Positions 1 to 64,000 of a stretch of 64,000 bases of DNA are shown piece by piece (position 1 is the first letter of the stretch; the number at the start of each line of letters is the position of its first letter). The notes beneath the pieces were generated by a model. The model saw only the letters and a program-made list of their open reading frames with translations, did no database searches and had not been told where the DNA came from. The DNA lies in the NCBI GenBank assembly GCA_037951105.1, contig JBAMJV010000832.1, forward strand, positions 62,001 to 126,000, written 5' to 3'. A program made the translations under genes and the position numbers. The stretch comes from Echinarachnius parma. Taxonomy: Eukaryota > Echinodermata > Echinoidea > Clypeasteroida > Echinarachniidae.

Positions 1-487
1 GGAAATCACACATTATAATATATATTTACTTCTAATAAAACTGGCATTTTATTCAAGTTAAGGAACATTGTCCTATTCCAGTTCTACATACCCTCTTTGG
101 AACTTTAATTTCATCTAAGACATGTATTACGTTTATACGTATATCTTTATTTATCAAATGAAATAGGTTACAATAACCCAGGTTCATGAAAAATATTGCA
201 AAAGCCTTTGAATATTGTATCAATGGCAGGGTTCATATAAAAACAAACATAGAACGTGAAAATACTAAGTAAACATTTACACATATACAATACATACCAT
301 CTGAAGCGTATTATTGACACCTATTTATGAAAGAGGTGTCTGTTTCATAATTAAAATTAAAATTAAGCTTCAGTATTTCAGTGCATAATACATGTATAGC
401 AACACACCGTGAAAAAGGGCTGTTGATTATAAAAGGGCAAAATGTTGGCAAATTATATACATAATAATATGTTTATTGCGTCACATA

Positions 488-1070
488 CATTAAAGTGATC
501 CATGTAAAGTGTCAGATATTGCACAAAATTACATTTGAGACTTCAATCCTGTATCAATATCATTGTAAAATACAATTAGAAGATTTGTGAAAGTTTGAAA
601 GAAAACGTCCACTGTTTAACTAGTGAAAAAAATTGAGTTCATATTTTATCACCGAATACTGATGGCCTGCCGTAGATTTGTTGCAGTAATAATCGTCCGT
701 TTGACGAATTCCGCACACGTGTATACAGCCGGTACAGAATTTGCGCGCGCTCAGCCCAACGACTCGCCGCGGCGAGTTGTTGGGCTGCCGAAGATTTCGG
801 CTACTCCGCAGGCCAGAGTTCGTTATCGCGTGGCGAACCGCCGGCCGCGGCCGGGCGTGTTCAACTACGACAATTGTACGTTTATCCAAAAGCGTTAGCT
901 AACGCTTTTGAAATAATGATTTTCAATGATAATTATCTTCATACTGAAGGGACATTTGAACAAATCTAACCCTATTGTATTCTTTTCTTACCATAAGATA
1001 AACAACACGGCAGAAGAGAACTGAGTAAGCTCCAAGTAGAGTTAGACACTTTACATGGATGTCTTTAAAG
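488..1070. mobile_element. MITE-like inverted-repeat element with a GC-rich core
   Basis: The left end TTAAAGTGATCCATGTAAAG is matched in inverted orientation by CTTTACATGGATGTCTTTAA at the right end. The interior from about 690 to 880 is strikingly GC-rich in an AT-rich setting and contains a nearly perfect 34-base palindrome at 753-786 centred on GCCG/CGGC. Both strands carry a short open frame across the core, which looks like a by-product of the palindrome and not a gene. A related end pair occurs near 51793 and 52194. Confidence 0.6.
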
Positions 1071-1363
1071 TAACATTATTTAAATTTAGCACAAGCGAAT
1101 TATGGATTATGTGCCGGTTATACAATTGTTAGAAATTATAATAATTTATAAATTAATTAATAATCTATGGAGTTGGACTACAGCTGGACTGTCCCTTAAA
1201 TAACATATTCATATTCATACATAACTTATTACATCAATTATTCAATATTTTATAACGTTCAGTCTTATTAAAATTCAATTTGATACGGAAGTGTCGATTA
1301 AAATTAAACAATAACACACTAAGTAATTATACTTTGGTTATAATATTATATATTTTGTATTAA

Positions 1364-1930
1364 AGGGATAGTTGAGTTCAGGTAGAGAGAGTACAGTTTT
1401 AATCAAACTGAATTTTAGTAACCAAAACCTGCACCATCACATTGCAAACTAATAGTTATAACTCCACCATGCTCAAAAGGAAGAAGGAAATTACAAACGA
1501 CTAAGTACAAAGCCTGTTATCATTCAAAAAGAGGTGTTTAAACTAAAGAGGGCGCTTTCAAAAAACGCATTTGTTTAAACCATTTTAGATAAAATATTGT
1601 GCATGTGATGTTTTGTTGAAATAATGATTAGATAGAGAGATAATCAACAACTATCTAAAAACCTCTTTTGAACATTTTTGTAAAGAGGAAGCATTTTAAA
1701 AACGAATTTTAACGGCTGGTTCAAAATTATCGAATACTTGTGGGGCCCCACATTTATTATAAATGGTTATGTTTATGGATATTTCAGCCGTTTCTGTACC
1801 GATTTTGATCAAATAAAGTTTATTCTGCCATTTAAATTGTAAGCTCTTTCAAATTGGACACTCAGTTTTTCATTATCTCACGAAAAAATTATTTGTGTAG
1901 CGCCCTCTCTACCAAAACTCAACTATCCCT
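1364..1930. mobile_element. MITE with AGGGATAGTTGAGTT termini
   Basis: The element starts AGGGATAGTTGAGTT and ends with the inverted AACTCAACTATCCCT. The left flank is TTAA-like (ATTAA). Diverged copies of the same family lie at about 26540-26936 and, inverted, at about 42320-42800, which shows it is an interspersed repeat. The interior is non-coding. Confidence 0.7.
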
Positions 1931-2279
1931 CTACAAAATGTGAAATTCCAATATTTAAATTACATTAATCTTAAAGTGGTTCCTCTAGCGTGGGGGAATA
2001 GTGCATTATTTTTACTTGATACACTTGTTGATTCGCACAAACTAGCTATGGGAATTGTTAATAAAAGGTTTTGCAACGCTCACACAACGGAGTTATTTTA
2101 TTCAAATAAATGATTGAAATATATCTTTATGCTATTCGTATATTTATGTATAAATTGTCCAATAATGAACTTCCTATTCACTTTTATGACAATATTTGTA
2201 AAACTAGAAATATCACTGAATGTGATTAATTCCCCCGCAGTACTGGTTTGTGAAAAAAATAAAACTCAGTATTGTATGG

Positions 2280-2765
2280 TGCACTGATATTTTTGGAGCA
2301 AATTTGTGGTTACCATGGCAACGCCTTATCATAAACTATGTATTACACACCATCACCTCAATAACATAAAGTTTACCAAGTTGTATTAGAATAGCTCAAA
2401 AATGCAAAAGTAGTTTGCTCTACATGGTTTTATGTATATAGAAATTCCAATTTTTTGCAAAATTGTGGTAACCATGGCAACGCCTTAACTAAAAGACACA
2501 AACAATATGTCTTGCACACCCTAACCTTAACAACAGTAAGTGTACCAAGTTTCACCCAAATTGCTCAAAAACTGTGAAAGTAGTTCGCACCACAAGATTT
2601 TCCTATTTTTGGTGCAAAATTGTAGTTACCATGGCAACCCCTTATCGTTGCAACATTCACGAAAAATATGTCTTGCACACCCTTACCTCAAGAACATTAA
2701 GTGTAGGCCCTACAACTTTTCATTAACATTTATCAAAAACTGTGGAAGTAGTTCGCTCCACAAAC
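2280..2765 (+). repeat. Tandem repeat of about 158 bp, three copies, each with an X-box
   Basis: Three diverged copies have the order X-box motif, then CACACC...ACC, then AAGT..ACCAAGTT, then AAAAxTGxxAAAGTAGTT. The best conserved block is GTTACCATGGCAAC at 2309-2322 and 2625-2638, and GTAACCATGGCAAC at 2468-2481, giving spacings of 159 and 157 bases. The array runs into a GACC tetranucleotide run (about 2776-2800) and a hairpin-forming TATACCCCC...GGCGGGGTATA block near 2820-2856. Confidence 0.75.
2309..2322. promoter_or_regulatory. RFX X-box-like motif (first of three)
   Basis: GTTACCATGGCAAC fits the imperfect palindrome bound by RFX factors. It recurs at 2468-2481 and 2625-2638 in the tandem repeat, and a shortened form GTTGCTAGGCAAC lies at 3171-3183, about 290 bases upstream of the proposed lipoxygenase start. 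Whether any is functional is inference, because the first three are part of a repeat. Confidence 0.35.
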
Positions 2766-3119
2766 TTTTTGCAACGGACCGACCGACCGACCGACCGCCC
2801 GACCACACGCTGATTCCTATATACCCCCTTTCAAACTTCGTTTGGGCGGGGTATAATGAGTGCTTTTCATACGCACCTCACTTGGTAAAGTTTAATTCCA
2901 TCTGCCAAACACTCGTTTCTGTCAGACTTTATTTGCCCACCAAAAATAATTATTTTCTGGTTCAAAATGTTGGAACAATCTTCAACAAATTACTACAAGC
3001 TCCTCTCTGTTATTGATTAGTGTCAAGAAATTCAGGGTAGTGAAAGTATAGACTACGAGAAATAGTCAGTCTATTTGAAATTATGTGTTAAAATGCGCAC
3101 ACCGTGAACACGACTTTGT

Positions 3120-3466
3120 GTTCAGGGTATTATTGGTCTTTTCGGCAATCCTTCTTGCTTGATAAAGCACGTTGCTAGGCAACAATAATAGCTTTGGGAG
3201 GCAAGCTTATGATTGGCTAACGGAAAGTACCGAACGCGTAATCGGAACGCATAATTAAAGATTCGGGAACCGAATCGTAAGGGAACACTCTGATTGGAGT
3301 ACGGAAAATGCCGAATGAGAGGGTTAGGGCGTGAAACAAGTGGTTTTATCGCGAAGAGTCAGAACTAAAGAGAACGTCGGAGGTATAGGAGGGTCGTTGG
3401 CGGCTGTATAGTGGAAACTATATGTAGTGTGTTATACACTGAGAAAGTTAAATTGCAAGAAACTGC
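3120..3466 (+). promoter_or_regulatory. Putative promoter and 5' UTR of the lipoxygenase
   Basis: This short CpG-containing stretch precedes the proposed first ATG. It has inverted CCAAT boxes (ATTGG) near 3130, 3212 and 3292 and an X-box-like palindrome at 3171-3183. No clear TATA box is seen. An in-frame stop lies just upstream of the ATG at 3467 with no convincing splice acceptor between them, which supports 3467 as the start. Confidence 0.35.
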
Positions 3467-3565
3467 ATGTATAACCGAAGTGTTATAATAAAGATTTTAC
3501 CCTCGATCTCCGGGAAATTGACAGACGCTTTCTCGATTGTTAAATGCTACACATCCAAGACCTGC
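3467..3565 (+). CDS. Lipoxygenase proposed exon 1 (start exon)
   Basis: ATG at 3467 opens a 33-codon frame that stops in phase 0 at a strong donor, TGC|GTAAGT. Its end (AFSIVKCYTSKTC) joins in phase to the next exon and lies where other lipoxygenases have a linker ending in a Lys-Cys pair before the RDxxF motif. The similarity is short, so this exon is less certain than the rest. Confidence 0.5.
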
Positions 3566-6500
3566 GTAAGTAGACTCGTGAAAGTGTGTATATTTCCAGG
3601 TTGCTGTTGTTGGTGTTGCGTGATCGTATGTGTTAGTAATTGTGTTTGTATAAATCGAATGTAGTAAAAATGATGTTTGCTTTTTGTTTCAGGCGACAAG
3701 AATTCATCAGTATTGTCATTTTTTCTAGGATCTTCAGACCGATGTGTGTGGCTACTCAAATTTAATTAAAATGTTATATTTATGATTCGATAGTAGTAGT
3801 AGAATTCGCTTTATGTCTTTTATACAGACGCAGCACCGGGATATGTCATTCCAGGGATCGCCGCAGGTCGACTACGGGCCGAGTTCCGACTTCGCCATCG
3901 CAAGGGACGCGCGCGCCGTTCGTGATGGGTCTAGGAGACTCGCGGAGAGCATGGCTCTTTACCTAGAATGATGGACTTGTTATGTATTATTAATTTACAG
4001 TAGTTTGCTTTTGTTCGTTTGGTATTGTAGTACGTGTGTTTAGTTTGATTTTCGTCTTCAGTTGCTAATCAATTTATTGTACATTTGTCAGTGGTTCATT
4101 ATGAAAGGATTGGCATTATTTTGTTTGTGAATTTTGAAACCGCCAGTATTCTCTTTGTGTTGGCTAACACATTGAACATGTTCGGGTGTAAACGTTAACA
4201 TGATTTAAGCGTTTTTTTGTTTTTGTTTGTTTTTGTTTTTCCTTCAATTTTTATAATTGTTTTTTTTTTTTTTTTTTGTGCGTGTGTTTCTTTTTGTTTT
4301 ATAATAGCAGTGCCGAAAAGAAACGTCACTGACACGGTTACAATGGTGTATTGATACACGTGTGTATTCTTTTTGTTTTTTGTTTTCTGTTTTTTGTTTT
4401 TTGTTTTGCCGATAAGCAACGGCATTTTGGGGGTTTTTCTTTTGTTTTTCTTTTTTTTGTTTTTTTGTTTGTTTTTTTGGTTGGTGTTAACTTGGTAATA
4501 CCAGTTAGAAGCAAAGTAGCTTCATAGTTGTTTCTTTTCTTGTGTGATTGTATCACCTTAACACTGCCTTTATGGAATCGTTGATATAAATTGAAAGTAA
4601 GTTTATTTTGTTATTATTAATAAACGAAAGATTACAATTTATATCTTGGCTTGAATTATCATTTTGTAATGCGTATTTCGCGATCCTCAAATACTTGACA
4701 ATTAGATACTTGATATGACTATACTTTCTGATTACGTAATAACTGTATGTATGTTTTTTCTTTAAAGCCATAGAACAGTGTTGTGAAAATGATGGAAATC
4801 TGTTGGCCAAACATATGGATCAACATGGTTAAAATAGTATGCATGTGGTTTATGTAGTAAAATATGAACATTAATATCGTGATATGCGGACAAATAAAAT
4901 TCCATGCGCCACCGATTAGAGTGGGCAGCGCATTGAGCGGCGCACAACCTCCAGTGTTCAGTCAAAGCAGTTGATCAACCAATTATAAGTTATTATGGAA
5001 ATAAAATTAAAATCAAATCAACTCAAAATTGAAATTTGTTGACGATCTTCGGAAACCGTTCATGTTCAACATAATGTATTTGTGTTGCTGTTGTGTTTCC
5101 TTCTAGTGGAGCATCGAAAGCCAGTTGCTTGTTTTAGTCCTCAAGACGGCGATGATCAAATTGACATCTCCAGGACCGTGGACATGCTTGGAAGAAGTGA
5201 CCAAGATTTTCTCAGACTCGGACACCGGCCATTTCCCGAGGCCAAGCGTGAGTAAAAATCTCCATTCTTCTCGTTTCAAATTTGACGTTGTTGTTGCTGT
5301 TGTTTGTGGTGGTGTTGTTGTTCCTGTTGCTTTTAGTTTTACTATTATTCTTTGTGTATTTTTTTGTTGTTCCTTTTTTATTCTGTTTTCTATGGGAGCT
5401 TAGAACCCTGGGGTGTATTCGGAAGTTAAATTCTATTTTATCTACGTCATATCTTCGTCACTAAAGTATATTTTAGCAAATCGCTATTCCTTAAGTACAG
5501 TGTAATATTTTAGTGACCTAGATATTACATATACATTTTAACTTAAAATCGTTTTCAGAATAAACCCCAGATGTTGAGATAATCAATTTGGCAAGTTCAC
5601 ATCTTCTGAAGATATCCTTAGCAACATTTTGTCATCATCATGGAAACGAGATGACCAATTGACAATATCACGAATGTCGTTATGTCGAAATCTGACAAAA
5701 GAGATGATCATATGACAAAACTCCGGATCTCCTCATGTCAACATAACAGAAAAGACGAGATCCGCAAGATCTCAGAAAAGTAAATTCCTAAAACCATGGC
5801 TGTGCACCCACGTGCTGAAGAGCTGAAGAATGAGAAGAACAAAAAACATACATTACAATCTCTTTGCTAAGATGTCGCCATGACGAAATCCAGGATCTTG
5901 TCTTCTGAATATCTCATTTCTAAAATGTCGCCATGACGAGATCCAGGATCTTTTCGCCTAATAATTGTGTTTTGTTGTTGTTTTTTGTAGTCTTCTTTAT
6001 CCAGGTTAGCCTCTTCAGTGCTCTGTTTGCTGTTCTCCCAGAGGGACCTGCATCTAATATTGCTATGTATAACTCGGCCATTTGATACACTTCCGCACTA
6101 TATTGTGCACTTTCTCCACTCCCTGGGGAGCATTCCAGCAGGTGCTACTTTATAGTGCACTCATTCTTTTGACACCCTTCATGCATGCAGGTTGTCAACA
6201 AGATAAGATGTGGGATCCTGTTATCTGATCATCACTTTTATCATAATGAACAGAACATAGTGACTTAGGGTGTTTAATGACTCTATATGAAATGTTATTT
6301 TACTTCATTGGGTATGCATCAGATTGCACGATTTCAAGTTCAAAATTGCAAAAGTTCCCTAACGTGGGAGGGGGGACAACCCCCTTCATGCATGCAGGTT
6401 GTCAACAAGATAAGATGTGGGATCCTGTTATCTGATCATCACTTTTATCATAATGATTATGTCGAATTTGGTGAGATCCGCATCTTGTCACCTGATCATC

Positions 6501-9500
6501 TCTCTTTTATTAAATGTAGACATGGCGATATCCAGCATCTTATCGTCTGGTGCTCGACGTCCTGTTGTTTGATTGAGGTGTTGTTGGTGGTCATGTTGTT
6601 GCCTCTGTTGTCCCTTCCAGGGCTCCGTATGTAATGAGCAATTTCGAGCTCCTAATAAGTTTGTTTGTAAATATGAAAATACTGAATCGATATGAGATAT
6701 GTGTATTTTAGAGCGCATAATGTCTGGATTCTCTCTCATTTGTTCCTAACAGGGCATGGACAACTGGCGATCCGACAAGGAGTTCGGCTATCTGCGTCTG
6801 GCGGGCTGTAATGCCGCAGTCCAAATCAGGCTCTGCACTCAAATACCAGAAAAGTAAGAGTTAAAGTGCATGAAATTTCTCTTTTCTGCAATAGCAGCGG
6901 TTGATTGAGAAGAATTGTTGATGAAAATTGTGTGACAACGGTCGAGAAAATAAGAGATACATGGCAGTTTTCATTTCATGAATAAACAAGAATCTATGCC
7001 ATAGGCCATACTTGCCTCCGATTTTGATATCATACACGTACGTCTGATGTACTGTGTGTGTACATGGAATGTTACAGCACTGTGTTCTTTTTGTTGTGAG
7101 TAGTGGTGTCTGTGGTTAATAGACCTTTGGTTTTATAAAATATGTATTGTGAGCATTATTCCACACAATTTAACAAAAAGATTTCCATTTCATTGGAGAT
7201 CATTCTTACAGAGACGACCATCCATTTTTGCGATTGGGGGTGGCGGGGAGGGGGCAACATTTTTCGGAATCATCAGTAAAAGAGCTAGAAGCCCTACATA
7301 GCAAGCCTAAAAATTGACGATTGGGGTAGTTTCGTTCTTTTTTTTCAACAGGGACCACTATAGGCAAGGAACAACACGTAATTCTATTTTTTTGGAGCCG
7401 CTGGGTGATATGCCAACCATTTTGCAAAGGGTTTTGTAATTTATCAACAATGCACTTAATTACCACCACATAGATAACCAATATGGCCGATGGTTCCGTA
7501 AGCACCAAACTTCTCGGAGTGCGCCAATTCTATTCTCGTGTACGTTTAGATACAATAAAATCGCTATGGACACTACGTAGTCTTCGTCTACAGACCCATA
7601 AACAAGGTGACGCGTTTTTTTCTCGATTAATATATAATTTGTCTGGAAACCTATAATGTTTTACCTGACGGTGGATTGGACTACTAAATATGTAACCTTT
7701 CATTTATAAAATAGCTGATTTTGTTCTTTCAAGTCGCAAGATTGCAGGATCTCAAAGCCTGAATAGAATACTGTTCAAACTATCATCGTGTCAAACACTT
7801 CATTTTCACAAACATAGCAATGCCAGCCTGGGACGATATGCGTGAGGTTTACATTTTAGCATATTAACATATATAACTTCAATCATTTATCTCCGATCCA
7901 TCCCTTTACCTAGACTCCCCGTGACAGACGAAATGTTGAAACCACTGCTGGAAGACATGTCTGTACACGAGGCAATAGAGAAGAAACGGCTGTTCATGAT
8001 AGACTACGAAATCCTAAAGGATTTGCCCATGGTGGACTCTGCAGTGGTAAGATTAGCAAGAAAATGTTGAATTTATTACAAATTGGCGAAAGTACACAGC
8101 TCATGTACAGCTCATGCCTACTGGAACCAGGTTGGGTATGTACAAAGTCTATGGGGATTTCAGAATTTCGAGGGGAACGGGGTAATCCTTATTTTAATTA
8201 TCAATATAAAGCCACAAACATGATGAAGCAATACATTAAATTGACACATCATAAAGTTGGTATTAGTTTTCCTTTTTGGGAATGATTTATATAAGCAACG
8301 GCTGATCCCAAGACCAATACATACTTGAGGAACCTATGTAATTAAATATTATATTTTGTATTGGTATGATCTACATTTCGTATGTTTTAGTTCGCTTTAG
8401 ATTTTTCTTCGGGTTCGATTTATAAACTGCTTCCTTTGATCCCACCACTAATGTACAATTTAGGATCATGTGAAATAAATTATATATCATAGTTTCAGTC
8501 ACTAAAGTAGACATTGACCAATACTCAACTATATCTTTAAAGAATACTCTTCACCTAGTTATTAAAGGGGTCATTGGCGCCAAATGGTTTCAACTACTGC
8601 CTATTGATTTTGAACATCTATTCTTAGTCAATCATAAATAATCTCCATGAGAAGGGAGAAAATAAAATCAATTCATTCTTCTAATCACTTTATTAAAAGT
8701 GACTTTTAATGCAGAGGACGTTTTTTTTTTCCAGGTCGTAAGACGCTTGAGCTAAAATGTTTTAGGACTGCACTAGCTGCAATTGAAATAATTGTTGTTT
8801 TCCGGTACGTGGCTATGATCAGATAGTTTGATTTCCTTTTGAATAATATGGGTTCTTTTTCTGTTCAACACTTTTTTTTCAGATGCCTGCCCCCATCGGT
8901 CTTTTTTTCGTCAACAAGGACACGAATTTGATGCCAGTAGCCATCCAGCTGTTCCAAGACCCGGGAAAAGATAATCCGGTAATTTTTGTTTAAGTGGTAG
9001 TGTCGCTAAACTATAGATGGTGCTTTTAGAGATCTCATCTGCCTGAGATATCACACGCCACGAGATCCGTTAAAAGTGTAAGCCGCTTTGTAATCACGAT
9101 GCCTGAAAAGGGTACGAGATTAGGGCTGCGGCACACTTTTGAGATAGCAGTACGAAATAATGCGAGTACCGGTCTAGCAATCCGAAGGTCTCAGATTCTA
9201 TTTTCGGTGAAGTCCATTTTTATTTGCTCATTTTCATTTATTAGGTGGGCTGTACATCATACAGACCACCTCATAATTTCGTTAGAATTGCCTTTATTTA
9301 TTTATTTATTTATTAGGTGGGCTGTACATCATACAGACCACCTCATAATTTCGTTAGAATTGCCTTTATTTATTTATTAGGTGGGCTGTACATCATACAG
9401 ACCACCTCATAATTTCGTTAGAATTGCCTTTATTTATTTATTTATTTATTTATTATTATTCTTTATTTTTCTTATTTCCAATCACTTTTTTGTTAGCAAG

Positions 9501-12500
9501 ATAACTTGAAAATGGCTCAATCAAGTGCCTTGAAATTTGGCACACATATATATAGGCATATGGACAAAGCAAAATAAGGTTTTGAACCCTGACCTTGACT
9601 GATGACGTCATCTAGGCGCCATTTTGTAAAATTTTCTGAATATCTTCTCATGATCATATCTTCATAACGAAAAGTTGTTTCTCATTCATATTTATCATGA
9701 TCAAGGTCAATATCCGTCCGGTCAATTTCAGGTCAAAAAACGCGCGCGCATGCGTACGTGCGCGCGTCAGCGCGCGCGCAAAATTTTAAAATGTTCAAAA
9801 TCGTCGCAAATTCATTTTGGATACGTTTTAGGCCATTTTAAGCATTTTACGAAAAAACGCGCACACGCGCATGCGCGCGCGTTTTCGCGCGTACTGGCAT
9901 TTTGCAACATAGAATCGCCGAATTTTCTCTGTTATCATATTTAGCCCATCTTTCCAAGCATTTTGATACCTTGTTCACCTTTTTCTGACTAGTAAAAACG
10001 CAATGAGCTTCCGTTCAAGAAACATGTCCGTGCGCGCGAGCTCTTGTAATACATAGCATATATGGGCAAAAACATGCCTATACAAAATTCATTGTAACTC
10101 TTCAGAATGGATGGGAACTCCCAAGTTTTTTTTCATATTTGGATAGATTATGAGTCGGAGATATGATTTCATGTCTCATTTGACCCTCAATTAACTCATG
10201 GCGTCATCATAATGGCCTCCGAACTCAAAATTTCAATTTGCATATTATGACGTCAGCATATTTTTGGAAAATTTATTGTATCTCTGTAAATATTGATCGA
10301 TTTTCTTCCAAATTTTGATATGTTCTATCTGAGACAATTCTCTACAAATGTGATGATCACGATTTTTCATTTTGACAAAGGCATCATGGCGTATTTTTGC
10401 GATTTAAGGAGGTATGTCATTTTTTCACATTTTGCGTGTATTCTCTATGGGACATGACTTTTTTTCAAAACTGGATTCTACATTCCCGTCTTTCGCGGCC
10501 AATATCTTCTTCGTTTTAGCTTCGTTTACGCTGAACTTCGAGTATGTTGTAGCTGAGACAATAAGCTATCTCAAATGAGCCCTTGATTATGTCTTTAATT
10601 TTAGTTCGACCAGCCCACCTATACTTGTTCTAAACAAGTATTACAATTCTAGTTTATTATTATTAGGTGGGCTGTACATCATACAGACCACCTCATAATT
10701 TCGTTAGAATTGCCTTTATTTATTAGGTGGGCTGTACATCATACAGACCACCTCATAATTTCGTTAGAATTGCCTTTATTAGGTGGGCTGTACATCATAC
10801 AGACCACCTCATAATTTCGTTAGAATTGCCTTTATTTATTATTATTATTTATTTTTCTTATTTCCAATCACTTTTTTGTTAGCAAGATAACTTGAAAATG
10901 GCTCAATCAAGTGCCTTGAAATTTGGCACACATATATATAGGCATATGGACAAAGCAAAATAAGGTTTTGAACCCTGACCTTGACTGATGACGTCATCTA
11001 GGCGCCATTTTGTAAAATTTTCTGAATATCTTCTCATGATCATATCTTCATAACGAAAAGTTGTTTCTCATTCATATTTATCATGATCAAGGTCAATATC
11101 CGTCCGGTCAATTTCAGGTCAAAAAACGCGCGCGCATGCGTACGTGCGCGCGTCAGCGCGCGCGCAAAATTTTAAAATGTTCAAAATCGTCGCAAATTCA
11201 TTTTGGATACGTTTTAGGCCATTTTAAGCATTTTACGAAAAAACGCGCACACGCGCATGCGCGCGCGTTTTCGCGCGTACTGGCATTTTGCAACATAGAA
11301 TCGCCGAATTTTCTCTGTTATCATATTTAGCCCATCTTTCCAAGCATTTTGATACCTTGTTCACCTTTTTCTGACTAGTAAAAACGCAATGAGCTTCCGT
11401 TCAAGAAACATGTCCGTGCGCGCGAGCTCTTGTAATACATAGCATATATGGGCAAAAACATGCCTATACAAAAATCATTGTAACTCTTCAGAATGGATGG
11501 GAACTCCCAAGTTTTTTTCATATTTAGATAGATTATGAGTCGGAGATATGATTTCATGTCTCATTTGACCCTCAATTAACTCATGGCGTCATCATAACGG
11601 CCTTCCAACTCAAAATTTCAATTAGCATATTATGACGTCAGCATATTTTTGGAAAATTGATTGTATCTCTGTAAATGTTGATCGATTTTCTTCCAAATTT
11701 TGATATGTTCTAGCTCAGACAATTTTCTACAAATGTAATCACCACGATTTTTCATTTTGACAAAGGCATCATGGCGTATTTTTGCGATTTAAGGAGGCAT
11801 GTCATTTTTTAACATTTTGCGTGTATTCTCTATGGGACATGACTTTTTTTCAAAACTGGATTCTACATTCCCGTCTTTCGCGACCAATATCTTCTTCGTT
11901 TTAGCTTCGTTTACGCTGAACTTCGAGTATGTTGTAGCTGAGACAATAAGCTATCTCAAATGAGCCCCTGATTATGTCTTTAATTTTAGTTCGACCAGCC
12001 CACCTATACTTGTTCTAAACAAGTATTACAATTCTAGTTATTATTATTATTATTATTCTTTATTTTTCTTATTTCCAATCACTTTTTTGTTAGCAAGATA
12101 ACTTGAAAATGGCTCAATCAAGTGCCTTGAAATTTGGCACACATATATATAGGCATATGGACAAAGCAAAATAAGGTTTTGAACCCTGACCTTGACTGAT
12201 GACGTCATCTAGGCGCCATTTTGTAAAATTTTCTGAATATCTTCTCATGATCATATCTTCATAACGAAAAGTTGTTTCTCATTCATATTTATCATGATCA
12301 AGGTCAATATCCGTCCGGTCAATTTCAGGTCAAAAAACGCGCGCGCATGCGTACGTGCGCGCGTCAGCGCGCGCGCAAAATTTTAAAATGTTCAAAATCG
12401 TCGCAAATTCATTTTGGATACGTTTTAGGCCATTTTAAGCATTTTACGAAAAAACGCGCACACGCGCATGCGCGCGCGTTTTCGCGCGTACTGGCATTTT

Positions 12501-15500
12501 GCAACATAGAATCGCCGAATTTTCTCTGTTATCATATTTAGCCCATCTTTCCAAGCATTTTGATACCTTGTTCACCTTTTTCTGACTAGTAAAAACGCAA
12601 TGAGCTTCCGTTCAAGAAACATGTCCGTGCGCGCGAGCTCTTGTAATACATAGCATATATGGGCAAAAACATGGCTATACAAAATTCATTGTAACTCTTC
12701 AGAATGGATGGGAACTCCCAAGTTTTTTTTCATATTTGGATAGATTATGAGTCGGAGATATGATTTCATGTCTCATTTGACCCTCAATTAACTCATGGCG
12801 TCATCATAATGGCCTCCAAACTCAAAATTTCAATTTGCATATTATGACGTCAGCATATTTTTGGAAAATTGATTGTATCTCTGTAAATGTTGATCGATTT
12901 TCTTCCAAATTTTGATATGTTCTAGCTCAGACAATTTTCTACAAATGTAATAACCACGATTTTTCATTTTGACAAAGGCATCATGGCGTATTTTTGCGAT
13001 TTAAGGAGGCATGTCATTTTTTAACATTTTGCGTGTATTCTCTATGGGACATGACTTTTTTTCAAAACTGGATTCTACATTCCCGTCTTTCGCGACCAAT
13101 ATCTTCTTCGTTTTAGCTTCGTTTACGCTGAACTTCGAGTATGTTGTAGCTGAGACAATAAGCTATCTCAAATGAGCCCTTGATTATGTCTTTAATTTTA
13201 GTTCGACCAGCCCACCTATACTTGTTCTAAACAAGTATTACAATTCTAGTTATTCTTTATTTTTCTTATTTCCAATCACTTTTTTGTTAGCAAGATAACT
13301 TGAAAATGGCTCAATCAAGTGCCTTGAAATTTGGCACACATATATATAGGCATATGGACAAAGCAAAATAAGGTTTTGAACCCTGACCTTGACTGATGAC
13401 GTCATCTAGGCGCCATTTTGTAAAATTTTCTGAATATCTTCTCATGACCATATCTTCATAACGAAAAGTTGTTTCTCATTCATATTTATCATGATCAAGG
13501 TCAATATCCGTCCGGTCAATTTCAGGTCAAAAAACGCGCGCGCATGCGTACGTGCGCGCGTCAGCGCGCGCGTAAAATTTTAAAATGTTCAAAATCGTCG
13601 CAAATTCATTTTGGATACGTTTTAGGCCATTTTAAGCATTTTACGAAAAAACGCGCACACGCGCATGCGCGCGCGTTTTCGCGCGTACTGGCATTTTGCA
13701 ACATAGAATCGCCGAATTTTCTCTGTTATCATATTTAGCCCATCTTTCCAAGCATTTTGATACCTTGTTCACCTTTTTCTGACTAGTAAAAACGCAATGA
13801 GCTTCCGTTCAAGAAACATGTCCGTGCGCGCGAGCTCTTGTAATACATAGCATATATGGGCAAAAACATGCCTATACAAAATTCATTGTAACTCTTCAGA
13901 ATGGATGGGAACTCCCAAGTTTTTTTTCATATTTGGATAGATTATGAGTCGGAGATATGATTTCATGTCTCATTTGACCCTCAATTAACTCATGGCGTCA
14001 TCATAATGGCCTCCGAACTCAAAATTTCAATTTGCATATTATGACGTCAGCATATTTTTGGAAAATTTATTGTATCTCTGTAAATATTGATCGATTTTCT
14101 TCCAGATTTTGATATGTTCTATCTGAGACAATTCTCTACAAATGTGATGATCACGATTTTTCATTTTGACAAAGGCATCATGGCGTATTTTTGCGATTTA
14201 AGGAGGTATGTCATTTTTTCACATTTTGCGTGTATTCTCTATGGGACATGACTTTTTTTCAAAACTGGATTCTACATTCCCGTCTTTCGCGACCAATATC
14301 TTCTTCGTTTTAGCTTCGTTTACGCTGAACTTCGAGTATGTTGTAGCTGAGACAATAAGCTATCTCAAATGAGCCCTTGATTATGTCTTTAATTTTAGTT
14401 CGACCAGCCCACCTATACTTGTTCTAAACAAGTATTACAATTCTAGTTATTATTTATTTTTCTTATTTCCAATCACTTTTTTGTTAGCAAGATAACTTGA
14501 AAATGGCTCAATCAAGTGCCTTGAAATTTGGCACACATATATATAGGCATATGGACAAAGCAAAATAAGATTTTGAACCCTGACCTTGACTGATGACGTC
14601 ATCTAGGCGCCATTTTGTAAAATTTTCTGAATATCTTCTCATGATCATATCTTCATAACGAAAAGTTGTTTCTCATTCATATTTATCATGATCAAGGTCA
14701 ATATCCGTCCGGTCAATTTCAGGTCAAAAAACGCGCGCGCATGCGTACGTGCGCGCGTCAGCGCGCGCGCAAAATTTTAAAATGTTCAAAATCGTCGCAA
14801 ATTCATTTTGGATACGTTTTAGGCCATTTTAAGCATTTTACGAAAAAACGCGCACACGCGCATGCGCGCGCGTTTTCGCGCGTACTGGCATTTTGCAACA
14901 TAGAATCGCCGAATTTTCTCTGTTATCATATTTAGCCCATCTTTCCAAGCATTTTGATACCTTGTTCACCTTTTTCTGACTAGTAAAAACGCAATGAGCT
15001 TCCGTTCAAGAAACATGTCCGTGCGCGCGAGCTCTTGTAATACATAGCATATATGGGCAAAAACATGCCTATACAAAATTCATTGTAACTCTTCAGAATG
15101 GATGGGAACTCCCAAGTTTTTTTTCATATTTGGATAGATTATGAGTCGGAGATATGATTTCATGTCTCATTTGACCCTCAATTAACTCATGGCGTCATCA
15201 TAATGGCCTCCGAACTCAAAATTTCAATTTGCATATTATGACGTCAGCATATTTTTGGAAAATTGATTGTATCTCTGTAAAGGTTGATCGATTTTCTTCC
15301 AAATTTTGATATGTTCTAGCTGAGACAATTCTCTACAAATGTGGTGATCACGATTTTTCATTTTGACAAAGGCATCATGGCGTATTTTTGCGATTTAAGG
15401 AGGCATGTCATTTTTTAACATTTTGCGTGTATTCTCTATGGGACATGACTTTTTTTCAAAACTGGATTCTACATTCCCGTCTTTCGCGACCAATATCTTC

Positions 15501-18500
15501 TTCGTTTTAGCTTCGTTTACGCTGAACTTCGAGTATGTTGTAGCTGAGACAATAAGCTATCTCAAATGAGCCCTTGATTATGTCTTTAATTTTAGTTCGA
15601 CCAGCCCACCTATACTTGTTCTAAACAAGTATTACAATTCTAGTTATTCTTTATTTTTCTTATTTCCAATCACTTTTTTGTTAGCAAGATAACTTGAAAA
15701 TGGCTCAATCAAGTGCCTTGAAATTTGGCACACATATATATAGGCATATGGACAAAGCAAAATAAGGTTTTGAACCCTGACCTTGACTGATGACGTCATC
15801 TAGGCGCCATTTTGTAAAATTTTCTGAATATCTTCTCATGATCATATCTTCATAACGAAAAGTTGTTTCTCATTCATATTTATCATGATCAAGGTCAATA
15901 TCCGTCCGGTCAATTTCAGGTCAAAAAACGCGCGCGCATGCGTACGTGCGCGCGTCAGCGCGCGCGCAAAATTTTAAAATGTTCAAAATCGTCGCAAATT
16001 CATTTTGGATACGTTTTAGGCCATTTTAAGCATTTTACGAAAAAACGCGCACACGCGCATGCGCGCGCGTTTTCGCGCGTACTGGCATTTTGCAACATAG
16101 AATCGCCGAATTTTCTCTGTTATCATATTTAGCCCATCTTTCCAAGCATTTTGATACCTTGTTCACCTTTTTCTGACTAGTAAAAACGCAATGAGCTTCC
16201 GTTCAAGAAACATGTCCGTGCGCGCGAGCTCTTGTAATACATAGCATATATGGGCAAAAACATGCCTATACAAAATTCATTGTAACTCTTCAGAATGGAT
16301 GGGAACTCCCAAGTTTTTTTTCATATTTGGATAGATTATGAGTCGGAGATATGATTTCATGTCTCATTTGACCCTCAATTATCTCATGGCGTCATCATAA
16401 TGGCCTCCGAACTCAAAATTTCAATTTGCATATTATGACGTCAGCATATTTTTGGAAAATTGATTGTATCTCTGTAAATGTTGATCGATTTTCTTCCAAA
16501 TTTTGATATGTTCTAGCTCAGACAATTTTCTACAAATGTAATAACCACGATTTTTCATTTTGACAAAGGCATCATGGCGTATTTTTGCGATTTAAGGAGG
16601 CATGTCATTTTTTAACATTTTGCGTGTATTCTCTATGGGACATGACTTTTTTTCAAAACTGGATTCTACATTCCCGTCTTTCGCGACCAATATCTTCTTC
16701 GTTTTAGCTTCGTTTACGCTGAACTTCGAGTATGTTGTAGCTGAGACAATAAGCTATCTCAAATGAGCCCTTGATTATGTCTTTAATTTTAGTTCGACCA
16801 GCCCACCTATACTTGTTCTAAACAAGTATTACAATTCTAGTTTATTATTATTCTTTATTTTTCTTATTTCCAATCACTTTTTTGTTAGCAAGATAACTTG
16901 AAAATGGCTCAATCAAGTGCCTTGAAATTTGGCACACATATATATAGGCATATGGACAAAGCAAAATAAGGTTTTGAACCCTGACCTTGACTGATGACGT
17001 CATCTAGGCGCCATTTTGTAAAATTTTCTGAATATCTTCTCATGATCATATCTTCATAACGAAAAGTTGTTTCTCATTCATATTTATCATGATCAAGGTC
17101 AATATCCGTCCGGTCAATTTCAGGTCAAAAAACGCGCGCGCATGCGTACGTGCGCGCGTCAGCGCGCGCGCAAAATTTTAAAATGTTCAAAATCGTCGCA
17201 AATTCATTTTGGATACGTTTTAGGCCATTTTAAGCATTTTACGAAAAAACGCGCACACGCGCATGCGCGCGCGTTTTCGCGCGTACTGGCATTTTGCAAC
17301 ATAGAATCGCCGAATTTTCTCTGTTATCATATTTAGCCCATCTTTCCAAGCATTTTGATACCTTGTTCACCTTTTTCTGACTAGTAAAAACGCAATGAGC
17401 TTCCGTTCAAGAAACATGTCCGTGCGCGCGAGCTCTTGTAATACATAGCATATATGGGCAAAAACATGCCTATACAAAATTCATTGTAACTCTTCAGAAT
17501 GGATGGGAACTCCCAAGTTTTTTTTCATATTTGGATAGATTATGAGTCGGAGATATGATTTCATGTCTCATTTGACCCTCAATTAACTCATGGCGTCATC
17601 ATAACGGCCTTCCAACTCAAAATTTCAATTAGCATATTATGACGTCAGCATATTTTTGGAAAATTGATTGTATCTCTGTAAATGTTGATCGATTTTCTTC
17701 CAAATTTTGATATGTTCTAGCTCAGACAATTTTCTACAAATGTAATAACCACGATTTTTCATTTTGACAAAGGCATCATGGCGTATTTTTGCGATTTAAG
17801 GAGGCATGTCATTTTTTAACATTTTGCGTGTATTCTCTATGGGACATGACTTTTTTTCAAAACTGGATTCTACATTCCCGTCTTTCGCGACCAATATCTT
17901 CTTCGTTTTAGCTTCGTTTACGCTGAACTTCGAGTATGTTGTAGCTGAGACAATAAGCTATCTCAAATGAGCCCTTGATTATGTCTTTAATTTTAGTTCG
18001 ACCAGCCCACCTATACTTGTTCTAAACAAGTATTACAATTCTAGTTTTTTATATTCCTGGGCCCCGTTGCAGAAAGATATACAATCGATCGTAAGTTACG
18101 ATTGATCGTAAGTTAGAAAATTTACGCGTTTCAACCAATCAGATTTGCGCATCTAGAACACGTGATGTGACTTACGATCAATTGCAAGTTACAATCGATT
18201 GTATCTCTTTCTGCAACGGGGCCCAGGTCAGTTTCCTCTTTGTTTGAATTTGATAAGTAAAATGCTGCATCACTTCGCGTGATCCCTCGCACTTTCCTTA
18301 CAAAATTTGATTTAATTATCTTTTGGTTAGAGCCAAGTTGATATAGCTTATGATTATGTGAGCAATGAAAATGGTATTATGGGAACGTCCACAACTGAAG
18401 GGTCTGTGTGGCTCGATGGTTGAGCACCTGTCTAGCTAACTGGATGTCTCGGGTTCGATTCCAGGCGAAGCCTATTTTTCTTTGCTCATTTTAATTCATT

Positions 18501-19489
18501 ATTAAAAGTATTAAAAATCACTAAAATCGCTACCGTAGATTTTCCTGCCGTCAGACCAAGAGTATGTTTGGCTGTTGGCGAAGATGTGGTTCAACCTTGC
18601 TGACGGATCATTCCACCAGTCCGTCACTCACTTCGGCTTCACTCACCTGGTCATGGAATCAGTTACCGTGGCAACGCATCGCTGCCTCTCACCCTCCCAT
18701 CCCATCTTCCGCCTCTTGGCTCCACACTTCCTCTACCTGGTCGCCATCAATACGTGAGTACTATCTTTCAGTAGCCACGGTGGCGCAGTTATGGGGATGA
18801 GAGGTCAATGTCCACTCCGGTCCTAGGAAAAGTGATGAGAATATAATTATACTAAACATCTACATAACATATTGATTTAAAAGCTGCCTCGTAATTCAAT
18901 TCGTGGCATCACATATCTTCCTGTCAGTGGCAAGCAACATTGAGTGATATGTTTCTAGGATCAGCCAGATCTTTGATGGAACAGGAACAAATTTCATATA
19001 TCAGAATGGTCAGTTAGCACTTACCACTAATTGAAACAATCCCATCTTCTTTCTCCCAACCGCGTATGAGTTGACCAAAAAATTCGATTATTTGTATTGG
19101 CCCCAGTTCGTTGAAGGATGTACATCATGCACTTTCGTAATAGTAAATTCGAACAAAGCTTCTCTAATTGGTTTTCTTTCCTACAGAAGAGCGTTAGGGG
19201 AGCTTATCTCTCCCGGTGGCTACGTGGACCAAACGATGTCAACTGGTGCTAACGGATTTTTCGAGATCCTCCGCAGGGCTTGGGCCACATGGTCTCTGGA
19301 CCGAGAGGGTTCTCTCCTCAATGACCTGAAAGACCGGGGCGTCTCTGACCCGGAAGTACTTCCCAACTACCACTACCGGGACGACGCGCTGCTTTTGCGC
19401 GAGGCCATATACGACTACGTCAAGGCAATCGTTGAGCACTACTACAGTGAGAACTATGATGATGGATAATGGGGATGATGGCTGGTTTT

Positions 19490-19551
<62 letters not shown>

Positions 19552-22500
19552 GATGATGATGGTAAGGATGATGAAGATGATGACAACGATGATGATGTTG
19601 ATGATGGTGATGGCGAGAATACTGATTATATTAAGCAGGTGATAAGATGATGAAGAAGGTGATGCTCAATATGGTGAGCCACCTTAACGCCTACGAAATT
19701 AATTTGAATTAGATATTCTTTGTTTGTATCATATATCGATCAAGACAACCGATTGGCTCGGTTAATATTAGTATTGTTATTATCAACAACAAAATGTATT
19801 GACAGTGTTTTATCGTTTCATAGTCTTTCATACTTTCCCAATTTTTTCCCCATTAATGAAGGTTCAAGTGACAGAGTGACGTCAGACAAGGAGCTTCAGG
19901 AATGGGCAAAGACACTGTCTACCAATGGAGAGGATGACCAATGCTGTGGGATGAAGGTGAGTCTTCAACCTTTTTCAACTTTCAAATTCACGTGAGAACA
20001 GTTTTTTCGTGCCGAGCAGAGGTATTTTGCCTATTACCATTTTTTCTGTAATTCCTGTTATTCCTTGTTTTAATGGGACAACGAATTTGACAAAAAATTG
20101 TTCACCATCCGTGCCGGTATTGATAATAACTTATTTCTTCTATTTTAGTTGCCTTATACTTGTTCCCTATGAACCACAGTTCTGGTCAGCATAATACCGT
20201 TATCGAGTCGAATAAGAATTCAATCTGCATCTGCAGAGTTGGGCACGTTTCTCCCTACCCTACGATGAAAAGGAATATCTTTTCCACATACGGTACGCAT
20301 AATTATCTAATTGTGTAATGTTAGCCAAAGTCATCGTCATTGAAAGACTAAAGCCTTTACTTTAGGTACATTTAAGCATCTTCCGAAAGGCGGTTAGCTC
20401 CAGACAAGAAGTAAAGCCATCGAGACGGTAACAAATAAAATCTTCATTAGCGGCTGCATTGGGCACGCTCCGACCTTACCTGAAATGAGTAAGATTTATT
20501 GCCGATATAATCCGTTCCGCTTATTCCCTTTTATGTTACTTTGTTGTCCACGTCTTTGGCTGACAATAATACATTATTTTACCTTTTTTCACATGTTAGG
20601 GTGTTCCAAATGATGGTGAGTTCCAGACAGTAGACGAAGTCACGGAGACGGTAACTAACTTCATTTTCATCTGCAGCGTTGGGCACGCTGCGGCCAACTT
20701 CCCTCAGTACGACCAGTATGCGTTTGTGGTAAACAGCGCAGGGTACTTGCACGGAGAACCGCCTAAAGATAAGGTCAGTTGAAAAAAATTACATTCAGGC
20801 TAGAATGAAAATGGTGATTTCATCTCCCCCTCACTATATCGTTTCATCATAATATGCAGGCCCTTTAGTAGAATAGAGGAAGAAATAATCATTATGTGAG
20901 TGCATCCGCCAAAATCAATAGTTATGTGGAGGTCTTATACGATGGGGTTGTCTGTCGTCCGTCGTGTTCTAAATAACCACTATACACAGATTTGACTATA
21001 CCTCTTTATATGATTATATTTACTTGTTCTTGTTGACGAGAACAGTTATCACTATCTGTTCCACGACTTCCACCGTGTCACTCTTGATCAGTGTAGCACA
21101 CTCCCGCAAAAGCGGGATCGCTCGTAGTCCCGCTGAAGCGGGATTATGAATTATTCACAGACTATCTGTACAAACTGATTGGAGATCCGCATTCCGTTCA
21201 TGACTTGACCATCTTTAAAATATAATTTAGAAAAAAACACACGGTAGGTTATTTTATAATTTAGATATGTTAATCGTAATAAATTGACAAATGCACCACT
21301 GTAGATACAGAGTAATCCACCGCGTGTGTATTGAGGCTAATACAATTCCAAAATAGTTTTATACTTATATTGAAAATGGAATTTAAGTCGCATTAAGTCC
21401 TATTAATCGCCCATTTGCACGGTATGTCTGTATCAGGATCACGAGCTGCTGGTGTGACGTGGCACGTATGTACATATTTATGTCGTGATCGATGGCCGTG
21501 TAAATTGGTTTCTAGTTATCCATACGGTCAAGGTAATAAGGAAACAAGGAAAGAGCTGATGGCATGTTCATTGACCTTCGCACAGCACGGTACGAAGAAT
21601 CCCGGAAAGTCGTGCCTCTGAGCGATCCCACTATTGCGGGAGTGTGCTATACTGTTGATAACACATCGTTGTCTTTGGACAAAAGTGCAATCAATCAAGT
21701 TGGTGAAATTAAGTTATGCAAACGTAGAACGCAATTCGTAAGTATGGCTGGCATTTTAGCTTTATTTTTGCGACTTTGGAGCGATTTCCTGCATGGTAAA
21801 AACGACCTTGTAGATATTAAATAGTTAACAAACGAGTAAACTCTGAATATAACGTCCGAGACAAATTGCCTTGGTTGATTCGTAGAGTGTTTAAAAATTA
21901 GATTCTTCTTATTGTCATCATTATAACGTTCTCAGATATATTTGTTCATTATGTTTTAATCTTGTTAATGTATCACTGAATTGTGTTGTTTAGACTGATC
22001 GCAGTGAAAGTGACCTTGTGGCTATACTACCCACGAAGAAGCAGACCCTTAATGCAATGTTGGTAGCGAAAGTGCTTAGCAACAGGGGCACCAACGCACT
22101 GGGCGACTTCGAAGTCCAATACACTTATGACCCTGCCGGCGTCAAGGCACTTGAAAAGTGAGTTTTAAAGGGATTTAGTAACATAAGATACATGTAACAA
22201 ATACAATGTATTTTGTTGTGATCTGATTTCCACCGAGTACTGTGTGGAAATTCACATTAAATAGATGTCATATGCCCCGGTAATGAGCGAATGCAAAGTT
22301 ATATTCACTAACTTATTGCACTGACTTTTTACACGGTGATGAAAATCCAGTGGATAGTTGAAAATCCGAACAATTCGATCATAAATATTTTTTTAACGAA
22401 AGGGAAATTTGACAAACCAAAACCTGTTCCATGCTTCTCTTGTCAATGTGAATACAAGGTATGAAAGGTTTCGAGGATTTGGACAATGTTACTAGATCCC

Positions 22501-24001
22501 TTTTAAGGACAATAAAATCCAGTCTTATCTTTGTATGCAGTATAAGACACTAAATATGATTGAGCACAATCGGTCAAGAAATAAGAAAACTATGGCTCTT
22601 TGGAAATGTCCATTTATTGATATGAGTGACTCAAATTGGCAACGCACTTTGGCTCTGGCACAGTTGTGGACTACTCCCCATACATTTTGTACACAAAATT
22701 TCTAATTTGGTCAATTTTCCCCAAATATATGTCTACCCTTTGTTTGAGTTCAACATATTATGATTTGTAGAATACATTTATACACAACATATTATGAGCG
22801 TGGGGAATGGAAAAGTGCGACTATGATGAAAACTGAAAAATGGTATAAGTATTTGTGTACAAGACATATCGGGAGTAGTCCACACACTTATCAGAGAGTG
22901 TTGCCAATTTGAGTTCCCATATAAATAAATTGACATCTCTAAAGAGCCATAGTTTTCTTGTTTCTAGCCCGATTAAGCTCTAACTTTCAGAAATTATTCC
23001 TCCTAATCTGTTCAAGTCTATGACAGTAACATTTTCATTGTCCTTTAAAGGAATTGCGTTGTTGCATTATAGAGTGCACTAGTCAAGGAGCCCAGGCATT
23101 CAGGGAGGCGCTATGTTAATGTTATAGTCCTCGAATTAAATAGTTACAGGAACTAGGTCAGAACATCAAAACATAATACAGAATAATTAATAATGCTTCA
23201 AATATTTGTTTTTTCGTTTGATTTATTTTATCAACAAAAGTACAATATAACGGTATTTTGTTTCTTTGGCTAGTTTCTTTCAAGCAAATCATGAAAAAAT
23301 ATCTGAGTACAAATTTGGTGGTTTATAAACAACGCCATCAATATTAATATTCGTCTGACCTTTTCTACCCATCTCAACAAACAATGTATCAATTGAATCA
23401 TTTGAGAATGTCAAATTGTCACTTCCCGATAACCGGACATTGAATCAATGTACATGCATTCTTCTTTAAGGGTACCTCGTGATTTATGAATAAAGGAATA
23501 GTCTGACAAATTATAAAGTGATGAAACCACTGGCTTAAACCATGTTTCTGTGAATGCATATATTGAACAATTTGTGTTGTAAACTTGTAATGTAATCAGA
23601 AATATCAAAATACTTTGCAAATAAACTTTGCGAATTTAAATGAAAGATTGAAAACCCTTTCCGACGAAAATTTTCTATTAAAAGTATCATTAAAATAATA
23701 TTGACATGGGTTTTCTAAATTATTATCTAGTGCAAATTCTTCATTTATATTAAATTCATCAAAAACATATGAGTCTAAATTGTCAGCATTTCCATTTTCA
23801 TTTTGATTTGTAGTATATACGTTTCGTGCACCAACTTCTGACTACTAACGGTAATTTGACTTTCTGTTTACTTATTCTTTAAAAAGGTTTCGCTCAGATT
23901 TATTGAAGGTGGGTGCGATCATTGATGAGCGGAATGCGACGAGGGAGCACAAATACGACTATCTTCACCCCAATGAGGTTCCCAATGCGATTAGTATTTA
24001 A
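3467..24001 (+). CDS. Animal lipoxygenase, multi-exon gene without a recognisable PLAT domain
   Basis: The product is a non-haem iron dioxygenase that adds O2 to polyunsaturated fatty acids such as arachidonate. Twelve exons are proposed: 3467-3565, 3828-(end unresolved), 5107-5247, 6753-6853, 7914-8046, 8883-8978, 18539-18753, 19187-19446, 19862-19956, 20600-20773, 21994-22157 and 23887-24001. From exon 3 onward every junction is GT-AG and in phase, and the translation runs collinear with the catalytic domain of human 5-lipoxygenase. The iron ligands are visible: two His in HQSVTHFGFTH, His and Asn in GHAAANFPQ, and the C-terminal Ile. The total is about 560 residues against 660-690 for PLAT-containing animal enzymes, and no PLAT exon was found upstream. 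Positional specificity (5-, 8-, 12- or 15-) and product stereochemistry are not assigned. Confidence 0.93.
3828..3971 (+). CDS. Lipoxygenase exon 2, 3' boundary unresolved
   Basis: A good acceptor (TTTTATACAG) precedes an open frame starting TQHRDMSFQGSPQVDYG, which resembles the RDIQF...DF stretch at the start of the catalytic domain. The frame stays open to a TGA at 3969-3971, but no consensus donor lies before it. Candidate weak donors are GTTCGT at 3918 (phase 0), GTGATG at 3922, or a GC donor near 3900. It could alternatively be a terminal exon of a short isoform ending LAESMALYLE. Confidence 0.55.
   Translation, partial: TQHRDMSFQGSPQVDYGPSSDFAIARDARAVRDGSRRLAESMALYLE
4200..4480. repeat. 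T-rich (GTTTTT)n low-complexity run in a lipoxygenase intron
   Basis: Runs of T broken by single G bases dominate this stretch. Lysine-rich open frames on the opposite strand are a by-product of the composition. Confidence 0.8.
5107..5247 (+). CDS. Lipoxygenase exon 3
   Basis: A strong polypyrimidine acceptor ends at 5106, the donor is AGC|GTGAGT, and the length of 141 bases is phase 0 at both ends. The translation LKTAMIKLTSPGPW followed by LEEVTKIF matches the segment before FGYxxLxGCN in animal lipoxygenases. The other open frame gives a plausible-looking peptide, but its phase is incompatible with the next exon. Confidence 0.8.
6175..6456 (+). repeat. 75-bp direct repeat flanking a short repeat fragment
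   Basis: Bases 6175-6249 recur identically at 6382-6456. Between them lies a fragment of a repeat (GATTGCACGATTTCAAG and following) whose relatives appear near 24520-24600 and 38890-38970. The arrangement suggests recent duplication within the intron. Confidence 0.75.
6753..6853 (+). CDS. Lipoxygenase exon 4 (FGYLRLAGCN motif)
   Basis: It encodes GMDNWRSDKEFGYLRLAGCN and ends ...LCTQIPEK, matching the conserved FGYxxLNGCNP...P block. Acceptor CTAACAG, donor AA|GTAAGA; 101 bases, phase 0 in and phase 2 out. Confidence 0.93.
7914..8046 (+). CDS. Lipoxygenase exon 5
   Basis: It completes the Lys codon split by the previous intron and encodes LPVTDEMLKPLLEDMS followed by RLFMIDYEIL, collinear with the LPVT...FIVDFELLDG segment of 5-lipoxygenase. 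The donor GTG|GTAAGA leaves phase 0. Confidence 0.94.
8883..8978 (+). CDS. Lipoxygenase exon 6
   Basis: A run of T ending in CAG precedes 32 in-phase codons encoding MPAPIGLFFVNKDTNLMPVA and then IQLFQDPGKDNP, the conserved APIxLxxxxxxxxLxPIAIQL block. Donor CCG|GTAATT opens the 9.6-kb intron that holds the tandem array. Confidence 0.95.
9243..9440 (+). repeat. Triplicated hairpin module, first cluster
   Basis: Three copies (starting 9243, 9314 and 9379) of a module starting AGGTGGGCTGTACATCATAC fold into a hairpin, GGTGG.CTGTA pairing with TACAG.CCACC around CATCA. They are separated by ATTT-rich spacers. A second cluster of three begins at 10664, 10724 and 10781. Confidence 0.85.
10664..10835 (+). 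repeat. Triplicated hairpin module, second cluster
   Basis: Same module as at 9243, again in three copies, with copy starts at 10664, 10724 and 10781. It marks the left part of array unit 2. Units 3-7 lack it. Confidence 0.85.
18056..18227. mobile_element. 172-bp palindromic MITE (CCTGGGCCCCGTTGC ends)
   Basis: CCTGGGCCCCGTTGCAGAAA at the left is matched by the inverted TTTCTGCAACGGGGCCCAGG at the right, and the palindrome continues inward through ACAATCGAT..GTAAGTTA. It sits 11 bases after the last CTAG of the array. Confidence 0.85.
18400..18490 (+). ncRNA. tRNA-derived SINE fragment
   Basis: A box A-like TGGCTCGATGGTTGAG is followed by a box B-like GGGTTCGATTCC, then GAAGCC and TTTGCTCATTTT. 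A related 3' part occurs at about 9170-9240 on the other side of the array. No tRNA cloverleaf is complete, so it is a SINE remnant, not a tRNA gene. Confidence 0.55.
18539..18753 (+). CDS. Lipoxygenase exon 7 (first two iron His ligands)
   Basis: It encodes IFLPSDQEYVWLLAKMW and then HQSVTHFGFTHLVMES, which carries the two iron-binding histidines equivalent to His367 and His372 of human 5-lipoxygenase, and ends LVAINT. Acceptor ACCGTAG, donor AC|GTGAGT, phase 2 out. Confidence 0.97.
19187..19446 (+). CDS. Lipoxygenase exon 8
   Basis: It encodes RALGELISPGGYVDQTMSTG through YHYRDDALLLREAIYDYV to VEHYY, the conserved YxYRDDGLLxWEAI region. The exon is 260 bases, with donor A|GTGAGA in phase 1. 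A run of GAT repeats (19493-19556 and on) begins about 45 bases into the following intron. Confidence 0.96.
19490..19610 (+). repeat. (GAT)n microsatellite in a lipoxygenase intron
   Basis: Nearly pure GAT repeats start about 45 bases after exon 8. The aspartate-rich open frame here (from 19432) is intronic and not coding. Confidence 0.9.
19862..19956 (+). CDS. Lipoxygenase exon 9
   Basis: It completes a Ser codon and encodes SSDRVTSDKELQEWAKTLST followed by NGEDDQCCGMK, matching the D.ELQ.W variable loop before the third iron ligand. Phase 1 in, phase 0 out; donor AAG|GTGAGT. Confidence 0.9.
20214..20490 (+). pseudogene. Two decayed copies of the lipoxygenase catalytic exon 10
   Basis: Two pieces of the intron upstream of exon 10 align with that exon. 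At about 20383-20490 the sequence follows it over roughly 100 bases (CCAGACA..., CGAGACGGTAAC, then GCATTGGGCACGCTC). At about 20214-20270 a second piece matches ATCTGCAG.GTTGGGCACG and the bases after it. Both have frame-breaking changes and no usable splice sites, so they look like relics of tandem exon duplication. Confidence 0.75.
20600..20773 (+). CDS. Lipoxygenase exon 10 (His/Asn iron ligands)
   Basis: It encodes GVPNDGEFQTVDEVTETVTN through FICSVGHAAANFPQYDQY, where His and Asn correspond to His550 and Asn554 of human 5-lipoxygenase. It is 58 codons, phase 0 at both ends, with acceptor ATGTTAG and donor AAG|GTCAGT. Confidence 0.97.
21050..21670. mobile_element. Foldback-type element in a lipoxygenase intron
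   Basis: The left arm near 21104-21140 (AGCACACTCCCGC, GCGGGATCGCTC) is inverted at about 21620-21655 (GAGCGATCCCA, GCGGGAGTGTGCT). The sequence between is non-coding. Confidence 0.5.
21994..22157 (+). CDS. Lipoxygenase exon 11
   Basis: It encodes TDRSESDLVAILPTKKQTLN and ends DPAGVKALEK, matching the LP....... and late helical region. Donor AA|GTGAGT in phase 2. A TTAA-flanked MITE begins about 11 bases after the exon end. Confidence 0.94.
22167..22502. mobile_element. TTAA-associated MITE beside a splice donor
   Basis: AGGGATTTAGTAAC at the left and GTTACTAGATCCCT at the right are inverted. The left is preceded by TTAA. A diverged copy of the same family is at 45787-46203. Confidence 0.7.
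22503..23048. mobile_element. Long inverted-repeat element abutting the previous MITE
   Basis: TTAAGGACAAT opens and ATTGTCCTTTAA closes the element. Long imperfect arms (AAACTATGGCTCTTT... and ...AAAGAGCCATAGTTTTC; CAAATTGGCAAC.. and ..GTTGCCAATTTGAG) pair inward. Confidence 0.7.
23230..23830 (-). pseudogene. LINE endonuclease remnant
   Basis: Read on the minus strand, fragments in two frames resemble the apurinic-type endonuclease of non-LTR retrotransposons: SIYAFTETWFKP with YSFIHKSRG, then SIDTLFVEMGRKGQ with DGVVYKPPN. Frameshifts and stops break it, and no reverse transcriptase part is attached. Confidence 0.6.
23887..24001 (+). CDS. Lipoxygenase exon 12, C-terminal exon with ligand Ile
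   Basis: Starting after AAAAAG, it encodes FRSDLLKVGAIIDERN and ends LHPNEVPNAISI followed by TAA. The terminal isoleucine supplies the last iron ligand in this family. An AATAAA hexamer lies near 24190 and could serve polyadenylation. Confidence 0.97.
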
Positions 24002-24059
24002 TCGAACCAATGCTTACATGAGCAGGTCATTCAGTGTACACTTGTAAACAAATATAGTA

Positions 24060-24380
24060 AGGCAGTATAACTGCAGTCGGGTACCGCAGTACGTAGTACC
24101 ACAGTACGTAGTACCACAGTACGTAGTACAGCAGTACATCTACTGCGGTACTCGTAGTACATTAACTCAGGTAAATTGGTCGATTTCGCAATAAAAGTAC
24201 TGTGGTACTACTGAGTAGAGGTAATGCGGTACTAATAATTTTGTTCTACCACACTGCGGTACTACTGCAGTACTACTTCTGTAATATTACCGCAATATTA
24301 TTACGAGTACTACTGGGGTAGCCTACTAGTACGGCATTAATAACGATGAGCGGAATGCTACCGTGGTACTAATACTGCAG
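24060..24380. repeat. GTAC-rich palindromic low-complexity block
   Basis: Irregular repeats of short palindromic words such as GTACCGCAGTAC and CAGTACGTAGTACC cover about 320 bases. Poly-G and poly-C runs follow at about 24397-24445. Confidence 0.75.
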
Positions 24381-25189
24381 TCACTGGCGTACTGGTGGGG
24401 GGGGGGGGGGGCTTGGGGGGGCGCTTGCCCCCCCCCCCCCCCCCCAAAAAAAAAAAAAAAAAACAACGCACTTACCCACATTGTAGTACATGTCGTCAAG
24501 TCAGAATTTCCTTTCTAGGTATGCATCAGATTGCACAGTTTCAAGTCCAAAAATGCAAAAGCTCCCTACCGTGGGAGGGGGGACACCCCCCTCCCACACC
24601 CTCCCCCCGCTCAGTCGCTTCGCTCCCTCACAAAAATTAGTTATGCCCCCCAAAAAGTTTTTGTCCATTACGCCACTGACTGCAGTCCTAATGCGTTAAA
24701 AGTACCCTTACATGTGCAGTTTACAACCAAATTACTTCTGCAGTATTTTTTTGAGTACCAATGTAAGCAATAAATGCTGTATTCTTTATTTAGAATAATG
24801 TTGAACAAATAAACAAGTTGGATGCCTTTTATAACAGACAGAGGAACAACATTGTAATATCTTGACATTTAGAAGTGGTATACATCTATATTAATTAAAC
24901 TTATTGTATAAAGTTTGTTACAATTATTTTGACTGCACAGCTCTGAAGAAAAAAACAAAGCCAGAAACTTAAGTTCTCATTATGAAAAGTATTTTTTCTG
25001 CAATATAAAATAACATTATATACAGTTTACATGATAAACAATACACCTGCACATCTCTTGGTGTCCTCATGAATGGCTCATCTGAATCCTCTATGATTAG
25101 TTTGTACACACCCTCTTTCACAGCATATAAGAGAAATTACAAAACATCTATTCATAGAAGTAGAACATTAAAATTATATTATTTTTGGG

Positions 25190-25345
25190 GGGCTATTTTG
25201 CTAAGGGGGGGGGGGGGGGGTTGACCCAATGACGATACGGATACTGTGTGGCGTTTTTCTATGCACATCACATTTTCACTTGGCAGCCCAAGGGGGGGTT
25301 TAAACCCCCTAACCCCCCCCCCCCCCCCCCCCCCCCCCCGTAGAT
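25190..25345. mobile_element. Partial hAT-like fragment with poly-G/poly-C tracts
   Basis: It shares TTTTCACTTGGCAGCCCAAG and the right end GTAGATCCGCGCCTG with the element at 35695-36162. The left terminus is missing. Homopolymer runs of 15-27 G or C interrupt it. Confidence 0.5.
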
Positions 25346-25419
25346 CCGCGCCTGGGGGGTGGGTGTGGGAAGCTTTAGCTTTTTGGGGCTTGAAATTGTG
25401 CAATCTGGAGCATACCTAA

Positions 25420-25968
25420 TGCTACAGTCACAAATGGTCCGATTTGGGCTACGGCGCCCGTACGATGCCACTTTTAGGTGAAATTTTGCGGGAATCTTGC
25501 GGCGCCCGCACGGGTGCCGTGGCTATCGTACGGTCGCCGTTGCATTTTTCCTCGCCGTACGATGTCAAAAATTTGTTTAACGCGGAGTTAAAACAAAAAA
25601 TGCATCGTACAATTGTTTACTTGCCGTAAGCCCGTAGACACAGCGTAGAGAGCATCGCACGGGCACCACAAGGGCATCGCACGGGCACAGCACGGACATC
25701 GCAGCCTTTTTTCGAATATCGTACCTACCGTACCGTGGAGTCACCGTAAGAGTACCGTAAGTCACCCGTACGGGCACTTAGTTTGTGTTCACGGGGGCCG
25801 TGCGATTTATGTTTTATTTTAAGACAAAAGTCATCGTACCCGGAGAATATGTGACTGCTACTCTAAAATACCACATACATCGTACGATATCACGATTTCC
25901 CAAAATCGTAGAAAATCCGCCGTAGGGAGAAAAATCGTACGGCGCCCGGACCATTTGTGACTGTAGCA
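25420..25968. mobile_element. 549-bp MITE with TAA target duplication (Harbinger-like)
   Basis: Termini TGCTACAGTCACAAATGGTC and the inverted GACCATTTGTGACTGTAGCA are perfect over at least 20 bases and are flanked on both sides by TAA, the 3-base target duplication typical of PIF/Harbinger elements. The interior is rich in CGTACGG and GCACGGGC words. Confidence 0.85.
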
Positions 25969-26139
25969 TAAGGCATCAAGTTCACGTTTTATAAACTTGT
26001 TTCTGAGTTACCGTGTTATAGATAAACACAATTAATGAAATCAAGTTTGCAGAAAACCAAAGGGCGGAAAGCACTTCTTGTTTTGCTTATGGTAGCCTCT
26101 TCCACAATTACATGCGCCAGTATACTTCCTTTTTTCTTT

Positions 26140-26273
26140 TTTTTACCCTCCCAAATATTGGGGGATGATAATATAGGCCATCCCCCCCCCCCACCTCAAA
26201 TATTGGGGGGGGGGGGGGGATATATCCCCCCCCCCCCCCCCCCCATCCCCCCGTGATCGACGCCCCTGGTGTT
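26140..26273. repeat. Poly-C/poly-G tracts ending in a hAT-like terminus
   Basis: Runs of C and G up to about 24 bases lead to GATCGACGCCCCTGG, a diverged form of the GGATCGACACCCCTG end seen in the hAT-like copies at 31912 and 38340. The other end was not found. Confidence 0.5.
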
Positions 26274-26539
26274 CAGGTTTAGTGCAATAAAGCCAATATC
26301 ATTTTGCATTCCGCTCATAACTTGGTCATATCATTTCCATTTAACCTGACTTTTACTTTAGTTTGCAGTTTTAGATTGTTTATGAGTGCCAAACAATCGC
26401 TCAATTCTCTTCTTCCTAAGTTGTAGCAAGATTTACGGCCCATGATGAACCGATACTTTCAAGTCACTGCACATCAATGCAAATTCAATTGAATTGAATG
26501 GTAGAAACATATATTAACGGCTAAATTACATAACTGTTT

Positions 26540-26936
26540 TTATTCAAAAAGGAGCTGTTAACACAAGAAGGAGCCCTCCAAACACCAAGTTTCAACAATG
26601 CATAAATCAAAATATGAGAATGTGATCTTTGGTAAAAATAATTATTCAATAAAAAGATCATTAAAAACAACTTCAAAACCATGTTGGTATATTTTCAGAA
26701 TTTGTGTATATAGGATTTATAATTTCCTTAATTATTAAATAAAAGTTGGTCACCAACATTTATTCCTATCAAATATATTTATGGCTATTTCGGGCCGTTT
26801 CTGAACCAATTTTGATTAAACAAAGTTGATTCAGACATTTAAATTGTGTTTATTTTTTAATTTTACACTAAGTTTTTCATTACCTCACAAAACAAATTAT
26901 TGAATTTCCCTTCTAAACCAAAACTTAACTACCCCT
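26540..26936. mobile_element. Diverged copy of the 1364-1930 MITE family
   Basis: It keeps the block around GATTTTTGGTTCAG-like and TTTTTCATTACCTCAC and ends AACTTAACTACCCCTTTAA. The left terminus is degraded. Confidence 0.5.
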
Positions 26937-27139
26937 TTAATTTTAGAATGATAGTGAGGGCTGATGCTTGCTAGAAACAACTATAATACACATATTATGG
27001 TGTGAGGCCGCACATGCTAATTACTTGGCCATACACTATTTAATGACTCATGAAACTTTCACACATCACTTAGTGGACATAATGATACTACAGTTATACA
27101 CACTTTAAGTCAACTTTATCTTACAAGCAAGCAAGCAAC

Positions 27140-27460
27140 ACCAACAATCCCGTGCAAAGTTGCACCTAAATCTTAATGTACAATGGTGCAACGTTGCACC
27201 ATAATAGGTACATATTTTGAACTTAACTCAAAGGTGCAATGTTGCACCATGATGGCATATTTGCAACTTATTCAAAATGGTGCAACTTCGCACCTTTAAC
27301 TCAGGTTCAAATATGCACCTTAAGGTGCAATGTTGCACCTTTCCTAAATGTGCAATATTGCACCTTTAAGGTGCAACACGGTTAATGTTCAACCATGCAC
27401 CTTTACCAATGGTGAAATATTGCACTTATATAGGTGTAAGATTTACCCCTCTTTTAGTGT
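27140..27460. repeat. Palindromic GGTGCAA/TTGCACC minisatellite
   Basis: More than ten copies of GGTGCAAC or GTTGCACC words, often as the full palindrome GGTGCAACGTTGCACC or GGTGCAATGTTGCACC, are spaced irregularly over about 320 bases. Confidence 0.8.
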
Positions 27461-28585
27461 GTATATCAACGACTCTTATATGTGACCGCCCACCGTCAAA
27501 CCCCCAAAAACTTGACCAGATAGAGTTTAAACTTTTGTACATAGTTAGAAAGAGTGGACGCTAAGCTTTGATTTGGGATATAACTTATCAAATTTAGACC
27601 AGTATAACCTATTTAAAAAAAACGATTAAACGTTCGAGAGTGAGCAAGCCTAGTTTTACCGAATAAGGAGAAAGCAGGCTCTAAAGATTAGGGTCACACA
27701 GGCGCGCGGTGCGGAGAAACTTTTATAACTGCTTATAACTCAACTTTTGCTTCCTTTTTACGACTCCACATTTTAACAGTCGATAGATGAAAGATTAAAC
27801 TTTCAGGTAAAGTAAAGTTCCAAAAAAAAAAGAAATTGCATAATTTTTACATTTTGGCTTATAACACTCAAACATATCTGGCGACTTTATGTGGGTTTGA
27901 AGAGGGTCACATATGTCACATCCTGGTGCTTATTATTGTTTAGCTTTCCGAGCTGCAACGTTAATTCATCTTCACTAACTGGATCATTAAATGGATCAGT
28001 TTATACAATAGCAATCACATCTGATCTACTTTGAGATTGATTTAACAATTCCACAAACAAAAAATTAATTGTCACTAGAAGTTTTACCATTTAACTTTTC
28101 TTATTACAAGTATAAGTCAGAAATTTCAGTATTTTTTATCATTATTCTGCATATTTTGCAACCTTGAAAATGAATAGCGCGGTGTGCTGACACAATTTTA
28201 GAAATACGTTGTATTCTTCATAGTATTTTGTTATTGCACAGTTTTTGGACGGTTCATGTTTTAATAACTCACCTTTTTGGCTTTTGATATTTAATTGTTA
28301 TTTATAGTCACCTTCGTTGGAACTGATTGTTTAAGCTTTAATTCATTTTATGACTTTACATACTTTTCTCACTTTTAATTGGTAGAACCCTGTTATATTT
28401 TATTTAGTACTTTGTTGATTATTATGGTATCATTACGTAAACTGTATAAGACTATAATATTTGTGTCTTTATATAATTTGCTATCTCTTGCTGAATTTCC
28501 TTGGTTTTTAAAATTGTAATTTGCATCAGTAGGCGATATCAAATTTCAATTTGTACTTATTAATGATTTAATTTCTCCATGTATA

Positions 28586-30191
28586 CTCCGCAAAAAAAGA
28601 AACTGGACACTTGTATAAGTTGAAATATTTCATATTAATGTACGATACAGTGTACATGATCATATATCAAATTAAAGGGAATTTAGTCCTCTACATGCAG
28701 GGTATAACTTAAAGGTGTAATCGTTCATGCATGAAATGCCATGGTCAATTAACACTAGCAAGGTCTGTTTTCAAAAATAGCAAAACAATGGAGGACCACA
28801 CCATTCGACTGAAGTGATAGTAAGCGTTTCACTTAAAACAAGATGAGCGGGGCAAGTAAATTATGACATTATTCAACTTTATTGTTATGAACAAACTCTG
28901 GAAATACAAATTTGTCAATAAAACAGGGCCAGGTTATGAGAGCATTATCATACTGGTCTGTATTACAGGCATAAAGCTTGTCTATTTCATGTGTCCCCTG
29001 CAATTTTAACCATATTTACCTAGAGAAATGTCATGTTAAAGACTGCCCAACTGTTTGACCAAGGGTGACTTCAGCTTTTGAAGATCTTTGGACTACGGTA
29101 TAATACTTGAGAAGAATTTATACCATTTTCATGCTGAAATAAGGGCACAAACTGTGGTTTTGACTAATAAAGCTTTGCCATGGAATTCCCCATGTTGTTA
29201 CTTTTGGATGAAAATAAAACCTATAACGTTCACAATTTGTCTTCATTTATACTTTTTATTGAGATGAAGATAGAAAAGATCACATTCGTAATGAAAAATT
29301 ATGCCATCTCATGAATATAGCGTTTTACATTATGCTTATCAACATTTATATGGTTGAGTGGATGTTCCATTTTTGCTATTTTTGAAAACAGACCTTGGTG
29401 TGGTTAATTGACCGTGACAAGTCATGCATGAATGATTTCATCTGGATTTCATGCGAATATTGAAGAGGGTAATTTTATCTTTAATTTGATATACAATATA
29501 CAGATATTGACTGTCTTGAGGGGCAATATAACATTTGAGATCCTCGAGGGAAGTTATATTTGTGTCGAGGGACATTATATTTTTCCGAAGCGCGTAGCGC
29601 TGAGGAAAAATATAGTATTCCGAGACAACAATATAACTCCCCCAAGGGAAATGAAATGTTATATGGTTCCCGAAGGAAAAAGTCAATATCTGTTATATTA
29701 TTATGACCTATATAGATACAAATCAAGATAAATATGAATTTGGTGTTGAAATGAAATTATGGACAAGGGAATTCATTAGATTAAATCGAAATTCTTCCAG
29801 TAGAACAGACGTGTTATTATCGAAATGCTGCGCAAAATGCTTCTTTGTTCGAGCTTCCATTCAAATTTACTTTCGGATCGCGCAATCTCCGTAGAAAGCT
29901 TAACAACGCTGCGCGTGCCAGGATGCTAATACGCGCACATTGTTCATCTTCACACACCCATTGTGACGTAAATTACGTCACCGGTCAATATAACGCCGTT
30001 ATATTGACCGGTGACGTAATTTACCGGTCAATATAACGCTTCTCATCCTTGTAGCGATGGTCACGTGACAGCATTTTGACCAATCGCACACCAGTATCTT
30101 TATAGGTCATATAATATTATCATATATTTTATCGTTAATGAATACGAAATATTTGGTCTCATACAAGTGTCCAGTTTCTTTTTTTGTGGAG
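28586..30191. mobile_element. Mariner-like foldback element, interrupted copy
   Basis: CTCCGCAAAAAAAGAAACTG opens, CAGTTTCTTTTTTTGTGGAG closes, and TA flanks both ends, as in Tc1/mariner-type insertions. Long arms pair with each other (AAAACAGACCTT and its inverse, TCATGCATGA in both). Relative to the copy at 43622-44619 it has an extra block of about 600 bases near 29500-30115. Confidence 0.8.
29971..30021. repeat. Perfect 51-bp palindrome
   Basis: A 25-base arm starting AATTACGTCACCGGTCAATA is followed by one C and its exact reverse complement. Part of the arm is repeated once more to about 30045. It lies in the extra block inside the mariner-like element. Confidence 0.95.
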
Positions 30192-30327
30192 TATATTTTA
30201 CCTTGTTATATTTTTTAATGCATTTTACATTGTCAACTGACTTGATCAGTCGTCGGACCTTTTACTCAGTGATTTGTTTTTGAATTAATCAAAATTGAAT
30301 TGAATTGAATCGAAAACATATTAAAAA

Positions 30328-30618
30328 TTATTTTCCTGCATTTTTAAAAGCATCTTTTTTATTCCTCATTTTGGGAATCAAATCCGCTTTTTGCATTAAT
30401 ATATTTATTACGAGTTGCTTTACATGTATATTATCCAACCAAAATGTATCATTCTTGCTCACTTTAGAAATATTGTTACGCCTATATTTGACATTTACTT
30501 TCTTACAAATGTCTGCAATTTCAAAAAGATCATTTAATTTACCAACAAAATTATCAGTGCTATATTCATATTCAATGCACTCATATTGTTCAAGCTTTCC
30601 AAGATCAACTTCAGAAAA
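30328..30618 (-). pseudogene. Unidentified 96-codon open frame without a start
   Basis: On the minus strand a frame beginning FSEVDLGKLEQYECIEYEYS and ending MRNKKDAFKNAGK then TAA is open for 97 codons including stop. Its composition (charged, with NDTFWLDNIH in the middle) looks protein-like. It could be part of the linker of a non-LTR retroelement, like the remnant at 23230-23830, but I do not recognise it. Confidence 0.35.
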
Positions 30619-30770
30619 CTAACGACATCGTAACGATTTTTTTGCTGATTCCAGGGAAACCAATAATAACTAGATGTTGAATTCGTCACTTTTGACGAAT
30701 TAAGGTTATACGTATTGAAATTACGATATGATGATATTGACTTTTCAACGCCTAATATGATGATGTCATA

Positions 30771-31860
30771 ACATTTACTTGGCATAAATGAGGTATGAAT
30801 TCGTATCTACAACTCATAATCTATCTGAATATTAAAATAAAATTGGGTGTTTGTGGACTTTTCAAAAAGTTATGAATAAAAAAAAAGGATATTTTGCCAA
30901 TTTGCGTGCGTGCGTAATTTTGACTTTGACGCGCGCGTTCTCCGTTATTATGAGTCAACAATGACTCACATTGATAGGGTGTGTTGAGGTACCTACCAGG
31001 ACTGCAAAACCTGTACAAAAACGACATGTTTTTTATTCATTTGCGCTACACGCGCAAATACGCGCGACAGACTAATCACATTGTACAGAGACACACTTTA
31101 GTTCCTAAATTCCTATCGTTTGATACATGAAACCATATTTCTTTTCGAGCATAACCTCATAGCTACAAGATACCAAAATCTGGGAGAAAATCGAAGGAGA
31201 ATAAGCGATATATGGTCGAAAGTCCCCTGTGATCGATTTCATAATCGATTAAAATGGGTTAAAATTCGCATTTTCAACTTTAACCCTCAATATGATGACT
31301 TTATAACATTTAATTGGCATAAATGAGGTATGAATTCGTATCTACAACTCATAATCTATCCGAATATTAAAAGAAAATTGGGTGTTTGTGTACTTTAAAA
31401 AAAAGTTATGGCCAAATAAAAAAAGGATGTTTTTACCATGTTTTGCCATTTTGCCCGCGCGCGTAATTTTGACTTTTACGCGAGCGTACTCCGTTATTAT
31501 GTGTCAAAAATGGCTCAAAATAATAGGGTGCATTAAGGAATATATAAGGATTGCAAAACATGTGAAGAAACAACATTTTTCCTGTTCATTTGCGTTACGC
31601 GCGCAAATACGCACGCGCGGAATTTTTTGAAACGGTTAAAATTGTCTGAAACATAATATAGTAAATTACTCGGGTTAGGGTTTTGAACATTTTTTGACAT
31701 TTGTTTTATTTTGCGGACGCGTACGCGCGCGTCTTCGAGTTTAAAAGATGGCGTTTGACCTGATTAATATTGATACGAAATTTGAAGTGAAACTGATGAT
31801 GCATGACTGAGATATGATGATTATTGAAATTTGACAAAATGGCGTCCTGATGACGTCACA
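30771..31860 (+). repeat. Tandem duplication of about 537 bp, two copies
   Basis: GGCATAAATGAGGTATGAAT and following sequence appears near 30780 and again near 31317. Both copies continue through TTGGGTGTTTGTG, a GCGCGCG-rich block and CCGTTATTATG. The layout (alternating GCGC blocks, TGACGTCA, then an AAT-rich end) recalls the array at 9243-18044 without sharing its sequence. Confidence 0.7.
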
Positions 31861-31911
31861 ATGATGTGACGACATTGAAATGAGTTTCTTGCACTAAGTC
31901 AGATGATGATC

Positions 31912-33030
31912 CAGGGGTGTCGATCCGTTTTTGAGATTGGGGGGGCGAAATTAGAAAATGTTTCCAGAGTGACCACTGAGAGAGCTAAAGGCCCCACATT
32001 GGCATGCCCGGAAGTTTTATTATGCGCTCATTGAAAGTGTCTTGATGGCTCGAAGACCTGACTTTGGGGGGGCATCCACATTTGGGGACAATAATGGGGG
32101 TCCAGGGTTATTTTTAAAGGGCATAGAGAGGAAAAGACTGAGCCTTGCATGAGATGGATCCACGTGATCATGTATATTATAGAACTTCCAAGAATGTTCT
32201 GTAATCTAATTGGTTTAAATCAGGCTATGTGACATTCAGTGGACTGCACTGTAGCATCCATTTGCATTGGAGTGCAGAAAACGTACTATTATAGTACGTT
32301 TTCTGCACTCCAATGCAAATGGATGCTACAGTGCAGTAATACCAAATGCACTCGCCAGAGTGCAGGTATAGTACTTTATTTAAATTAAAGTGATTTATTG
32401 TGCTTTAATTCAATTATTTATTCATTGGCTTTTGGGGGCAGCTCAGTAGGAGGGGGAAGTTGTATAAAACAAACAATGCACGTTTGCTTGTGCATTTGTG
32501 GGCCGAAATAATGCACTCTGTGCTCGACTCGCCAACTGGATATACCACACTCGGTCCACATTTTCAAATGTGGGGGGACATGATATTCCAATTTGATTTG
32601 CGCTCAGCGCATATGTACCGAGATTATTTTATTTTCTGTGAAGGTGTGCTATCTATAGATGAGGGTTTAATAAACTTCGTTTGAGGTGTGCGTTTGAGAA
32701 ATTACGCTGCCCAACACATTTCAAAAAGTGAGTTCCCGCAACCCAAATGAAACTTGCAATATGAGAAACTGTATGCGCGCGAAGCGCGCGGCAAAAAGGG
32801 GATTTATAGTCCTTTTCATACTAAAAACACGGCTATTTTGAAGATTAATCATTGATAAATGTATCTTTCCCCTCTTTGGCATTATATCACTCTATTTTTT
32901 TCTTCCTCATTTTCGGAATTATTGGGGGGAGCGAAATGATATGTTCGCCCCCCCCCCCCCCCCAATATTTTCATTGGGGGGCGACCGCCCCCCCCCCCCT
33001 GCCCCCCCCCCCCCAGGATCGACACCCCTG
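31912..33030. mobile_element. hAT-like non-autonomous element, copy A, 8-bp target duplication
   Basis: Termini CAGGGGTGTCGATCC and the inverted GGATCGACACCCCTG enclose 1119 bases. TGATGATC at 31904-31911 and 33031-33038 is an exact 8-base target duplication, and CAGGG-type ends with 8-base duplications are the hallmark of hAT elements. No transposase is encoded. A second copy is at 38340-39456. Confidence 0.93.
32244..32336. repeat. Perfect 93-bp palindrome inside hAT-like copy A
   Basis: A 46-base arm beginning CTGCACTGTAGCATCCATTT and ending ACGTACTAT, one T, then the exact reverse complement. I verified the arms base by base. It is not present in the matching part of copy B. Confidence 0.97.
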
Positions 33031-33119
33031 TGATGATCTATCATGATGTGAAGTTTCATGACGATTGATTCATCTGATCTTGAGATATGCGACGAACAAA
33101 ATCGGAAGAATAAATAATA

Positions 33120-33181
33120 ATAATAATAATACAAATTCGAACAAAATCAATAGGTTATACGTATGATATACGTATAACCTA
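33120..33181. repeat. AAT microsatellite followed by a perfect hairpin
   Basis: After an AAT run and ACAAATTCGAACAAAATCAA comes TAGGTTATACGTAT-GAT and its exact inverse at 33151-33181. Read inverted, this hairpin followed by an ATT run resembles the left end of units in the 9243-18044 array. Confidence 0.75.
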
Positions 33182-33439
33182 CTTGGGAACTTAAAATGTA
33201 ACCCATAGTACGCGTTTTGATAATAAGTCATTTAAGAGGCAATACCTTGAATTTAATTTGACATCAGACATTAGCATCGACAAACCATGGACACCACCGA
33301 AACAAAACTTATCTCCCTTGTATTCCACAAAATGCTTGAAAATCAAGGATTCCAAATATTTGGTATAATTTGTTTGTTTTAACTCTGACTAGCATACTGT
33401 ATAGAAATTGGTAGTATTCTCATCAAAAACTATACTATA

Positions 33440-34960
33440 TTGGCAATCTCACAAGGAAACGCCAAGGGACAAACATATTTAAACGTCTCAAGTTCTGCCC
33501 CTACCTCGCCTGCAGTAAATCATATCGCAATCAACCAGGGTTTGTCAACCTTCTACCGCCGCATTCGCCTCAAGGAATTCTTCCTTGATGAAGCCCCATC
33601 TGAACCTGAACCTTTCCACCGTGCAGAAAGGGCACGTAGGCACTTCGCAAGAAGGGAATTCCAGCCCATGCAACCTATGTACAAGCAATCAGTTCACCAG
33701 TTCCCTTCTCCTCTCTCATCCCTAGCAACACACACGACAACCTCCCTCATGAAGAATGCCAAGCCCTCCCTTCCCTTAAACATAGAACCGATGTGATCAT
33801 CAACTCATCAGACAAAGGCTCATTCGTCGTTGTTATTGGACGGCTAACAATCCATGATACACCTAAAACCGTTTTGACTATTATTTGATTGACTCTGACC
33901 TCACTTCTGATATGAAATGAAGGCTCATGAATTCCTCTCCAACAAAGCCCACACATGTCTTTCCCCACCAACCATGCCAATGCTAATCCTGCCTAATTCT
34001 ACCTTCTGTCCTCCTCCCCAAGATGCAGAAACCGGAATCCAGGGCAACCGATCCTCTCCGGAAACGGTTAACCCACATAGAATATCTCTTTCTTTGATGA
34101 TCATCACAGATAACCTCTTGCCCATCTGGCGCCTACTTACATTGTTGGCACCATTTACTTTCTTAGGAAACTTGAGGACATCAAGGATCAGATACCCGAG
34201 ACTGCTATCATCGACACTTTCGATGTTGCATCCTATTATACCAGTATCCCTTTAATTCGATGAAGGAATCACTGCATCAAGCGAACCTTCAGCTCAGAGG
34301 GGTCGCTCCAATCCCCCATTTCGTTTATCAGATCTCTTATGTCCCGCCCATGTACAAAATAAAAACAGCTTCAGACGCTTGGACCAACACTATATACAGG
34401 TATTTGGCACAGCTATAGCATGGGTACTTGCATGACCAAGCTGGAACAGCAAATATTGGGTTCAGCCCCCTGCCGCTCGTGGCGCTAAATTGATGACGTC
34501 TTCTTCATCTGGACGAGGGATGAAGACAGCCTCGACATATTCATTGACCACGTGAAATCCTTCAATAGGACCATCAAGTTTACCTCGGATTTTCTCTAGA
34601 CGAGACCCACTTCCTTGAAGGAAAGAGCTCAGATCACTACCAGATTCTACACCAAACCTACAGATACCCACCATTTCATTCATCTAGTTGCCACCCCCAT
34701 CACTGCAAGACCGGCATCCCTACAGGCCGAGCAACGTTGTTTATCTTATCACTTGCAGAGTTTGTGGCATCCAGTGTGTATAGGTGAATCAAGAGACACT
34801 TCTACGGACACATAATTACTGACAAGACCTCCAAGCTCGACACCCCAGTTTGCCATCATTTCAATTTACGCAACTATTCCATCTCTAACATGATTCTTTA
34901 TGGCATATAATCTTTAGGTTACCATCCCAATACACTTCGTTCCAGCAGGGAGAAGCACTG
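33440..34960 (+). pseudogene. Decayed Penelope-like reverse transcriptase
   Basis: Fragments in several frames follow the order seen in Penelope-like retroelements: STFYRRIRLKEFF, then ECQALPSLKHRTDVI with SSDKGSFVVVI, a degraded rP.VSgngsPTE..S region, FDVASYYTSIP (near the RT-A aspartate motif), DVFFIWTRDEDSLDIFIDH with SFNRTIKFTSDF, and LDTPVCHHFNL. Numerous stops and frameshifts make it non-functional. The GIY-YIG endonuclease part is not recognisable. Confidence 0.75.
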
Positions 34961-35071
34961 GACATGTCTCTGAACCATTCAACCTTGTGGTGTCAACATT
35001 CAATGAGGCCGTGATTAGTTATATACCTGATATATCTCTCTGAGGCACGAACGAACGAACCTCTCTCCCCC

Positions 35072-35487
35072 GGGGGGTGGGGGGGGCCACTCAACTATAT
35101 TGCTGTACACACGCGCGACCAAAAAAAACGCGTAAAAAGGGTACTTTTTGCCGATCATGACGCGTCACGCGCGTGACGCGTTTAGGGTGTCAAAAAGGCC
35201 AAAATCAGAAAAAAGGGTATGTTTGTGGAGTTAAACAAATACGCGTTTAGGGTATCTTTTTCTCCAAACTTGTTTCTTTGAGAGCAATTGACGTAGACCT
35301 TGTTAAGGGGTATGTTTTAGGGGTTATACTTGTTTAGGGGGCAAAATTGTCAAAAAAAGCACGTGAAAATACTTGAATAGGGTATAAATTTGACCAATGG
35401 ATAAAACTTGTTTAGGGTAGGTTTGAAAAACCTGTGGTCACGCGTGTGTACAGCAATATAGTTCAGTGCCCCCCCCCCCCCCCCGGG
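35072..35487. mobile_element. 416-bp inverted-repeat element with 9-bp target duplication
   Basis: CCACTCAACTATATTGCTGT with ACACACGCGCGACC at the left is inverted at the right as GGTCACGCGTGTGTACAGCA with ATATAGTTCAGTG. G and C runs form the outer ends. CTCTCCCCC occurs immediately outside on both sides (35063-35071 and 35488-35496). Confidence 0.75.
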
Positions 35488-35694
35488 CTCTCCCCCTATC
35501 GTTGCACCTTTTATTTTATTTTTCATTTCACATTTTTGTCTTTCGTCAACAGATTCCCACACATTTATTTTCACACTGCTTCCACGTCCTCTTTCAGTTG
35601 CTTATGACATCCATACTTTAGTTTGCATCATTAACCTTTTTTCCTATTTCCCCACTTTATTTGTTCACCTATTGTTTAGCGGTACAGGGACGGA

Positions 35695-36162
35695 TCAAGC
35701 TTTTTGCTAAGGGGGAGGGGGGGGGGGGGGTTTGACCCAATGACGAAAAATTTTTTTTGGATATTTTGAACCCCCGTAAGTGATGTTTTCCACATCATAT
35801 TTTCACTTGGCAGCCCAAGGGGGGGGGGGTTTAGCCCCGAAGCGACGATTTTTTGTTGTTGCTATTTTGAACCCCCGTAAGTGATGTTTTCCACATCACA
35901 TTTTCACTTGGCAGCCCAAGGGGGGGGGGGGGGTTTAGCCGCGAAGCGGCGATTTTTTTGGCTATTTTGAACCCCCGTAAGTGATGTTTTCCACATCACA
36001 TTTTCACTTGGCAGCCCAAGGGGGGGGGGGTTTTAGCCGCGAAGCGGCGATTTTTTTTTTTGCTACTTTGAACCCCCGTAAGTGATGTTTTCCACATCAC
36101 ATTTTCACTTGGCAGCCCAAGTAGATCCCCCCCCCCCCCCCCCCCACGTAGATCCGCGCCTG
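35695..36162. mobile_element. hAT-like element containing four tandem repeats of about 110 bp
   Basis: It opens CAGGGACGGATC and closes GATCCGCGCCTG. The interior repeats TTTTGAACCCCCGTAAGTGA, then CACATCA, CACTTGGCAGCCCAAG and a G run, four times. CGGTA flanks both ends, which may be a decayed target duplication. Confidence 0.65.
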
Positions 36163-37436
36163 CGGTACCGTTACGGATCATAGTAATGCAAATAATGAAA
36201 TTATTATTGTAAGGTACCGGCTGTATGTCAGTGGCGTGTGAGCGTGTGCATTGCGGATATCGAGAGCTTTGTTAAATCTTCAAAGAGGTTGTGGGCGGTG
36301 GTATATGGGTTCCAAGGAATTGTTCAGCAAATAGACTGATACATGACACATAAAACGCAAACAAAAGGCTTCAACTATAGGTGTGGAACACCTAAAACAG
36401 TTACCTTTTCCCTCAAGAAGGGTGTTTGAACATCCCCAAACACATCACTTTACAGAGACGTATAATAAACGTATTGTACGTACTGCGCGTGTTCATTGAA
36501 AATTCATTAACTGTGTATTGTTGTGATTGTGATGCCGGCCATACACTCACCGCATGTACCCGAAAGTGTTTACCGTTTGTGACTCGTTGCCATAGTAGCG
36601 GTAGCCTTTTGTCAAGGCCCCCGCGCGCGCGAACACCAAACCGAGCGCGAAGCGCGAGACCCGAGCGCAGCGAGGGGTACAACATATTGAAGACAACAGT
36701 ACAAGTGGGAGAATGTATGTAGGATCGAACTCCCAGCCATATAGAGCCTTGATTGAAGGCTATAGTAGCGGTAGCATTACCTAGCAACACACCTAGCATG
36801 TCGGGGAATCCCCACATACACATACGACTCTTTTGTCTGTGGGCTTTTGTTAATTTAACATGCATTGATATTAGACCTGTTCAATGATGATGATGATGAT
36901 GCACAAATTGATGTATGTTACATTTGTCATACTACCGTTCTCTTGAAGTAAGACAGACCACATCGTGATAAGGCATCAAATCAGAAACATCGATAATTTA
37001 CAATCAACCCGTTCGTGAGAAGTAACCGTGGTAACGGTATATTTAACGTATTGTGTTACCGATTGTTTACCACCACCAAATATATTTTAGCTGCATGGAC
37101 TCTGACTTGTTTTACGATAAATTGTCTAGGAATTGATTATGATGCATGAAACAGCTCTGAGTTGCTCCAACAAGTAGTTGTTTTTTTGGATGATTGATAT
37201 GCTGCAAGTCTGATGGTTTTCAGTTCGGTCAATTAAAGGACCGATGCATTATATCTTGAATTACACAGTCAGTGCCTGAATTGTATTATATCGGTGTGTT
37301 TTCTTTGTCAAATTCAACCAAATCACTTGGAACTTGTTTCGCTTATGGTATTTGTATGTTGTTTTTGTTTACTCCGCTACTGGTAAATTATAATATTCTT
37401 TATCATATTCTATTTGTTGCTGTTTATTTCTGCCAG

Positions 37437-40400
37437 ATAAAGAAAACACCTGTAAAAAAAAAAAATTTAAAAACAAGTGACAACATGCCGTGGCCGTGGT
37501 GGGGCTGGTTCATCGTTGCATGTGCATGCCTGGCAGGAGTCGCGTTGTTAACATGTGGATACTGCTTCTGCTGCCGCTGCCTTCCCCCCTTCACCAGACA
37601 TGCCAGAAGGGATGAAACAACGTATTATAGCCCGTTGAGTCAGGATGTTGAGAGAGGCAACCAGCGTTGGCTGAAAACAAGCGGAGCCGGGACATCCCGC
37701 CGGGAAACATCGGGATATACCGCCCAGAAAATGAAATGGCCGTCCGGTAAATACATATCTTTGTTTCTGTTATTGTTTTTATTTATTTTTATTTATAATT
37801 GTTACTTCTTTTATTTGGCTGCATTGTGCTTTGAAACATTATGCAGCATACTGTTGGTCGATTATAATTGTATCCGAGCCCAATGTGTCAATAGTCAGTG
37901 TAAGGTCGATTTTTGTCTAAAATTTACTTTGTCTACATGCAAATTTGTCTAATAATGACAGACGTATCTAAGTGTTATCCAAAGAGTCTTATTTATAATA
38001 CTATAGGTTAGGCTACAAAATGTTGGTCCATATGCATTTGTAGACTAAATGGTAATGGACACAATCGCAAAAACGGATCGATGCCTCTGACAAATTATAT
38101 TTACTGGACTGATGAATAGACGGAGGGATGATTATACGGAATAATAATCAGCAAATTAATTCAGAGTAATCTATATGATTCATACTATTATGCATGTTTT
38201 TGGTGTTGACCAAATGGCATTTAAACAAAATGGTATTGACGAATAGACAAAAAAAATATATAAACCCATAAAAAGTAGCAAGCATAATATACGCTATATA
38301 TATGCGTGTACATTTGTCTACAGTCAAACATGTGTATAGCAGGGGTGTCGATCCTGGGGGGGCAGGGGGGCGGTCGCCCCCCCCCCCCCCCCCCCAATGA
38401 AAATATTGGGGGGGGGCGAACATATCATTTCGCCCCCCCAATAATTCCGAAAATGAGGAAGAAAAAAATCGAGTGATATAATGCCAAAGAGGGGAAAGAC
38501 ACATTTATCAATAATTAATCTTCAAAATAGCCGTTTTTTAGTTTGAAAAGGACTGTAAATCTCTTTTTTGCCGCGCGCTTCGCGCGCATACAGTTTCTCA
38601 TATTGGAAGTTTCATTTGGGTTGCGGGAACTCACCTTTTGAAATGTGTTGGGCAGCGTAATTTCTCAAACGCACACCTCAAACGAAGTTTATTAAACCCT
38701 CATCTATAGATAGCACACCGTCACAGAAAATAAAATAATCTCGGTACATATGCGCTAAACGCAAATCAAATTGGAATATCATGTCCCCCCACATTTGAAA
38801 AAGGAGCAGATTGTCCCCCTCCCTTTGTCATTATGTATGTTTGGTTCCATACCTATATACTTCATATTACGTGAAATTTCTGTCTCAGGTGTGCACCAAA
38901 TCGCACAATTTCACGCCCAAAAATACAAAAGCTCCCTACTGTGGGAGGGGGACACCCCCTCCCACACCCTCCCCCGCTCGGTCGCTTCGCTTCCTCGCAA
39001 TGTCTCCCCTACACTTTTGAGAAATTGTTGACGCCCTTGCTTAGTTTCATGGGAGCCCAATGCCCTAGACTATATCGATGGCTCTATAGTATACATGATC
39101 ACGTGCATCCATCTCATGCAAGGCTCAGTCTTTTCCTCGCTATGCCCTTTAAAAATACGTTATGAGTAGGTTCACTATTTTATACAATTTTAACACCCAT
39201 GCTAGGAGCAAATGTCTGAAATCTAAAAGCTTCCGGGGGCTCCGCCCCCTGGACCCCCATTATTGTCCCCAAATGTGGGTGCCCCCCAAAGTTAGGTCTT
39301 CGAGCCATCAAGACACTTTCAATGAGCGCATAATAAAACTTCCGGGCATGCCAATGTGGGGGCTTTTAGCTCTCTCAGTGGTCACTCTGGAAAAAATTTC
39401 AAATTTCGCCCCCCCCCCCCCCCCCCCCCAATCTCAAAAACGGATCGACACCCCTGGTGTATAGTATATCCAGTCAAACATGTGTATAGTGACCAGTATA
39501 AGAAACAAGAAGAGTGGCCACTGTAGACAGGCAACATCGATAGACGGGTTCGAAAACATTGTTATTCCATGCAGGGGGCACTTCTGATGACCACTATAAC
39601 CAGTATGGCACCTTTACAGGCAGGGGCCGCGAGACAGGATCGACTGTAGGCATACAGGCTACCAGGGATGACAGGGTTCGCCGGGGAATACTGAAGAAGG
39701 GAACTCCCGCCCAGGAAATAAGAAGCCCGTCCGGTAACTGTTGTTTTGTTTTCTTTTCTTGTTTGCGGTACACTGTTGGTCGATGGTAACTTTATCCGAA
39801 CCCAGTATGTCAGTAGTAAGGTCTAATTTTGTCTTACATTTACTTTGTCTACATGCAAGTTTGTTTAATAATAAGAGACGCTTATTACAATGTATTAGTG
39901 AGATCCAAATAGTCGTATTTGAGTCGTATTTCTAATAAAGGTTAGGCTACAAAATCGGGGTCCATATGCATTTGTAATGGTAATGGACACAAATTGTATT
40001 TACTGGACTGATGATTGTTCACAATTGTGTGAAAAATGGGGTAAACTTTTGCATACATGTGTTCGCGAACACAAAGCAATTCGCCGTGTATTTTTCATGA
40101 CTTTGTTTTCGGAGATGAAAAAACAGGGTACAAATTGTATAGAAATGTTCGCGAAATGTTTAAATATAGTTTCTTTTCTTGAAGGGCCACAAATTGTATT
40201 GTATTATTAGTATACTTTAAGTCTAGGGTGACTCAATTAAAAACGCATGTTGACTTTGGTTGATCTATAATAATGAATACATCACATATCTGTTGACTAT
40301 TTGATGTACATTTTTGTCATATTTTTTATATTATTTTTTCTATTACTTTTTTCTACCTGCTCAGCTTCACCCCTAAAAAAAACCCGCCAGAAGCTATTGA

Positions 40401-43400
40401 CTTTTGTGACATCATAATACCATTCAACCATCAGTCAGCTAGATGAACAAAAGACATTGGTATGTCCACTGACCACCTGTTCACAATAGCATTGCATGTT
40501 TTATACAATGCCCACTCACCATGAAAAGAAGGGTTTCAATGAAAACATCCAATGCTAATGCAATAAGGTACTCAGTGGGTGAGAACATATCTTTTGTTTA
40601 TGTTTATCTAGCTGATCGATGGTTGAATGGTATTGTGATGTCAGAAAAGTCAATGGTGGAGGGTTTTTTTAGGGGTGGATCTTAGCAGGTAGAATAAAAA
40701 TAATAGAAAAAATAGTATACACAATATGACAAAAATGTATATCAAATAGTCAACAGATATGTGTTGTTACGTAATTGATAATTGAAATTGATACGTAGAT
40801 ATGAGCGTTGTAGCAAGAAGGTGGCTCTGTTCTACCGTGGGTTGGGATCAGCCGTTGGGGGCCGGTTTGGTCGGGGTAGTGTCATGGCGACGTATCGTAC
40901 GCTGGTTCGCATCAGTGTTCCGTTGATTGGTTGAGTGTCCGTGTGCACCGGCCAATAGACGCGGTGCGTTGTTGACCTATCAGGAACGTACTCGCTTATG
41001 CAAGATTGTGGGTTTTGGAGCCACGGTAGAGCATAAAAACCGATTGTCTACATTAGATTATATCATTTGACAAAGTATTGCAGCGGCATACGAAACGTCA
41101 TGATCTTTTAGATTCCTAGTTTGACCATACATTGCGAGACAAACGAATATCACTAGCGATATTATTTCCGATATGTGTTGTATTCATTATTATAGATCAA
41201 CCAAAGTCAACATGCCTTTTTAATTTAGTCACCCTTTAAAGAAAGGCATTTTGAATAATGTATAATTAGGGGTATTTTTTAATGCCAATTTTTTTCCCGT
41301 TTTTGTGTTAAAAAGAGGGTATGATTTGCAAAAAATGTACTCGAAACGCCGCAAATAGGTTTGTTTCTTTATTCCTCTAGATCAATCATTAATGTTGTCT
41401 CCCCTTGAATATGAAGTGAAGGGGGTAAGCTGCTATAATGTATAGACAGGGCCCGGGCCGCAAGACAGGGTTGTCTGTACATATTGAGGAATTATTGTCC
41501 TGTTGGTTTTTCAGAGTGTTATTTACAATTTCAGTCCCCGCTAAAAGGCGCGAATTACCGGTCATCCCTGCAGGCCACATTTCGGGGCACGACAAACTAA
41601 CCTATGAGCGGGAACTAGACCAAGAACGGGAAGTTGATCTCCATGGCCTCTCAGTCCGAAATGCAATGGAGAAAATGAAAAAGGCCCTATTTGATATGCG
41701 AGGGAAGACGGGCTACCTAGATATCATCACGGGACGGGGTCTTCACAGCAAAGGAGGGGTGCCGAAAATAAAACCTGCAGTCGAACAATACTTGAAGAAC
41801 AGCAGTTATCGTGACAGGTACGAACATAAACAACAACATATAAGAATGAGATTACATTTCGTATTAGAACTAAAATAAATGTCATTTTCAAAATCCAGAG
41901 GTCGGATATGGGTGTACAGGGCTATAGGTTGTGCATGGGTGTGCAAAAGGCCAGCTTGAAAAGGCCCCTGCTTTAAATGTGCCCGTATACACCCATGTGT
42001 AGGATAGTATACAGTGTGAGTCAAATAAAACGAAATCGGAATTTAATAGCTAATGAATCCACAATTCTAAAAAAAAAATTCAAAGATAACTTCATCATAC
42101 ATGTCCTATTCAGTGCCCCCTGTCTCCAAACAGTGGGGTTTCTAGTGGGAGGAGGGTGGGGGATCCCCTTCCACCATGATAAGCATGACAACCAGCTAGC
42201 ATTTTGTTTTGATTCACCAAAGGATATTCTTCAAATGTTATTTTGAAAAAACGGTAAACAGACGCACCAGTCATGATGGAACAAGAAAACGGCAAACTTT
42301 GACATGTGTAGTTTTTACATGACTTTGGAGTGTCGAATTTGAAAGAGCATGCAATTTTAATGGCAGAATAAATTTTATTTGGTCAAAATCGGTTCAGAAA
42401 TGGCTGAAATATCAATAAATATATCCGATTCTTATACATTTGGGCCCCAAATTTATTCGATGATTTAAAAAATATTTGTTTAAATGCTTAACGGTACACT
42501 TTTTCATAAATTTTCAAAAGCGGTTTTTAAATAGTTGCTGATGATCTCTCTATTTAATCATTATTTCAACCAAACATCACATGCATAATTTATATTAAAA
42601 ATGGTTAAAACCAATGCCTTTTTAAGAGACCGCCCTCTTGTGTTTTAATGGCTCTTTTTGAATGATAACAGGCTTTTTACTTAGTCGTTTGTAATTTTGT
42701 ATACCTTTCGAGCATGGCGGAGTTATAACAATTAGTTTGTGATGTTACTGTGCAGGTTTTGGTTACTAAAGTTCAACCTTACCAAAACTGTACTACCTCT
42801 TTAACTCCTTGAGTGCCAAGCTCGCATTTGTGTGAGTTACAATACATACAAATGCCATAGAGCATTAAAATCATTGGCACTTTAAGAGTTAAAGGCAATT
42901 TCCCCAAGCTTTAACATAATACCAATATCAACATATGTATGTTTAGAATTATGGATTTATAATCAAAGTCCGGTTTCGTTTTTTTTTTCTCGCACAGCTT
43001 TATTTATTCTGCTAATATACCATTTTAAACAAAGAAAGTATGTACAAGCCTATGGAAAAGAGTCAGTTTACCCAATTTCATTTTCACTCTATAATTGGCC
43101 ATATGACATTCACGGCATGAAACTTTTACAAATCGTAAATTATATTGAAATATCAAATTGCGGTAATAAACATTTTATTTTAAGCCACTTTAGTCTAAAT
43201 TAAGTTATTGTGCTTGCCCTCCATAGCCCAAATTCACAAAAACCTACTTAGGACTCTAGCGGTTCTCACATTCCTTGGTATTTTCATTAACAATAGAAGT
43301 ATGGAACATGTTTTCGTTTTCTGAATGGTTCCGTCGTTATAAAGATATGTATGATTGAAGTTTTCGAATTTGAACTTCTCCCTGGCAGTCTTACAAATTT

Positions 43401-43530
43401 ATACAAAGTACACCTCGCCATCGCATCCCTCTCTCCCTCAATACTCTCTCTCTGTCAATCTCTCGTTTTTCTTTTATTCAGGTTTAAGCCCCGGAAACAA
43501 GGAGGACGCTATAGAGTGTTCTTTCACTGA
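37437..43530 (+). CDS. Membrane-anchored Smr-domain protein
   Basis: Coding exons 37485-37746, 39575-39733, 41535-41817 and 43482-43530 join in phase (1, 1, 2) to give 250 codons plus stop. The N-terminus is MPWPWWGW and a hydrophobic segment (about residues 8-27), then a Cys cluster CGYCFCCRC suited to palmitoylation. A polar linker leads to a C-terminal Smr domain of about 80 residues with VDLHGLSVRNAM and IITGRGLHSKGGVPKIKP. Smr domains of MutS2 and N4BP2 type bind or nick nucleic acid through the LDLHG and TGRG motifs. That this one faces the cytosol on a membrane is inference. An acceptor at 37436 suggests a further 5' untranslated exon. Confidence 0.85.
37485..37746 (+). CDS. Smr protein exon 1: start, membrane segment, Cys cluster
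   Basis: ATG at 37485 lies 48 bases after a strong acceptor (TTTCTGCCAG). The frame encodes WFIVACACLAGVALLTCGYC, then FCCRCLPP and a polar region ending KMKWPSG at donor G|GTAAAT. The open frame extends upstream to 37272 but across the acceptor, so the later ATG is preferred. Confidence 0.8.
38340..39456. mobile_element. hAT-like non-autonomous element, copy B, 8-bp target duplication
   Basis: The same family as 31912-33030, in the opposite orientation, 1117 bases long. GTGTATAG at 38332-38339 and 39457-39464 is an exact target duplication. It lies in the first intron of the Smr gene. Confidence 0.93.
39575..39733 (+). CDS. Smr protein exon 2, related to exon 1
   Basis: Acceptor CCATGCAG and donor G|GTAACT enclose GTSDDHYNQYGTFTGRGRET through PAQEIRSPSG. 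Its end and the intron after it resemble those of exon 1, so it looks like a duplicate. It encodes a polar, probably disordered linker. Confidence 0.75.
40225..41235. mobile_element. Inverted-repeat element with a nested insertion
   Basis: AGGGTGACTCAATTAAAAA opens and the inverted TTTTTAATTTAGTCACCCT closes it. Long arms such as CAACATGC/GCATGTTG and TTGACTATTTGAT pair inward. A 402-base insert (40768-41169) separates a 12-base direct duplication, GATATGTGTTGT. Confidence 0.8.
41441..41485 (+). pseudogene. Third, decayed copy of the duplicated Smr exon
   Basis: GGGCCGCAAGACAGGGTTGT with CTGTA resembles the GGCCGCGAGACAGGATCGAC with TGTA of exon 2. The frame and splice sites around it are not maintained. 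Confidence 0.5.
41535..41817 (+). CDS. Smr protein exon 3 (Smr domain)
   Basis: After ACAATTTCAG it encodes VPAKRRELPVIPAGH, then YERELDQEREVDLHGLSVRN and IITGRGLHSKGGVPKIKPAV up to SSYRDR, with donor AG|GTACGA. The two Smr signature motifs are intact. Confidence 0.95.
42320..42800. mobile_element. Inverted, diverged copy of the 1364-1930 MITE family
   Basis: It keeps blocks such as ATCATTATTTCAACCAAACA, with GAGCATGGCGGAGTTATAAC further right, in reverse orientation to 1364-1930, and ends near ACTACCTCTTTAA. It lies in the last intron of the Smr gene. Confidence 0.65.
43482..43530 (+). CDS. Smr protein exon 4 (C-terminus)
   Basis: After a strong pyrimidine tract and TTCAG it finishes the split Arg codon and encodes FKPRKQGGRYRVFFH then TGA. 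A short basic piece ending in a hydrophobic strand is usual for the end of an Smr fold. Confidence 0.85.
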
Positions 43531-43573
43531 CAAGTATGACGACATTTCCGTACATCACATCGCAAGGATAACG

Positions 43574-44650
43574 TATGTATGTGTGTATGTATGTATGTAT
43601 GTGTGTATGTATGTATGTATACTCCGCAAAAAAGGAAACTGGACACTTGTATAAGACAAAATATTTCATATACATTTACGATAGAATATATGATATTGTA
43701 TATCAAATTAAAGATAAAATGACCCTCTTCAATATCGGGATAAAATCTAGATGAAATCATTCATGCATGACTTGTCACGGTCAATTAACCACAGCAAGGT
43801 CTGTTTTCAAAAATAGCAAAAATGGAACATCCACTCAACCATATAATTGTTGATAAGCATTATCTAAAACGCTATATTCATGACATGACATAATTTGTCA
43901 TTACAAATGTAACCTTTTCTATCTTCATCTCAATAAAAAGTATATATGAAGACAAATTGTGAACGTTACAGGTATTATTTTCATCCAAATGTAACATACT
44001 GGAGAATTTCATGGAAAAGGTTTATTAGTCGAAACCACAGTTTGTGCCCTTATTTCAGCATGAAAAATGATATAAATTCTTCTCAAGAATTCTACCGTAG
44101 TCTAAAGATGTTAAAAACCTGATCTCATCCTTGGTCAAACAGTTGGGCAGTCTTTAACATGTCATTTCTCTAGGTAAATAATGGTTTAAATTGCAGGGTA
44201 CACATGAAACAGACAAGCTTTATGCCTCAAAGACAGACCAGTATGTTGATGCTATCATAACCTGGCCCTGTTTGTATTGAAAATTTTGTATTTTCAGAGT
44301 TTGTTCAGAACAATAACGTTAAATAATGTCATAATTTACTTGCCCCGCACATCTTGTTTTAAGTTATTTAAGTTATACGCTTACTATCATTTCAATCGAA
44401 TGGCGTGGTCCTCCATGGTTTTTGCTATTTTTGAAAACAGACCTTGCTATTGTTAATTGACCATGGCATTTCATGCATGAACGATTACACCTTAAATGTA
44501 TACCTTGCATGTAGAGGACTAAATTTCCTTTAATTTGATATATGATAATGTACAATTTATCGTACATAAATATGAAATATTTCAACTTATACGAGTGTCC
44601 AGTTTCTTTTTTTGCGGAGTATATGTATGTATGTATGTATGTATGTATGC
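43574..44650 (+). repeat. (GTAT)n microsatellite split by an insertion
   Basis: GTAT/TATG repeats run from 43574 to 43620 and resume at 44621-44650, interrupted by the mariner-like element between them. Confidence 0.85.
43622..44619. mobile_element. Mariner-like foldback element, 998-bp copy
   Basis: CTCCGCAAAAAAGGAAACTG and the inverted CAGTTTCTTTTTTTGCGGAG form the ends and TA flanks each side. The arms pair over at least 200 bases. It is the simpler relative of 28586-30191. No transposase frame is present. Confidence 0.85.
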
Positions 44651-44982
44651 TAGCCAAGTTAACTTTGCCACTCGGTGCAAACACATTTGGTCTATTCCCA
44701 TTTCGCATTCTACCACAATATGACAAGGATTGTGGATAAGGATCATAGAAGCAAGGGCTATGGGGCTGCAGCCCCCCCCCCCCCCCCCGATAGTTTTGAA
44801 AACGGCAATATCTGGGTAAAGGGCGCCTCAAATTCGGTCAAAAACCTAGGGTTAGTTTTGGGCAAACTCGTTCGTTTAAAGATTAAAGATTTAAAGATTA
44901 AAGTCTATAAATTGTCTAAATTAAGTCCTTCCATCGGTCGATTGTTGTGATGGCCGTCTCCTTCCTCAAGGGCCAGGTCCTC

Positions 44983-45090
44983 ATCGGATCGGTGTAGTCC
45001 ACTCCCCCGCAATCCAAGATCGGATCGGTGTAGTCCACTCCCCCGCAATCCAAGATCGGATCGGTGTAGTCCACTCCCCCGCAATCCAAG
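44983..45090 (+). repeat. 36-bp tandem repeat, three exact copies
   Basis: The unit starts ATCGGATCGGTGTAGTCCAC and ends CAATCCAAG. The copies are identical and directly adjacent. Confidence 0.95.
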
Positions 45091-45239
45091 ATTTGGTCTG
45101 TTGTTAAACCGCAGTTATCTTTTTACCTTCTCGATGCAAATTAACAACCTGTTTTGCAACAATACAAAATGCAACACTATATTCGTTTGTGTTAATCACA
45201 AATTTGAACAGGTATCTAAATGGATATTATAGATGATAA

Positions 45240-45690
45240 TAGTATAATATTACCATGTTTGTATGTATGGAATACTTGCATGGGGAATGCACATGCAACT
45301 CATATTAGGAAAGTAAATTTATTACAAAAGCGTGCAATCCCTATAATGTGCCGTTCTTCTTTCTTCCCCATACAAACCCACTTTTAAAAAATGTTGAATG
45401 TTATTGATATGTACAATTATCAATGTGCAATATTTATGTTCCAGTGCTATTTACAAATTCTTCCTAAATCCCTTTTAAAGCTGTTCATTCTAACTTGTTG
45501 TATGCACCATAACACCATTATAGTACTAGAAATGCTGAGAATTTTCACTTGCCACTTGTACATACAACTAAATATAAACGTACAGTAATATACAATGGAC
45601 CTAGATTATGGAGTACTATACCTCGTGCAATACGTGAATTTAATTGTGTTAACATTTTAAAATGTAAATACAAAAAATAGTTGATGGACC
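45240..45690 (+). pseudogene. LINE 3' end remnant
   Basis: Fragments in changing frames resemble the region after the reverse transcriptase of non-LTR elements: PHTNPLLKNVECYWYVQLS, then RTVIYNGPRLWSTIPRAIRE with FNCVNILKCKYKK. Stops and frameshifts show it is dead. Confidence 0.6.
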
Positions 45691-45786
45691 AATATTTATG
45701 CTAGCTAAAGATCTCAATGGTTGTGAAATTCATTATGATATTGTACATGTATTTGGTATTAGCTTTTATCCGTTATTTTAGCTTAA

Positions 45787-46203
45787 AGGGATCTAGTAAT
45801 TTTGTTGACATGTGCAAAAAGTGATAAATGGTTGGTACATAATATATGAACATATATGTACATACATGTATATCATTGTTATCTGATATGTCCACAGGGT
45901 ATTGTGTGAAAATTGTGTGAAAAGTCAAATGGACGTTATATGGCCGAGTAATGAGCAAAAATGCAAAGTGATATTCACTTACTCATTGCACTCATTTTGT
46001 ACACGGTTTACGTGGTCCAGTGGATAATTTAACATCTGAACACTTCAATCGTTAATATCTTTTTAACGAAAGGTAAATTTGAAAAACCGAAACCTGTCCC
46101 ATACATGCTTTTATTGTTAATACGAATACAACAAGGTGAGAGAACCGCTAGAATTCCGATTTGATTTTGAGGATTTTGACAATGTTACTAATTATAAGTC
46201 CCT
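45787..46203. mobile_element. TTAA-flanked MITE
   Basis: AGGGATCTAGTAA at the left and TTACTAATTATAAGTCCCT at the right are inverted, and TTAA flanks both sides exactly, a piggyBac-type duplication. It is the same family as 22167-22502. Confidence 0.75.
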
Positions 46204-46394
46204 TTAAATATATGTAGTAATTGTGTGATACTTGTATACTGCTTTTTACCCTGTTTGTTTTGTTTTGCTTGACAAAAATAAACTAAACTGAACTGAATTT
46301 ACCATGATGGAATTTTCACACATCACTTAGTAGACATGTCAGATCACAGAAAAAAACACATTTTACCAATTCGTCGTCAACAACGTAACTAGAT

Positions 46395-46690
46395 AATAAT
46401 AATATATAGCTTTTATATAGCGCCATGTATCTAGTTGCCTATTCAGAGGCGCATTATTACCCTTGGTCATCAGGTACAGTTCAAACCCGCACAATTATCT
46501 TGTGCACCATCTCAACTCCCAGGGGAGCATACTAGCCCAAGCTGCCCAACGGGCGCTGAAGGCTAATTAACACCCGACCAAGTACCCATTTATACTCCTG
46601 GGTAGAGAGCAGCAATGTGGATTAATTGTCTTGCTGAAGGACAAACGGAGATCCCTTTGAGCACATTGAAATTCTATGCAAGTCTTAATA
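46395..46690. mobile_element. SINE body without a tRNA head
   Basis: It shares TATATAGCGCC, then CTGGGTAGAGAGCAGCAATG and TCTTGCTGAAGGACAAACG with the SINE at 63350-63665. The promoter part is missing. Confidence 0.6.
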
Positions 46691-46749
46691 ACGGTTTTCA
46701 TTTGTTATTTCATATTAGTTATTTCATATGTTAAAAAAACTTGAGAATG

Positions 46750-47225
46750 GTTGATAATATACGCAATCTTGTGCAAAAAGTAAATTATATAACAATATTC
46801 ATAGTTTCAAACTTGGTATATTGTAAAGTTTGTATTTGTTTTTGTAATTATTACAATTTGTATATAATTTGTATATACATTCATGTAAAGTGTCTACTAG
46901 GGTGTTGTGTGTGTTTAACAATAATACGCAATTTTATGCAAAAAGTAAATTATATAACAATATTCATAGTTTCAAACTTGGTATATTGTAAAGTTTGTAT
47001 TTGTTTTTGTAATTATTACAATTTGTATATAATTTGTATATACATTCATGTAAAGTGTCTACTAGGGTGTTGTGTGTGTATAACAATATACGCAATTTTA
47101 TGCAAAAAGTAAATTATATAACAATATTCATAGTTTCAAACTTGGTACATGTATTGTAAAGTTCGTATTTTTTTTTTTTATTATTACAATTTGTATATAC
47201 ATTCATGCAAATTTTCTACTAGGGT
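46750..47225 (+). repeat. Tandem repeat of about 165 bp, three copies
   Basis: TACGCAATxTTxTGCAAAAAGTAAATTATATAAC and following sequence recurs near 46758, 46925 and 47088. The first two copies are nearly identical and the third is more diverged. Confidence 0.9.
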
Positions 47226-48258
47226 GTCATTTGTGCGTGTCTGTGTATATGTGAGAATGCGCGTGATCTGTATTAGTTATACTTTGTATGTTTAACTTTA
47301 TATGCATATTTAAGGGCCATTTTTTTTGTTTACAAGCTTTGCTTTCCTAATGCTCCGAACCATAAAAGAGTGTGTTCATGTCTTAATTTCTGCGATTTGT
47401 TGTATTGTTTTTATGGTTAAATAGATGAAATGAATGTAATGGTATAATGGACGAGTATGTGTGACAAATTGAGTGGACTGTTCGTAAAAATTGATCGTCC
47501 AAAGACGAAATTGAAGCTGGCATAGGCACACATTAAGAACAAGCTTTCCAACTATATTATGTGAACGGTCATAAAGTAATATTAGAGATATGAACGCTCA
47601 AACTTGAATTCCGGAACTTTTTGTGAGGGGCTTATATAAAAATGTGCCATACACGTATCTACCGTTGGCATGGCTAGTCAAATACTGCTCCAGATACGAG
47701 TGCTTTGCTACCCTCAACGGTTGACTATAATTGCTTCTTCTCGGCGATTATGCGAAGAAATAAGGCCCAGTCACACCACCAAACCAAACCCGTATTGACA
47801 CCAAACCGACAAATTTGGGGATGTTTAGGGTGATGTCGATTAGGTAATAATATTATTCATATGTTATTATTATGTATTTCTCTCATTATTGTATGTTTAT
47901 TAACAAAACGAAATGTATTCCTCGTGATTTCGTTTTAGCTATTTTGATGTTTGTAAATATCGTTGGATTTTATTGTACACACCACTGCAATTCAGCTGCT
48001 GGTAGCTACCATTGTGACGTTTTGTTTTGTTGAATAAAATACCATTATTATTATTAGGTGGCGGCCGAATATGTTTTTTGGGGTAAACCAAAGAAATGTT
48101 TGGGATTGTGTCGGTTTGTATTCAGCGCTCAAATTCCGTGTACATTCGGCATTTAGACACACAACCAGACCGTAACACAAACCGACACCAGAACGAACCC
48201 AAATCGACACTAAACCGAACCTAAATCAACGGTCGGTTTTAGTCCGGTCTCTTATCAA

Positions 48259-49330
48259 CACTCTAAATTACAAGGATTTAAAATTACATCTATTCGATTT
48301 ACTTTTAAATCTTTCTTCGGCTGTGGTTAGTGACCAGCCGATCATGATTTAAAATAAATCTTTTGTTGGATTTTAAAAATATAAATCCAGATAGATTAAA
48401 AATTAAGCCCTTTTGGATTTGTTTTATACATTTTTTAAAGCTTATTTTTCACTCTTTGAGGGATTGAAGCAAGGGTTATTTCAATCTTATTGGGATTAAA
48501 ACTTTTTTAATCCATAAAGGATTTAAAATTTAATAAATCCAGTTGAACTGAAATTAAATCTATTAGATTAACTTTTAAATCTTTCTTCGGCTGTGGTTAG
48601 TGATCATGATTTAAAATAAATCTTTTGTTGGATTAACAAAATATAAATCCAGATAGATTAAAAATTAAGCCCTTTTGGATTTGTTCTATAAATCCTTTTA
48701 GCTTATTTTTCACTCTTCGAGGGATTGAAACAAGGGTTCTTTTAATCTTATTAGGATTAAAACTTGTTGAATCCACCTTAGCTATAGCCTCTCACTGCCT
48801 CGTCAGCCCGCTCAGCTCACGGCGTCGTGATGCTCTCTCAACGCGAGGCGCTCGCGCGGCACCGAGCCCTAGCTTGAGTTGCTGTATCGCAAACCGTCAT
48901 CTCCTTCCCTAAAACCTAACCTACAGCCACACAGGCTCCTAACAGCGACCACACATGTCTTACAAACTAATATTCTGACTATAATTAATGGCCACACAGG
49001 CAAATAATAATGTTCCACACAGGAGAAAAGCACATTTTAAGGACTTCTTCCGACAAAACCGCCATGTTGGCCACGGGTGCGAAAACTTAGCTTCAGAATA
49101 CCGCAGTAGGTCACGTGTGAAATATCACTGTTCTCATTCGTCAAATTTCCGATAACCTGGCGTTATTTTCTAATCCTTTGATGGATTGGAAATCACACCT
49201 TGGCCTTCGATTAACAATTGTTTTCGCGCGACTTTTTAAGTCTTCATAGATTTACAAATAATCTAAGTGTATTTATATTTGTTTTAATCCAAGCTACGAT
49301 TTAGATTTTAAATCCCTGTAATTTAGAGTG
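48259..49330. mobile_element. Long inverted-repeat element (CACTCTAAATTAC ends), larger copy
   Basis: CACTCTAAATTACAAGGATT and the inverted CCCTGTAATTTAGAGTG form the ends. The interior includes an internally repeated block (TTTAAATCTTTCTTCGGCTG twice) and a GC-rich part near 48780-48890. A smaller, inverted relative is at 59712-60455. Confidence 0.8.
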
Positions 49331-49444
49331 AAGGTTCTCTTGGGTTCAAAGCGGATTGGGTTCGGACTCTCAACTTTGGGGGATTCTTTCAAACACGCTA
49401 CAAAATAATCAAATTCGACCACCAGACAGACACACACACACATA

Positions 49445-49802
49445 CTTGTAGGAGCCGTCAAACGGGGATAATTTCTATAACACCTTCAAACGGGGATATG
49501 CCTGTATTTTCAATGATTTTTGGCTTATCCCCGGTTTGCCGGTGTGTAAACATGTACATGATGCCCAATGGGGGGTTTACACATACACACACACTCACTT
49601 ATACTCACACTCTACATATATGTAAAATGGGCAAAAAAGGGATATCTTTCAAAAATCAAAATAACATACAGTACAGCGCTTAAGACGATTCATGAAGCAC
49701 TATATGGGCTGTTCGGAAAACGGGGATATGCCCGGTGTAAGGAATATCCCCGTTTGCCGGTGTGTACACCCGTGTGTATCCCCGTTTGCCGGTCCTTACA
49801 AG
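49445..49802. mobile_element. Inverted-repeat element in a CA microsatellite
   Basis: CTTGTAGGAGCCGTCAAACG with GGGATA opens and TATCCCCGTTTGCCGGTCCT with TACAAG closes it. CAAACGGGGATA words recur inside. CA repeats flank both sides. Confidence 0.7.
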
Positions 49803-52611
49803 TGCGCACACACACACACACACATATATATTATACACATGCATATACGCATACAATAATTTACATTGATATACGCCCTTTGAGTAAGTATAACAATATT
49901 TTATTGCAAGTAAATGTCGATGAAGTCCAAATGTACAAGAGTCATAACATCCATAATCATATCAATGTACATGTTTTTTTGTAAATCATCACTCTAGACT
50001 ATACAATCGCGGAAACTACTATCTCAAGTTTAATTTGTATATCCTTATATATATTATTTATTTTTATTATTATTTTTGCATTGCCAAATCTTGCCAAAAA
50101 ATACGAATGTAATGTTTCTATCACCTATTACTTATTTGTATCAAGAATGATTAGCTTATTATATTGCTTATAAAGCTTGAGTGTAACAAACCCACCATTA
50201 TGTGTATGGGTGTGTTTTGTTTGATTTGACCCCCTTCACTTACCCATCTGTGTGACGTATTATGTTTGCATCTTTCACAATATAATATTATTTGTTATAG
50301 ATTATTTCATGGTAAAACACAACTGTATACCTACATTATGTTTACGTTCCGTTATGATGTTGGTTATACTAATGCAAGCTTGCTTGTAAATTGTAATAAA
50401 AGGAACATATTTCCTGACCTTCAAGTATCGGTTTTCAAGATATCGGTCTTCCGGATTCTCCCTCTCTTTTTCTTTTCTTTCAGAATTAATCATGAAATGT
50501 ATTTGCAATTAGAAGCGTAATTAATTATGCTAGATTACTTTAGTTCACCTTATATGTTTGCTAAAATATTTTGATTCTTATTTTTGTTGAATGATTGTAA
50601 ATATGGAAACATGCAGAAATAAAAACTACAACTGAAACTGAAGTATCAAAAAATTGATAGTAAATAATATTCCTCATCTTCAATAACAAAGAAACGCCTA
50701 ATGCAATTATTTCGGAAGTTTGAAATCAGTTATATGAGAGGGACAACAATTACAAAGTAGGATTATGTATTGTTACTATGAACTATTTGAAAATAAAAGG
50801 CAACTATATTCCAAACAAGATATAATAATATAAAAATCTTAAACTAATAAGATGATTGCTAAAAAGTGTTGTAATAATCAGAAGAAGAATCGTTCGTTGA
50901 TTTTCAGGTCTTTAATACTGCAAACGAGTAGGCTAATCAACATTAACATACAGAACACATCACACTATACAATCGAATATACATTACTGGAAATGGTAAT
51001 AAGGAAATAGGGTTATCAATACAATAGATTAAATTGCATTTACTACAATTTTGCAAATTAAACAAACAAACTATATTTGTATACATTCCGTACAATTTTG
51101 TACAATACCAAATTTAATCAGAAATATAAGAACAACTGAGTTTGATTTGTTTAATTTATTCAAGAAGAACCCAAAACCCTTATTTAGCAGCTCTGCATTC
51201 ATTGTCACTTTTTAATGTCACGGTTTCTCACTTCTATAACTGAAAACACATCTGAAATTAAATTAATTTGTTGGATTATAACTACAAAAAGTACACACAT
51301 ACAAACGTATAATTTATTTCAGACTCGTATTATATCTTTTAAGGCTGAAATAAAATTATGTTAGCCAGGGGATTTAACACACTACATATAATTCCAGATT
51401 TAGTCAATGTGTTAAATACAGTCTACGGACTAAATAAATAACGTCAGTTGATGCGATTAAACCCATAGTCGAATGTATCTCTAAATCGGAACCAATGGGT
51501 TTTTTTTTTTTAAGGAATCGACGTGCAAATCACTTCATAACCGTAATTCTATCAGTAAAGACACGCTGGTATAAATACAGTTTAACCAAATGAAGTATAA
51601 GTAAGCACTCTATTAAGATTAAATGAGAAACTGCATTCCTGTATATACAGTGTCAAAATGATATGGCTTCTTGCTAAATGAAAGACGCCAGGTATATACG
51701 TTTCATAGAAAACAGAATAACACAACAATCTGAACGAAAATAAAGAGGCAGTTTACCGAATTCAGCTCTGTACCCATAAAAATAACCATTAAAGTGATCC
51801 ATTGACTTGATCAAATTCACCCTAATCACTTGGAACTTTTCAACTTCTCTCGTATACCTTTTTTGTTAGCTTATACGGTAACAGAAGTATGAAATGTGCT
51901 TAGATTTGTTTGAACGTCTCCGTAAGCGTTTCAGAAAGCTTTTCGATCGTAGACAAATGTATTTCTACTCGGATTGTCAATTGTCCATAGTGTCCGAATT
52001 CGGATACTTCAGGCGAACAAACGGGGATACAATCAATTTTCACCATTTTTTACTAGGTAAACATTGTTCCTTTTCTATAAAAGTATCACATCATTCCAAA
52101 TAATTCAGAAGAATCCTACGATGATATTGGTATATTATTGAAGTCTCAAATATAACTTTTGGCAAAATCTTACAAAGTTAATGGATCACTTTACAGATGT
52201 ATATAGGAGAAGTTTAATTCGATGTGGCGACATCTTACTGATAGAGGGGTAAATGGGACAACTTGCTGTATTACTAAACTGCAAACTAACGAAATGAGTG
52301 TCCGAAACGTACACTTATTGCAATTCGATAATTAACAAGAATTTCAAATAAATAGTAATTGATAATTGATTTCCAGTTAAGAAAACATGATTAACATAAT
52401 CAAACTTTGTCAGAAAAACGAATCTGATGGTACAGTAATGGACTTTGCCGTTTATTGCATGAATCTGGATCTAAATTATTATATTGTTAAAAAGATAACA
52501 TAAGTATTGTAAGTTCATAAATATTTCGAATTAATCATACACCTAAAGGAAGCTGACTCGATACAAATGAAATATATATATTCATGAGAAAGTTGCGAAG
52601 ATAAATTAGGC

Positions 52612-52693
52612 TTTGGAAGGACTCGAACTCGCGACCGTCGGGTTGCTATACAGACTGGTGTTCTAAATCACTGAGCTAGAAACTGCTCTACAC
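52612..52693 (-). ncRNA. tRNA-like SINE head
   Basis: On the minus strand a box A-like TAGCTCAGTGATTTAGAACA is followed by GCGAGTTCGAGTCCTT, a box B-like motif, at a spacing like that of a tRNA. The stems are imperfect, so a SINE or tRNA pseudogene is more likely than a working tRNA. Confidence 0.5.
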
Positions 52694-53561
52694 AAGTAGT
52701 AGTTTAAGTCCTGCCTACGCTTTTCAATACATTTGCTAATCGAATGTAAATAAAATGACTGTGAAATCATCATTATGTTTTATCGTCAAAATCATTTGTA
52801 GGAAGCACGCGAATGGTAGTTTGTATCATAATGCACTTCATCAAATAAAATACAATTTATATTAAAACAAAAACACATTTACGAATTATTTTTTTTAAAC
52901 AAAAAAAAGACAAACGCCATATATTCCATACAAAATATATTACATTCAAATAAAATTCAAATTCACATATTTAATTGATTATGTTATGTTCATGTAGAGT
53001 TTAGAAATTAAAATATATATTACAGCTTGTTTATAAGTATGCCCGTTAACCTGATTTAGATAGCCATGAAACCTTTATATCGCTTTCGACAAAGCTTACT
53101 ATGAATATAAAATACATTTAATTGTCTTCTGGAAAAAATCTTTGTCTCTGTTCACGCTAAATATAATGACTTCTTATCACGGGGTCATTAGACCCATCCC
53201 GAGTCTATGTCACTCAGCATTTTATTAAGACATATTTCATCTGCATGTCTGATCCCATCCCGGGAGTACAATGGCGACATTGACAGCCTGTTGCTAGTAT
53301 GCTTCCCAGGCAGTTGGGATGGTGCGAGAGATAACTGTATACATGTTTGAACTGTATGCAATGCACGAACAGGGGTGATAATACCGGCCATGATATTCCA
53401 GAGATCTAAGAGCCTCACACAAACAACTATGAGAAAATAATGCGAGAACTAACTAGAAGATCATGTTGCAAACCAACTACATGCTCTTAAGTGCCGATGA
53501 ATTTGACATTTCCTTTCACTATACTTCATGTCAACCAATGACTTCATTTAAACCAATAATG

Positions 53562-53717
53562 GTCCTTGATTCGTTGATTTTAAACTTGGCGCTCTACGCG
53601 GTACGGGCGTTAACCAATCAGCGCAAAAGTTTGTCATCGTTCTTAGCATGGCTCGTGCCGATTGGATAACACCCTTAACGTGTAGAGCGCCAAATTTCAA
53701 ATCAACGAATCAAGGAC
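53562..53717. mobile_element. 156-bp palindromic MITE
   Basis: GTCCTTGATTCGTTGATTTT and the inverted AAATCAACGAATCAAGGAC are followed inward by matching GGCGCTCTAC/GTAGAGCGCC blocks. Confidence 0.85.
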
Positions 53718-54374
53718 AACCCGGTGAAATTCCGTGGTGACTTGTCACTGCCGATCACCGTATGTAGTCACTTCTATTTTCGCCCCGATATGAATTCGAA
53801 CAATCGCGAAACAGGCAGCCTGAAACGGGGCGCTTGCTCCTTCTCTCCAGACTTACTTAAACCCCTTTATACGCCGATTCGTGTATCACTTATAGAGCCG
53901 ATGTTGCGACTACCCTGTTATAGGGTCAAATTATAGAGTTGAGACGATCCTTGCATATTTATGTCCAGTCTTTCCTATCATCGCCCTGTAATGTCCGCCG
54001 TATTCTAGGGGCTCCCGGATATGCCGGAAGGTTTAGGAGACAACCATTAGAATCAGCCGCACAGCGGGCACGTTGTCGCCGTTTTCTTGGTAAAGGTTTC
54101 TCAGTAAAATCATCACACATACTGATCGTCTTCATTTTTAACAACGGAAATCTAACCCAAAACCATTTTTTGCGTCAGTTCGCGAAAGTCATTCCCACGT
54201 AGATCGTTCAGTCTTTGCAGTATCAGTCAAGCTCACAGATAAACTAGTGACGAGACAACCCATGATCAAGCGGTCTTTATCGTGTATATCGACTCCCTTA
54301 TGATGATAGGTTAGAGTCAGTCACTGTCTATCAACTTCCCAACAATTGGGGAGACTATGTGACAAGATGATGAA

Positions 54375-54563
54375 CTAAGATACGTTGAACTCCTTCCCGT
54401 TTATGGCCCAATCTTCGTAGCAACAGATGAGTTCTTTGAAGAAATCGACTGCCAGGGGCGCTTCGAAGATGATGGCGACGTTGCCGATGAAGATGGCGCA
54501 GAGGTAGATGATGAGGAAGATGCGATCGATTACCATGGCCAGGAACGTCCAATCGTTCCGCTC
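54375..54563 (-). CDS. nAChR-like final exon with M4
   Basis: After CTTTATCAG it encodes ERNDWTFLAMVIDRIFLIIY, then LCAIFIGNVAIIFEAPLAVD and ends GKEFNVS with a TAG stop. The W..xAMVIDR.FL motif leading into M4 is typical of the family. Confidence 0.95.
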   Translation of the reverse strand, partial: ERNDWTFLAMVIDRIFLIIYLCAIFIGNVAIIFEAPLAVDFFKELICCYEDWAINGKEFNVS

Positions 54564-57500
54564 CTGATAAAGAGAGAATTAAAATAAACTGATTGATTTG
54601 CAAGGATCACGAGTGTTTTTCGACAAAAAGGATATCAAATGACATTAAAGGGGACCACCAGGCAAACAACAAGTAGCTATATTGTGTTGGTACCGTTGTG
54701 TAATATTAAATAGATGCTCAACACTTTACAAAGGGTTGTGTAATTCTTAAACCATCATTATCTGATGGTTCCGTATGCGCGAAACGTCTGAGAGTGCGCC
54801 AATTCTATTCACGCGTACGTTTGGAGAAAGGTAGTCTTTATATATGCAGACCCATGAACGTATGCTTTTGAATGATAATGTGTTTTCCAATTATATATAT
54901 ATATATATATATTTTTCTAAACTTGTTGGTGGAATGGACTACTAAATTAGTAGTCCATTCCACCATCAATGAAAGGTAACATCTTTACAAGATGTTACCT
55001 TTCATTTTTAAGAATATTATTGTTGGGTGGTGGTACCCTTTAATTGTGTTCGGCCCTCTGTTATCGTGAACACGTATGTAAGATAAATGTTCCGTGTGTA
55101 TTCCTGTCGGTGTTAGTGTTTCGTTAATTGTCTGGTTGTGTAAACGAGGTGGTGAATAATTAAATGCGTGTAATTAATGCAAGATCCTGGTAAAATATTC
55201 ATTCCCATAGTTAAATTTCCAGGAAACATGCATGATCTTATCAAAGAACACTATATCTACTCGAGAAAGGCATTTGAGTGACCATTTTAAGTAATTACGA
55301 TCATTATCATCATCGTCATTGTTACCACAACTATCAACATCGACATCACCAACATCATGATCATCATCACCATCATTATCATCATCGCTAAAAATTATCA
55401 TAACCACGAACATAACCACCACCGCGATCCACACATCATCTTCATCATAATGATCACATTACGATCAAAATAACCATCATCATCCCCATTTTAATCATAA
55501 ATGTCGTCGCCATTGCCACCAACATCTTCATTATCATTAATACCCTCGTAACCATTATATTAATCATCGTTTTCACCATCATCATTGTCGTCGTAGCTAT
55601 TATCTTCATAATTACCCCCAACGTTATCAAAATAATCGATATCATAATCTTAATTATCATAATCATTAATATTACTATCATAATTCATCAACAATGTTAC
55701 ATTAGTATCATCATCGTCGTCACAATCATCATCATCGCCGTCGTCATCATTATTATCATCATCATCATCATCATCACAACCCTTGTTATCATAATCATCT
55801 TTATAATCATAATATTCATCATCGCCATCGTCACAATCACTATAACCACCACGGCACCACCATCACAAGCACCACTTGTCTCGCAGTTTCTTAGCTTGAC
55901 ATCTTTTTAATAGCTTTACCCTCTCTTCATCCTCGTCGTTGCAGCATCTCCATGAGAGATACATAATCTCCTCCACGGCTCGGTGAACCATCATGGCCTC
56001 CGAGCTTTGGGGTTCGGGTTGCCTTGCCAACAGAGGGGTAAACCTGTTGCCTCCCCTGTAACCGCGGCCACTCGTACCTGTGTCAGGATGCAGGGTGAGG
56101 AAGGAAGATAACAGAACATTATTGAACAACGGTAAGACATGGCAATGGGGGTATAATTGGCTGATCGATCGTTCTAAATATATGTGCAGGTTATTTCTTG
56201 ATTTTATTACGTCATTATTTTGAGAACAAAATTATGATGCATTCATTAATGTATATGTATATGTATATGTTTTATTAGAATTGAAATCAACATTAAAATG
56301 ATATCTCCGTTCACTCGGACTCGCTTCTCATTACCCGGTGTTTCATCATCGGAGTCATCGTCTATATCGGACTCTATTTCTCTCCGCATTCGCGCTGTGT
56401 ACGAGTTGCCCTTATTTTCCATGACAATCTTCTGGTAGTCCACCGAACCCCGAGCCATAGCTTCCCGACTAAGGCTGATCCCCACGTGGCGAAAGCGCTT
56501 GTTGTACTGCTCCGGCATATGAAGACCAATGTAGTCGGGTAAGATCTCTAAGAAGAACCGCCGGACCCAGCGTGGCATGCTGTGCGCCTCTGGCGACCTG
56601 AACCGGACATTCAGCACAAATACGGTGAGGACGATGGACGACGCGACGATCAACATGGTGAAGAGCAGGTATTTGACGATGAGCGGGAAGTTGTTTGCGT
56701 TGGGCGGGATCTGGGCCGTCACGAGCAGCAGGAAGACAGTCATGGAGAGTAGCACGCTGATGCAGAGCGCCATCTTCTCGCTGATGTCCGAGGGCAGATA
56801 GAACACCAGGACAGTGTTGAAGGATATCAGACCGCATGGCATCAGGATGTACGCCACGTAGTACAGCGGCTTCCTGCGCAGCAAGAAGGTGCAGGTGATA
56901 TCCTGGTAGGGCTCTGCGCAACATGGGTAGGTGACCACGTGCTTTTCGCACGGGGACTTGACTATCTGCCACTCCCCGTTATCCCAGTAGTCTCTCGCGT
57001 CCGCGTGGTCATTTAACGGGATCATGTTCATGGTCCAGCCGTCGTAGGTCCAGGAACCGAACTTCAAGCTGCAGTTCTGCTCGTCGAACGGGTAGAAGGC
57101 GACGTTGATCCTGCACGAGCTCTTGTAGACGACGGGAGGAAACCACGTGACCATCCCGTCATGGCGGATACTGGTCCACGATGCTGATTGGATGTTGAAA
57201 TCACCGTCAGCGCTACAGTATATGGAATATAGTAGGGAATGGAGAGTAGTAGTTAGCCAGCGGAAATCTAGGCAATTTGATACAAATTTAGCCAATCTGA
57301 TGATGCAATTGATTTGCTTTTAAATCACATTGATCTACATGGGTGCGGGAATATTTTACGGAGATTAAATCACGAATAAGCTGGAGTTGATGTGAATGAG
57401 TGTTGATTAAGTCTCACAAAATTCGGTTCTGATATAAACGTTACCCAATTTTTTTTTTTTTAAGGAAATATTTTTAAATAAACATATGTTCTTACTAAAT

Positions 57501-60500
57501 CAATTTCTCCTCTGTTTTAATATGCTACTTTATTTGTAGTTGTATACTCTTCGAGGCTTATTAAAAATTTGTTTAAATTAATTTCTAAACTCACCAGCCA
57601 CAGGCTGGTTTTCGAAGGGGTCCTTACAATAAAAAAATACACAACCCAATTAAACCATGTTACATTACAATAATACAACTAAATACAGTCCCTACGCTAT
57701 CTACATTGAACATTCAAGACAAAAAAAGAAAGGCAAATGGAGGAGCATCCCTTCTCCCCCCCCCCCCCACCCCCCCCCCCCCCCCCCACAAAAGCAAAAA
57801 CGGTCATATTATATTAATACAACAATTATACAAGTAATATATTTAAAAACAGTTTTTAAAGACAATTAATGAAGTCTGAGAGGATATGCAATTTACTAGA
57901 GAATTTCATAATTTCCCACCCTGATAAATAAAATGTCTCTTGCCATAATTAGTTTTAGGCCGAATTAATTATAATTGGGCTTCACCGGATAGTGTTTGAT
58001 ACTACAATTGACGCCTAATATGTTTTTGATTTTAAATATGCATAATTCCGAAGGTACAAATTGCTTTCAACTTGATCGTCTTGGGATCTTTGTGAAACAC
58101 CCCTTGGATATATACGCCTTTGCACTTACTTGTTGTAGAGTAAGATATCGGGGATCCAGATATCCTCTTTGGGCACTTTTATACTCGAGATGTTTCCGTA
58201 TAAAGTTGGGTCCCAGGTAAGTCGGTAATCCGACCATTTCTAAATAAGAACAAATAGTGTAGTACATGGTTTTATAAAAGCACACATTAATATACATTTG
58301 TATGCACACATTTCTTTTCGTCTCCACGTTGAAATATGTTTCATTTTGATTTTTAAAAACGCCAGTGATACTTTTTCTGCATTCATTTAAACATACCATC
58401 CTCAACCTTCTACACTGCAAAGTAGACGTGTACAGTTGTGTGCCCCATAGATGTGTAAAGTTGTGTACTATATAAACCACACAACTACACAACTTTATAC
58501 AACTAATTTACAGAGTACACCCTTTTCACATCATCATTAAATTCTTCTCTTATTTAATCCTCATGTACTTATTTCTTCTGTAACAAATAGTATTATAAGC
58601 ATTTCTTCCTTTTATCCTTCCTTTTTTCTTATCATAAAATCGCAATTATCCTTCTATACCACTCCCCCCCCCCCCCCCCCTTTCCATTTCATTAATCGTC
58701 CTCAGTCTACTATCCCTTGCCTTAGCATCGACAGTTGACCATGTCATGCCTGTGAAGCTATCATGGTGCTTTCATGGCGTGCACTGGCCTTGTTGGGTCG
58801 TGGTCCGATCCGTTCCTTGATTGATATCCGGATAATATTACAAGTTAAATCTGCGTTGCCGTTTGATTGCTGCTGAGATAAGCGTTCCTACTGTACTTTA
58901 CAGTTAGCAATTGCAGGCAAGTACTATCAGTGAAATGGTATTTACTTTTGATTGACACAAACTAAATACGTTTAAAGACGATTGGCGGTCATAGTCACAG
59001 AAACATGCACTTGTTTAAGCTATCATAATGATGATATCATGGCGTGCACTGGCCTTGTTGAGCCGTTTCTTGATTATCTGCCTTTAAATTATGTTTTGAT
59101 AGTAACATTAATTACCAAATAATATGTCAATTGTTAATATCTGTCGATTACTCAAATTATTTTAGAAACGCTGTCTGATTAATACTATTTTATTTATTTT
59201 ATTTTATCATATCTCGATTCAGTTACGATTAACTGTACGCGCTCGGGCCCTGCAAAACTGTTTTATTTGAATTTGAAAGTGCATCGATTCTACTCACGTC
59301 CTCAGTAATAATGCCCCCAAATAAAATTTGGTTATTATCATTCCAATGACATGATACGTGTAGCGTCCGTTTCTAAATAACGACGCTGTACATATCATAG
59401 GGCTAGTAAATCAAGCCAGATAATCTGTGTTGATCGATAGGTCCATGTTCTTATTAAGGATATGCGATCATTTTCCAAATGGTGTTGAAAGATGAAAGAG
59501 TGATGCCAAATCAAATGCGCACGTGAAAGCATTGGCGGGAAATTACTGCATCTATTTCTGGCGAATAGGTTGGCACATGCACTTTTATAAAGTATCTACA
59601 GCATGAAGTCGATTGCTATGTCGTCGAAATTCTGACACACTAAGGCCAATCAATATTAATCAACAAGAAATAACTTATTTGGAATGTGTGATAATATTTT
59701 GTCGTCCCATACACTCTAAATTACAGGGATTTAAAATCTAAATCGTAGCTTGGATTAAAACAAATATAAATACACTTAGATTATTTGTAAATCTATGGAG
59801 ACTTAAAAAGTCGCGCGAAAGCAATTGTTAATCGAAGGCCAAGGTGTGATTTTCAATCCATGAAAGGATTGGAAAATAACGCCAGGTTATCGGAGATTTG
59901 ACGAATGAGAACAGAGATATTTCACACGTGACCTACTGCGGTATTCTGAAGCTCAGTTTTCTTAGTTTTATACTCATGAATATTCATAACTAGGATTACG
60001 GTTTTGGTTAGAGTAAAGGATATGATTACAATGAGACCACTATTTCCATCATCGATTTACGTAGCGTAGTGGTCACGCTGTGGACCTCCACGCTCGGTGT
60101 CACGGGTTCGAATCCTCTCTTAGTCTTCTATTTTTTCTTTTGCCATGATAATTGGTGAGTAGCGCTTTATTTAGTAGATGTATCAGGCACAGTAAACTAA
60201 AAACTGAAAATTGTGGCCTGCATCACTAATTATGAATAATTCATTAGGATGCCATGAACTCGCCTGGGGCCTAATAAGATTAACATTAAACAAATCCAAA
60301 AGGGCTTCATTTTTAATCTATCTGGATTTATATTTTTTAAATCCAACAAAAGATTTATTTTAAATCATGATCGGCTGGTCCCTAACCACAGCCGAAGAAA
60401 GATTTAAAAGTAAATATAATAGATTTAATTTTTAAAATCCTTGTAATTTAGAGTGTATAAATGGAACGTACGTCATATGATGACATGCTTGTGCATGATT

Positions 60501-60791
60501 AAATAATAAATATGTTGGTTTAGTTTGGTTCGTCGGTCGTATATACTAGTGTTTTTAAGAGCCCCTGCTATATGTACTACCCGTCCTCTATTTACTATAA
60601 CTCATTATAGCTTTAGTTCTTTCATTTGTATAACTACACGCTTAATATAATAATTACAACAGTTCTTTCCACGACTACAGCTGTCCTTTTTAGGACTACT
60701 CAAGAAAGAATACCAAAAGAAGATAATTGCACCTCGGTGGTCTTACCTGTTTGACCCAGACTTTGGACGTCAAAACTTGATTCTTTTCGTC
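54375..60791 (-). CDS. Nicotinic acetylcholine receptor-like alpha subunit, N-terminus missing
   Basis: This is a pentameric ligand-gated cation channel subunit at the plasma membrane. Exons on the minus strand, in order: 60747-60791 (45 bp), 58130-58239 (110 bp), 56335-57212, 55920-56077 and 54375-54563. All junctions are GT-AG and in phase. The 45- and 110-bp exons match the conserved gene structure of this family. Visible are the Cys-loop (CRINVAFYPFDEQNC), the vicinal Cys pair YPCCAEPY that marks alpha subunits, M1-M3, an M2 with EKMALCISVLLSMTVFLLL (the Glu typical of cation channels), an acidic cytoplasmic loop and M4. It is nearest to neuronal alpha7/alpha9-type subunits, though orthology is not settled. 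Signal peptide and first binding-domain exons are not in view. Confidence 0.95.
54649..55039. mobile_element. TTAA-flanked MITE in a receptor intron
   Basis: AGGGGACCACCA opens and TGGTGGTACCCT closes it, with TTAA immediately outside on both sides. A shared segment (GAGTGCGCCAATTCTATTC) occurs near 7520, and another copy seems to begin at about 63953 and run off the window. An inner palindrome (ACATCTTTACAAGATGT) is present. Confidence 0.75.
55300..55860. repeat. ATC/ATT-rich microsatellite block in a receptor intron
   Basis: About 560 bases are made of imperfect ATC, ATT and ACC triplets. Open frames rich in Asp or Ile/Met across it are compositional. Confidence 0.9.
55920..56077 (-). CDS. 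nAChR-like cytoplasmic-loop exon
   Basis: After TGACACAG it completes Gly and encodes TSGRGYRGGNRFTPLLARQP to SWRCCNDEDEER at donor AGG|GTAAAG. The segment has no conserved sequence but joins in phase at both ends and lies where the large M3-M4 loop is expected. Confidence 0.85.
56335..57212 (-). CDS. nAChR-like large exon: Cys-loop, binding Cys pair, M1-M3
   Basis: It starts by completing Asn and continues ADGDFNIQSASWTS. It contains PPVVYKSSCRINVAFYPFDE, YPCCAEPYQDI, three membrane segments from YYVAYILMPCGLI to VFVLNVRF, and an acidic stretch ESDIDDDSDDETP. It ends at donor G|GTAATG. The open frame extends beyond both splice sites, so the outer parts are intronic. Confidence 0.97.
58130..58239 (-). 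CDS. nAChR-like 110-bp exon
   Basis: It encodes KWSDYRLTWDPTLYGN through SSIKVPKEDIWIPDILLYNN, with donor AA|GTAAGT in phase 2. WxPDxxLYNN is the conserved loop before the ADGD motif of the next exon. Confidence 0.96.
58759..59075 (+). repeat. Short direct repeat in a receptor intron
   Basis: AGCTATCAT...TCATGGCGTGCACTGGCCTTGTTG occurs near 58760-58796 and again near 59019-59060. Confidence 0.7.
59712..60455. mobile_element. Long inverted-repeat element (CACTCTAAATTAC ends), smaller copy with SINE
   Basis: CACTCTAAATTACAGGGATT and the inverted CCTTGTAATTTAGAGTG form the ends, with TA outside. It is inverted relative to 48259-49330 and shares several internal blocks. A tRNA-like unit lies inside at about 60056-60128. 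Confidence 0.8.
60056..60128 (+). ncRNA. tRNA-like unit inside the inverted-repeat element
   Basis: Box A-like TAGCGTAGTGGTCACGC and box B-like GGGTTCGAATCC are properly spaced, with CACGCTGTGGACCTCCACGC between. The acceptor stem pairs poorly. A tRNA-derived SINE head is the best reading. It is absent from the larger copy at 48259-49330. Confidence 0.5.
60747..60791 (-). CDS. nAChR-like 45-bp exon
   Basis: After a long pyrimidine tract and CAG it encodes DEKNQVLTSKVWVKQ, then donor GTAAGA. Both the 15-codon length and the (D/N)EKNQ...WVKQ sequence are diagnostic of this family. Confidence 0.95.
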
Positions 60792-61650
60792 CTGAAAAAA
60801 AAAAGAATGGAGATAAAATAATCAAAGTAATTATCACGAACTAGATCTGACAGATGATTTAAAATGTAACGATACGGAATACTGTCTTATTCATAGTAAG
60901 TAACTATAAGGAATTCGTACAAACAATTGTCAAATGACTTTGGAAACACCACATTCATCTATAAATAGTTGGTTAAATTCGAATCACATTTACTTTATAA
61001 AGTATTTACCTATTTCATTAATGCCATAATATCAATCAAAACAGATTTGCTATGTGATATGAATTAATTTTAAAGTAATATTTACATAATTGAGGACAAA
61101 ACGGAATATACGAGCAGAGCTTGAAGAAAAATGTTTTTAAAACATTCTAGAATAAGCTCTTATTGTGTAACTCGTCCCTCCCGCCCCCATTCATAAACCA
61201 AACGATGCATAGAAAACATGAGACTGCACAAGCTATAACATGTACAACACAACGTGGAGGATAACAAGCTTCTGAGACATGTAATTTATACCAAATGAAA
61301 CGAAGACAAGGGTATAAATTGAGTGACATGAATAGGTCGAACCCATCTCGAATTGGGAGGCAATTTACAAATTGGGCACGTGGCGGGTTCCCTTTCATAT
61401 CTTCATTGATGAACAATCTTAATTCAATTTATCTTTGACGCAGGCTCATCCGAGAATTCACCGTATGACATAATTATCAGTCTTAACTCATTGTGACGTC
61501 AGAAGTCCGCCATTATTAGCGGTGACCTTGGCGGACAATTCGAAGCGATCTTTCGGAAGACTCATACTCGATTGTTGGTGGCAGTTTCGCTTGATTTGTT
61601 TGTTGTATCGGTATCGGTATATTAGTCTATCAGGTTATGTAAAGCAGCAT

Positions 61651-63111
61651 TTTTTTTGCTATAATCTTGGAAACACTTTTTAATTTGGTCTAAATACATT
61701 ACTGATGATAAAAAGTGATGTTTCCATTTTTTATTTTTGGTCCCAGGGTGCATTTTGGCGATTTTAAAGATAATGTGCTAATTTGCATTTTTTTGAAATA
61801 AGGTCAGGGGTCATTTTCTATCTAGGAATAGTACAATATTGATAAAAACTAGTATTCTATGGTATTTTGGGGCAAGGATTCCATTTCCGGTGCTCGTTTG
61901 TAAGTGCTGTATGGGAAACACTCTGAAATCCAAGATGGCTGCCCCTAATTTGCATATTTATGAATATTATTGATTTTCAGTGGCTACAGCCCCTAATAAG
62001 CAATAATTCCGGATTATTATTTGTCAGTTATGTTCTAAGTATGTATTTAAGATATCAAAGATGAGTTGCCATCGTGGCAACTTCTAGTAATGCATATTAT
62101 TTGCATAATTATGTATTTTACCTAATTTGCATATTCCCCCAAATCGAGTATATTGGGAACCCGGCAAGTAAAAAAGACAAGTAATACCACTTTTCCAAGG
62201 TTTTAGGGGGCAACAAATCCATTTATGATACTTATTTACCTGTATCACCTCGGCAACTAATATAAATCCAAGATGGCCGCCTTTGTCATTTTAAAATAAA
62301 TATTGCTATTTGCTACTTTAATGGCATTTAATTTATCAAAATATGATTTGTTTACTGAAAGCAAACAACTACATTGTGATTCAAGTATTCTAGTTGCTCA
62401 TTCCAATAATTAAAAGTCAAAACATTACAATATCAATCTAATATAACCGAAATAATATAGACGTGTATCATAACATGCGTAATTTAGGGAGCAGCCATCT
62501 TGGATTTGAGATGGATGCCATGGTGATACAGGTAAATAAGTATCAAAAATGGATCTGCTGCCCCCCAAAACCTTGGAAAATTGGTATTACTTATCTTTTT
62601 TACTTGTCGGGATCCCAATATACTCTATTTGGGGGAATATGCAAATTAGGTGAAATACATAATTATGCAAATAATATGCATTGCTAGAGGTTGCCACGAT
62701 GGCAACTCATCTTTGATATCTTAAATACATACTTAGAACATAACTGACATATAATAATCCAGAATTATTGCTTATTAGGGGCTGTAGCCACTGAAAATCA
62801 ATAATATTCATAAATATGCAAATTAGGGGAAGCCATCTTGGATTTCAGAGCGTTTCCCATACAGCACTTACAAACGAGCACCGGAAATGGAATCCTTGCC
62901 CCAAAATACCATAGTTTTTATCAATATTGCACTATTCCTAGATAAAAAATGACCCCTGACCTTATTTCACAAATATGCAAATTAGCTAATTATCTTTAAA
63001 ATCGCCAAAATGCACCCTGGGACCAAAAATAAAAAATGGAAACATCACTTTTTCTCATCAGTAATGTATGTAGACCAAATTAAAAACTGTTTCCAAGATT
63101 ATAGCAAAAAA
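61651..63111. mobile_element. 1.46-kb foldback element
   Basis: Left-arm sequence from TTTTTTTGCTATAATCTTGG onward is mirrored at the right, ending CCAAGATTATAGCAAAAAA. Arms of about 620 bases pair across a loop of about 200 bases (62290-62488), with TGCACCCTGGGACCAAAAAT, GCATATTATTTGCATAATTA and CCAAGATGGC blocks present in both. No coding capacity is seen. Confidence 0.9.
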
Positions 63112-63349
63112 TTTCACAACATTTATTTGTACTACATTAGGGGATATACTATATGCATGAATGTATCCAGTAAAATGGGGTATAATTACACGTTACAGGA
63201 GGTGCATCTGAGATGAGGTACCGTTAAGTATCGAGACTAATTCTGAAAACAAAGTATCGATGGGGCTTCAATGGCGTACAGATAGGGGTTTGGAGAATAC
63301 GAGCCCATGCCTGGTAAAATCAATTGTAGTATAATGATGTAAAAAATGA

Positions 63350-63665
63350 TGATGTTTCGATTTATATAGCGCCTAATATGATTGATAATCATCTCTAAAC
63401 ACTGTACACTAATATTACCCCGGTCATCTGACATACTGACAATTATTCCGCACATGACGTGCACTCTCTGCTCCCTTTGGAGCAGTGCATTCTGGCAGCC
63501 ATATGGCGCACTTAACGTTCCACTCATACCGCGTCCCAATTTATACACCTGGGTAGAAAGCAGCAATAGTGAATTAATTCTCTTGCTGAAGGACAAACGC
63601 GATGGGCAAACTCGGGATCTCATGATAGGAAAATGCGCGCTCTACCAATCTTGCCACACCACGTC
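63350..63665 (-). mobile_element. tRNA-derived SINE
   Basis: Read on the minus strand it begins with a tRNA-like head (GTGGCAAGATTGGTAGAGCG, later GAGATCCCGAGTTTGCCC), continues with a conserved centre (CTTCAGCAAGAGAATTAATT, CTACCCAGGTGTATAAATTG) and ends GGCGCTATATAAAT. The centre is shared with 46395-46690. Confidence 0.65.
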
Positions 63666-64000
63666 CATACAAGTCATGGTTCAGCATTTTCATGGAGAGG
63701 CCCAAAACGCCCCAACACGTTTCTGGATACCTCATAGCCCACAAAGTCTCTGACTCTCTAACAGTCCCCGTTACTTCTGTCCTCCAAAACCCCGCTCCGC
63801 ACTCACCTAAGAACAACAAGATTGTTCGGCCTATAAAGGGCAATGTCGAAGAGTATTATTCAATCTTATCTGGATCACTTTCGAAAATCGTTAATCTGGG
63901 CTAGACAATTGCAATTGCAGGGAAAGAAAGAACTGTAAAAACTATGTACTTAAAGGGGACCAGCACGAACAGAACAACGCATGCGTATATGCTTTGATAC

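Follow-up and report, generated by a model that had tools for sequence, protein, structure and literature searches.

New copies of a Helentron-like family in Echinarachnius parma appear to land in the repeat inside the left end of older copies, giving stacked, satellite-like arrays

The array in a lipoxygenase intron and the anatomy of one copy

A head-to-tail array of transposon-like units occupies positions 9243-18044 of the window, by which we mean the whole 64,000-nucleotide stretch of Echinarachnius parma DNA that was analysed. For rolling-circle transposons, the common explanation of tandem arrays is replication that continues past the end of the element. The array, reported in a preliminary description, is real and intronic, flanked by lipoxygenase-matching exons (called on Pfam and PDB matches). 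Seven right ends (R), all on the + strand, were located at 10611, 11996, 13208, 14405, 15602, 16799 and 18003, each with the order described earlier for the units, namely the subterminal repeat CAGCCCACCT, then a hairpin ATACTTGTT..AACAAGTAT, then CTAG. Their consecutive spacings are 1385, 1212, 1197, 1197, 1197 and 1204, which confirms the three successive spacings of 1197 that had been noted. The 19-base pattern CAGCCCACCTATACTTGTT matches seven times at 3 mismatches or fewer, versus 0 in 100 shuffles, and the right-end hairpin has a folding energy of -6 kcal/mol (z about -5). Against these seven right ends there are six identical 50-bp left blocks (L), at 9243, 9315 and 9379 before unit 1 and at 10665, 10725 and 10781 before unit 2; the preliminary description had rightly confined the left block to these two places, but had overlooked its triplication at both. 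The features, all on the + strand, are listed below, where bracket pairing refers to the parsing described in the next section.

8877-8978, +: lipoxygenase exon 5' of the array (PDB lipoxygenases, E 5e-6; 34 aa, no Pfam match)
9243-9292, +: left block L1, bracket-matched to unit 6; contains the subterminal repeat AGGTGGGCTG, its inverted partner and a hairpin
9293-9314, +: left part of the interrupted (TTTA)n microsatellite of L1
9315-9364, +: left block L2, bracket-matched to unit 5
9379-9428, +: left block L3, with unit 1 an uninterrupted element
9429-9468, +: L3 microsatellite (TTTA)n(TTA)m, uninterrupted; proposed landing site
9469-10652, +: unit 1 body and right end (the latter at 10611-10652, with subterminal repeat, hairpin and CTAG)
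10653-10664, +: microsatellite piece from right end 1 to L4
10665-10714, +: left block L4, bracket-matched to unit 4
10725-10774, +: left block L5, bracket-matched to unit 3
10781-10830, +: left block L6, with unit 2 an uninterrupted element
10855-12037, +: unit 2 body and right end
12066-13249, +: unit 3 body and right end, without a left block immediately upstream
13263-14446, +: unit 4 body and right end
14460-15643, +: unit 5 body and right end
15657-16840, +: unit 6 body and right end
16861-18044, +: unit 7 body and right end, without a partner left block within the array
18539-18751, +: lipoxygenase exon 3' of the array (PF00305, E 3.1e-18)

One copy would consist of TT, a left block, a (TTTA)n(TTA)m microsatellite, a body of about 1.18 kb and a right end with hairpin and CTAG. 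Canonical Helitrons have a 5' TC and a 3' CTRR and are without terminal inverted repeats; this class was rejected since, although CTAG fits, the 5' end is TT AGG and the family does carry subterminal inverted repeats. By its sequence anatomy the family is classed as non-autonomous Helentron-like (HINE), as had been suggested, and copies elsewhere in the genome end in CTAG before TT. The repeat AGGTGGGCTG lies 2 nt past the TT terminus, if the TT is counted as element, while CAGCCCACCT begins 42 nt and stops 32 nt before the 3' end; in mite HINEs the corresponding distances are 2-4 nt from the 5' end and 38-60 nt from the 3' end (PMC4067079, in the portion available). Other HINE features are found as well, namely a palindrome at the HINE distance of 8-35 nt before the 3' end (here a 9-bp stem that stops 11 nt before the CTAG end), an inverted partner inside the left block (AGACCACCT, partly complementary, with one stem mismatch) and a microsatellite directly after that block. 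TT stands at both ends of the element, which is compatible with a TT that belongs to the element or with a 2-bp duplication. The search for an autonomous partner with Rep/helicase gave 52 Helitron_like_N matches genome-wide, which are not tied to the ends of the HINE family; the listing of exact left blocks is complete for contigs C1-C906, and of the six contigs there with a Helitron_like_N match, C379 alone also carries a left block, in an array 23 kb away. The rolling-circle enzymology, the cut at A|TT and a helper are inferred.

Ends, junctions and nested brackets across the genome

Genome-wide counts at 2 mismatches or fewer are 1418 for the left block and 1442 for the right end (reversed controls, 0). 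The search for solo copies proposed earlier found them, each with one left block and one right end: 17 of contigs C1-C391 carry an exact L or R, and 9 of these 17 carry exactly one of each, at an L-to-R spacing of 1206-1230, or about one intact copy. A solo copy in C59 is bordered by ...GCATAA on the left and by TTTGTT... on the right. These nine contigs are missing from all three lists of exact-anchor junctions, which number 786 for L-L, 309 for R-L and 844 for R-body. Nesting predicts that the L-L count should equal the R-body count, although this comparison and that of L with R are dependent tests, both of which mix exact with 2-mismatch counts.

Within each of the 14 contigs with parsed stretches the ends share a single orientation, opposite-facing ends numbering 0 of 276. 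In the 14 fetched contigs TT follows R in 157/157 cases and precedes L in 119/119. A model microsatellite tract contains ATT 10 times on one strand versus 0 on the other, so that a single orientation per contig is what would be expected if the target were A|TT, offered by the microsatellite on one strand only.

The arrays parse as nested brackets, with runs of L followed by runs of body plus R. When the microsatellite pieces paired by the brackets are joined, they fit into a proper tract in 59/64 cases (5/64 invalid), with a permutation mean of 53.2 and 3 of 5000 permutations as good; without contig C4507 the figures are 53/57, with 40 of 5000 as good. For the 10 arrays whose left end is intact, the placement of the L runs matches 91/113 bodies (permutation mean 76.3, 0/5000), and with the first run held fixed the permutation mean is 85.4 (145/5000). 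Balance between the ends varies. Full balance is seen in C1536 (7 L, 7 R), four complete arrays are short of L (C2936 with 5 L and 11 R, C11266 with 3 and 6, the window array with 6 and 7, C4790 with 9 and 10), and two have one L in surplus (C4527 with 4 and 3, C10732 with 8 and 7). By exact matches only, L/R counts are 1/4 in C8, 27/48 in C201, 1/6 in C359, 6/15 in C379 and 2/5 in C382, and the 14 fetched contigs combined have 119 L versus 157 R. Contig C8078 was rejected as a balanced case (20 L, 20 bodies), since the longer sequence gives 25 L and 22 bodies; it is counted as cut because the array continues beyond an insertion of a sister family.

How the arrays may have grown

We consider it probable that the arrays arose by repeated self-insertion of the family into its own microsatellite, followed in some arrays by segmental amplification. 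New copies would insert at A|TT, and the microsatellite inside the left end would present a series of these sites, all on the same strand; new copies would therefore enter older ones in the same orientation. Each landing would displace the left block of the host copy leftward and its body and right end rightward, and would thus produce nested brackets, with L runs and then body-plus-R runs, head to tail. Some arrays would be enlarged further by segmental duplication.

An alternative, which we regard as unlikely, is that three left blocks (or a left-block minisatellite that slips) are native to the element and that 5'-truncated copies lacking L insert beside existing right ends. It could account for the shortage of L in several arrays, and the linker between R and body is TTATTC in 24/97 cases, or 33/97 with a C-to-A variant. 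A simple nesting simulation, with a mode of 3 for the first run and 1 for inner runs, agrees with self-insertion; the first L run is nevertheless exactly 3 in 8/10 arrays, which is too frequent for pure nesting (about 0.35 per array in the simulation) and favours three native left blocks. Further points against pure nesting are the 5/64 invalid joined tracts, the lack of L in several arrays and a stretch of about 19 consecutive L in C975, perhaps slippage. A composite carrying several 5' ends could also move whole, as suggested for Fusarium (PMC5148889, in the part available). However, the nine junction-free contigs with one exact L and one exact R, the similar genome-wide counts of L and R, and the fit between bracket-matched microsatellite pieces all speak against three native left blocks.

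Growth in the manner of a plain satellite, with one or two founder copies multiplied through segmental duplication or unequal crossing-over, is improbable as the whole explanation, although traces of such duplication are evident. A series of spacings recurs with a period of 7213 in C201 and of 8538 in C396, near-identical units lie 4281 bp apart in C4507, and the window's spacing of 1197 occurs three times. Pairs of units with 2 differences or fewer fall in one array in 17/111 cases versus 9.5 expected, and the nearest neighbour of a unit is in its own array 29.0 times versus 11.4 expected (140 units; 0/500 shuffles), so that internal duplication accounts for part of the growth. Such growth would nevertheless leave unexplained why L runs are set apart from body runs, why L and R are nearly equal in number genome-wide, and why most units resemble those of other arrays.

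Rolling-circle transposons are known to make such tandem arrays, as the preliminary description pointed out. In a rolling-circle concatemer the machinery would run past the 3' end and insert several copies of one element in one event, as the literature proposes for head-to-tail Helitron arrays (PMC4067079 and PMC12628747, as far as available). One template should give direct right-to-left junctions and units resembling their neighbours; CTAG|TT followed by a left block, as a circle would give, does occur in 5 of the 37 cases in the fetched arrays where R is followed by L, but after 110 right ends come a partial microsatellite and a body that lacks L, left blocks are clustered in runs, and units are on average independent of those around them (13.99 differences within arrays versus 13.88 between, 76 units), which makes this account very improbable.

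Under self-insertion, interrupted bodies should be older, but their excess of private substitutions was not significant (1.50 in interrupted versus 1.31 in intact bodies, p 0.28). Haplotypes showed no stratification with nesting position (p 0.0498 at one of 18 sites), and the last units, which should be the oldest, carried few private substitutions (mean 0.57, n=7, taking in C10732 the last normal-length unit).

Left ends directly after another family end number 786 + 309 = 1095, versus 1418 left blocks counted. A further and rather doubtful suggestion is that selection maintains the left-end microsatellite as a strand-specific landing pad, which steers most new copies into old ones and limits damage to the host; if this were true, the resulting arrays would be raw material for satellite DNA. 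Self-insertion offers a countable alternative to read-through, since each array would be a bracketed record of separate insertions whose order can be read. It also suggests how a dispersed transposon could turn into satellite-like DNA, through nesting and then segmental amplification, and this route is open to testing in a sequenced genome.

Relation to known systems

The comparisons below refer to the portions of the cited papers that were available. Self-insertion of Helitrons has already been proposed, on few cases (PMC5148889), and our literature search, with subscription papers mostly outside its reach, found nothing closer to this nesting mechanism. In FoHeli of Fusarium, self-insertion was put forward for multiple 5' termini with one 3' terminus, and in Metarhizium one three-copy tandem was read as a double insertion into the 5' end or as rolling circle; the FoHeli cases differ in being few, with both readings left standing, and in having neither a microsatellite landing site nor long arrays in that account (PMC5148889).

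The echinoid family resembles HINE / DINE-1 elements in having subterminal inverted repeats within a few bases of the 5' end, a microsatellite and a palindrome near the 3' end, and DINE-1 also in the inverted repeat adjoining the 5' subterminal repeat. HINE / DINE-1 elements insert at T-rich sites without evident target modification; in the echinoid family TT stands at both ends. However, the tandem arrays of HINE / DINE-1 are ascribed to a bypassed termination signal, in an account that, as available, does not include self-nesting in the element's own microsatellite (PMC4067079). The proto-Helentron of Phytophthora shares the 5' TT, the 3' CTAG and the A/T insertion point, but is autonomous, about 14 kb long and has Helitron-like ends (PMC4067079). 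Cg_HINE of the Pacific oyster likewise has a subTIR, an inverted repeat and a microsatellite in its left flank and a subTIR and a palindrome in its right flank; its tandem repeats lie within one element, whereas in the echinoid family entire elements are stacked (PMC7492417). The systems described in PMC12628747, where transposon arrays seed satellite DNA much as may happen here, include double insertions (McGurk and Barbash), with insertion preference leading to dimers, and rolling-circle amplified centromeric Helitrons (Xiong 2016) with many 5' ends and a single 3' end; in the echinoid family, by contrast with the latter, both ends are numerous and bracketed.

An array of Helentron-like copies in a lipoxygenase intron

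The array at 9243-18044 of the window is built of copies of a non-autonomous Helentron-like (HINE) family, and the seven head-to-tail units claimed in the preliminary description are borne out by seven right ends (R), each with the subterminal repeat, the hairpin and CTAG. The R-to-R spacings are 1385, 1212, 1197, 1197, 1197 and 1204. The 50-bp left block (L, beginning AGGTGGGCTG) occurs in six copies, which that description had overlooked: a run of three stands ahead of each of units 1 and 2, with (TTTA)n pieces separating neighbours. From the body start to CTAG the seven units measure 1183-1184 bp, and 24 of their 27 variable aligned columns lie past column 600. The array is flanked by two exons, listed here with the other features of the window.

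8877-8978, forward strand: lipoxygenase exon, flanking the array
18539-18751, forward strand: lipoxygenase exon, flanking the array
41429-41878, forward strand: open frame carrying an Smr domain (Pfam)
56246-57319, reverse strand: neurotransmitter-gated ion channel exon (Pfam)
61652-63111: large inverted repeat, arms of 424 and 200 nt, 94-96% complementary and close together

The sequences at 9160-9241 and 18400-18500 resemble each other and may be short interspersed element (SINE) tails of the tRNA-derived type; the array begins where the first one ends.

One copy consists of TT, L, a microsatellite (TTTA)n(TTA)m, the body and R, where L is a subterminal repeat plus its inverted partner (fold of -11.3 kcal/mol as DNA). 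The two ends of a solo copy on contig C59 read as flank ...GCATAA, TT, L, unbroken microsatellite and body start on the left, and as R ending in CTAG before the flank TTTGTT on the right. Near the right flank of this copy (sequence L045) starts a sequence similar to one in the window: a short element at 18059-18224, near the array's right flank, whose terminal inverted repeats are GGGCCCCGTTGCAG.

Copies across the genome and the grammar of arrays

In the assembly (1.2 Gb, 14790 contigs), 1418 L and 1442 R were found with at most two mismatches, and the reversed patterns gave none. Individual positions come from exact matches, the first 100 of each end in contig order, both sets being complete for contigs C1-C391, where 17 contigs carry an exact L or R: nine have one L and one R spaced 1206-1230, approximately one intact copy, three a single L without an exact R, and five arrays. 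None of these nine appears among the L-L, R-L or R-body junctions, whose listings reach past C391.

Stretches of 14 contigs including the window (119 L and 157 R) were parsed; these were the best-scoring contigs (14 of 566 candidates scored), so that the sample favours long arrays. Each contig has a single orientation (0 of 276 ends opposite), TT follows R in 157/157 cases and precedes L in 119/119, and TTATT precedes L in 107/119. Six of the 119 L directly follow CTAG and TT, five after the family's own R and one after that of a sister element. In seven arrays both flanks are present.

Arrays with both flanks present (numbers of L and R)
Window: 6 L, 7 R
C4790: 9 L, 10 R
C4527: 4 L, 3 R
C2936: 5 L, 11 R
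C11266: 3 L, 6 R
C1536: 7 L, 7 R
C10732: 8 L, 7 R

The C1536 array, LLLRRLRRLLLRRR, is a string of balanced brackets, and the C8078 array, cut on its right side, has 25 L and 22 bodies. C8078 also holds a sister family of the same plan (sequences L040 and L041), with a left hairpin TTAGGTTATAC..., a hairpin AATTCGTC..GACGAATT and a CTAG end; it sits in a body between TTTAA and TT, and new main-family L blocks directly follow its CTAG and TT.

With exact anchors, L is followed by L at 786 junctions genome-wide, R by L at 309, and R by a body without L at 844. Under nesting the L-L and R-body junctions would be equally numerous, a test which depends on, and is not separate from, the equality of L and R. 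By these accounts, which mix exact and two-mismatch counts, there would be 323 free left and 289 free right ends. Since the parsed arrays are poorer in L than the genome, L-richer places must exist, and one is C975:74251-75332, with about 19 L in one run (18 L-L junctions).

Proposed self-insertion into the microsatellite

A copy landing in the microsatellite of another would leave the left piece behind the host's L and the right piece ahead of the host's body. In 21 local cases, a left piece containing TTA units (seven cases) never goes with a right piece that begins TTTA, and for each of the eight right pieces beginning in this way the left piece is pure TTTA (hypergeometric 0.015). When each L is paired with a body and R as in nested brackets, 59 of 64 joined tracts are in the right order, against a mean of 53.2 with right pieces permuted (3 of 5000 as good); the values are 53/57 against 48.7 without C4507 (40 of 5000), and 54/59 against 48.3 when TTTC units were judged slightly more strictly (4 of 2000). 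In the ten arrays with an intact left end, the placement of L runs matches 91 of 113 bodies, against 76.3 when freely permuted (0 of 5000); fixing the first run raises the permuted value to 85.4 (145 of 5000).

Among 76 bodies, the mean difference is 13.99 within and 13.88 between arrays, and the nearest neighbour lies in the same array 4.58 times (4.75 expected). For 140 bodies these differences are 12.23 and 12.56 (45 of 500 shuffles as low), with 29.0 same-array nearest neighbours against 11.4 expected (0 of 500 shuffles). With 150 bodies, the same-array excess is largest in C7345 (11.0 vs 2.3 expected), C2936 (4.4 vs 0.7), C2038 (5.3 vs 1.8) and C4507 (4.5 vs 2.3), the last with near-identical units 4281 bp apart. 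The majority of units thus appear to be drawn independently from a pool shared by the whole genome, while internal duplication accounts for a minority. The expected age differences between units were not found.

In a model (TTTA)n(TTA)m tract, ATT occurs 10 times on one strand and 0 on the other, so that all self-insertions would share one orientation if the target is cut between A and TT, as we infer from the junctions. What the sequences demonstrate directly is the anatomy, the copy numbers, the grammar and orientation, the independence of most units and the fit of the microsatellite pieces; beyond that, the copies would move by rolling-circle transposition through a putative helper cutting between A and TT. 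Helpers of such a class exist, since the genome has 52 Helitron_like_N matches, many within long open frames, and none of them was tied to the ends of the main family. The open frames reach 4719 aa, and ten matches score identically, so they may represent an autonomous Helitron family of recent date. The C379 array has one of the matches at a distance of 23 kb.

Departures from a pure nesting model, and known systems

L is deficient in C2936, C11266, C8, C359, C379, C382 and C201, the last five judged from exact matches and one of them partly cut. Contraction of the approximately 60-bp L repeats, 5' truncation or later amplification of bodies could each be responsible; the C379 array starts with a truncated unit, and assembly collapse or error at tandem L may affect the counts. 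In C201 the spacing series 1204, 1190, 1210, 1207, 1197, 1205 recurs with a period of 7213, and C396 has a spacing period of 8538, so that secondary amplification does take place. At C201:148210-217770, about 70 kb with 48 exact R, 27 exact L and the higher-order period of 7213, the array is like a young satellite.

The first L run is exactly three in 8 of 10 arrays, against about 0.35 of cases in a random-nesting simulation. A composite of three L, one body and one R moving as a unit would explain these first runs, and such a composite, there with two, has been proposed for Fusarium.

Self-insertion itself was proposed earlier for Fusarium Helitrons, in a study that describes one three-copy tandem and leaves both self-insertion and rolling circle possible for it; in the open-access literature searched, we found no report of a family building long arrays by self-insertion. 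In its anatomy the main family agrees with HINEs and with Cg_HINE of oyster, and the TT and CTAG ends and the probable insertion between A and T match those of the Phytophthora proto-Helentron.
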